DNA of 46,160 nucleotides. It comes from a bacterium. GTDB lineage: Bacteria; Patescibacteriota; Minisyncoccia; Sungbacterales; GWA2-42-14. The position numbers and the translations under genes are program-made. The stretch spans positions 1-46,160 of the forward strand of contig JAUSFV010000042.1 in the NCBI GenBank assembly GCA_030649305.1, in the 5' to 3' direction. Each line of letters opens with the position of its first letter. Positions within the stretch are counted from its first letter, which is position 1. This document shows positions 1 to 46,160 of the stretch, in pieces. The notes beneath the pieces are model-generated. The model was not told the DNA's origin. It did no database searches and saw only the letters and a list, made by a program, of their open reading frames with translations.

Positions 1-2
1 CT

Positions 3-398
3 ACCCGGACACCCGATTCCGCGGTTCCGCTCCGGGAAATCGTACACAATTTCTCTCTCCCGCTCTTAACGGAACAAATCCGCATCCGCGTACTGCAGGG
101 ACCCTCATCCGTCGCGGCACCCCTCTTATCAATTCTCGGAAGAATATTTTGGTCCGCGGCGATATTGTTTTCCCTTATTGGCGCGCGCGCTCTCTGGAAA
201 CAAAACGTGGTTCCGAGAGCGTCTCTTTTGCTTATATATTTTTTTCTTGGCGCGTACAGCCTGGCGCACGGACTTCTTCTTACCTCTATTGATGTTTCCC
301 AGCGGGTAAATATACCCACGTATCCCTTCTTTCTTACCTTAGCCGTTGCGGGAATCATATACAGTAAACAAATACTATTTACCAAAACCAATGCTTAA
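3..398 (+). CDS. Membrane protein C-terminus, probably GT-C family glycosyltransferase (5' partial)
   Basis: This frame is open from the window edge to the TAA at 396-398, so only the C-terminal 131 codons are present. They encode at least three hydrophobic segments. The last is preceded by a basic, proline-containing stretch (RVNIPTYPFF), which resembles the lumenal-loop-to-last-helix transition of membrane GT-C mannosyltransferase/ArnT-like enzymes that use polyprenyl-phosphate sugars. The downstream methyltransferase ATG at 391 overlaps this gene by 8 nt, suggesting translational coupling in the polysaccharide cluster. The family assignment is an inference from hydrophobicity and context, because the catalytic N-terminal part lies outside the window. 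Confidence 0.5.
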   Translation, partial: TRTPDSAVPLREIVHNFSLPLLTEQIRIRVLQGPSSVAAPLLSILGRIFWSAAILFSLIGARALWKQNVVPRASLLLIYFFLGAYSLAHGLLLTSIDVSQRVNIPTYPFFLTLAVAGIIYSKQILFTKTNA

Positions 399-1266
399 CG
401 AAAAAATTTTTCATATTACGTATTGCATCCGTTGCAAATCTCCTCTAAAGAAGGTTGGAGATACTTTGCAATGTAGTGCCTGCGCCACAACATACCATAT
501 ACAAAGCGGCGTTCTTATCACGACTCCCATCATGGACAGAAACGAATATGACGAAGAAATACGCACGGGGCTGAATCTTGTAAAAAGCTTTATAAAACGA
601 TGGCCCGGCCTTTTTACATTTTTAAGCTATACGATAGGCACGGTGCTTTACGGCGGTTTATCGGCAAAAAAAGCCATGCGCCTGTCCGCTGGTAGTGCCC
701 TGCCGCAGAACCCCGTTATTATCAATCTTGGGTCGGGAACGCGACGATACAGCGATGAAATTATTAATGTGGATATTTTCCCTTTCAAAAATGTTGACGT
801 GGTAGCGGATGCGCGCGTACTGCCCTTCCGGGATAATTCGGTTGATATGGTGATATCCGAATTTCTTCTTGAGCATGTTCCGAGCCCCGAGCTGGTCTCG
901 CAGGAAATCAGCAGAATCGTAAAACCCGGAGGATATATTTACATCACCGTTCCTTTTTTGCATCCATACCACGGCTCTCCCAGCGATTTTAAACGATGGA
1001 CGTGGACGGCGCTTGAAAGAGATTTTTCTGCATTCGCGCCTCTGCGCACGGGCGTACGCGCGGGACCGATGTCAGCGCTCTTAACCCTGCTTACGTACTG
1101 GCTCGCGATCTTGTTTTCATTCCGCTCAAAGAAATTGTATCTTTTTTTCACGCAATTTTTTATGGTGCTCTTGGCGCCCTTGAAACTCTTTGATGTTGTA
1201 TTCAGGATATTTCCCCAGTCAATTGAGGCAGCAGACCTCCTGTATTTTTGGGGAAGAAAAAAATAA
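391..1266 (+). CDS. Zinc-ribbon plus SAM-dependent methyltransferase
   Basis: Encodes 291 aa. The N-terminus has a zinc-ribbon with C12/C15 and C28/C31 (Trm112/YcaR-like). A class I Rossmann methyltransferase follows: the SAM-binding motif INLGSG at 111-116, acidic D128, then ADARVLPF (140-146) and the post-II motif SEFLLEHV (156-163), with KPGG at 178-181. Two hydrophobic segments near the C-terminus suggest membrane association. I chose the ATG at 391, which overlaps the previous gene by 8 nt, over an upstream TTG at 346, because the protein then begins right before the zinc-ribbon. The likely role is methylating a sugar or lipid-linked intermediate of the surface polysaccharide. The substrate is unknown. 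Confidence 0.8.
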   Translation: MLNEKIFHITYCIRCKSPLKKVGDTLQCSACATTYHIQSGVLITTPIMDRNEYDEEIRTGLNLVKSFIKRWPGLFTFLSYTIGTVLYGGLSAKKAMRLSAGSALPQNPVIINLGSGTRRYSDEIINVDIFPFKNVDVVADARVLPFRDNSVDMVISEFLLEHVPSPELVSQEISRIVKPGGYIYITVPFLHPYHGSPSDFKRWTWTALERDFSAFAPLRTGVRAGPMSALLTLLTYWLAILFSFRSKKLYLFFTQFFMVLLAPLKLFDVVFRIFPQSIEAADLLYFWGRKK

Positions 1267-1343
1267 TACTTGCTTTTTTATAAAAAATATGCCACGAATT
1301 AAAAGCGCTGTTCTTTGACGATATATAGAGGAGCCAACATCCC

Positions 1344-2633
1344 ATGAAAATGAGACGCAATACCGACCGGTACGGAAAATTGGTTGATATCGGGAAAGAT
1401 TTTCGTTTCCGCTTTACCCCGCCATTTCCGACCCAAATGCCGATTTTCCGGAGTAATACATTTGCGGTTACGAGCATTGAAGAATTTGAAGAGTGTTTCA
1501 GCCGCGGCGATGCGTTTTATGGCAGAATGCCGGGACATCCAAACCACGCGGAGTTGGAAAAAAAATACGCGTTTCTCGCCTTTGAGGGTCCGCATCCTAT
1601 CTCGCCGAGCAGACCATGGTGTTCTGCTGATGGCATGTCAACTATTTCACGCGTACTTCTGACACTGTTGAAACCTGGTGACCATATAATTATTCCTTTG
1701 CCGGTGTATCCCGGCGTACAGGGGTTTATCAGCAACTATCTCGTTAAATTTGGCGTATCTGTCTCGTATTATCATACCGCGGAAGCAGTTTCACGTCCGT
1801 TGGAAGAAATTTTGGATCGCTTGGTACGACCGAATACCAAACTTATTCATCATGAAAGTTTGACGAATCCAACCCTTGATATTACTGACGAAAGGCGTAT
1901 TGCCGACTGGGCGCGGCCGCGCAATATTATTCTGATTGACGATATTACGTTTAATTCCGTGTTTATTCAAAACTCCCTTTGTTTTGGTTCCGATATCATT
2001 ATTGAAGCGCTTTCGAAACATGCGAGCCGCGGACAAGCGCTCGGTGCCATATTTGCTTATAACGTTTCTTCCTTGAATCAAAAATTAGAAGCATGGGGAA
2101 TGCCGCCAGCCGAGGAAGTATTTAAACCGATTCCATATCTCGGCGGCACTATGGCATACGAAGCCGCGTGGGATTTTTCGGAAAAGCTTGAAGAAACATT
2201 TCCGGCGTTACAACACAGAGCGAGAAACGCTCTGTATACTGCCCGGTGGCTTGAGGGCAAGAAGGGGGTATTCGTAAAATATCCCGGCCTTCTTTCGCAT
2301 CCGCAATACGACATTGCTCAAAAACAGCTGGTAGATGAGGATGGCGAACCGTGCTTTGGTTCACTTGTGTATTTTGATATCGGGGGAGAAGAGCGGCGAG
2401 CGCGCGAATTTGCGAAGCGAGTCGCTTCTACTAAAAAAGTCATGCTAACAGTAAGTCTTTGCGCTCCGGAAACTATCATAACGCCGGTGTGGCATTTTCT
2501 TTGCGCGAGCCTTTCATGCGCGGAAAAAGAAGCCATGCGGATAACCCCCACGGCATTTCGTTTGTCCGTCGGGAAACCCCCATGGGAGGACCTTTGTGAT
2601 GTCCTTGAGCACGGTTTCGAGGGAATCGGGTAG
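1344..2633 (+). CDS. Cys/Met-metabolism-type PLP-dependent enzyme
   Basis: Encodes 429 aa, close to the usual 380-420 aa of the cystathionine gamma-synthase/methionine gamma-lyase fold-type I family. Family landmarks can be read: YGRMPGHPNHAELEKK (near 59-74) for the YxRxxNPT region, a glycine-containing phosphate-binding turn SADGMSTIS (94-101), TNPTLDITD (164-172), the pyridine-binding aspartate D190 in DDITF, and the PLP Schiff-base lysine K215 in ALSKHASRG. The region around the lysine deviates from the usual SxTKYxxGH. The substrate may therefore be atypical, for example a sugar or amino acid modified in this polysaccharide cluster. A GAGGAG ribosome-binding site at 1328-1333 precedes the ATG. 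Confidence 0.75.
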   Translation: MKMRRNTDRYGKLVDIGKDFRFRFTPPFPTQMPIFRSNTFAVTSIEEFEECFSRGDAFYGRMPGHPNHAELEKKYAFLAFEGPHPISPSRPWCSADGMSTISRVLLTLLKPGDHIIIPLPVYPGVQGFISNYLVKFGVSVSYYHTAEAVSRPLEEILDRLVRPNTKLIHHESLTNPTLDITDERRIADWARPRNIILIDDITFNSVFIQNSLCFGSDIIIEALSKHASRGQALGAIFAYNVSSLNQKLEAWGMPPAEEVFKPIPYLGGTMAYEAAWDFSEKLEETFPALQHRARNALYTARWLEGKKGVFVKYPGLLSHPQYDIAQKQLVDEDGEPCFGSLVYFDIGGEERRAREFAKRVASTKKVMLTVSLCAPETIITPVWHFLCASLSCAEKEAMRITPTAFRLSVGKPPWEDLCDVLEHGFEGIG

Positions 2634-2645
2634 TAAACCAAATAT

Positions 2646-2668
2646 GCGCGTATTTACGCGCTTTTTTT
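2646..2668 (+). terminator. Rho-independent terminator
   Basis: A 6-bp GCGCGT/ACGCGC stem (2646-2651 with 2656-2661) and a 4-nt loop are followed by seven T residues. It ends transcription of the PLP-enzyme gene. Confidence 0.8.
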
Positions 2669-2737
2669 ATTATTGCCCAACATAAATTTCCGTGATACGA
2701 TAAACAGGTTATTGTTTTAAAATTTTATTCAAACTCT

Positions 2738-5005
2738 ATGGCATCTTCTTTGCGGCAGTATCTTTATTGGTCTATCGCGGGGCTTCTTTTTATTATTCCG
2801 TTTCTTCCGCTTTATATTTCGGGCTCTATGCTTTTTCCGTTCATTACCGGACGGAATTTTACGTTTCGTATTGCAACCGAAATTGCGTTTGTGCTTTGGC
2901 TTGGGCTTATTACGGTAGTGCCTGAATATCGTCCGAAACCATCAAAACTCCTGGGTGCTGTTATTGCGTTCGTCGGTATTGTATTTCTCGCGGATCTTTT
3001 CGGCGTGAATCCGTATCGGAGCTTTTTTTCCAACTATGAACGAATGGAGGGGTTCCTTATGATAGCGCATCTCGGAATATATTTTACGATTCTTACGAGC
3101 ATTTTTCAAAAAAAAGACGACTGGAAAATATTTTGGCATCTTTTTGTGGCGGGAAGCCTGATTGCGTCCGTCTATGCTCTGTTTCAAAAACTTGGGATTC
3201 TGAAATCAATCCAGGGCGGGGTGCGCGTGGACGGCACTATTGGAAATCCTACCTACCTCGCCGCGTATCTTTTATTAAGCATGGCCGTTATTTCCGTTCT
3301 GTTCTGGAATGCGGAGAAACGATGGCAAAAAAGTATCTATGGCGCTTTTTTTCTTTTTGAAGCGCTTATTATTCTTTTTACCGCAAGCCGCGGCGTTGTT
3401 TTAGCCTCCGGCATTGGATTAATTCTCTGGCTTCTCTTTTTTATTTTTTTCGCGCCATCCGCGCAGGGATACAATGTAAAAAAATATAAAATGGCGGCGG
3501 GCATTGTTCTGGTGATCGCCATTCTTACTCCGGTTCTTTTTTATCTGATTCGCGATGCAAAATTTATCCGCGAAAGTCCGATTTTTTCACGATTCGCGTT
3601 TATTTCATTGCAAGAAAAAACCACCCGCTCGCGTTTTATGATATGGTCCATGGCGTATCAGGGGTTTCAGGAGCGGCCGCTTTTGGGCTGGGGGCAGGAA
3701 AATTTTCCCGCGATTTTCAGCAAATATTACAATCCAAAACTTTTTGACCAAGAGCCGTGGTTTGACCGCTCACACAACATTTTCTTTGATTGGCTTGTGC
3801 ATACGGGAATTCTCGGGCTTGCTTCGTATCTAACGATTTTTATTTTCGTAGGAGCCGCGCTACGCCAGTATCTCCGTTCGGTACGCAACAATCCTTCGCT
3901 GTGGCTCGGAGGAATGACGCTGGGTGTATTTCTGATTGCGTATTTCCTTCAAAATGTACTGGTTTTTGATAATCTTAATACCTATATTCTCTTTTTCGCA
4001 TTGCTTGCGTATATTGAAACGCTTCGGAATAGTACCGCCGGCGTTTCTGAAACAAAAACAACCTCTTCCCTGAATGCCGCGCAAAAAGGCGCTATCGTTC
4101 TTGGTCTTGGTTTTATTATTCTTATCCCCGTCTCCTACACGATCAATATTAAACCAATACGTCAATCCAGAGCGCTTATTGAAATTCTTCGCGTGAACGG
4201 CGAATCCCAGCCAAAACCCAAAGCGATGGAGGAATTATTTCGCAACGCCCTTGCGTATAACAGTTTTGGCGCAACCGAAATACGAGAACAACTTTCTCAT
4301 CTTACGGAATCCATTATGGCGCGTGAAGCTCCCCGCGAAGAACAGGAGGCATTTTATCGTTTCGCGATTGCGGAAGCAGAAAAACAACGGGAAGAAATTT
4401 CGCTCGATGTAAAATATCGTCTCCTTCTGAGTGCGATGTATCAGAGCGGTTTTGCCCTTGATCAGGCCCTGGTCCAGAAGTCAGAAGAAAACCTTTTAAA
4501 AGCGATTGAGATGAGTCCGGGTAAACAGCCCTCGTATTTTATGCTTGCTGAATTGTATCTGAATGCCAATCAGACCGATAAGGCCATCGCGGTTATGCAA
4601 AAGACCGTTGCCTTGGCACCCAACTTTTTGCAGGCGCAATTGAATCTCGCTGTGATGGCTATTTTGAGCGGCGGGTATGATGCTATCGCAAAGCAAGCCA
4701 TCAACGAAGTGGTTGAAATCAGAAAAAAGGAACGTTATTACAATTATGAGGAGGCAGCACGGGACGCTCTTACCATTGGTAACGCGTATCTTCGTGTCAG
4801 TAAGTTTTCCGAAGCGCTTGAATTTTACAAACGCGCGTCAGAATTACAGCCAGAAAATGCTCCGTATCACGCGTATCTCGCCGATATTTATACGCGGATG
4901 GGGGATAAACAAAACGCGATTAAAGAGGCCGAGGAAGCAGCGCGTCTGAATCCGGAAGAATATGGAGCGGCGGCAGAGGCGTTTATTAAACAGCTCTCTC
5001 AATGA
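2738..5005 (+). CDS. O-antigen ligase/polymerase-like membrane protein with C-terminal TPR domain
   Basis: Encodes 755 aa. The first ~480 residues form about 12 hydrophobic helices, with the O-antigen ligase (Wzy/WaaL, Wzy_C) signature loop: RSRFMIWSMAYQ, then RPLLGWGQENF, and SHNIFFDWLVHTGILGL before the last helices. The NYERMEG element near residue 100 is common in long CPR members of this family. From about residue 510 the protein is soluble and built of TPR-like helices; a clear pair reads YFMLAELYLNANQTDKAI and YHAYLADIYTRMGDKQNAI. The likely role is polymerising or transferring surface glycans at the membrane, with the TPR part as an interaction module. The ATG at 2738 follows an AT-rich leader without a clear Shine-Dalgarno sequence. 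Confidence 0.85.
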   Translation: MASSLRQYLYWSIAGLLFIIPFLPLYISGSMLFPFITGRNFTFRIATEIAFVLWLGLITVVPEYRPKPSKLLGAVIAFVGIVFLADLFGVNPYRSFFSNYERMEGFLMIAHLGIYFTILTSIFQKKDDWKIFWHLFVAGSLIASVYALFQKLGILKSIQGGVRVDGTIGNPTYLAAYLLLSMAVISVLFWNAEKRWQKSIYGAFFLFEALIILFTASRGVVLASGIGLILWLLFFIFFAPSAQGYNVKKYKMAAGIVLVIAILTPVLFYLIRDAKFIRESPIFSRFAFISLQEKTTRSRFMIWSMAYQGFQERPLLGWGQENFPAIFSKYYNPKLFDQEPWFDRSHNIFFDWLVHTGILGLASYLTIFIFVGAALRQYLRSVRNNPSLWLGGMTLGVFLIAYFLQNVLVFDNLNTYILFFALLAYIETLRNSTAGVSETKTTSSLNAAQKGAIVLGLGFIILIPVSYTINIKPIRQSRALIEILRVNGESQPKPKAMEELFRNALAYNSFGATEIREQLSHLTESIMAREAPREEQEAFYRFAIAEAEKQREEISLDVKYRLLLSAMYQSGFALDQALVQKSEENLLKAIEMSPGKQPSYFMLAELYLNANQTDKAIAVMQKTVALAPNFLQAQLNLAVMAILSGGYDAIAKQAINEVVEIRKKERYYNYEEAARDALTIGNAYLRVSKFSEALEFYKRASELQPENAPYHAYLADIYTRMGDKQNAIKEAEEAARLNPEEYGAAAEAFIKQLSQ

Positions 5006-5090
5006 AACGCCGAACGTTAAACGTCAAACGCCGAAAATGACGCGAATAAATTTAGCGTTCAGAATTCAGTGTTTAGTGTTTTGGGGTGTA
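5005..5090. repeat. Heptad-phased intergenic inverted repeat
   Basis: The left arm from 5005 runs in 7-nt units (AAACGCC, GAACGTT, AAACGTC, AAACGCC). The right arm (5053-5085) runs in the same phase on the other strand (GCGTTCA, GAATTCA, GTGTTTA). The arms pair imperfectly. It begins at the stop codon of the O-antigen ligase gene. Confidence 0.65.
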
Positions 5091-5123
5091 ACTTTTATTA
5101 AGTTTTTACTGTCTTTTTTTACA

Positions 5124-6017
5124 ATGGTAGACAATAAACAACTAAACATCCTCGTGACCGGAGGCAAGGGATTTCTCGGCCAGCACCTCACGAAAGCGCT
5201 TGAAGTACGCGGGCACCGCGTGACTTCTTTTGATATTGTGGATGGACAGGATTTGCTTGATTACAACGCCGTAGAAAAAGCCGTGCAGGGAAAAGATGCT
5301 GTATATCATTTGGCGGCGGTTGCTGATTTAAACTGGGCGCGCGAACATCCGCGCGAAACAATGGATATTAATATTGTTGGGACCATTAATGTCGCGGATG
5401 CGTGCACAAAGCATAAAGCGATTTTGCATTATGCTTCAACCTGCTGCGCCTACGGCAATCCGGACACGCATCCGGTTGATGAGACAACGCATCCGAAACC
5501 GACTGAAATTTACGCGCATTCCAAGCTTGCTGGGGAACACGTCATTCTGGGATACGCGTCCCACTTCGGCTTGCACTATACCATGCTTCGCCTTGCAACA
5601 TTTTACGGAGAGGGGATGCGGGCCGCTCTTGCTCCGTTTGTATTCCTGAAACAGGCTATGCGAGGAGAACCCATCACCATTCACGGAACAGGGGAGCAGA
5701 CACGTACATTTACCCACGTGTCCGATATTGTTGAGGGCACTGCGCGCGTGGTTGACAGCGGGGTAACAAACGAAATTATTAACATTACAACCGAAGAAGA
5801 AGTTTCGGTGAATGAGATGGCGCATCTTGCGCTGTCGCTTACCGGTAGCAATTCAAAAATTATTCATATTGCCGATAGGCCAGGGCAAATTCACAAAGAA
5901 GAAATACGTGCGGCTAAAGCGGAGCGTCTGCTCGGATGGAAAGCGAAAACGAAATTTGCCGACGGACTCGCGTCATCATACGCGTGGATGAAAGCGCACA
6001 ATCTTCATGAACTGTGA
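5124..6017 (+). CDS. NAD-dependent sugar epimerase/dehydratase (extended SDR)
   Basis: Encodes 297 aa from the ATG at 5124. The Rossmann fingerprint TGGKGFLG lies at 12-19, the SDR active-site Tyr/Lys pair is Y130-x3-K134 (YAHSK), and the serine/threonine of the triad lies in YASTCCAYG (103-111). HLAAVAD at 62-68 and RTFTHVSDI in the substrate half are typical of NDP-sugar 4-epimerases and related enzymes. It probably interconverts nucleotide sugars for the neighbouring polysaccharide genes; the exact sugar cannot be read. A longer in-frame extension to 4962 was rejected because it overlaps the previous gene and translates repeat DNA. Confidence 0.8.
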   Translation: MVDNKQLNILVTGGKGFLGQHLTKALEVRGHRVTSFDIVDGQDLLDYNAVEKAVQGKDAVYHLAAVADLNWAREHPRETMDINIVGTINVADACTKHKAILHYASTCCAYGNPDTHPVDETTHPKPTEIYAHSKLAGEHVILGYASHFGLHYTMLRLATFYGEGMRAALAPFVFLKQAMRGEPITIHGTGEQTRTFTHVSDIVEGTARVVDSGVTNEIINITTEEEVSVNEMAHLALSLTGSNSKIIHIADRPGQIHKEEIRAAKAERLLGWKAKTKFADGLASSYAWMKAHNLHEL

Positions 6018-6070
6018 AACGCGTGATATGAAACAAAGGAGAAAAACAGGAAATATATAAGAATATATTT

Positions 6071-6108
6071 ACAATATCCTAACAAACTTAAGAATATGAG
6101 GATATTGT
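6071..6108 (+). promoter_or_regulatory. Inverted repeat containing the AAACTTAAGAATAT box, upstream of the sugar dehydrogenase gene
   Basis: The 10-bp arms ACAATATCCT (6071-6080) and AGGATATTGT (6099-6108) are perfect complements. Between them lies AAACTTAAGAATAT (6084-6097), a 14-mer repeated exactly at 16833 and 17175. The start codon is 20 nt downstream of the box. It may be an operator or a promoter element shared with the ATP synthase operon. Confidence 0.6.
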
Positions 6109-6117
6109 TTAACCCAC

Positions 6118-6951
6118 ATGGACCACATTGGAATCATTGGGCTTGGATTTTTAGGCGGAACGTTACGGCGGTATTTTGAAAAAAACCGCCGTCAATACCG
6201 CTTATTTTTTTACGACACCGGAAAACACATCGGGTCGCCCGAAGAGGTCAATAAAGCGGATATTATTTTTGTCTGCGTCAATACGCCTTATTCAAAAAAG
6301 GAGGGGAGTATGGATGCTTCATTCCTTGAGTCAGCATTGAAAAATATCAGGGGAAATAAGATTGTTGTTGTCCGGTCAACGGTACTACCCGGTACTATCG
6401 CGCGCCTGCAAAAACGATTCCCGCAATTAAAAATTTTGCTCAATCCGGAATTTCTGCGGGAAAAATATCCCGATGAAGATTTTGTGCGTCCTCCCATGCA
6501 AATTGTGGGCTACACCAAACAATCAAAGCCGTACGCAAAACAAATTTTATCACTTTTGCCGAAAGCTCCGCATATGGCGACCATGCCGGCGGAAACCGCG
6601 GAATTTATCAAATATTTTGTAAATAGTTTTCTTGCGATGAAGGTTACATTTGTAAACGCGTTTTGGGACGCATGCGGGAAAACAGGCGCGGATTACCGTA
6701 TTCTGCAAAACGCGGTCGCTTCGGAACCCCGTATCGGTCCCTCGCATTTGAATGTGTGGTACGAGGGGTTTCGCGGATATTCGGGCTCGTGTTTTCCTAA
6801 AGACACAAAATCGCTCATCGGATTTTTCCGCGCACGCGGTATTGACTATTCATTTCTTGCCGCGATGGATACGTATAACGACCGCCTGCTGAAAAAGCAG
6901 AAGATAAAAATAAATTTCGGCTACCCCCGCACAAAAAATTCTAAATCCTAA
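6118..6951 (+). CDS. UDP-glucose/GDP-mannose 6-dehydrogenase-like protein lacking the C-terminal domain
   Basis: Encodes 277 aa; full-length UDP-glucose dehydrogenases have about 390-450. The N-terminal NAD-binding domain shows GLGFLG (8-13), NTP (55-57) and RSTVLPGT (86-93). The central domain has NPEFLRE (109-115), the conserved K165 and N169 in EFIKYFVNS, and the catalytic cysteine C225 in GSCFPKD. The nucleotide-sugar-binding C-terminal domain is absent. The final residues (KNSKS) and the stop codon are encoded by the first units of the heptad repeat starting at 6937. The catalytic residues are intact, but activity without the third domain is uncertain; truncation by repeat invasion is a plausible explanation. 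Confidence 0.75.
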   Translation: MDHIGIIGLGFLGGTLRRYFEKNRRQYRLFFYDTGKHIGSPEEVNKADIIFVCVNTPYSKKEGSMDASFLESALKNIRGNKIVVVRSTVLPGTIARLQKRFPQLKILLNPEFLREKYPDEDFVRPPMQIVGYTKQSKPYAKQILSLLPKAPHMATMPAETAEFIKYFVNSFLAMKVTFVNAFWDACGKTGADYRILQNAVASEPRIGPSHLNVWYEGFRGYSGSCFPKDTKSLIGFFRARGIDYSFLAAMDTYNDRLLKKQKIKINFGYPRTKNSKS

Positions 6952-7037
6952 ACTCTAAATTCTAAACGACGTGTTTTGAATTTGATATTTCGAATTTTGA
7001 ATTTATTTAGAATTTAGGATTTAGAGTTTAGTATTTT
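6937..7037. repeat. Heptad-phased inverted repeat overlapping a gene end
   Basis: Left arm units TTCTAAA, TCCTAAA, CTCTAAA, TTCTAAA (from 6939) pair with a right arm near 7006-7033. A 25-nt alignment of the left arm with the reverse complement of the right arm has 21 matches. The left arm supplies the stop codon (6949-6951) of the dehydrogenase gene. Confidence 0.75.
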
Positions 7038-7042
7038 ATACT

Positions 7043-8419
7043 ATGCAACGGCATTCCCGTACCAAACAACTTACGCTTCTTTTCGGCGACATTGCGATTC
7101 TCTATCTTTCGCTTGGCGAGATGTTAGTCATACGATATTGGACGCCTCCGGATATATTTCTCATCCGGCAGCATTTTTTTCCGTTCAGTTTCGTATTTTT
7201 CATGTGGGTCGTGATTTTTTATGTCACGGGGCTGTATGACCTCCGCATCTCAAAAAATACCCGTGAGTTTTCTGAAAAGCTTATTCGCGCCATGGCAATC
7301 AATACGCTTCTCGGAGTATTTTTCTTTTATTTCATTTCCGTCTTTGAAATTACGCCGCGAAGAAATCTCTTTCTTGAAATCGCGATTGCAACTCCGTTTC
7401 TTTTTGTATGGCGCATGTACGCAAATCACCTGTTCGCGCGCTCCGGAGGACAAAAGGTGCTTTTTTTTGGGCTCAATGATGAAATTATTTCTCTCGCGCA
7501 ATTTCTTCTGAATAATCCGCAATTCGGATACCGCCCCACAGTCTTCATGGCGGCGGAGGGGGAGCATCCCGCGGTACCGGCGCTTTCCATGCTTCCCGTT
7601 ATTCCTTTTAACCATAGTTTAACCGTCTCCATTCAAAAATTCGCGATTGATACGGTTGTTATTTCACAGGATATTCGAAGCAATCAAACGATCGTACGCA
7701 TGTTTTTTGAAGCGCTTCCGCTTAAAATCGGCATCGTGGAATTTGCCGATTTCTATGAAAGTATTACGGGAAAAATTCCCGTATCGCTTATCGGAGAGGT
7801 ATGGTTTCTTGAAAATCTTACCGAGTTGCGGAAAAACGTGTATGACGCGATGAAGCGGGCTATTGATATGCTGACGGCATTTTTTCTCGGCATTGTCTTT
7901 CTTCTTCTTTTTCCTGTTATCGCGCTTTGTATCAAACTGGATACGCGGGGGCCAATTTTTTACCGCCAAAAACGGGTAGGAGAGGGAGGTGTCATTTTTG
8001 AAATCACAAAATTCCGCTCTATGGTGGCGGATGCCGAAATGAACGGTGCCCGGTGGGCGGACGAAGATGACCCGCGTGTAACGCGTGCAGGAATATTCTT
8101 AAGAAAAACGCGGCTCGATGAATTACCTCAAATTCTTGCCGTATTGAAAGGCGACATGTCGTTTGTAGGTCCGCGGCCGGAACGCCCCGAGTTTGTGGAT
8201 ATCCTAAAAGAAAAAATTCCGTTCTATGCCATGCGCCATCTCGTAAAGCCCGGTCTTACCGGCTGGGCGCAGGTGAATTTTCCGTATGGCTCGTCGGTGG
8301 AAGACGCGATGGAAAAACTCCAGTACGACTTATTTTATATCAAGAACCGTTCATTCGTATTGGACGCGGGAATTCTTTTTAGGACGATTATGATTATTGT
8401 GACGCAACAGGGGAGATAA
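7043..8419 (+). CDS. Polyprenyl-phosphate phosphosugar transferase (initiating transferase, WbaP/WcaJ type)
   Basis: Encodes 458 aa. It begins with a cluster of about four hydrophobic helices, then a CoA-binding-like Rossmann domain (KVLFFGLND near residue 138), then the catalytic bacterial sugar transferase domain from ~275. Signature elements of that domain are KRAIDMLTAFFLG, the GPIFYRQKRVGEGG stretch, KFRSM, LRKTRLDELPQ, MSFVGPRPERPEF and KPGLTGWAQVNF. The enzyme transfers a hexose-1-phosphate to undecaprenyl phosphate, the first membrane step of polysaccharide synthesis. It lies between sugar-nucleotide genes that could supply its substrate. The length matches the family, and no defects are seen. 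Confidence 0.92.
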   Translation: MQRHSRTKQLTLLFGDIAILYLSLGEMLVIRYWTPPDIFLIRQHFFPFSFVFFMWVVIFYVTGLYDLRISKNTREFSEKLIRAMAINTLLGVFFFYFISVFEITPRRNLFLEIAIATPFLFVWRMYANHLFARSGGQKVLFFGLNDEIISLAQFLLNNPQFGYRPTVFMAAEGEHPAVPALSMLPVIPFNHSLTVSIQKFAIDTVVISQDIRSNQTIVRMFFEALPLKIGIVEFADFYESITGKIPVSLIGEVWFLENLTELRKNVYDAMKRAIDMLTAFFLGIVFLLLFPVIALCIKLDTRGPIFYRQKRVGEGGVIFEITKFRSMVADAEMNGARWADEDDPRVTRAGIFLRKTRLDELPQILAVLKGDMSFVGPRPERPEFVDILKEKIPFYAMRHLVKPGLTGWAQVNFPYGSSVEDAMEKLQYDLFYIKNRSFVLDAGILFRTIMIIVTQQGR

Positions 8420-8421
8420 AA

Positions 8422-8569
8422 ATCACAAATTCTAAGCATCAAATTACAAATCGACCGAAGGTCGTCCTGAACGAAGTGAAGGAACTCGGAGTTCCTTCGG
8501 TCGCTTCACTCCCTCAGGATGACGCATTGCGTCAATTTGTGATTTGGGATTTGTAGTTTGGAATTTTAG
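8422..8569. repeat. Nested intergenic inverted repeat: heptad arms around a hairpin core
   Basis: Outer arms run in 7-nt units: ATCACAA, ATTCTAA, GCATCAA, ATTACAA on the left; ATTTGTG, ATTTGGG, ATTTGTA, GTTTGGA on the right. Inside sits a separate GC-richer hairpin: GTCGTCCTGA near 8461 pairs with TCAGGATGAC near 8514, with a GGAACT-CGG-AGTTCC tip. The two layers look like independent insertions. Confidence 0.75.
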
Positions 8570-8616
8570 ATGGTACTCTTTCATAAGCTCGTTGTGTCTT
8601 AAAAAGGAGAAATACA

Positions 8617-9555
8617 ATGGTTACAACAAGGCGTGTTTTAGTGACGGGTGGCGCCGGGTTTCTTGGAAGCAATCTCTGCGAACGGCTTATTCATGAAGGG
8701 CACGCAGTGCTCTGTCTTGATAATTTCTATACGGGAAAAAATGAGAACATCGCGCACCTTCTGAAAAATCCAAATTTTCAAATTCTCCAACACGATATTA
8801 TAGAACCGCTTGAGCTTGAGCGCATTGACGCGATATATCATCTCGCGTGCCCCGCATCACCTCCGCATTATCAGGCGGATTCCGTTAAAACGCTTAAGAC
8901 CTCCGTCTTTGGGATGGTCAACATGCTTGAGCTTGCCCGGAAAACAGGCGCGCGGATTCTTTTCGCGTCAACCTCGGAGGTATACGGCGACCCGTTGGAA
9001 CATCCGCAAAAAGAAACGTATTGGGGCAACGTGAATCCGATTGGTATCCGCGCCTGCTACGATGAAGGAAAACGCGTGGCAGAGGCATTTTGCATGGATT
9101 ACCACCGCCAGTATAATGTTCCCATACGTATCGCGCGTATTTTCAATACCTATGGCCCGTATATGCGGGCAGATGATGGGCGCATTATTTCAAACTTTGT
9201 CACGCAAGCGCTTCGGGGCGAACCCCTAACGGTATACGGAGACGGTTCACAGACGCGTTCATTCTGCTATGTTGATGACCTCATTGAAGGATTAGTTCGG
9301 CTTATGGCAAGCGACTACGTGGGGCCGGTCAATCTCGGAAATCCCGATGAATATAGCGTATATACGATGGCGCAAAAAATCATTGCTCTTACGGAGTCGC
9401 AAAGCGCTATCGTCTTAAAACCTCTTCCCGAAGACGACCCAAAACAACGGAAGCCCGATATCTCGCTTGCGAAAGAAGTTCTTAATTGGCAGCCAATCAC
9501 GTCTCTCGGCGATGGCCTTGCGAAAACTATTCTCTATTTCAAAAGCACATTATGA
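8617..9555 (+). CDS. UDP-glucuronate decarboxylase (UDP-xylose synthase)-like SDR
   Basis: Encodes 312 aa. TGGAGFLG at 10-17 binds NAD, D36 in LDNFYTG contacts the ribose, and the active-site Y148-x3-K152 lies in ACYDEGKR. The stretch [12 protein letters not shown] and the [14 protein letters not shown] motif are characteristic of UDP-glucuronate decarboxylases, as is [11 protein letters not shown]. The enzyme would make UDP-xylose from UDP-glucuronate, which a functional UDP-glucose dehydrogenase would provide; the only candidate here is the short gene at 6118. AAGGAG lies 8 nt before the ATG. The next gene overlaps by 4 nt (ATGA), so the two are co-translated. Confidence 0.88.
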
Positions 9556-10469
9556 CCAAGACTCAAAAAACAAAAGTTATTGTGACAGGTGGAGCGGGAT
9601 TCATCGGCTCACACGTTCAAGACGCGTTGGTTGAAAAAGGATACGATGTACACGTCGTTGATAACTTTTCAACCGGCAAAAAAGAAAATATACATCCAGC
9701 TGCAACGCTTCACGAAATGGATATTCGTGATTTCAAAAAAATCGCGCCCCTATTCAACGGTGCGCGTTTTGTTTTTCATCTGGCGGCGTTTCCGCGGGTA
9801 GAGCCGTCAATTCAAGACCCGATTACGAGCCACGATATGAATTTAAACGGAACATTGAATGTCTTACAGGCAGCAAAGGACGCAAAGGTGGAAAAAGTTA
9901 TTTATTCCGCGTCAAGTGCCGTCTACGGCAATCCTGATTCGTTCCCCACATCTGAAAACGCGCCCGTAAACCCCATGAGCCCGTACGGACTGCAAAAATA
10001 CGTAGGGGAGCTCTATTGCCGGTTGTTTTCATTTCTGTATGGTATACAAACCGTCTCTCTGCGTTATTTTAATGTGTATGGCCGGCGCCAATCGGAAGAG
10101 GGCGCGTATGCTCTTGTAATCGGGAGATTTTTGAAGGAGAAGCGCGGGGGGAGACCCTTGCCGATTGTGCCCGATGGTAATCAATCCCGCGATTTCGTGC
10201 ATGTGCGGGATGTGGTGCGGGCGAATCTTCTTGCGATGGAATCTGACAGAGTAGGAAAGGGAGAGGTGATTAATATCGGAAGCGGAAAGAATTATTCCGT
10301 CAATGAAATTGCATCATTTATCGGCGGACCAACGGTATTTGTTGAACCCCGCGTTGAGCCAAAAAAAACGCTCGCGGATATTTCGCGGGCAAAAGAACTG
10401 CTTGGGTGGGAACCGAGTGTACGATTTGAGGATGGAATCGCGGAACTGAAAAAACTTTCCGAAATATAA
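9552..10469 (+). CDS. UDP-sugar 4-epimerase-like SDR
   Basis: Encodes 305 aa, starting at the ATG that overlaps the previous stop (ATGA, 9552-9555). The NAD fingerprint TGGAGFIG is at 12-19, the triad serine is in SASSAVYG (119-126), and Y145-x3-K149 (YGLQK) is the catalytic pair. [10 protein letters not shown] and RDFVHVRDV match UDP-glucose/UDP-N-acetylglucosamine 4-epimerases of the short CPR/archaeal type. It probably interconverts UDP-hexoses or UDP-pentoses for the cluster. It faces the convergent GT4 gene across a short repeat. The exact substrate cannot be determined. Confidence 0.85.
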
Positions 10470-10477
10470 TCCAAATC

Positions 10478-10530
10478 TACGAATGAAATTCGAAGCATTC
10501 GGATAATAATTTGTATCATTCGGATTATAA
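10478..10530. repeat. Heptad-phased repeat between convergent genes
   Basis: Seven successive 7-nt units (GAATGAA, ATTCGAA, GCATTCG, GATAATA, ATTTGTA, TCATTCG, GATTATA) form an imperfect hairpin between the epimerase gene and the convergent glycosyltransferase gene. It runs into the coding end of the latter. Confidence 0.6.
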
Positions 10531-11658
10531 AATACGCGAAGCATAAATTTCAAACGTTCTGTCGCGCATATGGTCAAACGAAAAGGCGTCATGCACGTGC
10601 GCGTGCGCCGAGCGGGAAATACGTGCGCAAAGCTCATCTGATTGGATGAGTTTTTTTATTGCCTCCGCGAGCGCCCTGGGATCTTTCGGCGGAACAAGAA
10701 GTGCCTGTTTCTCGTGCGCCAAAATATCGGGAATGCCGCCGATTGCCGTTGCCACAATCGGAAGTGTCGCAAGTGCCGCTTCAAGAATCGCGTACGGAAG
10801 TCCCTCTTTTAACGAAGGAAACGCGAATATATCAAATGCCTTGAGATACCGGGCACCGTCTATCCGGTATCCGAGAAAATGCACCCGGTCTTCAACGCCA
10901 AGTTTCTCGGCGAGGCGCATTAAATCTTTTTTTTCTTCGCCGTCTCCCATGAGCGCCAGATTCACCTTTTTGGGAAGTTCCGGCAATGCGGCAACCAGAA
11001 AACGGACACCCTTATTGTGTGTGAATTCCGTCAACGACCCGACCAATACCAACGAAGGGGGAAGCGAAATTTTCAACGCGCGGCGCGCCTCACTTTGCGA
11101 CAAAAATCCGATAGACGGTTCATTAATGCCGTTTGGAATAAAAATAAACTTATCCTTCGCGGCCAGCGGAAATTTCTGCGCCATCCAAAAATCTTTTTTG
11201 CTCAATACAATAACCACATGCGAAAAAAATGCCGTGCACCAGCTTAAAAACCAGATAACGACGCGCGCCAAAAGTGAGCGGTCTTCGGCAAACGGCCAGC
11301 CGTGCGCCGTAAAAATAATCAAAGGAATGCCCGCGAGGCGTCCCGCGAACGCCCCGAGCCCACCCACCTTGGAACTGTTCAAGTGAACAATATCGGGTTT
11401 TTCCTGCCAAAATATCTTTAAAAACGAGATAAGCGAAATAAGCTCCTTCACGGGATTAATATTCCGCCCAAGAAACGGAATGGAAATCGTCCGGATGCCG
11501 GCTTCCTGCAGGCGACTAAACAGAGGACCGTCGCCGCCCGCGGCCACCATGACTTCATAACGATCTTTCGGCAAATTTTGTGCCAAATCAAAAACGTAGC
11601 GCTGCGCGCCGCCCCAATTGGATTTTGTTATAACGTAAAGAATTTTCTTTTTTGCCAT
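10525..11658 (-). CDS. Glycosyltransferase family 4 protein
   Basis: Encodes 377 aa, typical length for GT4 (GT-B fold) enzymes. The N-terminal half has SNWGGAQRYVFDLAQ (glycine-rich acceptor loop) and DIVHLNSSK. The C-terminal half has the donor-binding signature PSLKEGLPYAILEAALATLPIVAT, with the EX7E-type acidic pair, and AIGGIPDI. It would transfer a sugar from a nucleotide donor to a lipid-linked glycan at the inner face of the membrane. It is transcribed toward the sugar-nucleotide genes, opposite to murB. The two start codons are 21 nt apart, so they share a very short divergent control region. Confidence 0.9.
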   Translation of the reverse strand: MAKKKILYVITKSNWGGAQRYVFDLAQNLPKDRYEVMVAAGGDGPLFSRLQEAGIRTISIPFLGRNINPVKELISLISFLKIFWQEKPDIVHLNSSKVGGLGAFAGRLAGIPLIIFTAHGWPFAEDRSLLARVVIWFLSWCTAFFSHVVIVLSKKDFWMAQKFPLAAKDKFIFIPNGINEPSIGFLSQSEARRALKISLPPSLVLVGSLTEFTHNKGVRFLVAALPELPKKVNLALMGDGEEKKDLMRLAEKLGVEDRVHFLGYRIDGARYLKAFDIFAFPSLKEGLPYAILEAALATLPIVATAIGGIPDILAHEKQALLVPPKDPRALAEAIKKLIQSDELCARISRSAHAHVHDAFSFDHMRDRTFEIYASRIL

Positions 11659-11679
11659 ACCTCTACTATACTATCAAAT

Positions 11680-12639
11680 ATGACTATAACCGTCCAAGAA
11701 AACGTGCAACTCGCGCAATATTCCGTATTTAAAATCGGGGGGCCTGCCCGCTTTTTTGTGGTTGCCAAAACAAAAGACGCTCTTATTGAAGCCCTGCATT
11801 TCGCGAAAGAAAAAACCATGCCGTTTTTTATGCTAGGTGCGGGTTCAAATATTCTTGTCGCGGATAAAGGATTTGGCGGTATTGTGATAAAAAATGAATT
11901 GAACACAATCGCGGCAAATGAAGATACGGGCATCATTCGGGCTGACGCGGGTATTTCCATGCCGCGGCTGGTCGTGGAGGCCGCGAAACATTCTATCGCG
12001 GGATTTGAGTGGGGGATAGGAATTCCGGGAAGTATCGGCGGTTCGGTGCGGGGAAACGCGGGCGCATTCGGAAAAGAAATAAAGGACGTTCTTGTTTCAG
12101 CTTCCGTCTATGATATTGAAACGGGAAAAGAAAAAACACTGACGAACGAAAATTGCGCGTTCGGATACCGCGATTCAATTTTTAAGCATCACCCGAATCT
12201 CATCATTCTCTCCGCGACGTTTCAGGGAGAAAAAGGAGAACAATCGGCAATTCAAAATCGCATCAAAGAAATTAGCGGGGTGCGCTCCAAAACGCAGGAC
12301 ATTGGTGCCAAATGTGCGGGGTGTATTTTTAAGAATCCTAAATGGCCGAATGAGCCGGAAAATCGAGCGCGGCTCCTTAAGGAATTTCCCGAACTTACTC
12401 AATTTCAAGACCGCGAAACCATCCCCGCAAGTTACTTAATTGACCACGCGGGGCTCAAGGGCAAACGCATCGGCAACGCGGAAGTATCTTTCGCGCATGC
12501 AAATTATATTACAAACGAAGGAGGTGCCACCGCGGATGAGGTGATACAGCTTATCGCGTTTATAAAAGAATATGTTCACCGGATGTACGGCGTGATGCTG
12601 GAGGAGGAAATTCAATATGTAGGGTTTGACAAAAAATAG
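11680..12639 (+). CDS. murB: UDP-N-acetylenolpyruvoylglucosamine reductase MurB
   Basis: Encodes 319 aa. The FAD-binding PCMH domain shows KIGGPARFF near the N-terminus, GAGSNILVADKGFGG (50-64) and GIPGSIGGSVRGNAGAFGKE (112-131), followed by the substrate tyrosine motif GYRDSIF. The C-terminal substrate domain has the CIFKNP motif and SYLIDHAGLKGKRIG. MurB reduces UDP-GlcNAc-enolpyruvate to UDP-MurNAc in peptidoglycan synthesis. The ATG at 11680 was chosen because the upstream in-frame extension runs antisense into the GT4 gene. The other mur genes of this window (murD, murG) lie 13 kb away. Confidence 0.95.
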   Translation: MTITVQENVQLAQYSVFKIGGPARFFVVAKTKDALIEALHFAKEKTMPFFMLGAGSNILVADKGFGGIVIKNELNTIAANEDTGIIRADAGISMPRLVVEAAKHSIAGFEWGIGIPGSIGGSVRGNAGAFGKEIKDVLVSASVYDIETGKEKTLTNENCAFGYRDSIFKHHPNLIILSATFQGEKGEQSAIQNRIKEISGVRSKTQDIGAKCAGCIFKNPKWPNEPENRARLLKEFPELTQFQDRETIPASYLIDHAGLKGKRIGNAEVSFAHANYITNEGGATADEVIQLIAFIKEYVHRMYGVMLEEEIQYVGFDKK

Positions 12640-12654
12640 TGAAACATGTTATCT
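12626..12654 (+). promoter_or_regulatory. Sigma-70-like promoter for the gene at 12700
   Basis: TTGACA (12626-12631), 17-nt spacer, TTATCT (12649-12654). It overlaps the murB stop codon and gives the following small gene its own transcription start. Confidence 0.65.
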
Positions 12655-12699
12655 TACAAAATACGACGTTCCATGGTGCTCTAGAAAAATGGAGAAACA

Positions 12700-13089
12700 A
12701 TGAGCCTCGTTACTCAACAGAAAAAAGTGTTAGATTTGTTGATTAAGCTCGTTCAAAAATCAAAAAATCTTCAATCGGATGATTGTCTACTATTACGGTT
12801 TAGCTCGTTTAACATCCCATCAACGCGTAATGGGCGTGATAGGCGCCTCATCGTAGATCGACGTGGTCTAATACTTGAATCTTGGAAATACCACAATTGT
12901 GATAATCCTAATAACTGCGCCCTCATTGATCTGAGACTCCACGACGACGCACCGTATTTAGATAAGAGGTCACAATGTCTAAAACCCTCATTGGAAAAAG
13001 TACGAAAGTATAATCTAACCGTTGACGATTTAAAAGAACAGCTTAAAAAATTAAATGAGAAACTTAATAAGCACAAGCGTGGTTTCTAA
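12700..13089 (+). CDS. Hypothetical protein, 129 aa
   Basis: I do not recognise a family. The protein is soluble and highly charged. A compact N-terminal part contains the pair of short phrases RRLIVDRRGLILESWKY and CDNPNNCALIDLRLHDD. The C-terminal 30 residues (from TVDDLKEQLKKLNEKL) look like a helix or coiled coil. It is an independent transcription unit with its own promoter at 12626, a GGAGA ribosome-binding site 5 nt before the ATG, and a terminator overlapping the stop codon. The 45029 gene has the same arrangement, suggesting mobile or accessory single-gene units. Confidence 0.7.
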   Translation: MSLVTQQKKVLDLLIKLVQKSKNLQSDDCLLLRFSSFNIPSTRNGRDRRLIVDRRGLILESWKYHNCDNPNNCALIDLRLHDDAPYLDKRSQCLKPSLEKVRKYNLTVDDLKEQLKKLNEKLNKHKRGF

Positions 13090-13107
13090 GCCCTTTGGGG
13101 CTTTTTT
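13088..13107 (+). terminator. Rho-independent terminator
   Basis: AAGCCC/GGGCTT stem with a short T-rich loop and a six-T tail (13102-13107). It starts inside the stop codon of the 129-aa gene. Confidence 0.85.
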
Positions 13108-13173
13108 CTTTTCTTCTCCGTTATCTACCCAGCACATAAATTTATATCTGTACTGAATTTGTATACCCTTCGT

Positions 13174-13244
13174 AAATTTCTCGGAAATTTAGGCGGGTTA
13201 TTTTTCGTATGCCATTTCAATTAAAATCGAAATGGACGAAAAAT
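13174..13244. repeat. Two adjacent intergenic hairpins
   Basis: AAATTTC-TCG-GAAATTT (13174-13190) is followed by a larger hairpin: ATTTTTCGT (13200-13208) with ACGAAAAAT (13236-13244), and inside it CCATTTC with GAAATGG. They lie upstream of the PurD-like gene; no T-tail identifies either as a terminator. Confidence 0.6.
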
Positions 13245-13293
13245 AAGTTATACACAGGTTGTAAAAAAAAGTTTTCGGCGTATCATTTTAAAT

Positions 13294-14649
13294 ATGAGAG
13301 CAGATACCACGCAAGAAAAAACAAACGGAGAATCAAAAAACGGAAACGGGGGAGACCACGCGCCGGCCCCGCTTAAATTTTTATTCGTGTCGCTTGAAAG
13401 TTTGAGCGGCGATTTGGCGTGGACGCTTAAGAAAGAAGGGCACCAGGTAAAAGCGTACATCAAAGCGAAAACTGATGAAGATGTTTATAACGGCTTTATT
13501 GAAAAAGTGGACGCGTGGGAACCCCATCAGGACTGGGCGGATGTTATTATTTTTGATGACGTGGAATTTGGTGAAATTGCTGATAAATTGCGAAAAAAGG
13601 GGAAATGGGTCATCGGGGGAAGTGCCTATACTGACCAGCTTGAAATGGATCGTGAATTCGGACAGATGGAGATGAAAAAATACGGCGTTAACATTCTTCC
13701 GCAATGGCAATTTTCTGATTACGAAGAAGCGATCAAATTTATCAAAGAGAACCCTGCGCGGTATGTATTCAAACCAAGCGGCAATAAACCAAGCGGTATG
13801 AGTTTTATCTTTTTAGGACAGGAGGAAGACGGCAAGGACCTTTTGGAACTTTTGGACCAAAATAAAAATGTTTGGAAAAAGAAAGCGCCGGTATTTCAGC
13901 TTCAGAAACTCATTTCGGGCGTGGAAGTTGCGGTTGGGGCATTCTTCAACGGCAAAGAATTTATCATGCCGGTTAACGTAAATTTTGAGCACAAGCGCGT
14001 CTTTCCGGGCGATATCGGCCCGTTGGCGGGCGAGATGGGAACCGCCATGTTTTGGTCAAAACCAAATACGTTGTTTCATGCGACTCTTGAAAAGATGAAG
14101 CCGGCTCTTGCGGAATCCGGCTGTGTCGGGTACATAGATATTAACTGCATTGTGAATGGCAGGGGCATCTATCCTCTTGAATTCACAAGCCGTTTCGGCT
14201 ACCCCACGATTCAGATACAGCTTGAGGGAATTTTAAATCCAACGGGTGAATGGCTTTCTCAGCTCGCGCGGGGAGAAAATTTTGAATTACGGACAAAGCG
14301 CGGCTTTCAAGTTGGCGTACGCATCATGGTGCCATCATATTTCGTAAAAAAAGAGCGGGAAACTCTTGACTTATATCACGATTTGCCAATTCTTTTTAAA
14401 AAAGCAGAAAATCTCGACGGCATTCATATTGAAGACGTGAAGCTGGAAGAAGGAGTGTGGAGAATCGCGGGGGAGTCGGGTGTGCTTCTGGTGATTACGG
14501 GGTCGGGTACGACAATGCATGAGGCGCGGCATCAGGCATACACCCGCATTAAAAATATCATGGTGCCCGATATGTTTTATCGAACCGATATCGGCATCCG
14601 CTGGAACACCGACAGCGATAAATTGCAGACGTGGGGATACCTTTCTTGA
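13294..14649 (+). CDS. PurD-like ATP-grasp protein
   Basis: Encodes 451 aa. It resembles phosphoribosylamine-glycine ligase. A poorly conserved N-terminal subdomain carries the Ser-rich stretch SLESLSGDLAWTLKKEGH instead of the usual glycine-rich GGREHALA motif. An ATP-grasp core follows (FKPSGNKPSGMSFIF near 162-176; NFEHKRVFPGDIGPLAGEMG near 228-247), then the C-terminal GSGTTMHEARHQAYTRIKNI. No other purine-synthesis gene is nearby, and CPR bacteria usually lack the pathway, so the substrate may differ from glycine and phosphoribosylamine. It is preceded by a low-complexity N-terminal tail rich in Asn/Gly. Confidence 0.75.
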   Translation: MRADTTQEKTNGESKNGNGGDHAPAPLKFLFVSLESLSGDLAWTLKKEGHQVKAYIKAKTDEDVYNGFIEKVDAWEPHQDWADVIIFDDVEFGEIADKLRKKGKWVIGGSAYTDQLEMDREFGQMEMKKYGVNILPQWQFSDYEEAIKFIKENPARYVFKPSGNKPSGMSFIFLGQEEDGKDLLELLDQNKNVWKKKAPVFQLQKLISGVEVAVGAFFNGKEFIMPVNVNFEHKRVFPGDIGPLAGEMGTAMFWSKPNTLFHATLEKMKPALAESGCVGYIDINCIVNGRGIYPLEFTSRFGYPTIQIQLEGILNPTGEWLSQLARGENFELRTKRGFQVGVRIMVPSYFVKKERETLDLYHDLPILFKKAENLDGIHIEDVKLEEGVWRIAGESGVLLVITGSGTTMHEARHQAYTRIKNIMVPDMFYRTDIGIRWNTDSDKLQTWGYLS

Positions 14650-14651
14650 CA

Positions 14652-14742
14652 TAGAAGCAATGATAAACGCAAATGATAACGCAACGATAAACGCCATTTG
14701 CGTCTAATTTTGCGTTACGGCTTGCGTTTTAATTTGCTTCTA
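14652..14742. repeat. Long intergenic inverted repeat before atpB
   Basis: TAGAAGCAA (14652-14660) pairs with TTGCTTCTA (14734-14742). Inside, the word ACGCAA recurs in both arms at roughly 12-nt spacing, so most of the 91 nt can fold into one long imperfect hairpin. It ends 5 nt before the atpB start codon. Confidence 0.7.
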
Positions 14743-14746
14743 CATT

Positions 14747-15493
14747 ATGGAGATTGTCATCCATGCCGAACAAATAGGGGAGTTCTTCGGGTTTCCCCTC
14801 ACCAATACGATACTGATGGCCTGGCTCGTGGTCGCTGTTTTTTTTACGGCGGGAATTGCTTTTAAGAAAAAAATCCGGCGCATCCCATCACGAATACAAA
14901 CACTCGTAGAATTCGCAGTAGGCGGATTTTTTAATTTTGTGGAAGAAATTTTGGGCTCCCATGATATCGCCAAAAAGGCATTTTCTTTAGTTGCCACCAT
15001 TTTTTTCTTTGTTCTTATATCAAATTGGTTCGGCATTCTGCCCATTCTTGGTGCTTTGGGCCTCTATGAGCAGGGGGAACACGGTGAAGAAATTTTCGTA
15101 CCTCTGTTTCGCTCATCCGCAAGCGACCTTAATTTCACCCTTGCGATTGCCATTATTGCAGTAGTCGCGGTGCAAATTTTCGGGATGAAAGTACAAGGTT
15201 TTTTCGGCCATTGGCGCAAATATTTCACTCTCAAAAACCCCATAGAAACGTTTGTCGGGATACTTGAATTTATTTCGGAATTTGCTAAGATGGTTTCGTT
15301 CTCGTTTCGTCTCTTTGGGAACGTTTTTGCGGGGGAAGTGCTCCTTTTAATTATAGGATTTCTTGCCCCCTATGTTATTCCGCTTCCGTTTCTTTTCCTT
15401 GAAATTTTCGTCGGATTCATCCAGGCACTGGTATTTGCCATGTTAACATTAGTATTTATTAAAATTGCCGTAGCAGAGCATTCTTCTCATTAA
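14747..15493 (+). CDS. atpB: F-type ATP synthase subunit a
   Basis: Encodes 248 aa, with five to six transmembrane helices. The essential arginine of the proton channel is R188 in SFSFRLFGNVFAGE, and ISNWFGILP (91-99) is the conserved helix-3 region. Subunit a forms the two half-channels against the c-ring in the membrane. It is the first gene of the operon a-c-b-delta-alpha-gamma-beta-epsilon. The ATG at 14747 follows the inverted repeat ending at 14742, so no standard ribosome-binding site is visible. Confidence 0.95.
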   Translation: MEIVIHAEQIGEFFGFPLTNTILMAWLVVAVFFTAGIAFKKKIRRIPSRIQTLVEFAVGGFFNFVEEILGSHDIAKKAFSLVATIFFFVLISNWFGILPILGALGLYEQGEHGEEIFVPLFRSSASDLNFTLAIAIIAVVAVQIFGMKVQGFFGHWRKYFTLKNPIETFVGILEFISEFAKMVSFSFRLFGNVFAGEVLLLIIGFLAPYVIPLPFLFLEIFVGFIQALVFAMLTLVFIKIAVAEHSSH

Positions 15494-15510
15494 ACCAAAT
15501 AATTATCTTA

Positions 15511-15590
15511 ATTCATTCGTATCATTAGCATCATTCGTATATTAGTATCGATACCAATATACAAATGCGTACTAATTATACAAATATACA
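15511..15590. repeat. Intergenic inverted repeat between atpB and atpE
   Basis: A left arm built on ATTCGTA, TCATTAG, ATTCGTA, TATTAGT pairs with a right arm from 15551 to about 15590, centred on the palindrome GTATCGATAC (15545-15554). About 28 of 33 positions match on inspection. Confidence 0.6.
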
Positions 15591-15593
15591 TAT

Positions 15594-15821
15594 ATGGATG
15601 CGGAAACAGCAAAATTTTTAGCGATTGCCGCGATCATGACGGGCGGCATTACGGGTCCCGCGATTGCCATCGGCTGGCTTGCATCCCGCGCGATGGACGC
15701 GATCGGACGCAATCCGGAGGCGGGAGGTAAAATCCAAACCGCCATGATTTTGGCAATCGCATTTGCCGAAGCTATCGCGATTTACGCGCTTGTGGTAGCG
15801 CTCATTCTTAAATTCGTGTAA
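15594..15821 (+). CDS. atpE: F-type ATP synthase subunit c
   Basis: Encodes 75 aa forming a two-helix hairpin. The polar loop RNPE is at 39-42, contacting gamma/epsilon, and the ion-binding carboxylate is E59 in helix 2 ([11 protein letters not shown]). The helix-1 face is [11 protein letters not shown], without the glutamine expected of a Na+-binding ring, and E59 is followed by alanine rather than serine. Proton coupling is therefore more likely than sodium coupling (inference). The length is normal. Confidence 0.95.
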
Positions 15822-15848
15822 AGACGGTGAAAATGGTGAATCGCTTCG

Positions 15849-15897
15849 CTTGATGAAATTATTTAACAGCTTCATCAAGTCCCGCTTTCGGCGGGAC
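15849..15897. repeat. Two tandem hairpins between atpE and atpF
   Basis: CTTGATGAA (15849-15857) pairs with TTCATCAAG (15871-15879). Immediately after, GTCCCGC (15879-15885) pairs with GCGGGAC (15891-15897). Neither has a terminal T-run, so they could be RNA-processing or stability elements or palindromic repeats. Confidence 0.65.
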
Positions 15898-15923
15898 GAT
15901 TTATCAAGTTTATCGTTTCATCA

Positions 15924-16427
15924 TTGTCCGAGTTTGCTCATCAGTTCGGCATCAATTGGAAACTTCTGTTGGCGCAGGCGGTGAATTTTTTTATTCTCTT
16001 CTGGATTCTAAAAAGATTTGTATATGGTCCCGTGTTGAATATGCTTGAAAAACGGCGGAAAGAAATTAAAGAGGGGCTGGAGGCCGCGGAGGCATCGCAA
16101 AAGCGCCTTGCCGAAGCAGATATAGAGAAACAAGCAATTCTTACGAAAGCAAACCAGGAATCGCTTGGCATTGTTTCGCAATCGGAAATAAAAGCAAAAG
16201 AACGTGAAAAGGAAATATTGGAAGAAACGCACAAAAAAGCTGAAGCGGTTGTTTTGGAAGCCAAACAAAAAATCCGCGAAGAAAAACTGAAAACGGAAGA
16301 GGAAATACTGCGCGAATCCCGCGGGCTTCTGAAAGAGGCGGTGGCAAAAATAATTGAAAAATCACCCGAATCAATTGATGATATGCTTATTAAAAACACA
16401 CTTGCGGAATTAAAAAATATATCATGA
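15924..16427 (+). CDS. atpF: F-type ATP synthase subunit b
   Basis: Encodes 167 aa. One N-terminal transmembrane helix (NWKLLLAQAVNFFILFWIL, residues 11-29) is followed by a long, highly charged coiled coil that forms the peripheral stalk. Only a TTG (15924) is available as a start: the frame has a stop at 15864 and no ATG or GTG before the helix. The preceding 60 nt are repeat hairpins, so the native start may have been changed by repeat insertion. The gene overlaps atpH by 4 nt (ATGA). Confidence 0.9.
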   Translation: MSEFAHQFGINWKLLLAQAVNFFILFWILKRFVYGPVLNMLEKRRKEIKEGLEAAEASQKRLAEADIEKQAILTKANQESLGIVSQSEIKAKEREKEILEETHKKAEAVVLEAKQKIREEKLKTEEEILRESRGLLKEAVAKIIEKSPESIDDMLIKNTLAELKNIS

Positions 16428-16795
16428 AATATCAGCCAAAAATTTACGCATCTGCGCTTCTGGAAATTCCGGAAAAATTGCTTACGAAAGAAGCGTTCCG
16501 AAATTTTTTATATATTCTCCGGCGAAACGGCGACCTTATAAAACTTCCACGCATAGTGCAGGAATTGAAAAAACAATATCGAGAAAAACACGATATGAAA
16601 GACGTAGAAATTATGCTTGCGCGCGAAAATGAAAAAATCGTTATTCACATTCAGCACGCACTGAAATTAAAAGAAAAACCAAGCGTCGTCATTAAAAAAG
16701 AAACGCTCGGAGGTGCGGTAGTAATGATTAATGATGAAATTTTGATTGACGGAAGTATACAAACAAGATTACAAAAACTTTTTCATACATCATAA
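16424..16795 (+). CDS. atpH: F-type ATP synthase subunit delta (short)
   Basis: Encodes 123 aa, against about 175-180 in most bacteria. The N-terminal YASALLEI matches the start of delta/OSCP proteins (YAxAL), and the C-terminus LGGAVVMINDEILIDGSIQTRL matches the family's C-terminal signature. The helical N-terminal domain is reduced. Delta links the peripheral stalk to the alpha3beta3 head. Short delta subunits fit the streamlined CPR enzyme (inference). It starts within the atpF stop codon. Confidence 0.85.
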   Translation: MKYQPKIYASALLEIPEKLLTKEAFRNFLYILRRNGDLIKLPRIVQELKKQYREKHDMKDVEIMLARENEKIVIHIQHALKLKEKPSVVIKKETLGGAVVMINDEILIDGSIQTRLQKLFHTS

Positions 16796-16819
16796 ATTTC
16801 TATATATAAGACCACAATT

Positions 16820-16848
16820 ACAATATCCTGAAAAACTTAAGAATATTG
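16820..16848 (+). promoter_or_regulatory. AAACTTAAGAATAT box with inverted arms upstream of the regulator gene
   Basis: ACAATATCCT (16820-16829) and AAACTTAAGAATAT (16833-16846) have the same 3-nt spacing as at 6071-6097. CAATAT pairs with ATATTG (16843-16848). A TATAAT-like sequence follows at 16854-16859, and the regulator ATG is at 16865. Confidence 0.65.
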
Positions 16849-16864
16849 GGGTATATAATACGCT

Positions 16865-17149
16865 ATGACAAAACTCAAAACGGCAAAACAAATGGAGTGG
16901 CACCTAAAGGGCATGGCAAATCATTACCGAATTCAAATCTTATTGCTTCTTGCAGAACGGGAAAAGATAACACTCGGGGATATTGTTAAAATGCTTTCGG
17001 CAAACGAAAAAACCATCGGGGAACATACACGACGTTTATACTTAGCGGGTCTTATCAATAAAAAATACCGCGGCACTGCGGTTGAACATACTCTGTCCCC
17101 ATACGGAAAAACTTTTGTCCAGTTTCTTAAATCATTCCAACGAACATAA
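16865..17149 (+). CDS. ArsR-like winged-helix transcriptional regulator
   Basis: Encodes 94 aa, the size of an ArsR/SmtB-type winged helix-turn-helix. The core reads MANHYRIQILLLLAE, then the recognition region ITLGDIVKMLSANEKTIGEH and the wing LINKKYRGTAVEHTLSPYG. No metal-binding ELCVC motif is present, so it is probably not a metal sensor. It sits inside the ATP synthase operon between atpH and atpA. The same 14-nt box flanks it upstream of its own start and upstream of atpA. The simplest inference is autoregulation and control of the distal ATP synthase genes; this is untested. Confidence 0.8.
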   Translation: MTKLKTAKQMEWHLKGMANHYRIQILLLLAEREKITLGDIVKMLSANEKTIGEHTRRLYLAGLINKKYRGTAVEHTLSPYGKTFVQFLKSFQRT

Positions 17150-17174
17150 AAATATGGGCAACAGATACACTGGT

Positions 17175-17188
17175 AAACTTAAGAATAT
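17175..17188 (+). promoter_or_regulatory. AAACTTAAGAATAT box upstream of atpA
   Basis: Third exact copy of the 14-mer, 18 nt before the atpA ATG at 17207. TATATT follows at 17192-17197. Unlike the other two copies, the upstream ACAATATCCT half is degenerate. Confidence 0.6.
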
Positions 17189-17206
17189 TGGTATATTGTG
17201 AAATCT

Positions 17207-18730
17207 ATGTCAAATGATGTCATTCAAAAACTAAAACAGGAAATTTCGGGATTTAAAGCTGAAATCAAAGCCGAGAAAATCGGGCGCGTGTTTGAAGTGG
17301 GCGACGGGGTATGCCGCATTTCCGGGTTATCTGATGTCATGGCGCAGGAAATGATTGAAATAGAAACTTCCGGAGGTTCAGTGCGGGGAATCGCGCTCAA
17401 CCTTGAAGAGGATTCTGTCGGCGCCATTATTCTCGGAGATTTTCTGAAAATTAAAGAAGGCGACATCGTCAAAGGAACCGGACGGGTGCTTTCTCTTCGC
17501 GTGGGAGAAGAACTTATCGGGCGCGTAGTAAACGCGCTGGGAGAGCCGGAAGACGGCAGAGGTCCGATTTTTTTTGGAGATACAAACGCGAAATATAATC
17601 CGGTTGAAAAAATCGCGCCAGGTGTTATCACGCGCGAATCCGTAAATACTCCGCTTCATACGGGTATTAAAGCAATTGACGCTATGATTCCTATTGGCAG
17701 GGGACAGCGCGAACTTATTATCGGCGACCGCCAAATCGGAAAAACCGCGATTGCGATTGACGCGATTATTAATCAACAATACGACACTGCGCGGCGAACG
17801 CCCGTTTGTATCTATGTTGCCGTGGGACAGCGCGAATCAAAAGTGGCGCGCATTATCGCGGAGCTTGAAAAACGCGGGGCGATGAAATATACGATTGTGG
17901 TATCAGCCCCGGCATCGGCGCCCGCACCCCTTCAATATTTAGCACCGTTTGCCGGATGCGCGATTGGCGAATATTTTATGGAAAAAGGCGAAGACGCGCT
18001 TGTGATTTATGACGACCTTTCAAAACACGCAAACGCCTATCGTCAGATTTCCTTGTTGCTTCGCCGCCCCCCGGGACGCGAAGCGTACCCGGGTGATGTT
18101 TTCTATCTTCATTCACGGCTTCTTGAGCGCGCGGCAAAACTCTCAAAAGAGAACGGCGGAGGGTCGCTTACAGCTCTCCCCATTATTGAAACGCAACTCG
18201 GCGATGTATCGGCATACATTCCGACAAACGTGATTTCCATCACGGACGGCCAAATTTATCTTGAGCCTGATTTGTTTTATCAGGGGGTGCGCCCCGCGGT
18301 GAACGTCGGACTTTCTGTATCGCGCGTCGGGTCGTCGGCCCAGACCAAAGCTATGAAAAAAGTGGCGGGACGCCTCCGCCTTGATTTGGCGCAATTCAGA
18401 GAACTTGCCGCATTCGTACAATTCGCAACGGATTTAGATGAATCAACAAAAAAACGTATTGTGCGCGGACAAATTTTAACGGAACTTTTGAAACAAAACG
18501 ACCTTGAACCGATTCCGTTTGAAAAAGAAGTCGTGGTGCTCTATGTCGGCATCAACGGATATTTGGACGGCATGGACGTATTGGATATAAAACAATTTGA
18601 AAAGAAATTTTTGGAATATCTGGAAAAAATGCACGGCGATATGCTGGAGGATATCAAAACCTCGGGAGAACTTTCACCGGAGACGGAAGAAAAATTAAAA
18701 AAAGTGATTGAAGAGTTTAAAAAGATATAG
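17207..18730 (+). CDS. atpA: F-type ATP synthase subunit alpha
   Basis: Encodes 507 aa, normal length. The P-loop is GDRQIGKT (163-170). The N-terminal beta-barrel, the nucleotide-binding core with the [16 protein letters not shown] segment, and the C-terminal helical domain are all present. Alpha carries the non-catalytic nucleotide sites of the F1 head. The ATG at 17207 is preferred over a GTG at 17198 that lies nearer to the regulatory box. No Shine-Dalgarno is seen with either. A hairpin begins in the stop codon, and an antisense RNA candidate lies between this gene and atpG. Confidence 0.96.
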
Positions 18731-19028
18731 CCCCCGAAATAGGAGGCTATAGAAGGCGAGGTTTTTTATTCAGCAATGACCGGTTTAATGCGTGCGGTGC
18801 CTTAGGACGGCCTATCAGAAAATAGATTCTGACCCCGCTAGGCTCCTTGGGGGTTCGACGCCACACCGGAATTGCTATAGAACGATTCAAATCCTGGAAG
18901 CCGGAGCTAAGCTCCTTCGTACCGTAGGTCTCTCCTTTCGAGCGGAATCGTATAAAGCGCTGAAAGGCAACCCACTGACCGCCAGGAAACCTTCCTCGGG
19001 GCACTCGATATAGAATACCTCAGGAATC
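18727..19028 (-). ncRNA. Candidate structured RNA, about 300 nt, unassigned family
   Basis: The 320 nt between atpA and atpG hold no convincing protein gene. On the reverse strand there is a consensus promoter (19064-19035), a GC-rich transcribed region and a terminator-like hairpin. Readable RNA pairings (reverse strand) are: TCCTGG (18979-18974) with CCAGGA (18897-18892); a hairpin CCTTTC-AGCG / CGCT-GAAAGG (18967-18926); its loop sequence ACGATTC pairing with downstream GAATCGT, which would be a pseudoknot; a hairpin GGAGC-TTA-GCTCC (18915-18903); and ACCCC with GGGGT (18856-18834). I could not match it to RNase P, tmRNA, SRP or 6S signatures. Confidence 0.55.
18728..18749. terminator. Hairpin at the atpA stop, terminator-like for the reverse-strand RNA
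   Basis: TAGCCCCC (18728-18735) pairs with GGAGGCTA (18742-18749), 7 of 8 positions, around a 6-nt loop. On the reverse strand it is followed within about 5 nt by CTTTTT, as expected for an intrinsic terminator. On the forward strand the T-run comes only 12 nt later. Confidence 0.6.
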
Positions 19029-19034
19029 ATGTTA

Positions 19035-19064
19035 ATTATAGCATAATACTATGCCATCTGTCAA
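19035..19064 (-). promoter_or_regulatory. Consensus sigma-70 promoter on the reverse strand, overlapping the atpG start
   Basis: On the reverse strand: TTGACA (19064-19059), 18-nt spacer, TATAAT (19040-19035), with an extended -10 TG. This is the best match to consensus found in the window. It fires away from atpG into the 300-nt RNA region. Confidence 0.8.
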
Positions 19065-20088
19065 GAGTATAAAACAACGTATCAAATCGGTTAAAAATAC
19101 ACGCCAAATTACTAAGGCGATGGAGGCGGTGTCTGCCACAAAAATGCGGCGCTCCCAGCGTTTCGCTCTTGACGGACGGCCGTACGCGCTTGCCGCACTT
19201 GAAATGCTCGGGAACGTAACGCAGAGAACCGAATACCGGCCAAAACTTTTGGCGGAACGCGAAATAAAACGCGCCGTTTTGGTTGTGGTCACTTCGGACA
19301 AGGGGCTTGCTGGCGCATTCAATGCCTCCGTTTTGCGCAAAGCTGAAGCGTGGATTGCCGAACACGCGCAGCAATATCCCGTTGACCCCGTTAGAAGTTT
19401 AACAACGTCTATCCATGACAAAGAGCCAAAGGACGAAGTCGACTTACGTCTTTCTTCATCACTGAAAAAAGTATCTTCTTTAACTTCTAACGGGGTGGAT
19501 ATTATAACCGTCGGAAAAAAGGCGCGTGATTATTTTGGAAATCGAAAAGGAAATGTGATAAAAGAATTTTTGGGATTTGGCGATTACGCGGAGCCGAACG
19601 AAACAAAACCCCTCTCTGATTTTTTACTGAAAGGTTTTATCGCGCATCAATGGGATTTAGTTGAAATTATGTATACAAACTTTCGTACTACGCTAAAACA
19701 AGAAGTTGCTGAGGCGCGAATTTTCCCCGTGAATCTGGAAAAAATAAAACAAACGATTGAAAACATTATTCCCGAGCATGGTCGTTTCGCTAATACGGCT
19801 ACAAGCTACAAGCTACAAGCTACCAGCTACGAGTATAAACTGGAGCCGAGCGCGGAGGTCGTGTTGGACACCCTCATTCCGCACTTGATTGAAACGCAAA
19901 TTTTCCATATGATACTTGAGTCAAATGCCTCGGAGCATTCGGCCCGTATGGTCGCGATGAAGAATGCTTCGGAAAATGCGGGAGAAATTATCAGCGAACT
20001 GACGCTTGAATATAATAAATCAAGGCAAGCGGGAATTACCCGGGAGCTTACCGAAATTACGGCAGGAAAGGAAGCGCTGGAGGGATAA
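19051..20088 (+). CDS. atpG: F-type ATP synthase subunit gamma with two repeat-derived insertions
   Basis: Encodes 345 aa, against about 285-295 in the family. The N-terminal helix (SIKQRIKSVKNTRQITKAM, residues 5-23) and the C-terminal ARMVAMKNASENA and AGITRELTEI are clear gamma signatures. Two extra stretches explain the length. Residues 112-149 are encoded by a 110-nt palindromic element (19386-19495); deleting 38 codons gives YPVDIITVGKKARDYF, a normal gamma sequence. Residues 250-261 come from a CTACAAG heptad array. Gamma is the rotor shaft, and the insertions must lie in its surface domain for the enzyme to work (inference). A second copy of its 3' end follows. Confidence 0.93.
   Translation: MPSVKSIKQRIKSVKNTRQITKAMEAVSATKMRRSQRFALDGRPYALAALEMLGNVTQRTEYRPKLLAEREIKRAVLVVVTSDKGLAGAFNASVLRKAEAWIAEHAQQYPVDPVRSLTTSIHDKEPKDEVDLRLSSSLKKVSSLTSNGVDIITVGKKARDYFGNRKGNVIKEFLGFGDYAEPNETKPLSDFLLKGFIAHQWDLVEIMYTNFRTTLKQEVAEARIFPVNLEKIKQTIENIIPEHGRFANTATSYKLQATSYEYKLEPSAEVVLDTLIPHLIETQIFHMILESNASEHSARMVAMKNASENAGEIISELTLEYNKSRQAGITRELTEITAGKEALEG
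19386..19495 (+). mobile_element. 110-nt palindromic element, copy 1 (inside atpG)
   Basis: The ends CCCCGTTAGAAGTT (19386-19399) and AACTTCTAACGGGG (19482-19495) are perfect inverted repeats. The exact centre is AAGTCGACTT (19436-19445). The whole is an imperfect palindrome of 55+55 nt. It is homologous to 38804-38913: same length, same ends, and the shared GACTTACGTCTT at the same offset. It is read as PVRS...DLRLS...TSNG in the host gene. The interrupted gene carries GTTGA/GTGGA 114 nt apart. Confidence 0.85.
19799..19833 (+). repeat. CTACAAG heptad array in atpG
   Basis: Five consecutive 7-nt units: CTACAAG three times, then CTACCAG and CTACGAG. It is read as ATSYKLQATSYE. The same word is tandemly repeated in gltX at 29491. 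Confidence 0.9.
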
Positions 20089-20117
20089 AAAAATCCGGCA
20101 AGTCAAGCTGAGCTTGA

Positions 20118-20168
20118 CAAGCCGGGATTACGAGAGAATTAACGGAAATTACTGCGGGGAAAGAAACG

Positions 20169-20180
<12 letters not shown>
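20118..20180 (+). pseudogene. Remnant of a second atpG 3' end
   Basis: This 63-nt stretch reads QAGITRELTEITAGKETLEA plus a stop. It is the gamma-subunit C-terminus again, 18 of 20 residues identical to the end of the intact atpG but differing at 19 of 63 nucleotides, almost all at synonymous sites. It lies 29 nt after the atpG stop. A hairpin (20092-20129) joins the two copies. It looks like what remains of a resident atpG after replacement by a related allele. Confidence 0.8.
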
Positions 20181-22101
<1,921 letters not shown>

Positions 22102-22107
22102 GCAATC

Positions 22108-22377
22108 ATGTTTTTATCCATCCATTCTCTCAACAAAACCCTCTTTGAAGGCCCTATTCAAAAGCTCACCGCAAAAACCGCCGTGGGTGAATTAACCATT
22201 CTTGACAAACACATCCCGCTTCTCGTACCATTAATGCCGGGTCTTTTACGTATCGTGCTAAAGCCCAATGGACTCGCCCAAGGAGATAATAATGAAGAGG
22301 CAACTTTCCAAATCGGAAACGGCTTTCTTGAAGTCAAACCGAAGGGGGAAGTCGTTGTTCTTGCGAATAGTGCCTAA
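22108..22377 (+). CDS. atpC: F-type ATP synthase subunit epsilon (N-terminal domain only)
   Basis: Encodes 89 aa. It contains the beta-sandwich domain (GPIQKLTAKTAVGELTILDKH, GNGFLEVKPKGEVVVLANSA) and lacks the C-terminal helical hairpin that inhibits ATP hydrolysis in many bacteria. Epsilon joins gamma to the c-ring. Loss of the regulatory hairpin suggests the enzyme is not inhibited through epsilon (inference). Last gene of the operon. Confidence 0.92.
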   Translation: MFLSIHSLNKTLFEGPIQKLTAKTAVGELTILDKHIPLLVPLMPGLLRIVLKPNGLAQGDNNEEATFQIGNGFLEVKPKGEVVVLANSA

Positions 22378-22810
22378 CCCTAACGATCAAAAATATAAGG
22401 TGTCGAGAGATGCCTCACATCATGTTACGGCTACTGTTGCAACCTGCATTGATCCGCGTTTCCTGCCGGTCCAGTTTCGCTATTGGACGGATCGCTATGG
22501 CGAAGGAAAATTTGAATTGCCGTCGCACGCGGGGGGTGCCAAACAATTCGCCGAAGAAAAAGAACACCACTATGGCCTTCAGAATCTTGCCATTGCTCTT
22601 GAAAAGCACCACGCGCAAGAGATCGTGTTGGTTACCCACGAGGATTGCGCCGCATACGGCGGTTCCACCACGTTCGGCAATAATTTTAAAAAAGAGCTCG
22701 CGCACCATACCGAAGAGCTTACGAAAGCCGAGAAACGCATCAGGACGGCATTTCCTCAGGTGAAGGTAGTCAAAATTTTTTATACATTCGACGGTCCGAG
22801 AGAAGTATAA
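22370..22810 (+). CDS. Beta-carbonic-anhydrase-like protein
   Basis: Encodes 146 aa from a GTG at 22370 that overlaps atpC by 8 nt. It shows the beta-carbonic anhydrase zinc motifs CIDPRF (CxDxR) near the N-terminus and HEDCAAYGG (HxxC) about 70 residues later. The catalytic zinc ligands Cys, His, Cys and the Asp-Arg dyad are thus present, but the protein is shorter than typical enzymes (~200 aa). The start is uncertain: an ATG at 22292 has a strong AAGGAG site but would overlap atpC by 86 nt in another frame; a GTG at 22400 is also possible. It may hydrate CO2 or bind another small molecule. Confidence 0.7.
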   Translation: MPNPNDQKYKVSRDASHHVTATVATCIDPRFLPVQFRYWTDRYGEGKFELPSHAGGAKQFAEEKEHHYGLQNLAIALEKHHAQEIVLVTHEDCAAYGGSTTFGNNFKKELAHHTEELTKAEKRIRTAFPQVKVVKIFYTFDGPREV

Positions 22811-22814
22811 AATG

Positions 22815-22838
22815 GCACGCTTACGAAGCGTGCTTTTT
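22815..22838 (+). terminator. Rho-independent terminator
   Basis: Perfect 8-bp stem GCACGCTT/AAGCGTGC with a 3-nt loop, followed by five Ts. It ends the ATP synthase/carbonic anhydrase unit. Confidence 0.9.
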
Positions 22839-22869
22839 CTTTTTTCTCCGTTTTTGTTATGATGAACGC

Positions 22870-24468
22870 ATGTATGACATCCTTATCAAAAACGGTACCA
22901 TTATTGACGGGAGCGGAGGAGAACCATTTGTAGGTTTTGTTGGCATCAGCGGGGATACGATAAAAGAAATCGGAAAAGACCCCGACGGCTCTCGCGTCGG
23001 GGCAGGCGGCAGTCCCCGCGGAAAGCTTGAAATTGATGCGTCCGGAAAATATATAACACCTGGGTTTATTGATATTACTTCCCATTTTGATACGACATGG
23101 TCGCTTTTTGATTACCCGGGAGCGGAAAGCTTGTTGGCACAGGGCGTTACTACGGTCATTGGGGGAAATTGCGGAACTAGTTTGGCCCCCCTCGCGTCGC
23201 ATTTCGCAATTCGTTCGCTCCAAAAATGGACTGACGTTACGAAAATCAACATAAGCTGGGCCACCATGAAAGAATTTTTAAACGAAGTATCCCGAAAAAA
23301 AATCGGCGTAAATTTTGGGACGCTTGCGGGATACGGAACAATCCGCAGAGGCATTGTCGGAGAAGATATACGCGAATTAACACCCGAAGAAACAAAAAAA
23401 GTGGCGTTTCTCGTTAATGAGGCGATGGAAGACGGGGCATTCGGAGTTTCCACGGGCAGAACGAACGCGCATGAGAATATCGCATCCGAGCAGGAACTAA
23501 TCGCCATGGCGCGGGAAATTGCTGGCTTCAAGGGTGTTTACAAAACGCATTTAAAAAGCGAATCGTTTGATATCCTTCCCGCAATCAATGAGGCGGTTAA
23601 TATCGGGAAAGAAACAAAAGTATCCGTAGCCATTTCTCACTTGAAAACAATCGGAAGGCGTTCCTGGCATTACACGACGAATGCGCTTGAGATGATTGAC
23701 CGCGCGCGCGAAAACGGCGTTGATATCCACTTTGACGTATTTCCTTACGCGCGTACGGGGTCGCATCTGTATCAGCTTCTCCCGCGCTGGGCTCGCGAAG
23801 GAGGATTTCTCAAAATTTTTGAACGCATCAAAGACCCCGTTCAAAAAGAAACGCTTATTCGCGACCTCCGTACGGGTACCCTCAAAGCAGAAAAAATTAT
23901 TATCGCGTCCGCGGACAACCCACACGTAGTTGGGCATACCCTGAAAGAAATTTCCGAAGAAACGGGATTGAAAGTAGAGGAGGTTATTCTTTCATTGCTT
24001 CTTTCCAATAGCGGCCGCGTTACTATTTTTGGAAAAACACTCTCGCCCCGACGCGTAAAAGAACTTATTGCGCATCCGCTTTCTATCATCGCGTCAGACG
24101 GAAGTAGTTATACCACCGATGTGCAAAAAACCGGTAACTTGATTCATCCGCGCTCCTTCGGTGCGTTCGTTCATTTTCTTCATAAATACGTACGCGATAT
24201 GAAACTTATAAGCTGGCAGGAGGCCGTTAAAAAAATTACATCCGCACCCGCGGGAAAAATCGGCATCAAAGACCGCGGTCTGCTCAAAGAACGGTATAAG
24301 GCGGATGTGGTTGTTTTTGATCCCATAACGCTTCACGACCGATCCAACTATTTTGATCCGCATCACTACGCAACGGGTGTGGAGTGGGTGATGGTGAATG
24401 GTATTGCGGCGGTGGAGAAGGGCACAATAAAAAATACGGGAGCGGGAAGAGTGTTAAGACGAATATAA
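22870..24468 (+). CDS. N-acyl-D-amino-acid deacylase-like amidohydrolase
   Basis: Encodes 532 aa, typical length. Family landmarks in order: PGFIDITSHFD (64-74), GVTTVIGGNCGTSLAPL (92-108), GAFGVSTGR, YKTHLKSE, SHLKTIGRRSW, FPYARTGSHLYQLLPRWAREGG, IASDGSSYTT, HPRSFGAF and ADVVVFDP. It would hydrolyse N-acyl-D-amino acids or related amides, perhaps in peptidoglycan or D-amino-acid salvage. The usual HTH metal motif reads TSH here (T70-S71-H72), so one zinc-ligand position is changed. A 48-nt palindromic insertion encodes residues 36-51; without it the text reads EIGKLEIDASGK, which is normal for the family. Confidence 0.85.
   Translation: MYDILIKNGTIIDGSGGEPFVGFVGISGDTIKEIGKDPDGSRVGAGGSPRGKLEIDASGKYITPGFIDITSHFDTTWSLFDYPGAESLLAQGVTTVIGGNCGTSLAPLASHFAIRSLQKWTDVTKINISWATMKEFLNEVSRKKIGVNFGTLAGYGTIRRGIVGEDIRELTPEETKKVAFLVNEAMEDGAFGVSTGRTNAHENIASEQELIAMAREIAGFKGVYKTHLKSESFDILPAINEAVNIGKETKVSVAISHLKTIGRRSWHYTTNALEMIDRARENGVDIHFDVFPYARTGSHLYQLLPRWAREGGFLKIFERIKDPVQKETLIRDLRTGTLKAEKIIIASADNPHVVGHTLKEISEETGLKVEEVILSLLLSNSGRVTIFGKTLSPRRVKELIAHPLSIIASDGSSYTTDVQKTGNLIHPRSFGAFVHFLHKYVRDMKLISWQEAVKKITSAPAGKIGIKDRGLLKERYKADVVVFDPITLHDRSNYFDPHHYATGVEWVMVNGIAAVEKGTIKNTGAGRVLRRI
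22971..23025 (+). repeat. 48-nt in-frame palindromic insertion in the amidohydrolase gene
   Basis: CCCCGACG (22980-22987) pairs with CGTCGGGG (22995-23002). Near-identical words CGGAAAAG (22971) and CGGAAAG (23019) lie 48 nt apart and bracket the insertion. Confidence 0.7.
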
Positions 24469-24581
24469 ATTTCTAATTGACCTAATTTTTAATTGACCTA
24501 ATAAAATCCCAGTAGCCCAATCACTAAAATTGCGGTTTGGGATTTATTTAGAAATTAGAAATTATGAATTAGAAATTAGAA
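24469..24581. repeat. Heptad-phased inverted repeat, AATTAGA family (copy 1)
   Basis: The right arm has five units TTTAGAA, ATTAGAA, ATTATGA, ATTAGAA, ATTAGAA (24547-24581). The left arm contains TTCTAATTGACCTAAT. GGGATTT/AAATCCC flank the centre. It shares long words with 39276-39387 and ends 4 nt before the murD start codon. Confidence 0.8.
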
Positions 24582-24585
24582 AACT

Positions 24586-25956
24586 TTGTTTGATGAAAAA
24601 AATCTTGGAAAATGGAAACTTCAAAAAAATGCAAAACCCCTGAGGGTGCTGATAATGGGTTTGGGGTTACACGGCGGGGGAGCGGGGGCAGCCCGCTTTT
24701 TTGCAAAGCGGGGATGGCGCGTAACCGTAACCGACTTAAAATCCCGCCGGGAGCTTGCGCCATCGCTCAAAGAATTACGGGGGTTCTCTTCTATCCGCTA
24801 TGTTCTTGGCCAGCACCGGAAAAAGGATTTTCTCGGAACAGATCTGATTATTAAGGGGGCGGGGATTTCGTGGCAGCATCCGCTCTTGGCGCTTGCCCGT
24901 AAAAAAAATACTCCTGTTGAAAGCGACGTAGGAATTTTTTTTGAATTATGTTCTGCTCCCGTTATCGGTGTAACCGGCTCAAAAGGGAAATCAACCGTGG
25001 CAAGCCTCATCGCGTCATTGCTTCAGAAAAAATACCATCACGTATTTCTCGCGGGAAATATCAGAAAATCGGTATTTGATATCCTGCCGTATATTACGAA
25101 AAATTCGCTTGTTGTGCTTGAGTTGTCATCATGGCAGTTGGAAGATCTCGCGCGTCATAAAAAAAGTCCGCACGTCGCGGTGATTACTAACATCTTACGG
25201 GAACATCTGAATAAATATAAAAATTTTTCGGCATACGCCCGCGCGAAATCTCTCATTGTTCGCTTTCAGAAAAAGAACGATTATTTCGTTATACACAAAA
25301 ATGATGCGTTCATATACCGTATAGTAAAGAAAGCTGTCTCACGCGTCATTTTTTTTAAAAAGCCCCCCTTTCGTATTGCAAATTCCCGACTTCTCGGCGC
25401 ACATAATGAAGAAAATGCCGCAGCGGCTCTTGCGGTTGCAAAACTTTATCGTATTCCTCCCTCAAAACAGCGCGCCGCAATTCGTGAGTTCGGCGGTCTT
25501 GAAGGACGGCTTGAATTCATAGTAAAAAAACAAGGAGTGGAGTATTATAACGACACCACCGCGACCATGCCTGATGCCACAATCGTGGCTTTGCGTACGC
25601 TCAAGCTCCGCACCAAAGGCAGTATCGTTCTTATCGCGGGCGGTACTGATAAAAAACTTGATTTCAGAAAACTCGCAAAAGAAATTAAAAAAAACGTACG
25701 GGTAATTGTTTGGTTGCCGGGAAAAGCTACAGAAAAAATAAAATTCGAAATTCGAAATTCGAAATTCGAAAAACGAATAGGCCAATACAACGCGAAAAAT
25801 ATGCGGGAAGCGGTTACCAAGGCCTCAAAAGTTGCAGTGGCGGGGGATATTGTTTTACTTTCTCCCGGAGCTGCGAGCTTTGGGCTTTTCCAGAACGAAT
25901 TTGAGAGGGGAGAGGAGTTTGTGCGTTTCGTGCAAAAAATAAGAACACGCGAATAA
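24586..25956 (+). CDS. murD: UDP-N-acetylmuramoylalanine-D-glutamate ligase MurD
   Basis: Encodes 456 aa. The N-terminal Rossmann-like domain has VLIMGLGLHGGGAG (21-34). The Mur-ligase ATP site is GVTGSKGKST near 128-137, followed by ELSSWQL, the HNEENAAAA motif near 275 and the EGRLE and NDTTATMPDA motifs. MurD adds D-glutamate to UDP-MurNAc-L-Ala. The start is TTG at 24586: a stop lies at 24577-24579 and no ATG precedes the first beta strand. Residues 386-396 are encoded by an AAATTCG heptad array. It heads the murD-ftsW-murG row. Confidence 0.92.
   Translation: MFDEKNLGKWKLQKNAKPLRVLIMGLGLHGGGAGAARFFAKRGWRVTVTDLKSRRELAPSLKELRGFSSIRYVLGQHRKKDFLGTDLIIKGAGISWQHPLLALARKKNTPVESDVGIFFELCSAPVIGVTGSKGKSTVASLIASLLQKKYHHVFLAGNIRKSVFDILPYITKNSLVVLELSSWQLEDLARHKKSPHVAVITNILREHLNKYKNFSAYARAKSLIVRFQKKNDYFVIHKNDAFIYRIVKKAVSRVIFFKKPPFRIANSRLLGAHNEENAAAALAVAKLYRIPPSKQRAAIREFGGLEGRLEFIVKKQGVEYYNDTTATMPDATIVALRTLKLRTKGSIVLIAGGTDKKLDFRKLAKEIKKNVRVIVWLPGKATEKIKFEIRNSKFEKRIGQYNAKNMREAVTKASKVAVAGDIVLLSPGAASFGLFQNEFERGEEFVRFVQKIRTRE
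25741..25768 (+). repeat. AAATTCG heptad array in murD
   Basis: Four perfect tandem copies of AAATTCG, then AAAAACG. It is read as KFEIRNSKFE. The heptamer has no stop codon in any frame. Confidence 0.9.
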
Positions 25957-26023
25957 ATATGCCAATGTATGCGAACCGTATGCGAATATTCGCATATCAT
26001 TAGCATATATTTGCATAATTATT
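25957..26023. repeat. Intergenic inverted repeat between murD and ftsW
   Basis: The arms carry recurrent TATGC/GCATA words around the centre GCGAATATTCGC (25982-25993), the most regular part of a 67-nt imperfect palindrome. Confidence 0.65.
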
Positions 26024-26034
26024 AGAGTGTAGTT

Positions 26035-27129
26035 ATGAAGACCATTGATAGGCCTTTTCTCATCATCACGGGACTCCTCGTCATCGGAGGCATTTTCATT
26101 TTGTCTTCTGCATCCATTGTCGTCTCCCAGCGAAATCTTGATTCATTGTATGGTTACACTCTCCGCCACGTTTTTTATGCCGTTATCGTGGGAGGAACGG
26201 CGTTTTGGATAGCGCAACGAATTCCGTATCGCACGTGGAAAAAAATTTCGCCGCTCCTGCTGGTATCCGCTTTCATACTTTTAGGACTCGTATTTTTTCC
26301 GGGCCTTGGGTTTTCTTCGGGAGGTGCAACACGCTGGCTTAATTTTAAATGGTTTACGGTGCAACCCGCAGAATTTCTTAAGCTCGCCCTCATCGTATAT
26401 CTCGCAAGCTGGCTTGATTCCCGAAAATACGATATAAAAAAATCAGCGCGTCTGTTCATTCCTTTTGTCGTTATCATGGGAGCGGTCGCGGTCTTTCTTA
26501 TCCTTCAACCCGACATTGGAACGCTTCTCGTTGTCGGGGGAAGTTCAGCGCTTCTTTATTTTTTTGGCGGCGGAAAATTGCATCAATTGATCGCGGCAGG
26601 ACTTCTTGGCTTACTGCTTATTATTACTATCGCCCAAATATCTCCTCAGTATAATTATCTTCTCGCGCGTCTTGATTCCTTCCGAAATCCCGAAGAAGAC
26701 CCGCAGGGAGCGGGGTATCAGATCAGGCAATCCGCCATTGCAATCGGGTCAGGAGGATTCTGGGGTGTGGGGTTCGGACAAAGCCGTCAAAAATACAGCT
26801 ATCTGCCCGAACCCATGAACGACTCCATATTTGCCATATTTACCGAAGAGGTCGGTTTTTTGGGCGTTATACTGCTCGTGCTGCTTTTTCTTTCATTTCT
26901 CTGGCGCGGGTTTCTCATCGCGCGAAACTCACCCGATTTTTTCGGACGTCTTCTTGTTATTGGCATCGTATCGGGCATTACCCTGCAGGCATTTATTAAT
27001 ATGGGGGCGATATCGGGGCTTCTGCCCCTTACGGGAGTACCGCTGCCCTTTATAAGTTATGGGGGGTCAGCACTCGTTGCAGCACTTGCGGGAGCAGGAA
27101 TTGTGGCGAATGTTTCAAAATATACCTAA
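26035..27129 (+). CDS. ftsW: FtsW/RodA-family peptidoglycan glycosyltransferase (SEDS)
   Basis: Encodes 364 aa with about ten transmembrane helices. SEDS motifs: FSSGGATRWLNF near the first large loop, PAEFLKLALIVYLASWL, LQPDIGTLL, then the extracellular DPQGAGYQIRQSAIAIGSGG and FTEEVGFLG, and the C-terminal PLPFISYGGSALVAALAGAG. SEDS proteins polymerise lipid II. The position between murD and murG, as in division-cell-wall clusters, favours FtsW over RodA, but sequence alone does not settle it. Confidence 0.9.
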   Translation: MKTIDRPFLIITGLLVIGGIFILSSASIVVSQRNLDSLYGYTLRHVFYAVIVGGTAFWIAQRIPYRTWKKISPLLLVSAFILLGLVFFPGLGFSSGGATRWLNFKWFTVQPAEFLKLALIVYLASWLDSRKYDIKKSARLFIPFVVIMGAVAVFLILQPDIGTLLVVGGSSALLYFFGGGKLHQLIAAGLLGLLLIITIAQISPQYNYLLARLDSFRNPEEDPQGAGYQIRQSAIAIGSGGFWGVGFGQSRQKYSYLPEPMNDSIFAIFTEEVGFLGVILLVLLFLSFLWRGFLIARNSPDFFGRLLVIGIVSGITLQAFINMGAISGLLPLTGVPLPFISYGGSALVAALAGAGIVANVSKYT

Positions 27130-27134
27130 TAAAA

Positions 27135-27241
27135 AATACGAAATCCGAAGCACAAAATTCGAAAAATATGTATCGTTTTTGGTATTTCTGTTTTCGTGCT
27201 TTGAATTTGTTTCGAATTTCTGATTTCGTGCTTCGTGTTTT
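27135..27241. repeat. Heptad-phased inverted repeat between ftsW and murG
   Basis: Left units AATACGA, AATCCGA, AGCACAA, AATTCGA (27135-27162). The right arm has seven units such as TTCGTGC, TTTGAAT, TTGTTTC, GAATTTC, TGATTTC (27193-27241). Confidence 0.8.
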
Positions 27242-27250
27242 ACCACACAT

Positions 27251-27280
27251 TTGACTCTATTGAATATTTAACCTCATAAT
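27251..27280 (+). promoter_or_regulatory. Sigma-70-like promoter for murG
   Basis: TTGACT (27251-27256), 18-nt spacer, CATAAT (27275-27280), 38 nt before the murG start. murG and gltX can thus be transcribed separately from ftsW. Confidence 0.6.
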
Positions 27281-27317
27281 AGATAGAGGTCTTAAACAAA
27301 CGGGGGCCTCGCACACC

Positions 27318-28436
27318 ATGAGAATTCTATTTACAGGCGGCGGCACGGGAGGACATTTTTTTCCCATCATTGCCGTAGCACGGGAAATAAAACGGCTTGC
27401 CGAAGAAAAACGCATTCTTGACATCCAGCTCTACTATATCGGGCCGGATGATTTCGCAAGCAATGATTTAAAGGATGAAGAAATCCTTAGTTTCACCATT
27501 TGGAGCGGAAAGGTGCGCCGCTATTTTTCGGTACGAAACGCCCTTGATAGCGTAAAACTTGCAATTGGGATTGTGCACGCGCTCTGGAAGCTTTTTATTA
27601 TTATGCCTGACGTTATTTTCAGTAAGGGCGGGTACGGAGCGATTCCAACTCTTATCGCGGGAAGGATGTTCCGGATTCCTATCGTCATTCATGATTCCGA
27701 CGCGATTCCCGGCGTTGTAACCCAGTGGTCGGCAAAATTCGCGAAGCGCATCGCAATTTCATATGCATCCGCGGCAAAGTTCTTCTCCCGAGAAAAAATA
27801 GCGCTCACCGGCACCCCCATACGAAAACGCACACTCGGAGGAAATCCGGATGAGGCGCGCGAACTTCTCGGCGTTTACTCAAAAGACCCGATTCTTTTTT
27901 TCATCGGCGGATCGCAAGGAGCGCAAAAAATCAATGACGCGATTATCGGTATTCTTCCCGAACTTCTTAAAAAATATGAGGTGATTCATCAGGCGGGCAA
28001 AGCGAATTACGAAGATGTGCGGCTTGAAACACGGACCATTGAAGAAAAGACCGTCAAAGGAAAATATCACCCGATTGCGTTTCTTTCGGAACCCCAGCTT
28101 CGCGCCGCGTACACAATTGCGGATTTCGTGGTATCGCGCGCCTCCTCCGGAATTTTTGAAATTGCCGCGGCGGGAAAACCAAGCATTCTTATTCCGATAA
28201 AAAAATCCGCGCAGGACCATCAGCGCGAAAACGCCTATCAGTACGCGAAAACCGGAGCCGCGGTTGTTGTGGAAGAAGATAATTTGACGCCGCACCTGCT
28301 TTTAAACGAAATTGAAAAGCTAATGGGGGATAAGGGACGCTTGCAAAAAATGTCCGAAGAAGCACAAAAATTCGCGCGCGTGGACGCGGCAACGCTTATC
28401 GCGGATGAAGTATTAAAACTTGGGATTCATAACTAG
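27318..28436 (+). CDS. murG: UDP-GlcNAc:undecaprenyl-pyrophosphoryl-MurNAc-pentapeptide transferase MurG
   Basis: Encodes 372 aa. GT-B glycosyltransferase with the MurG glycine loop FTGGGTGGHFFP (5-16) and a second G-rich loop FIGGSQGAQKIN. The donor-site stretch reads FVVSRASSGIFEIAAAGKPSILIP, and SAQDHQRENAY contains the conserved DHQ. MurG adds GlcNAc to lipid I at the cytoplasmic face of the membrane, giving lipid II for FtsW. It is followed closely by gltX (7 nt). Confidence 0.95.
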   Translation: MRILFTGGGTGGHFFPIIAVAREIKRLAEEKRILDIQLYYIGPDDFASNDLKDEEILSFTIWSGKVRRYFSVRNALDSVKLAIGIVHALWKLFIIMPDVIFSKGGYGAIPTLIAGRMFRIPIVIHDSDAIPGVVTQWSAKFAKRIAISYASAAKFFSREKIALTGTPIRKRTLGGNPDEARELLGVYSKDPILFFIGGSQGAQKINDAIIGILPELLKKYEVIHQAGKANYEDVRLETRTIEEKTVKGKYHPIAFLSEPQLRAAYTIADFVVSRASSGIFEIAAAGKPSILIPIKKSAQDHQRENAYQYAKTGAAVVVEEDNLTPHLLLNEIEKLMGDKGRLQKMSEEAQKFARVDAATLIADEVLKLGIHN

Positions 28437-28443
28437 CTTTTGT

Positions 28444-29895
28444 ATGGAAAAACCTGTTCGCGTCCGTATCGCGCCATCACCAACCGGCCCATTGCATATC
28501 GGTACCGCACGTACCGCGTTATTTAACTACTTGTTCGCCAAAAAATTTGGCGGGCATTTTATTTTGCGTATTGAGGATACCGACCTTGAGCGCTCCGATA
28601 AAAAATACGAAAAGGATATTTTTGATGGATTAGCGTGGCTCGGAATAGATGCGGATGAATCGCCGGAAAAAGGAGGGAAATACGGGCCGTACCGCCAAAG
28701 CGAACGTATCGGAACATATAAAAAATATTTGGGAAAATTGCTCGCGGACGGAGCCGCGTTTTATTGTCTTCATTCGGAACAAGAACTTTCAGCGGAAAAA
28801 GAAACACTCATGGCTGAGAAAAAACCGCTTGCGCATTGGTGTGAATTTCGTGACGTGCCGCTTGCCGACGCAGAAACAAAACTCGGGCAAAGTCATGTTA
28901 TCCGTTTCAAAACCCCGCACAATCAAAAAATAGTTTTCAAAGATATTATCCGCGGAGAACTTTCGTTTGATTCGGAACTTATCGGCGATTTTTCAATCGC
29001 AAAAGATATTGATGTACCGCTTTATAATTTTGCCGTTGTTATAGATGATGCTGAAATGAAAATTTCGCATGTTATCCGAGGGGAAGAGCACATTTCCAAT
29101 ACACCGAAACAGCTTCTATTGATGGTGGCGCTTGGGTTCGAAAAACCGGGATACGCGCATCTTCCGCTTATTTTGGGGACCGACCGTTCAAAACTTTCCA
29201 AGCGGCGCGGAGCGACATCCGTTATTGATTATAAAAACGAAGGATATCTTCCCGAGGCGCTCTTTAATTTTATGGCGCTCCTTGGATGGAATCCCGGCGA
29301 TGAGCGCGAAATTCTCTCAAAAGAAGAACTTAAAAATGAATTTTCGCTTGAAAAAATACAAAAATCCGGAGCGATATTTGATATAACAAAACTTGATTGG
29401 ATGAATGGAGAATACATACGCAAAAAATCTACCGAGGATTTAGTTGCGCTCTGCCTTCCTTATCTAGAAAAAATCATCGCGCCGGAACTTCTACACGCTA
29501 CAAGCTACAAGCTACAAACTATTATTGCATTGGAACAACCGCGTTTGAAGAAACTGTCTGAAATAGGGGAGCGGGTAGAGTATTTTTTCAAACAACCGGA
29601 ATATGACAAAGAATTATTGCGATGGAAAAAAATGTCCGACACGGATATCTCGGCTTCGTTAGAAAAATCGGAAAAAATAATTACACAATTTAAATCAACA
29701 ATCACCAAGACAGAAATTGAAAAAGAATTTTTAAAAGAAATAGGGGATGGGGACAAAGGAATAATTCTCTGGCCGCTTCGGGTGGCTTTAACCGGCAAAA
29801 AGGCATCACCCAGCCCCTTTGAAATTCTTGAAATCATGGAGCGCGATGTAGCGCTTGAACGGATTGCAATCGCGAAAAAAAAGATTGTTGCTTAA
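28444..29895 (+). CDS. gltX: Glutamyl-tRNA synthetase
   Basis: Encodes 483 aa, normal for bacterial GluRS. The class I HIGH motif is PSPTGPLHIGTART (11-24), and the KMSKS loop is DRSKLSKRRGATS near 241-253. Catalytic residues around RIEDTDLERS are intact. It charges tRNA-Glu, and possibly tRNA-Gln where an amidotransferase is used. The ATG at 28444 was preferred over an upstream TTG overlapping murG. Residues 350-359 (LHATSYKLQT) come from a CTACAAG heptad array in the linker before the anticodon-binding domain. Confidence 0.95.
   Translation: MEKPVRVRIAPSPTGPLHIGTARTALFNYLFAKKFGGHFILRIEDTDLERSDKKYEKDIFDGLAWLGIDADESPEKGGKYGPYRQSERIGTYKKYLGKLLADGAAFYCLHSEQELSAEKETLMAEKKPLAHWCEFRDVPLADAETKLGQSHVIRFKTPHNQKIVFKDIIRGELSFDSELIGDFSIAKDIDVPLYNFAVVIDDAEMKISHVIRGEEHISNTPKQLLLMVALGFEKPGYAHLPLILGTDRSKLSKRRGATSVIDYKNEGYLPEALFNFMALLGWNPGDEREILSKEELKNEFSLEKIQKSGAIFDITKLDWMNGEYIRKKSTEDLVALCLPYLEKIIAPELLHATSYKLQTIIALEQPRLKKLSEIGERVEYFFKQPEYDKELLRWKKMSDTDISASLEKSEKIITQFKSTITKTEIEKEFLKEIGDGDKGIILWPLRVALTGKKASPSPFEILEIMERDVALERIAIAKKKIVA
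29491..29518 (+). repeat. CTACAAG heptad array in gltX
   Basis: Four 7-nt units: CTACACG, CTACAAG twice, CTACAAA. Same word as the atpG array at 19799, giving the shared peptide ATSYKLQ. Confidence 0.9.
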
Positions 29896-29990
29896 CCCGC
29901 CACTAATACACAAATGGGCACGAATGTCACGAATAAAAAATACAAAAATCATTTGTGTTATTCGTGAAAATTTCGTGTATTTGTGTCGAG
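29896..29990. repeat. Dispersed palindromic element, TTCGTG family (copy 1)
   Basis: Left arm with CACGAATGTCACGAATAAA, right arm with TTATTCGTG and TTTCGTGTATTTGTG. The left arm is nearly identical (two differences in about 44 nt) to the reverse complement of the right arm of 42441-42543, so the two are copies in opposite orientation. It starts at the gltX stop. Confidence 0.8.
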
Positions 29991-29996
29991 TATACT

Positions 29997-30004
29997 GGTA
30001 TAAT
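29997..30004 (+). promoter_or_regulatory. Extended -10 promoter for the gene at 30011
   Basis: TGGTATAAT around 29996-30004 matches an extended -10 and lies only 6 nt before the ATG, so the transcript may be leaderless. No good -35 is seen. Confidence 0.5.
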
Positions 30005-30010
30005 AGGGAT

Positions 30011-30376
30011 ATGAAAAACTTCGTATTTTTTATCGCATTTCTTTTGTTGATGACCGGGGAGGTGTACGCCAAAGAAAACACCCCCGAAATGGCCACTACA
30101 ACCCCATCTGTCATAGAAAACCTCTCTCCAGAGGCCTTATTTGACCAAATTCGGGGCTTTTTAACCATTCCGATACATATCCCTAATATCTCGATTCCGG
30201 CCCTGGAAACACCAGATTTTGACACATCAGGTATCAGGAATCTTAATGAACAGATCCGGGAGATTGCCGGCGTTGATATATTGCGGTTCCTTGGTTTTTT
30301 GTGGCACATCTTTCTTGCGGCGGTTCGGTATATTTGGGAACTGATTCCCGGAACAACTGGTTTTACTACAGAATGA
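30011..30376 (+). CDS. Small exported/membrane protein of unknown function
   Basis: Encodes 121 aa. There is a clear signal peptide (MKNFVFFIAFLLLMTGEVYA), a Thr/Pro-rich stretch with alternating hydrophobic residues (IPIHIPNISIPALETP), and a hydrophobic segment ILRFLGFLWHIFLAAVRYIW near the C-terminus. I do not recognise the family. The layout suggests a protein anchored by its C-terminus on the outer face of the membrane. It has its own promoter, and a strong GC-rich hairpin follows. Its start directly downstream of the -10 element suggests leaderless translation. Confidence 0.65.
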   Translation: MKNFVFFIAFLLLMTGEVYAKENTPEMATTTPSVIENLSPEALFDQIRGFLTIPIHIPNISIPALETPDFDTSGIRNLNEQIREIAGVDILRFLGFLWHIFLAAVRYIWELIPGTTGFTTE

Positions 30377-30405
30377 ACCCCCACACCAAAATTTGGTGTG
30401 GGGGT
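30377..30405 (+). terminator. Very stable hairpin after the 30011 gene
   Basis: A 14-bp perfect stem beginning ACCCCCACACC (30377-30390 with 30392-30405) and a one-base centre. It lacks a T-tail, so it is either a non-canonical terminator or a palindromic repeat. Confidence 0.55.
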
Positions 30406-30445
30406 GAACGTCGCATAACCTACATTGTGCGAACAATAGTATTTA

Positions 30446-30481
30446 ACAAAAAAGCCGATGGGGCTACTCCTCTATCGGCTT
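30446..30481 (-). terminator. Rho-independent terminator for the NUDIX gene
   Basis: On the reverse strand AAGCCGAT/ATCGGCTT (8 bp) with a 14-nt loop, followed by six Ts. It lies 11 nt after the NUDIX stop codon. Confidence 0.8.
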
Positions 30482-30491
30482 CTGTATTATC

Positions 30492-30908
30492 CTAAAAGAT
30501 AGGCGCTGAGAAGAATTCGGTGAGAAGCTCTTTTTGTCCATACGGTACAAAGCTTGTCATTTCCCGGATTTCCAGTGGTGTAAAAAATTTCACTCTTTGT
30601 CCTTCGTGAAGCTGGCGGTTTAGCTGTTCTTCCGCTATATCGATATATCCCACAAATATATGGTCTTCAATATTTTCAGAATGGAGGTAGCTCTTAAGAA
30701 AATGTAATTTCTCCGGAGCATATTCTATTTCCTCTGTAAGTTCGCGCCGCACTGCATCAAGGGGCTTCTCCCCCGCCTCAACGGCACCCCCGAGCAGGGT
30801 CCAGGTATTCGGGAAAGGAAGCGTGGGTAAATTATCCCGAAGTTGCAGAAGCACATTTCCGTTGGCGTTCAGTAAAATCGCTGTTGCGGATAATCTTTGT
30901 ACGCTCAT
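30492..30908 (-). CDS. NUDIX hydrolase
   Basis: Encodes 138 aa, typical size. The NUDIX box GGAVEAGEKPLDAVRRELTE continues into EI (near 39-60) with all catalytic glutamates. The leading strand SVQRLSATAILLNANGNVLL is the usual beta-sheet start. The enzyme hydrolyses a nucleoside diphosphate linked to another group; the substrate is unknown. It overlaps the upstream exonuclease gene by 4 nt (ATGA), pointing to a shared role in nucleotide turnover. Confidence 0.88.
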   Translation of the reverse strand: MSVQRLSATAILLNANGNVLLQLRDNLPTLPFPNTWTLLGGAVEAGEKPLDAVRRELTEEIEYAPEKLHFLKSYLHSENIEDHIFVGYIDIAEEQLNRQLHEGQRVKFFTPLEIREMTSFVPYGQKELLTEFFSAPIF

Positions 30909-31498
30909 AGGTAGGCATCCGTGCTGGAACTGAATTTTTGCAATATTCGTGTCATCGTACAAAGGTCTGAAAGAATCCGCCCGATATTCCACGCGTCATC
31001 ATCGCCCCGATGCAGCCGTCCAGAAAATTCCATCCCCAGCATTTTTAATGCGTCTGGTATTTCCAGCTTTTCCGAAAGACCCAGAAGAAGCGAAAAAAGA
31101 TTTCTGATATTCTCGTGTGAATCTCCGAATGGATACTCAATCCCTTCCCATCCACACTGCTTTCTAAATCGTTTTCTGTCAAAATCACCCCAGCTTGCCC
31201 ACACGCGGTGCTCTGCGAGGTACTCATTTTTCAAAATATGGCATGCAAGTGAAAACGAAATACCGCGCGCCGCTTCCTCCGGAGTAATGCCCGTAAGTTC
31301 CGTACAAAATTTGCTGACCGCAGAATACCGCGGCCGCACAATAATGCTTCGCTTACCGTGCAAGAGACACGACTGCGGGTCAAAAAGACAAAGACCGATT
31401 TGGATGATTTCCTGCTTTTGTCCGCGCGGCACGATTCTGTTTTTCCAGCAGGTACATTCGACATCAATGATTAAGATTTGATCAAGCCGTTGTGGCAT
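30905..31498 (-). CDS. DEDDh 3'-5' exonuclease (ERI1/KapD-like)
   Basis: Encodes 197 aa. ExoI DVECTC (12-17) has the first two acidic residues, WASWGDFDRKRF carries the ExoII aspartate, and HRGDDDAWN carries the ExoIII His and Asp. The spacing and the DxECTCW form match the ERI1/KapD group of RNA/DNA exonucleases rather than DNA polymerase epsilon subunits. The ATG at 31498 has a GGAGG site 5 nt upstream. It is coupled to the NUDIX gene and follows a small membrane-protein gene on the same strand. Confidence 0.85.
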   Translation of the reverse strand: MPQRLDQILIIDVECTCWKNRIVPRGQKQEIIQIGLCLFDPQSCLLHGKRSIIVRPRYSAVSKFCTELTGITPEEAARGISFSLACHILKNEYLAEHRVWASWGDFDRKRFRKQCGWEGIEYPFGDSHENIRNLFSLLLGLSEKLEIPDALKMLGMEFSGRLHRGDDDAWNIGRILSDLCTMTRILQKFSSSTDAYL

Positions 31499-31511
31499 GA
31501 TTCCTCCTTTC

Positions 31512-31703
31512 TTATGACCCGAACATAAACCGAAATGATGTCCCAAGTTCCAGAAATCCTAAACCAAGAAGATACAGCAAAATGACGATTCCCGCAAAAA
31601 GAATTCCTTTTCGGAAAAATTTTCCTATATCGAGCGCCGTATCCGCACATGCCGTTCTTATTTTATTTTTGATGCGATATCCCGCCCCGATTTTCTCTGC
31701 CAT
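31512..31703 (-). CDS. Small single-pass membrane protein
   Basis: Encodes 63 aa from the ATG at 31703, with a GGGAGA site upstream. It has a basic N-terminal half (GYRIKNKIRTACADTALD) and one hydrophobic helix (GILFAGIVILLYLLGLGFLE). No family is recognised. It is first in a reverse-strand operon with the exonuclease and NUDIX genes and shares a short divergent region with the nuclease gene at 31767. Confidence 0.55.
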   Translation of the reverse strand: MAEKIGAGYRIKNKIRTACADTALDIGKFFRKGILFAGIVILLYLLGLGFLELGTSFRFMFGS

Positions 31704-31766
31704 ATTCTCCCCTATCAAAGAACAAATATCTAGATAACTATACCGTAAAAAAATATTTTACGCAAT

Positions 31767-32945
31767 ATGCGTACTTCCTACTCCGCCCTGCAAACCTACA
31801 AACAATGTCCGCAAAAATATAAATTTGGGGAGATTGACCGCATCCCCGCAAAAAAATCCGCGGAGGCAATTTTTGGCACCCATATTCACAAAGTACTTCA
31901 ACGCATGTTCGCAAAAGACCCCCTCTTCCCTACTCTGGATGAGCTGATCAATTATTATCATGCCGAGTGGCCAAACCGCGATAAATTCGGATGGGATGAG
32001 AATACCGAGCGCATTTATAAAGAAGAGGGCATCAAAATGCTCAAAAATTTTTACGCGCGAAACGCTCCCTGGAATTTCAGCGTCGTTGATTTGGAATCCC
32101 GTTTTGAGGTGCTCATGCCGAATGAAAAAACAGGGCAAACCCATGTGCTTGCCGGAAAAATTGACCGTATTGATAAAATTGGAGAAAACGAATTTGAGGT
32201 GATTGATTATAAAACCTCAAAACGCCTGCCCTCGCAGGATACGGTCAAAAACGATTTACAGCTTTCGCTTTATAGCTTGGGCTTGCAAAAACGATGGCCC
32301 CATTTGAAACCGGAAAACATCAAAGTAAGTTTATATTTCGTTAAACACAACGAAAAACTTTCAACCGTAAAAACGGATGCGGAGATACAAGAAACAACCC
32401 ACGATGTGCTGAACACCATCAGCGAGATTGAAGAAAAATTAAAAACCGGTACGCGTTTTGAACCAATCCCCTCCCCCTTGTGCGATTGGTGCCCGTATAA
32501 GCCGATATGTCCCGCGTGGAAACACTTATACAGCAAATCGCAAAGCGCAAATAGCAAAGCGCCTGACGTAATTGAGCCAATTTTAAAAGAATATCTAGAA
32601 CTAAAAAAAGAAGAACAGAAAAACGAAAAACGGATTGCGGAATTGCAGGGGCAGATTCGCGCGTATATGGAGGCCGAGGGGCTTGACCGCGTATTTGGCG
32701 ATGAGGGATATGTTTCGCGCTCTCTGCAGACCCGCAGTCAGTATAATTTTGAAAAAATCCGTGAAATTCTTGAACCGCTTGGCAGGTGGCAGGAGATACT
32801 GGACGCCGATGAGAAAAAATTAAAAAAGCTCCTCACAGAGCTTCCCGTTGAAATACGTCAGAAAATTATTGACCTCGGCATCCGGAAAAAAGAATTTATT
32901 ATGTTGAAAACGTCGTTGAAGAAAATTACTCCTCCCTCGGCCTAA
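31767..32945 (+). CDS. PD-(D/E)XK nuclease with Fe-S cluster motif (RecB/Cas4-like)
   Basis: Encodes 392 aa. It starts with SYSALQTYKQCPQKY (C14), then GTHIHKVLQ (catalytic His), GKIDRID and EVIDYKTSK (the PD-(D/E)XK core, with D, D and K). CDWCPYKPICP near 235-245 supplies the other three cysteines of a 4Fe-4S site, as in AddB/Cas4. The C-terminal ~130 residues form a coiled coil and a helical region. It probably processes DNA ends in repair; there is no CRISPR nearby. A heptad array encodes part of the linker (KSQSANSKA). Its end overlaps the convergent broken gene by 20 nt. Confidence 0.85.
   Translation: MRTSYSALQTYKQCPQKYKFGEIDRIPAKKSAEAIFGTHIHKVLQRMFAKDPLFPTLDELINYYHAEWPNRDKFGWDENTERIYKEEGIKMLKNFYARNAPWNFSVVDLESRFEVLMPNEKTGQTHVLAGKIDRIDKIGENEFEVIDYKTSKRLPSQDTVKNDLQLSLYSLGLQKRWPHLKPENIKVSLYFVKHNEKLSTVKTDAEIQETTHDVLNTISEIEEKLKTGTRFEPIPSPLCDWCPYKPICPAWKHLYSKSQSANSKAPDVIEPILKEYLELKKEEQKNEKRIAELQGQIRAYMEAEGLDRVFGDEGYVSRSLQTRSQYNFEKIREILEPLGRWQEILDADEKKLKKLLTELPVEIRQKIIDLGIRKKEFIMLKTSLKKITPPSA
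32532..32559 (+). repeat. Heptad array in the nuclease gene
   Basis: Four 7-nt units AGCAAAT, CGCAAAG, CGCAAAT, AGCAAAG, read as SKSQSANSKA in the linker after the Fe-S motif. Confidence 0.8.
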
Positions 32946-33660
32946 CATTTTTTTCATACCATTCTGTCAATTCGTCGGCAAGAATGGTGGCATCTTTTCG
33001 AGCCTCCTGCTTTTCTTCTTTCATCTCTTGCGCGGGTTTTGTATGTAATAACTCATACTTTTCTTTATAATTTGCGTAGTGTTTTTCAACCCCAGAAAGA
33101 TATTTCGCGTTATAAATACTTGGGGTCCCCACCATCCCATACACTATATTTGCTTTAAGTTTTTTTTCAAGATCTTCTTTCCTGTCGGGAAATTCAAGGC
33201 CAATCGTCGCTATATCACAAGGCAATTCTAACTTTCTTAGTGCAGCAGTTAAAGAAAAAACGTGTACCCCTTTTTATCGATTCTGTCACCACAAGAACCC
33301 GTTGGTTGGTTTTCCATATTTTATAATATATTCCGAAACATGCCGTCGTATCTGTTCTATCCTTTGTTGTTCCAGATTTTTATCCGGAACGTGTATGCCT
33401 GCAAAAAATCGTGTACGCGGCCTCGGATGATCGTGCTTTTCATACAAAGCCCCGATCACCTTATGGAGAATAAATGTCGGAATTCTCCCGGATTTGTCAT
33501 CGCCTATAACTAATTGATATTCACCTTTTTCAATACTGTCTTTTAGGGCGGTTAAAATTTTTTCTATCGGCTCGCGCAATTCAAGAATCTCTTCATGTTC
33601 AATAGAATTCTCCTCTTCAGATTTCTCTCTTTTTTGTTCTAACTTTTCTATTGCTTCCAT
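32926..33660 (-). pseudogene. Phosphoribosyltransferase-like gene with two frameshifts
   Basis: Two overlapping reverse frames make one protein. Residues 1-124 (33660-33286) end in IIKYGKPTNGFLW and a stop. One missing base in the GGG at 33298-33300 would continue it as VLVVTESIKRGT, a PRPP-binding-loop-like sequence. One extra base in the T6 run (A6 on the given strand) near 33255-33260 then restores the last frame, LTAALRKLELPCDIATIG, ending at 32926. A continuous protein of about 244 aa with a phosphoribosyltransferase-like core results. Both lesions are in homopolymers, so sequencing error is as likely as real decay. It follows rplU after 14 nt on the same strand. Confidence 0.7.
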
Positions 33661-33674
33661 GCCTTTTGAAAAAC

Positions 33675-34028
33675 CTATATCGCCTTTTTTATTTCTATAA
33701 TCTCAACCTCCGTAAAGGGCTGGCGGTGACCTTTTTTCTTGCGGTAGCGGGTTTTTGCGTGATAGCGAAATACGATTTGTTTCCGTGCTCTCCCTTGTCC
33801 CGCAACTTTTGCCTTCACAATAGCACCTTCAACAAGCGGAGTTCCGACCTCCGTTTTTTTATCTCCCATGATAAGCAAAACATCCTTAAATTCAACAGGT
33901 TTCCCCGCCTGCGCCAAGGCTTCGGCGGGCAGGCCCGCCTCTATACCCAGCTTCTCGATTTTCAGTTTTTGCCCCTTGGCAACCAAATATTGCTTGCCTC
34001 CGGTTTTGATGACTGCGAATGTAGACAT
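33675..34028 (-). CDS. rplU: Ribosomal protein L21
   Basis: Encodes 117 aa, slightly longer than typical (~103). The N-terminus FAVIKTGGKQYLVAKGQ and the C-terminal half with RARKQIVFRYHAKTRYRKKKGHRQPFTEVEI are unmistakable L21. It binds 23S rRNA in the large subunit. Ten residues (LPAEALAQAG) are an insertion encoded by a 30-nt palindrome between AGGCGGG direct repeats; without it the protein reads GIEAGKPVEFKDVLL, as in other L21s. No rpmA (L27) follows; the usual partner is absent from this locus. Confidence 0.95.
   Translation of the reverse strand: MSTFAVIKTGGKQYLVAKGQKLKIEKLGIEAGLPAEALAQAGKPVEFKDVLLIMGDKKTEVGTPLVEGAIVKAKVAGQGRARKQIVFRYHAKTRYRKKKGHRQPFTEVEIIEIKKAI
33904..33940 (-). repeat. 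30-nt in-frame palindromic insertion in rplU
   Basis: CCCGCCT occurs at 33904-33910 and 33934-33940 on the given strand, 30 nt apart. Between them GCCTGC pairs with GCAGGC and GCC with GGC around an AAGGCTT centre. Removing one repeat unit restores the normal L21 reading. Confidence 0.8.
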
Positions 34029-34033
34029 AATAA

Positions 34034-34065
34034 AAAAACAATATCCGTAGGATATCATTGTTTAA
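34034..34065 (-). terminator. Terminator-like hairpin between rsmE and rplU
   Basis: On the reverse strand AACAATGATATCC pairs with GGATATTGTT (3-nt bulge), followed by seven Ts. It overlaps the rsmE stop region, so rsmE may be partly uncoupled from rplU. Confidence 0.55.
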
Positions 34066-34765
34066 AAATTAAAGCAAGTGCGAGCGAAACAACGGCAACG
34101 GATGCGGTTTCCGCGCGCAAAACGCGCTGGCCCAAAGAAAGGACCATCCCGCCGTGCTCGCGAACAGCGTTTATTTCTTTTTCGCTATATCCCCCTTCGG
34201 GCCCAACAAAAATATGGATTAGCTTACCTTCAAAAAATCGTTCATTAGGAAGCAATGTGCCGCTCTGATCGCACAGGATAATTGTCTCCCCTCTTCCGAT
34301 GCGGTTAATCGCTTCCGAAAATGAAATAGGGTCTGTTATGCTCGGAATGATATCCTGTCCGCTCTGCTCCACAGCTTCGCGTACGATTTTTTCAGCGCGC
34401 TCCCGATTCAGCCCCTTTTTTATTGAGCGTTCCGAAAGTATGGGGATAAACGTTTTTACGCCAAGCTCCGTGCATTTTTGCAGCACCCATTCAAAGTTGT
34501 TTTTTTTAATCATCGCCTGATACAGGTGTATTTGGAGTATGGGGTCGCGCTTGTTTAAAGAAACTTTTGTAATGTGCCCGAATACGGCCTGCGGAGAAAT
34601 TTTTGCAATACGAAATTCAAAATCTCTGCCTGAACCGTTAAAGAGTATCACACTCTCCCCCGCTTTTAATTTCAATACTGCACTCATTTGGTGCATGAGA
34701 GGTTTTTCGTGGAGAATCAAATTACCGCTTTCGGGTATATCTTGTTGAAGAAAAAATCGATGCAT
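34055..34765 (-). CDS. rsmE: 16S rRNA (uracil-1498-N3)-methyltransferase RsmE
   Basis: Encodes 236 aa, normal length. The PUA-like N-terminal domain begins MHRFFL. The SPOUT domain carries KNNFEWVLQKCTELGV, the knotted cofactor site FVGPEGGYSEKEI and the C-terminal LGQRVLRAETASVAV, all diagnostic of RsmE. It methylates U1498 in the decoding centre. The ATG at 34765 was chosen because the protein then begins with the conserved MHRFF. Confidence 0.94.
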   Translation of the reverse strand: MHRFFLQQDIPESGNLILHEKPLMHQMSAVLKLKAGESVILFNGSGRDFEFRIAKISPQAVFGHITKVSLNKRDPILQIHLYQAMIKKNNFEWVLQKCTELGVKTFIPILSERSIKKGLNRERAEKIVREAVEQSGQDIIPSITDPISFSEAINRIGRGETIILCDQSGTLLPNERFFEGKLIHIFVGPEGGYSEKEINAVREHGGMVLSLGQRVLRAETASVAVVSLALALIFKQ

Positions 34766-34775
34766 ATTTATGATA

Positions 34776-34937
34776 AATTCCAAATAACAAGCACCAAATT
34801 ACAAACAATATCAAATGACCAAAATTCGAATGACCAAAACACGTTTGGCATTTTTCCGCCAGAGGCGGATCCGCCTCTGGCGGAGAATTTAGAAAATTGG
34901 AATTTATTTGTGATTTGGAATTTATAATTTGGGATTT
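34776..34937. repeat. Nested inverted repeat: heptad arms around a perfect 28-nt palindrome
   Basis: Left units AATTCCA, AATAACA, AGCACCA, AATTACA, AACAATA (34776-34810). Right units such as ATTGGAA, GTGATTT, GGAATTT, ATAATTT, GGGATTT (to about 34937). In the middle a GC-rich perfect palindrome (34856-34883, half-site CCGCCAGAGGCGGA) looks like a second element nested in the first. The arms share words with 8422-8569. Confidence 0.8.
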
Positions 34938-34990
34938 CACTATATGGTGGTACTATACCATAAATTCATGGTATTCTAAAAAGTGTCTTA

Positions 34991-35011
34991 CGCCTAACAC
35001 CTCACACCTAA
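34991..35011 (+). repeat. Short heptad array before the 35015 gene
   Basis: Units CGCCTAA, CACCTCA, CACCTAA end 3 nt before the ATG at 35015 and occupy the position of a ribosome-binding site. Similar to the array in the fmt N-terminus (43898). Confidence 0.6.
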
Positions 35012-35014
35012 CGT

Positions 35015-35947
35015 ATGGAACAAAGCATCGTTACCATCATCATTATCGCGGTCGTCTTCATCGTGGCGGCGCAATATCTTCAAACTCAAAACCCCCAATT
35101 CGGCTTTAGCGGCGACGGGCCTCTTGCCACGGGTTCGGGGGATGCCGCAATAAAAAATCCGCAGCCGATTGCGGAGCCCCGCAGTATTATATCCCGCACC
35201 ACTTCGCCCCGCCAGAGTTCGTCATCACAAAATCGCACCACAAGCACGGCTAAAAAAGATATTCAACCAAAACCCGGCTATTCGCCGTATGAAAGTACTA
35301 TCACTATTACCCGAGTACAGAGATCCTCCGACCCGACAAAAGAATATGTTGTTATACGAAACGGAACCTATTTTAACCGTATCGAAGCTACGGTGCTTAT
35401 CAACGGATGGACTGTTGAATCGCGAAAGAGCGGGAGGATTGCTATTCCCGCCGCGGAAGAAATTCCCATGATTGACGCGGGTACGCGGACGATTGTTCTT
35501 CCGCAAGGGGGCGAGGTGACCATTACGAGCGGTCAAACCACGTTTGGCAGAAGTTTTCGGGAAAACGTTTGTACGAGCTATTTCTCACAATTCCATATAT
35601 TTACGCCATCCCTTGCGACGTGTTCCGCGATTCCTTTTAATGCGCAGGATCTTTTGGACGCGGGATATAATTCCGAATGCGTTGATTTTGTAAAACGTAT
35701 TTCCCGCTGTCGTATTCCGACTATCCCCTATGAAAAAGCAGGACGCATCGGCAACGCTTGTATTGATTATGTCACGAACACCTACAGTTACTTGGGCTGT
35801 GTTGCGCGTTTCCGTGATGAAAAAACGTTTTTTAAAAATACGTGGCGTGTGTTTTTAAATCAGCCCTCACATATTTTTGACACCCTGCATGACCGCGTAA
35901 TTCTGCGCGATGACAAAGGATTGATTGTGGATGAGTTTGAATATTAA
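35015..35947 (+). CDS. Membrane-anchored exported protein, possibly lamin-tail-like domain
   Basis: Encodes 310 aa. An N-terminal signal anchor (IVTIIIIAVVFIVAAQYL, residues 5-22) is followed by a Ser/Thr/Pro/Gln-rich linker (to ~90) and a beta-rich domain (EYVVIRNG, LINGWTVESRKSG, IPAAEEIPM, RTIVLPQGGEVTI) with the layout of lamin-tail-like domains in CPR surface proteins. The C-terminal half has eight cysteines in pairs (e.g. NVCTSY, ATCSAI, ECVDF, RCRIP, NACIDY, LGCVAR), suggesting disulfides outside the membrane. That fits the thiol-redox genes downstream (inference). The stop codon lies inside an inverted repeat. Confidence 0.7.
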   Translation: MEQSIVTIIIIAVVFIVAAQYLQTQNPQFGFSGDGPLATGSGDAAIKNPQPIAEPRSIISRTTSPRQSSSSQNRTTSTAKKDIQPKPGYSPYESTITITRVQRSSDPTKEYVVIRNGTYFNRIEATVLINGWTVESRKSGRIAIPAAEEIPMIDAGTRTIVLPQGGEVTITSGQTTFGRSFRENVCTSYFSQFHIFTPSLATCSAIPFNAQDLLDAGYNSECVDFVKRISRCRIPTIPYEKAGRIGNACIDYVTNTYSYLGCVARFRDEKTFFKNTWRVFLNQPSHIFDTLHDRVILRDDKGLIVDEFEY

Positions 35948-36118
35948 GCATTTGTCCGCAAATGTGAGCTTCAAAAAGCGAAGCATGAGCGGGAACAAAT
36001 GCTTAACCCCGCACTCATTTTATGCTTCATCTTCCTATTAAGATAAAGCAAGCCGAAGGCGATTCCGTGAGATGTACTACGAATAAACACGGCTTCCTTC
36101 GAAATGTAGTGCAGGGTT
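35944..36118. repeat. Two adjacent large intergenic hairpins
   Basis: First hairpin: TTAAGCATTTGT (35944-35955) with ACAAATGCTTAA (35995-36006), inner GCTTC/GAAGC. Second: AACCCCGCACT (36005-36015) with AGTGCAGGGTT (36108-36118), containing CGAAGG/CCTTCG and CCGTG/CACGG. They overlap by 2 nt. The second has enough internal pairing to be a structured RNA or a palindromic element. Confidence 0.65.
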
Positions 36119-36131
36119 AACAATTGTGTAT

Positions 36132-36156
36132 AACCCCGCCTTGTTTGCGGGTTTTT
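36132..36156 (+). terminator. Rho-independent terminator
   Basis: AACCCCGC pairs with GCGGGTT (one bulged C), followed by five Ts. It separates the 35015 gene from the thioredoxin-like gene. Confidence 0.7.
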
Positions 36157-36178
36157 GTTACTTTATACTAAAAAAGAC

Positions 36179-36442
36179 ATGAAATCCGTCATTCTTGAAG
36201 AACTCACCTCCCCCGGATGCCATATCTGCAAGGCATTTGAAGAGTTTTGGCATTCCGTTGAAAAGGATTGGCCGAACGTAACGTATAAAAATACGAGCGT
36301 TATCACGCCCGAAGGTCAGGCGCTCGTACAAAAGCATATGATTTTTGCCTCCCCGGGAATTTTCTTAAACGGCGAGCTGTGGGCAACAGGAGGATTTGAC
36401 CGTGACAAATTTTTACAAAGATTAAAAGAATTATCGCAATGA
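36179..36442 (+). CDS. Thioredoxin-like protein
   Basis: Encodes 87 aa. CHIC at residues 13-16 (SPGCHICKAF) is the redox CxxC; the cis-proline region reads ASPGIFLNGE, and a C-terminal helix follows. No signal peptide, so it is cytoplasmic. It is likely a glutaredoxin/thioredoxin-type reductant for the DsbD-like protein downstream. The ATG at 36179 follows a TATACT element 9 nt upstream. It overlaps the DoxX-like gene by 4 nt (ATGA). Confidence 0.8.
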   Translation: MKSVILEELTSPGCHICKAFEEFWHSVEKDWPNVTYKNTSVITPEGQALVQKHMIFASPGIFLNGELWATGGFDRDKFLQRLKELSQ

Positions 36443-36828
36443 ATTATTTACAAAAAATTTCTGCGGAGTGGCCGCTTCGCCTCGGCCTCGGTTTTATGTA
36501 TATATATTCCGGTATTGATCTGATACGTTACCCATCGGGATGGACATGGGCATTGCCGTGGTGGTTTTCAAAAATAGTTTCTTCTTTTATACCGATTGAA
36601 ACCTACTTACGGATACAAGGGGCTGGCGAATTAATATTTGCGGCAATTCTTTTGGCGTGGTTTCTCAACAAAAAAATTGTAGCCGCGGTTGCGCTTATTT
36701 CTGTTTTTGAATTTTTGTTTATTTTATTTTTCTCTCCGCAATTCACTATCACGTTTCGCGACATCGGGCTTCTCGGAGCTGCGGCGTCACTTTTTCTCAT
36801 CGCATTAAAAAATAATGGATCCCGTTAG
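36439..36828 (+). CDS. DoxX-like membrane protein
   Basis: Encodes 129 aa with four predicted helices and the DoxX-like opening RLGLGFMYIYSGIDLIRYP. DoxX/MauE-type proteins partner with thiol-redox enzymes in the membrane. Its stop codon (TAG, 36826-36828) is formed by the left end of a palindromic element (CGTTAG inside CCCGTTAGAAG), so the C-terminus (NNGSR) is partly element-encoded. It is translationally coupled to the thioredoxin-like gene. Confidence 0.75.
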   Translation: MNYLQKISAEWPLRLGLGFMYIYSGIDLIRYPSGWTWALPWWFSKIVSSFIPIETYLRIQGAGELIFAAILLAWFLNKKIVAAVALISVFEFLFILFFSPQFTITFRDIGLLGAAASLFLIALKNNGSR

Positions 36829-36943
36829 AAGCCGCGATCGCTCCTAACGAGATTCCGAAAATAAAATAAAGAAAATCGGAGTTACAAAGGTAATACACGC
36901 AGACCATCATAATATCGTGATCGCGATCTGCTTCTAACGGGAT
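36819..36943 (+). mobile_element. Palindromic element, CCCGTTAGAAG family, intergenic
   Basis: ATCCCGTTAGAAGC (36819-36832) and GCTTCTAACGGGAT (36930-36943) are perfect 14-nt inverted ends; GCGATC-rich inner arms pair too. The left end supplies the stop codon of the DoxX-like gene, and the last two bases are the AT of the next gene's ATG. Confidence 0.8.
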
Positions 36944-39275
36944 GGAACAATCCAGCAAATTTAAAACAACGCTCGCAATCCTGCTTCTTGGTCTTTTTGC
37001 CGTTATCGTCTTCGGATTGATATGGTTTTTCTTTTTGGGTCCGGAAACACCCGTAGGATTCGGGTGGTATTTTTTTAGTTTTGCCGCCGGACTTACCATG
37101 ATCGTTCTTCCCTGCACCCTCCCGCTTGCCTTCGTTATTGTTCCGCTTTCTATGGGCAAGGGTGCCGCAAAGGGGCTTGGTATAGCGCTCGCGTTCGGGC
37201 TTGGTGTAGCGCTCATGTTGAGCGTTTACGGCGTTGTTGCGGCTATCATTGGCGAAGTTGCCATCGGAACGCTCGGGGCGCCACTGGAAGTCGTAAAAAA
37301 TTGGCTTTACTTTGTTGCGGGCGCATTTGCATTCCTCTTCGCCTTGGGAGAACTTGGGCTCGTGCGTTTTCGCATGCCTACTTACAGCGGAGCCGCCCCC
37401 GCGCTCATCCAAAAACAGCAGGATTTTATTAAAGCATTTCTCCTCGGACTTTTTCTTGGCAATGTCGGCGTGGGATGCCCGCATCCGGCAACACCCGTCA
37501 TTTTAACGCGCATTGCGGTATCCGGCGATATTTTCTACGGCTGGCTTCTCTTTTTTACGCACGCAGTCGGCAGAGTGCTCCCCCTTCTCCTGCTCGCCGT
37601 TTTGGGAATTTTGGGCGTGAACGCGCTTTCGTGGCTTATCGCGCGAAAAGACAAAGTGGAGCGTGCGACGGGCTGGGGCATGGTGTTTGTCGCTGGATTC
37701 ATTCTTGTGCTCGGACTTTTTTCGCATGATTGGTGGGTATATTCAGGACAGCACACGCTTCTTGAAGAAATTACGGGCGAGGAAAAATTTTTGGGAATCA
37801 TTATCAACCGATTCAATCTCGCGGGCGTTCCCCACACACACGGTGTTCCGGTCGGGTCCGGCCTTTTTGGCTTGCCGCTCTGGCTCGGCAACTGGGTTTT
37901 GGTAACGCTCTGGGTCATTCCGCTCTGGTGGTATTATCAAACGCTGAAGAAAAAAAATAAAAAATTAAAGACGGCCGGCGAAACCGAAATAACAAAGACG
38001 GAAGACCGCCTGATGCCGTTACGCTTCTGGTTTTTTGCGGCACTCACGCTACTCCTCGCGCAAACATTCATCTACGTTCTCCCTACGCGCTTTCTCATAC
38101 AGGCGGGCGCGATTGGCGGCGGAAATATGATGGAAGATGTACACGGTGAGGATGCGGATATGCATGACGACGTGGCGATGATGCAAAACGGCCACGAAGA
38201 TGATGAACATAGCGCTCTGCAATATCATGAAGAAGCGGATGTTACGGAAGGAGTCGCGGTCAATCTGAACATAACTCCCGTGCCCCTTCGCGCCGAGCAA
38301 GCTCAGCGCCTTGATTTTTTTGTGAATGAAAAGCCGTCACGCACTCCGGTTCCCGCCGAAACTTTGCAGATTGACAATACAAAACTTATGCATGTCATCG
38401 GCCTCCGGAGCGACATGAATGAATTTTTCCATATTCACCCGTCCGTTACCGATACGCCGGGCATATTATCCGTCCCCTATACGTTCGCGAAACCCGGCAT
38501 GTATAAAGTTTGGTCTGAAATAAAAAAAGACGGGGTGGGCCACGTGTTCGGCCATCCGGCAGTTTCGGTTGAGGGTGATGGGGCAGAAGAAGAAAAATTC
38601 GTGTCATTTGTCCGGACTGCGTTTGTGGACGATTATCAGGTACTTCTCAAGATGAGCGATCCGGTTGTAAAAAATCATGAACATGAGTTGCAATTTGATA
38701 TTCACACGGTCGCGGGCGAAGAGGTCGCGGTAGAACCGTATCTTGGTACGGATATGCACCTCACGCTTATTAAAGATGATTGGACACAATTTATTCATAC
38801 TCACCCCGTTAGAAGTTCAGCAATGGGCTTGTCTTTCGGTAGTCAAAAAGGCGAAGCCGACTTACGTCTTAGTCCATCTTCAAATGGAATTCTTTCTCAA
38901 ACTTCTAACGGGGCGCACCCCGAGGGAGACAGCCACGCTGCGGCAGAACGCGCTCCGCAATTCGCGTTGGTGGAACGGGCTTTGGCGCACGGCGGTATTG
39001 AAGATGAGCACGAAGAAATGGCGGACGGTAGCGATGAGGTGATAAATTTTCATGCCGTATTCCCTGAAGCGGGGCTGTATAAGGCATTCGCGCAATTCCG
39101 TCCGCGGGGTACCACGCTTTCCGCTGATGAAGCGCTCACCGTAAGTTTTTGGATTCAGGTTGAAGAAAAAGAACCCTTCGGCGCATCGCGCTGGTGGGCC
39201 CTGCTTTTGGTATCGCTTGCCGCCATGACAGTACTCGGGCTCGGGGTGAGAAAGTTTTTAAGCGTAAAAACTTAA
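36942..39275 (+). CDS. DsbD/CcdA-like membrane protein fused to HxHP-type exported domains
   Basis: Encodes 777 aa. Residues 1-250 form the CcdA/DsbD-type helix bundle with the paired redox cysteines in VLPCTLPLAF (C58) and VGCPHPATP. Further helices follow to ~390. Then comes an extended region with Met/His/Asp-rich sequence (MMEDVHGEDADMHDDV), suggesting metal binding. Two exported modules each contain FxHIHP-like motifs (EFFHIHPS, QFIHTHP), and a final helix anchors the C-terminus. It likely carries electrons or copper across the membrane next to the copper ATPase. Residues 622-659 are a 114-nt palindromic insertion between the HTHP and EGDSH residues. Confidence 0.8.
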   Translation: MEQSSKFKTTLAILLLGLFAVIVFGLIWFFFLGPETPVGFGWYFFSFAAGLTMIVLPCTLPLAFVIVPLSMGKGAAKGLGIALAFGLGVALMLSVYGVVAAIIGEVAIGTLGAPLEVVKNWLYFVAGAFAFLFALGELGLVRFRMPTYSGAAPALIQKQQDFIKAFLLGLFLGNVGVGCPHPATPVILTRIAVSGDIFYGWLLFFTHAVGRVLPLLLLAVLGILGVNALSWLIARKDKVERATGWGMVFVAGFILVLGLFSHDWWVYSGQHTLLEEITGEEKFLGIIINRFNLAGVPHTHGVPVGSGLFGLPLWLGNWVLVTLWVIPLWWYYQTLKKKNKKLKTAGETEITKTEDRLMPLRFWFFAALTLLLAQTFIYVLPTRFLIQAGAIGGGNMMEDVHGEDADMHDDVAMMQNGHEDDEHSALQYHEEADVTEGVAVNLNITPVPLRAEQAQRLDFFVNEKPSRTPVPAETLQIDNTKLMHVIGLRSDMNEFFHIHPSVTDTPGILSVPYTFAKPGMYKVWSEIKKDGVGHVFGHPAVSVEGDGAEEEKFVSFVRTAFVDDYQVLLKMSDPVVKNHEHELQFDIHTVAGEEVAVEPYLGTDMHLTLIKDDWTQFIHTHPVRSSAMGLSFGSQKGEADLRLSPSSNGILSQTSNGAHPEGDSHAAAERAPQFALVERALAHGGIEDEHEEMADGSDEVINFHAVFPEAGLYKAFAQFRPRGTTLSADEALTVSFWIQVEEKEPFGASRWWALLLVSLAAMTVLGLGVRKFLSVKT
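38804..38913 (+). mobile_element. 110-nt palindromic element, copy 2 (inside the DsbD-like gene)
   Basis: Same length and ends as 19386-19495: CCCCGTTAGAAGTT (38804-38817) and AACTTCTAACGGGG (38900-38913), centre GCC/GAC at 38858/38859, and GACTTACGTCTT at the same offset 55. It is flanked by direct repeats CACCCCG (38802 and 38916), 114 nt apart. Read as PVRS...ADLRLS...TSNGA. Confidence 0.87.
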
Positions 39276-39387
39276 AAATTTCTAATGACAAATTGACCTA
39301 ATTTCTAATCAAACCCCAATGCCTAACTGAAAAATTGTGAATTGGGATTTTATTAGGTTAATGAGAAATTAGAAATTAGAAATTTTT
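39276..39387. repeat. Heptad-phased inverted repeat, AATTAGA family (copy 2)
   Basis: The left arm contains AATTTCTAATGACAAATTG and TGACCTAATTTCTAAT. The right arm has GGGATTTTATTAGG and AGAAATTAGAAATTAGAAA. It shares these words with 24469-24581 and, like it, ends directly before a gene without an ATG start. Confidence 0.8.
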
Positions 39388-39825
39388 CTGAACAAGTACC
39401 TCATCCTCATCGCAATCGGGGTTGTTATTCTTGGCGGCGGAGTTTTCTACCGCGTTTTTCTTATTCCCGAATCGTCAAAACCGGTAGTCACGGGAAAAAT
39501 CCGGGAAATTACGGTTATCGCGACAAAAGATACGTGGGCATTTGACCCGGAAGAAATTGAAGTGGAGCGTGGTGATAAAATCATTATGACGGTGATTAAC
39601 GAAGACAGCTACGACCACGGTATTGCGATTGACGCGTTTGGCGTATCACAACGGATGCCCGCCAACGGTACCATCAAGATTGAATTTACGGTAACGCAGG
39701 AGGGCGACTTTCCGTTTTACTGCTCTGTCCCCTGCGGCGAAGGACATGTGGACGGAGTTAAGCGGACGCATTTTGATATGATAGGAAAACTTCATGTAAA
39801 AAGTTTAATTTCGGAAACACAATAA
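39388..39825 (+). CDS. CuA-type cupredoxin, membrane-anchored (start codon unusual)
   Basis: Encodes about 145 aa. The N-terminal helix (YLILIAIGVVILGGGVF, residues 4-20) anchors it; a cupredoxin domain follows. Copper ligands read as H77 (SYDHGI) and C112-x3-C116-x3-H120 (FYCSVPCGEGH) with M131, the CuA pattern of cytochrome oxidase subunit II, but with the Met 11 rather than 3 residues after the His. The frame is open from 39373; it offers CTG (39388) or ATT but no ATG, GTG or TTG before the anchor, and the only GTG (39562) would remove the anchor. It lies 4 nt before the copper ATPase gene. Confidence 0.75.
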   Translation: MNKYLILIAIGVVILGGGVFYRVFLIPESSKPVVTGKIREITVIATKDTWAFDPEEIEVERGDKIIMTVINEDSYDHGIAIDAFGVSQRMPANGTIKIEFTVTQEGDFPFYCSVPCGEGHVDGVKRTHFDMIGKLHVKSLISETQ

Positions 39826-39829
39826 TCGT

Positions 39830-42163
39830 ATGACAAAACTCGTTCTCAAAGTTAAGGGGATGCATTGCGCATCCTGTTCCGTGTTAATTGATAAACTCCT
39901 CGGAAAACAGGAGGGTGTTATTTCTGTTACCACGAATTTCGGCGCGGAAAAAACCGCGGTTGAATTTGACGAGGCAAAAATTTCGCTTATAAAAATCGAC
40001 GAATTTATTCAGAAGCTCGGCTACGACTTGATTCGCCCGGATGAAGCGGGTTCTACTGCCGAGGAGGAAGAAAAAAAAGAGGCGCTCCGCATTACAGAAG
40101 CGAAACGCCGCGTTATCGCGGCATTTGTGCTCGCCGCTCCGATTATTATCTATTACATGCTTATTCACATGTTTAATTTAAAACATGTGCACGCGCTCTA
40201 TGGCATTGACCTCAATTATCTCTACTGGATACTTTCAACGCCGATTCAATTTATCATCGGCTGGCCGTTTTACCGGAATTCCTTCACGGCAATCCGCGTG
40301 GGCTCGGCAAATATGGATGTGTTGGTAGCACTCGGAACCTCCGCCGCGTATTTTTATAGCGCTATCGGATTTTTGTTTTTCAATATTGACCATCCGTTTT
40401 GGGAATCATCCGCCGCTCTGCTTTCGTTCATTCTTCTTGGGCGCTATTTTGAAGTTGTCGCGAAAGGTAGGGCGTCTGCGGCCATCAAAGAACTTCTGAA
40501 ACTTGAAGCGAAAGAAGCGCATGTTTTGAGAAACGGAAGTGAAGTTACCATTCCGATTGACCAGATTCAAAAGGGAGAGACAGTTATAGTGCGCCCGGGT
40601 GAAAAAATTGCGGTTGATGGAATTATCTTGGAAGGAAAAACGCACATTGACGAAAAGGTTGTTACCGGAGAATCATTCCCCGTTGGTAAAACCGTTGGCG
40701 ATGAAGTGATTGGCGCTACCATCAATCAGGAAGGACTTATCAAATTTAAAGCCACGAAAGTCGGCAAAGAAACGCTTCTCTATCAAATTATCCAGATGGT
40801 GGAAGAGGCACAGGCAACGCGCGCCCCGATTCAAAACCTCGTGGATAAAATCAGCGAATATTTTGTGCCTGCCGTTGTGGTCATTTCTATCGTCGTATTT
40901 TCCCTCTGGTATTTTGTGCTGGTACCTGATGACTTTCGTTCTGCCTTGACCAAAATGATTGCGGTACTCGTTATTTCCTGCCCGTGCGCCATGGGACTTG
41001 CGACGCCGATGGCGCTCATTGTCGGCATCGGCAGAGCGGCAAAATTCGGCATTATTTTGAAAGGGGGTGAAGCGCTTGAGAAAGCATACCGCATCACCGC
41101 GATTGCGTTTGATAAAACAGGAACGCTCACCATCGGAAAACCCGTCGTAACGGATTTTGTGAATATCAGCGGCCGCCCCGACGGAGAAATACTTTCTGCG
41201 GTCGGCGCGGTAGAAGTCGGCTCCGAACACCCCTTGGCGCGCGCGATCATAGAAAAAAGCAAAGCATCCGGCATTATACCCGAAGTCAAAGATTTTCAGG
41301 CCGTTGCGGGGCTTGGCGTGCAGGGAAGCGTTTCGGGAAAAAATGTTGTGGTCGGGAACATCGCGTTTATGCAATCGCTCGGCATTGATGTTGGGGCGCA
41401 TGCGTCCGCGGTTGAAACATTGCAAAATCAGGCAAAGACCGTGGTGTATGCTGTCATTGATAAAAAGCTTGTTGCCCTCATCGCCATGGCAGATACTATC
41501 AAGCCCTTTAGCCGTGAAGCCATACAGGAACTCAAAAAAATGGGCAAAGAAATAATTATGATTACGGGTGACAATCCAAAAACCGCCGAGGCAATCGGAC
41601 GCGACCTCGGGATTGACCGTATACTCGCGCAAGTACTCCCTCAAGAAAAAGCGAACGTTATTAAAAAATTACAGGGCGAAGGAAAAAAAGTCGCGATGGT
41701 GGGAGACGGCATCAATGACTCCCCCGCTTTGGCACAGGCCGATATCGGCATTGCCGTCGGTTCAGGAACGGATGTCGCGATACAAACGGGGCAGATTGTT
41801 CTGGTGAAAGATGATTTGCGCGATGTCGTTACCGCTATTCAGCTTTCCGGAAAAACAATCAAAAAGGTCTGGCAGAATCTTTTCTGGGCGTTTTTCTATA
41901 ACGTTGTTGCCATTCCGGTTGCGGGGGGTTTGCATCTTTTTTTCACAACGGAGATTCTTACGACAAAACGTTTTGGCGCGCCTGCCGCATGGGCGTTTGC
42001 TATAAAAACGAAAGGGGCGCTTGGCAATATTTTCTTCAATCTTTCGCAAGCAACGCTTCGCCCTGAAATTGCGGGCTTTGCCATGGCATTCAGTTCGGTA
42101 TCGGTGGTGCTGAATTCCCTGCTTTTGAAAAAATATACGCCACCTATAGAAAAGAAAAATTAA
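39830..42163 (+). CDS. copA: P1B-type copper-transporting ATPase
   Basis: Encodes 777 aa. An N-terminal heavy-metal-associated domain has GMHCASC (10-16). The core shows the TGES phosphatase motif (TGESFPVG), the CPC ion site C384-P385-C386, phosphorylation D428 in DKTGT, HPLARAI of the N-domain and GDGINDSPALAQAD. This is the Cu(+)-exporting subgroup. Near the C-terminus an extra ~30 residues lie between VAGGLHLFF and LRPEIAGFAMAFSSVSV, partly encoded by an inverted repeat at 41991-42063. Part of the copper module with the cupredoxin upstream and the CopZ-like gene downstream. Confidence 0.93.
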   Translation: MTKLVLKVKGMHCASCSVLIDKLLGKQEGVISVTTNFGAEKTAVEFDEAKISLIKIDEFIQKLGYDLIRPDEAGSTAEEEEKKEALRITEAKRRVIAAFVLAAPIIIYYMLIHMFNLKHVHALYGIDLNYLYWILSTPIQFIIGWPFYRNSFTAIRVGSANMDVLVALGTSAAYFYSAIGFLFFNIDHPFWESSAALLSFILLGRYFEVVAKGRASAAIKELLKLEAKEAHVLRNGSEVTIPIDQIQKGETVIVRPGEKIAVDGIILEGKTHIDEKVVTGESFPVGKTVGDEVIGATINQEGLIKFKATKVGKETLLYQIIQMVEEAQATRAPIQNLVDKISEYFVPAVVVISIVVFSLWYFVLVPDDFRSALTKMIAVLVISCPCAMGLATPMALIVGIGRAAKFGIILKGGEALEKAYRITAIAFDKTGTLTIGKPVVTDFVNISGRPDGEILSAVGAVEVGSEHPLARAIIEKSKASGIIPEVKDFQAVAGLGVQGSVSGKNVVVGNIAFMQSLGIDVGAHASAVETLQNQAKTVVYAVIDKKLVALIAMADTIKPFSREAIQELKKMGKEIIMITGDNPKTAEAIGRDLGIDRILAQVLPQEKANVIKKLQGEGKKVAMVGDGINDSPALAQADIGIAVGSGTDVAIQTGQIVLVKDDLRDVVTAIQLSGKTIKKVWQNLFWAFFYNVVAIPVAGGLHLFFTTEILTTKRFGAPAAWAFAIKTKGALGNIFFNLSQATLRPEIAGFAMAFSSVSVVLNSLLLKKYTPPIEKKN
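41991..42063 (+). repeat. Inverted repeat inside copA
   Basis: GGGCG (41991-41995) pairs with CGCCC (42059-42063), and CGAAAG (42009-42014) with CTTTCG (42041-42046). It coincides with residues that have no counterpart in typical copper ATPases. No clear direct repeats were found. Confidence 0.5.
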
Positions 42164-42165
42164 AA

Positions 42166-42225
42166 GCGACTCCAATATACAAATGGCACTCGAATCATTC
42201 GAGTGAATTCAAGTATTAGAGTCGC
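42166..42225. repeat. Inverted repeat between copA and the CopZ-like gene
   Basis: GCGACTC (42166-42172) pairs with GAGTCGC (42219-42225); the core CACTCGAAT-C-ATTCGAGTG (42187-42205) is a perfect 9-bp hairpin. Confidence 0.75.
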
Positions 42226-42232
42226 CCAAAAA

Positions 42233-42439
42233 ATGGAGAAACTGGAACTACACATTGAAGGCATGCATTGCGGCTCATGCGCCGTTGGCATCCAGATGCT
42301 TGTCTCACAGATGGATGGCGTACAATCCATTTCGGTTGATTACGAAGGAAAAAAGGGAGTTGTTGAATTTGACTCCGCAAAAGTTACGAAAGACGCGATT
42401 GTGAAGGCGATTGCGGAGCTTGGGTATCAGGCGAATTAA
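42233..42439 (+). CDS. CopZ-like heavy-metal-associated domain protein
   Basis: Encodes 68 aa, a single ferredoxin-like HMA domain with GMHCGSC (10-16) binding one Cu(+). Same fold as the N-terminal domain of the ATPase upstream, to which it would deliver copper. The ATG at 42233 is used; the earlier in-frame ATT at 42203 lies inside the inverted repeat. Ends the copper module. Confidence 0.9.
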   Translation: MEKLELHIEGMHCGSCAVGIQMLVSQMDGVQSISVDYEGKKGVVEFDSAKVTKDAIVKAIAELGYQAN

Positions 42440-42440
42440 A

Positions 42441-42543
42441 CTCGACACCAATACATGAAATTTTCACGAATGACACGAATGACGAAGCCTTGCTTAGTTT
42501 TTATTCGTGACATTCGTGCTCATTTGTGTATTTGTGGCGGGTA
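42441..42543. repeat. Dispersed palindromic element, TTCGTG family (copy 2)
   Basis: Inverted relative to 29896-29990. The left arm has GAAATTTTCACGAATGACAC; the right arm has TTATTCGTGACATTCGTG and ATTTGTGTATTTGTGGCGGG. Ends 3 nt before the next start codon. Confidence 0.8.
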
Positions 42544-42546
42544 TGT

Positions 42547-42882
42547 ATGAAATTAACAAAAGACAAACACCTGCATTCGCGCGAGCATGTGCTTGCCGAA
42601 GACCTCTCGCAAATGATGCAAGAGCCCAAGCGCTTTGCGATGTATTTAGGGTTAGCGAAGCATTACGATGAATCGGACCTGCGCGCGCTTGCCAAATACA
42701 TCGTGCAAAAAAAAGAATTGCCCCCGGAAAACAGGGGCAAATATTTTATGGGAGCGCTCCGAGGATTACCCAAAAAAGCAGCTAGTTTCTCACAAAAAGA
42801 GGCGCGCAATATCTCCGCCATACCCAAAGCGCCAGAAGAAAAGCAAAAACGCCGCAGAAGTTTGCCAAAAGATCGTGCGTAA
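42547..42882 (+). CDS. Small basic hypothetical protein
   Basis: Encodes 111 aa. Mostly helical and basic; HSREHVLAEDLSQMMQEPKRF and KYFMGALRGLPKK are the most distinctive phrases, with an Arg/Lys-rich tail. I do not recognise a family. The last 101 nt overlap the end of the convergent membrane-protein gene. If both are real, their C-termini constrain each other. Start ATG at 42547 follows the palindromic element directly, without a clear ribosome-binding site. Confidence 0.6.
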   Translation: MKLTKDKHLHSREHVLAEDLSQMMQEPKRFAMYLGLAKHYDESDLRALAKYIVQKKELPPENRGKYFMGALRGLPKKAASFSQKEARNISAIPKAPEEKQKRRRSLPKDRA

Positions 42883-43210
42883 TTTCGACTCCGTAGTGAG
42901 GAGCAAATTTTTCCGCATTCGCCACAAAATCTAAATACTCTGCCGCCTCACGCATCCAGCCAAGAACGAGGGTCCACGCGCTCGCGAGTGCCGTGGTCCA
43001 AAATGTCCCCCATTGATACTGTACGAAGACAGAATAACAAAGCATCGCGAGCAGAAAAGAAACTGAAAAGTGGGCAACTTTGTCCAGCTGATACCGCATA
43101 AGCACCGCGGGAGAAACATTCCGCACCCAAATCACTACGAGCATAATTGCAAGAAGTAATACAAATGGTATGATATTTTCCGGAGTATTTTTTCGGCCTA
43201 TATCGCTCAT
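42782..43210 (-). CDS. VanZ-like membrane protein
   Basis: Encodes 142 aa with four hydrophobic helices. LDKVAHFSVSFLLAMLCYSVF and the following basic/acidic turn MREAAEYLDFVANAEKF are VanZ-like (DKxxHF...E). Function is not known; VanZ proteins are linked to envelope stress and teicoplanin resistance. The ATG at 43210 has GGAGG 10 nt upstream. It overlaps the convergent gene by 101 nt. Confidence 0.7.
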   Translation of the reverse strand: MSDIGRKNTPENIIPFVLLLAIMLVVIWVRNVSPAVLMRYQLDKVAHFSVSFLLAMLCYSVFVQYQWGTFWTTALASAWTLVLGWMREAAEYLDFVANAEKFAPHYGVEITHDLLANFCGVFAFLLALWVWRRYCAPLFVRN

Positions 43211-43271
43211 TGCTTTTTGGCCTCCTAAAAAAAGAACGAAGTTAGAAAAAATATAGCATGGAAAAAATTAA

Positions 43272-43841
43272 ATGTCAATAGTATCTATTGTACAACTTCC
43301 TACAAAAGTACTTCGCGAAAAAGCGCGCGAAGTGTCGGCTAAAGAAATTACAAGCCCCCGTATTCAGGAGCTTATTTCGCGTATGAAAAAAACGCTTGCC
43401 GCGTCCGAAAATGGCGTCGGCTTAGCGGCCCCGCAAATCGGTGAATCCCTACAGATTTTTCTCGTATCGGAAGAAGCGGAAGAAATAGACAAGGGACGCC
43501 CGCCTACCGTTACGGAGGCAAGTCCGCCGCAAGACCCCGAAACGAAACTCCAAAAACGCACGTGGCGTTATGATGTATTTATCAATCCAAAAATTAAGAA
43601 AATTTCACGCAAAAAAAATGAGTTTCCCGAGGGGTGTTTGAGCGTCGTTGGAAAATTTGGAATTGTCCCGCGCCCCGAAAAAATAACCGTAGAGGCATAT
43701 GATGAGAATGGAAAAAAATTCGTTCGGAGTGCTACAAAATTTGTCGCGCGCGTCATCCAACACGAACTTGACCACCTGCAGGGCGTTCTTTTTATTGATA
43801 AGGCGACACAAATGCTCGCATCGGAACACAATACAAGTTAA
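43272..43841 (+). CDS. def: Peptide deformylase
   Basis: Encodes 189 aa. The three active-site motifs are present: GVGLAAPQIG (48-57), EGCLSV (with the metal-binding Cys) and HELDH (both His ligands and the catalytic Glu). It removes the N-formyl group from new proteins. A stretch at residues 72-95 is longer than usual; part of it (PTVTEASP) is encoded by a 24-nt palindromic insertion (43500-43528). It pairs functionally with fmt, the next gene. Confidence 0.95.
   Translation: MSIVSIVQLPTKVLREKAREVSAKEITSPRIQELISRMKKTLAASENGVGLAAPQIGESLQIFLVSEEAEEIDKGRPPTVTEASPPQDPETKLQKRTWRYDVFINPKIKKISRKKNEFPEGCLSVVGKFGIVPRPEKITVEAYDENGKKFVRSATKFVARVIQHELDHLQGVLFIDKATQMLASEHNTS
43500..43528 (+). repeat. 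24-nt in-frame palindromic insertion in def
   Basis: CCGCC occurs at 43500 and 43524, 24 nt apart. Between them GCCTACCG (43502-43509) pairs with CGGAGG-C (43513-43519), one mismatch. Lies in a surface loop of the enzyme by sequence context. Confidence 0.65.
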
Positions 43842-43842
43842 A

Positions 43843-43876
43843 AACATTCTAACATTCTGCAGAATGTTAGAATGTT
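43843..43876. repeat. Perfect 34-nt palindrome between def and fmt
   Basis: Half-site AACATTCTAACATTCTG (43843-43859), itself two near-identical units of the word AACATTCT, followed by its exact complement. An ATG of the fmt frame (43872) lies inside it. Confidence 0.9.
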
Positions 43877-43883
43877 AAAACTA

Positions 43884-44939
43884 ATGACCACCTCCCCACT
43901 TCTCACATCTCACATCTCATCTCTCATATTTTGGGGAACATCCGAATTTGCCATACCCCCGCTTGAGGCCCTCTTGAACGAGGGTTATTCAATCGTAGTG
44001 GTTGTTACAACGCCCGATAAGCCCGCCGGACGAAAACAGCTCCTCACTCCCCCGCCGGTAAAATCATGGCTCACAAAACACGGAACATGGAATACAAAAA
44101 TAAAGATTCTTCAACCTGAAAAATTATCGGACGAAAATCTTAAATCTGAAATCTTAAATCTTAAATCAGATATCTTTGTGGTTGCTTCCTACGGCAAGAT
44201 AATTCCTGCCGACATCTTGGCACTCCCGAAATACGGCGCCCTCAACATCCACCCGTCACTCCTCCCCCGCTGGAGAGGCCCCTCACCCATTCAATACACG
44301 ATTTTAAACGGCGATACGGAAACGGGGGTTACCATTATAAAAATGGATGAAAAAATGGACCATGGACCAATTGTGGCAAACTCTAAACCCCAAACTCTAA
44401 ACTCTAAAACTACCTATCCCGAATTACATGATGCGCTTGCGAAGACGGGTGCGGAATTATTGATAGAAACATTGTCGAAGTGGATTGCGGGGGAGATTAA
44501 GCCGATACCGCAGGATGAATCAAAAGCAACCTACTCAAAAATGCTAAGAAAAGAAGACGGCCATATTGATTGGTCGCGTCCGGCGGAAGAGATTGAACGC
44601 ATGGTGCGCGCTTTCAACCCGTGGCCGGGGGCGTATGCGTTTTGGCTAAAACAATTCGCTTGGAGCGAATTGTTCGCCCGACCAGATTTGCTGGGCAAAT
44701 CTGGTTTAGGGCTAAAAAATGGCACGAAACTCAAAATTAACATTCTGAAAGCGGATGTGGTTACGTGCGCCGATTCCGCATCATTCGGCACCGTGCTCCC
44801 GAGCGAAAATGGCTTCATGATACAAACTCGCACAGAATGCCTTGCAATACACGAATTACAGCTTGAGGGCAAAAAATCAACGGACGCGAAGTCGTTCCTA
44901 AACGGATATCCCGAATTCTCAAAAGCGCTTCTTCTTTAA
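43884..44939 (+). CDS. fmt: Methionyl-tRNA formyltransferase with several repeat-derived segments
   Basis: Encodes 351 aa, against about 310-320. Fmt motifs: FWGTSEFAIPPLEAL (near 17-31), TTPDKPAGR, NIHPSLLPRWRGPSPIQ with the catalytic Asn/His, and NPWPGAYAFW at the C-terminal domain. It formylates initiator Met-tRNA. Four stretches are repeat-derived: the N-terminal strand (43898 array), residues 85-96 (44136), residues 166-175 (44379), and a 66-nt double hairpin (44644-44717) whose removal gives FWLKNGTKLKI. The start at 43884 is uncertain; an ATG at 43872 lies in a palindrome. Confidence 0.94.
   Translation: MTTSPLLTSHISSLIFWGTSEFAIPPLEALLNEGYSIVVVVTTPDKPAGRKQLLTPPPVKSWLTKHGTWNTKIKILQPEKLSDENLKSEILNLKSDIFVVASYGKIIPADILALPKYGALNIHPSLLPRWRGPSPIQYTILNGDTETGVTIIKMDEKMDHGPIVANSKPQTLNSKTTYPELHDALAKTGAELLIETLSKWIAGEIKPIPQDESKATYSKMLRKEDGHIDWSRPAEEIERMVRAFNPWPGAYAFWLKQFAWSELFARPDLLGKSGLGLKNGTKLKINILKADVVTCADSASFGTVLPSENGFMIQTRTECLAIHELQLEGKKSTDAKSFLNGYPEFSKALLL
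43898..43925 (+). repeat. Heptad array in the fmt N-terminus
   Basis: Units ACTTCTC, ACATCTC, ACATCTC, ATCTCTC. They encode LLTSHISSL, just before the first beta strand of the enzyme. Confidence 0.8.
44136..44170 (+). repeat. AATCTTA heptad array in fmt
   Basis: Units AATCTTA, AATCTGA, AATCTTA, AATCTTA, AATCAGA. The perfect repeat would place TAA at 44148-44150 and 44169-44171; the actual codons are GAA and GAT. Confidence 0.85.
44379..44406 (+). repeat. AACTCTA heptad array in fmt
   Basis: Units AACTCTA, AACCCCA, AACTCTA, AACTCTA. The perfect repeat would give TAA at 44391-44393; the second unit changes it to CAA. Confidence 0.85.
44644..44717 (+). mobile_element. 66-nt double-hairpin insertion in fmt with 8-nt direct repeats
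   Basis: GGCTAAAA occurs at 44644-44651 and 44710-44717, 66 nt apart. Between them are two perfect 11-bp hairpins with TGG loops: 44650-44674 (AATTCGCT/AGCGAATT core) and 44681-44705 (CCAGATTTGC/GCAAATCTGG core). Exact removal of 66 nt restores a normal Fmt reading. Confidence 0.85.
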
Positions 44940-44959
44940 TGCGTGTAAATATGACCCCC

Positions 44960-44988
44960 TTGACCCGGAAGATACTATAAGCCATACT
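44960..44988 (+). promoter_or_regulatory. Sigma-70-like promoter for the gene at 45029
   Basis: TTGACC (44960-44965), 17-nt spacer, CATACT (44983-44988), 40 nt before the start codon. Confidence 0.55.
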
Positions 44989-45028
44989 TATGGCGGATGT
45001 TTGAAAAAAAAATATCTGGGAGAACGTA

Positions 45029-45412
45029 ATGCAAAAAATCGTACGACGTGTAACGATCACTTTGTATAAATGTTCCGTATGTAAACAGACGTATAGCAAT
45101 AAAAAAGAAGCGGCTCATTGCGAAGATAGAATTCGTGAAAAAAAATTGTTCCGCGTTGGAGCTACGGTCCGCAATAAAGAACCGCGCTTCTGTCAGATAA
45201 AAAGCAAGCACTATCGCTTTTCGGGAAAAATTGTTCGAATACTCGGGCCGAAACCCTCTGATTACGAATACGAAACAAAATGGCTCGGAGGGAAAAGGGA
45301 AAGAGTAAACGGTCATATCTTTTTATACGAAGTCAAGTTTTGCTGTCCTTACTGCAAGGAGATACGACGAGAGCAATACCATACTCCTGAACTTTTACGC
45401 ATTCGCCGATGA
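45029..45412 (+). CDS. Zinc-finger-like hypothetical protein
   Basis: Encodes 127 aa. Cysteines and histidines come in two knots: YKCSVCKQTY with HCEDR near the N-terminus (C2HC-like, residues 15-35) and CCPYCKEIRREQYH near the C-terminus. The middle part is basic and beta-rich (KIVRILGPKPSDYEY). It might bind nucleic acid, but no family is recognised. It is an independent unit with its own promoter, a GGGAGA site and a terminator, like the gene at 12700. Confidence 0.7.
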   Translation: MQKIVRRVTITLYKCSVCKQTYSNKKEAAHCEDRIREKKLFRVGATVRNKEPRFCQIKSKHYRFSGKIVRILGPKPSDYEYETKWLGGKRERVNGHIFLYEVKFCCPYCKEIRREQYHTPELLRIRR

Positions 45413-45434
45413 TGCTCTTCATCGGCTTTTTTTT
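45405..45434 (+). terminator. Rho-independent terminator
   Basis: Perfect 8-bp GCCGATGA/TCATCGGC stem (45405-45412 with 45419-45426) and eight Ts. It includes the stop codon of the 45029 gene. Confidence 0.92.
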
Positions 45435-45437
45435 ATA

Positions 45438-45473
45438 TTTAAACGCCTCATTCATATGAATGAGGCGTTTAAA
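45438..45473. repeat. Perfect 36-nt palindrome
   Basis: Half-site TTTAAACGCCTCATTCAT (45438-45455) followed by its exact complement. Lies between convergent genes, after the terminator. Confidence 0.9.
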
Positions 45474-45510
45474 CGCTTTATCCCAAAACCCACAAACAAA
45501 AAATTATTAA

Positions 45511-45714
45511 CTAGGTTTGCTGAGATTTTCGTTTGCTGAAGACAAAGATGTAGAGAATATCCAAAATTGCCGCGGTATTCACAACCAATAACGCCACAAA
45601 CCACCAAAGGTCGTGAAGCTTTGCCGCTTTCCAGAGCGCATATCCTTTCCACGGAAGCGACCAAAGTGCTAATACGATAATAACCCAAAAATATTGTTCA
45701 AAAAGTTGTTCCAT
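45511..45714 (-). CDS. DUF5652-like small membrane protein
   Basis: Encodes 67 aa from the ATG at 45714. Two hydrophobic helices: WVIIVLALWSLPWKGYALWK and WWFVALLVVNTAAILDILYI, with a conserved-looking charged junction KAAKLHDLW. It matches the common CPR DUF5652 pattern as I remember it. Function unknown. A longer version starting at 45765 was rejected because its extra residues are encoded by a perfect palindrome. Confidence 0.75.
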   Translation of the reverse strand: MEQLFEQYFWVIIVLALWSLPWKGYALWKAAKLHDLWWFVALLVVNTAAILDILYIFVFSKRKSQQT

Positions 45715-45730
45715 ATAATTTATTTTATTT

Positions 45731-45772
45731 TTTCCACATGTTCTCATTCGCGCGAATGAGAACATGTGGAAA
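45731..45772. repeat. Perfect 42-nt palindrome
   Basis: Half-site from 45731 (TTTCCACATGTTCTCATTCG, then CG-centre) to 45772, exactly self-complementary. Lies in the spacer between two reverse-strand genes; could extrude as a cruciform or form an RNA hairpin. Confidence 0.92.
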
Positions 45773-45789
45773 TTTGTCTTTTAAAAATA

Positions 45790-46160
45790 TTAGTTGCCCG
45801 ATCTCTCCCATTGTAGCATTTTTCGCCCTAGTTTGTAACGGGTTTCGCGATTCCAATCCCGAAGCCGGAACAGCTCGCCCCGCGATATATCCTGTGCGGT
45901 TGCGGGCAAGTCCTCACCCCGAAACAGCCCCTCCGCGATTTCAAGATATCGCGCGTGCGCCCTGTCATTTAAATCGCGGAATAATTCCCGCGGGGGCTTT
46001 GTAGCGTCAGCCGAGATTACCGCAAGAATTTTTCCCGCGTCCACCTTCTCTTCCGCGTAGTGAATTGTCGCCCCGATTCGTGAATGGTCACCACGCAACA
46101 CGGCAAACTGATTTGCAATGGCCCCCCGATAATGCGGTGCAAAACCCATGTGCAGATTTA
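45790..46160 (-). CDS. Formyltransferase-domain protein (5' partial)
   Basis: The window holds 123 codons up to the stop at 45790; the gene continues past 46160 (the reading NLHMGFAPHYRG has no start yet). The formyltransferase-fold motif LHxxxxPxYRG, then NQFAVLRGD and GATIHYAEEKVDAGKIL, match the Fmt/ArnA-N/GART-like family. It lacks the C-terminal domain of true Fmt. It may formylate a sugar-nucleotide amine or act as another folate-dependent transferase. A second formyltransferase-type gene 1 kb from fmt. Confidence 0.75.
   Translation of the reverse strand, partial: NLHMGFAPHYRGAIANQFAVLRGDHSRIGATIHYAEEKVDAGKILAVISADATKPPRELFRDLNDRAHARYLEIAEGLFRGEDLPATAQDISRGELFRLRDWNRETRYKLGRKMLQWERSGN

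Follow-up and report, generated by a model that had tools for sequence, protein, structure and literature searches.

Heptad arrays in fmt and other genes of a Parcubacteria-type genome occupy recurrent protein sites and are filtered by the reading frame

The window (i.e. the entire stretch of 46,160 nt that was analysed) is the whole of contig 25 of a genome assembly of 1.02 Mb in 54 contigs. The source genome is incomplete and fragmented, and tandem repeats are prone to misassembly. In a comparison of Fmt proteins, the closest named relative was from Candidatus Sungbacteria, indicating a Parcubacteria-type genome. The gene fmt and the heptad arrays that it carries are as follows.

43872..44939, plus strand: fmt (methionyl-tRNA formyltransferase), host of three heptad arrays; Pfam PF00551 (Formyl_trans_N, E 2.9e-39) and PF02911 (Formyl_trans_C, E 2.3e-24)
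43897..43927, plus strand: array of CACATCT at the 5' end of the fmt ORF, with a stop-free coding strand (periodicity scan)
44135..44167, plus strand: array 1, unit AAATCTT, 4.7 copies, one substitution (TAA to GAA at 44148); TRF 92% matches, lag-7 score 20
44148..44150, plus strand: GAA codon that an unbroken AATCTTA array would turn into TAA (sequence and fmt frame)
44378..44408, plus strand: array 2, unit AAACTCT, 4.4 copies, two substitutions (TRF); a site at which Fmt of other Parcubacteria repeatedly carries arrays
44391..44393, plus strand: CAA codon that an unbroken array would turn into TAA (sequence and fmt frame)

Codon starts of fmt include 44136, 44148, 44169, 44379 and 44391. Array 1 is read as AAT CTT AAA TCT GAA ATC TTA AAT CTT AAA TCA GAT and encodes ENLKSEILNLKS, and array 2 is read as AAC TCT AAA CCC CAA ACT CTA AAC TCT AAA. 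An earlier sequence-only reading had proposed that these arrays escape stop codons by alteration of exactly the unit that would terminate translation. Its frame arithmetic was correct, with GAA at 44148 and CAA at 44391 in place of the expected TAA. The codon at 44169, also cited as an altered unit, lies past the periodic part of array 1 as delimited by TRF and represents the array edge. In array 2 the stop word is indeed altered, but the unit concerned (i.e. AACCCCA) carries two changes where one was needed.

The best solved relatives of the fmt product were the Fmt structures 4iqf, 3tqq and 1fmt. In an AlphaFold2 model of Fmt (10-sequence alignment, mean pLDDT 77), array 1 is predicted as helix 79-88; array 2 would span the end of a strand together with the loop that comes after it. 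A structure-relative alignment to 4iqf placed 0 and 1 extra residue, respectively, in arrays 1 and 2, indicating that existing sequence had been replaced. The proposal that arrays invade coding DNA and are then filtered by selection was upheld for the filtering of in-gene arrays against in-frame stops, and its term 'invade' calls for caution, as both fmt arrays replace a segment of conserved length. A second formyltransferase-like fragment (PF00551) is present on the minus strand at 45790-46158 and is truncated by the contig end.

Further arrays of the window lie in other genes, at gene ends and in spacers.

6936..6966, plus strand: array of AAATTCT over the 3' end of the gene at 6118-6951, whose stop codon comes from the array (periodicity scan)
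7005..7031, plus strand: array of ATTTAGA in a spacer, stop-bearing (TRF, periodicity scan)
19798..19830, plus strand: array of GCTACAA in an ATP synthase subunit gene (PF00231; periodicity scan, Pfam)
22026..22059, plus strand: array of ATTTAAG at the 3' end of the gene at 20631-22031, whose stop codon comes from the array (TRF, gene calls)
22080..22100, plus strand: array of TAAATCA in a spacer, stop-bearing (periodicity scan)
24548..24582, plus strand: array of TTAGAAA in a spacer, with stops on both strands (periodicity scan)
25741..25771, plus strand: perfect array of AAATTCG, stop-free on both strands, in a MurD-like Mur ligase gene (periodicity scan, gene annotation)
29491..29521, plus strand: array of CTACAAG in its stop-free orientation, in a glutamyl-tRNA synthetase-type gene (periodicity scan, gene annotation)
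39360..39384, plus strand: array of AATTAGA in a spacer, with stops on both strands (periodicity scan)

As the sequence-only reading had stated, stop-bearing arrays outside fmt in the window were found at gene ends or in spacers (i.e. those starting at 6936, 7005, 22026, 22080, 24548 and 39360). Host genes included fmt, synthetases of the GltX and IleS types, an ATP synthase subunit, a MurD-like ligase, a UvrC-type gene and alanine racemase, and also a glycosyltransferase and a type IV leader peptidase. This range of hosts does not match the location of phase-variable contingency repeats, which lie in surface or envelope genes where on/off switching is useful.

Arrays and stops were surveyed in 547 kb, or ~53% of this one genome, and in the orthologues of six genes. 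Genes of this genome were called with a simple scorer; the relatives numbered 25-33 per gene, from mostly draft and metagenomic assemblies. In the first 292 kb, 54 period-7 arrays were detected as compared to none in third-order shuffles, and all other periods below 14 gave 0-8 arrays each. The period-7 signal is beyond chance in this genome, and chance or composition was ruled out as the source of the arrays by the shuffles and the remaining periods. Array density was 0.066 per kb in genes and 0.268 per kb in spacers. Although the first eight contig stretches had been picked because their contigs hold AAATCTTAAATCTT, the gene/spacer ratio of 0.23 was unchanged in stretches picked without regard to repeats. 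In related genomes the density ranged from none up to 0.4 per kb. Density was also very patchy among contigs of the present genome (stretches L039-L078), with nine arrays in 20 kb of contig 3 and none in several 20-kb stretches; this patchiness could reflect chromosome position or a mixed origin of the contigs.

An account by chance or codon usage would hold that segments rich in K, N and I mimic a 7-bp periodicity in an A-rich genome and that stop avoidance is the ordinary property of an open frame. K, N, S, L and Q are frequent in the array peptides, and open frames lack stops by definition, both as this account expects. It is nevertheless highly improbable, since no other period behaves in this manner in the same genes, spacer arrays are as periodic as in-gene arrays and the shuffles yielded none.

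The effect of the reading frame was assessed by setting every array against perfect repetition of its own consensus unit. For in-gene arrays of this genome, would-be stops in the coding frame were intact in 0 and altered in 9 cases, whereas in the two remaining frames these words were intact in 21 and altered in 3. Spacer arrays retained 185 would-be stop words and had altered 35 (35/220). In the relatives' orthologues of the six genes, the intact and altered counts were 0 and 16 for the coding frame and 35 and 2 for the other frames. Pooling gave 0/25 as compared to 56/5 (P = 5e-17), a value that overstates the effect because the counts include related sequences, and so are not counts of independent events, and because an open frame cannot show a stop. 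The informative part of this comparison is the retention of stop words in the other two frames. The earlier prediction that substitutions concentrate at would-be stops did not find support in that form: it is partly circular, as an open frame must lack stops, and altered words occur in spacers too. Subject to this circularity, the filter step was shown, and no coding-frame stop was left by any in-gene array examined.

Altered stop words contribute less to this filter than the choice of unit and strand, which is the main filter. The coding strand of the consensus was stop-free in 25/33 in-gene arrays, an altered word being needed in the other eight. Units with stops on both strands made up 8/33 arrays in genes as compared to 26/35 in spacers (P = 8e-5), and in relatives, units with stops on one strand were found 35 times in the stop-free orientation and 4 times in the opposite one. 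AAATTAG, which has stops on both strands, was found 10 times and never in genes; eight of 10 AAGCTAC arrays were in genes. A whole-genome pattern search recovered 13 CTACAAG arrays, and in 11 cases the coding strand of an open frame 170-746 codons long reads CTACAAG. Nine of 11 arrays straddling a gene end did so at the 3' end.

A null model was calibrated on spacer arrays, in which arrays form uniformly and are removed only by stop codons. This model predicted 37.5 in-gene arrays (26-50), with 33 observed, and 18.1 stop-bearing in-gene arrays from pre-varied arrays alone (11.6-25.3), with 8 observed. As the observed number is below that predicted, pre-varied arrays suffice and repair mutations after landing need not be invoked. 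Arrays were also considered as breakers of essential genes; this was rejected, as three of five inspected orthologues with inner stops were array-free and the stops of the other two were not traced to an array.

The positions of arrays within proteins were compared among relatives. Around a dozen other Parcubacteria have arrays at the Fmt loop of array 2, built from other units (e.g. TTCAAAA, AAATTAC, GAAATCC, AATTTCC and CTTACAA), whereas in the non-Patescibacteria examined this loop has 22-23 residues without periodicity and no arrays. At the aligned AtpG site of the GCTACAA array, relatives carry arrays of AAATTCA, AAACTAC and ACCTACA. Recurrent sites were observed at AtpG residues 250-260, at GltX 354-368 and 422-431, at seven sites of IleS and at three sites of Alr. 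Over the six genes there were 183 co-located pairs (i.e. from different genomes, with different units, within 6 residues), as compared to expectations of 15 under uniform placement and 39 (maximum 64) when placement was limited to the 30% of positions that vary most. These data show that in-gene arrays occupy recurrent, sequence-variable protein sites with units that differ among species; the excess co-location may reflect a finer tolerance (i.e. of surface loops) than the coarse variability class captures. Recurrence of one unit at different sites of one gene was set aside as a weak, non-significant trend, unit sharing being 5/48 within the same gene of one genome versus 8/191 at the same site in different genomes (P = 0.14).

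Length differences between array-bearing and array-free orthologues fell into two groups, one near 0 and one at +7 to +10 aa, with a median of +2 aa, and these two groups rule out insertion as a general rule. Two same-genus species differ in length by 3 bp at Fmt 77-86, where one of them has a 30-bp array. In a further comparison within this genus, a clean 30-bp array insertion at Alr 340 in one species is absent from another, and 30 is not a multiple of 7. Arrays in genes were thus shown either to replace ~10 residues with little change in length or to add 7-10 residues. It is possible that the array-free orthologues of the same length once held arrays that have since decayed.

Different units at one site would also arise if the arrays were ancient at each site and their units were homogenised lineage by lineage through concerted evolution. 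Sites, lengths and register are alike across families, as this explanation predicts, and the AtpG arrays of two same-genus species (L205 and L207) were 97% identical as compared to 86% in their flanks, suggesting persistence rather than turnover. Most orthologues, however, are array-free at each site, Fmt outside Patescibacteria has an equal loop length without periodicity, and array presence differs between same-genus species at Fmt 77-86 and Alr 340, making concerted evolution improbable.

Array length peaked at 31-33 bp, both here and in relatives and irrespective of location in genes or spacers. Arrays of 30-34 bp accounted for 30/68 in this genome and 54/116 in relatives; hardly any exceeded 36 bp and only 3/184 reached 38 bp. 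Among 92 arrays there were 36 distinct units (classes AAATCTT, AAGCTAC, AAATTAG, AAATCAT and others), with 237 coincident pairs as compared to 18 when letters were permuted. Exact words of 32, 30 and 54 bp, irregular units included, each occur at a pair of places with unrelated flanks (identity 0.21-0.42); two such pairs are within long open frames. Identical irregular tracts at unrelated places indicate that tracts have been copied and were not only born in place. The genome contains many further dispersed repeats of 25-60 bp, many of them palindromic, so copying may be general and not specific to heptads. The 54-bp word, at L362 and L373, consists of heptads and a GC-rich near-palindrome around a CTACAAG array and lies in two unrelated open frames.

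Ordinary polymerase slippage offers an alternative history, in which each array grew in situ in 7-bp steps from chance microhomology of 3-4 bp at a distance of 7 bp and selection kept the frame. Heptameric simple sequence repeats are over-represented in many bacteria, and slippage over the polymerase footprint has been suggested as the cause (Mrazek et al. 2007, as summarised in PMC4692102 and PMC4679880), and the fractional copy of 3-4 bp is the expected trace of a microhomology seed. As the sole origin of the arrays slippage is unlikely, being at odds with the exact irregular tracts common to unrelated sites, the recurrence of units across the genome, the clean Alr insertion, the replacement without length change in Fmt of conserved length and the scarcity of arrays above 36 bp.

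From these comparisons we infer that tracts are written by the copying of existing arrays into new sites. The preferred reading, to which we give a probability of about two in three, is that a genome-wide process would write heptad tracts of ~31 bp in this way and that in-gene copies are filtered against stops. Slippage by 7 bp would be the most likely original source of the periodicity, after which existing arrays would be copied as short tracts into new sites throughout the genome. Short-patch double illegitimate recombination replaces local sequence with little change in length. Short single strands annealing through microhomology would act by such a route; template switching at replication forks would fit equally. 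Microhomology annealing is consistent with the replacement cases because local sequence can be replaced with little length change. Most in-gene copies would be lost through creation of a stop, a frame shift or a hit at a constrained site, and the fmt arrays may be survivors that carry, by chance, a variant unit where the in-frame stop would fall. In Acinetobacter baylyi, short DNA segments are known to undergo double illegitimate recombination (Hulter and Wackernagel 2008, as cited in PMC4437187). The likeness is that a short foreign or ectopic segment can enter the genome without homology, and for Parcubacteria this is a candidate mechanism only. Exact tracts of 30-54 bp at unrelated sites and equal-length replacement were both observed, but in separate cases and not in one datable event.

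A wider claim can be put forward tentatively, at somewhat short of even odds and from sequence comparison: that Parcubacteria possess an active, undescribed process that copies heptad tracts of ~30 bp and overwrites or adds segments of essential proteins at recurrent sites, such that pieces of ten residues would repeatedly be replaced in one step with reading frames acting as the filter. If true, block replacement of ~10 residues by repeat-derived peptides would be part of protein evolution in a bacterial group that is very large and uncultured, and would affect enzymes normally thought to evolve residue by residue. The recurring sites would mark where essential enzymes can accept arbitrary sequence, and the strength of the reading-frame filter could be gauged from the ratio of in-gene to spacer arrays. 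The seven-base preference of bacterial repeats would become directly testable through the characteristic tract length and the copied tracts.

Published work already covers the excess of heptamers, the idea of polymerase slippage and the way in which stop-bearing orientations are kept out of genes. Known bacterial heptameric repeats include the short tandemly repeated repetitive sequences of cyanobacteria and the GGGAATC repeats of Xanthomonas and Nostoc (PMC4692102). Such repeats share with the present arrays a unit of exactly 7, a low number of copies, units that vary about a word specific to the genome, abundance in spacers, under-representation in genes and the lack of an agreed function. 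The arrays described here differ in their A-rich words, which vary between sister species, in a sharp length near 31 bp, in the many arrays within essential genes at recurrent protein sites and in replacement without length change, features not described in the heptameric-repeat literature found. Stop codons have been named as a main control on the distribution of TAACTGA repeats in Beggiatoaceae, Cyanobacteria and Bacteroidetes (PMC4679880). Those repeats are likewise dispersed heptamers, with the stop-bearing orientation outside frames or overlapping gene ends and the other orientation within frames, but they have one fixed word, lie mostly just upstream of start codons and occur in genes mostly at protein ends. 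In contrast, the present arrays have many words, lie inside conserved enzymes and have the stop word altered only in the coding frame; the TAACTGA unit is absent from the array unit classes of this genome. Borg tandem repeats are also A-rich and fast-changing, occur in genes and spacers and lack stop codons when in genes, but their in-gene units are always divisible by three (PMC9879509), whereas here the unit is 7 in genes and spacers and cycles through three frames every 21 bases. Overwriting of recurrent sites with a characteristic tract length appears to be new: recurrent-site replacement, the 31-bp length and copied tracts were not found in the literature on Parcubacteria, Patescibacteria and the Candidate Phyla Radiation, in which subscription journals were thinly covered.

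Rickettsia palindromic elements lie in-frame in genes (Ogata et al. 2002 and Claverie and Ogata 2003, as described in PMC3733652) and resemble the heptad arrays as small dispersed repeats in frame at tolerant sites of housekeeping genes. The Rickettsia elements are palindromic and the heptad arrays tandem, although separate palindromic inserts are also present here, one of them in fmt. This insert (44646-44718) adds ~20 residues in frame and consists of two perfect 11-bp hairpins, AACAATTCGCT/AGCGAATTGTT and ACCAGATTTGC/GCAAATCTGGT. It was found in none of the aligned relatives, and DNA resembling it is present at two places on contig 31. Short GC-rich palindrome-like inserts were observed within or beside the heptad array at the Fmt loop of array 2 in three lineages (L012, L018/L186 and L027/L102). 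Between the peptide deformylase gene and fmt lies a perfect 34-bp palindrome (43843-43876; AACATTCTAACATTCTGCAGAATGTTAGAATGTT), which recurs at several further places in the genome (stretches L040, L049, L061 and L078).
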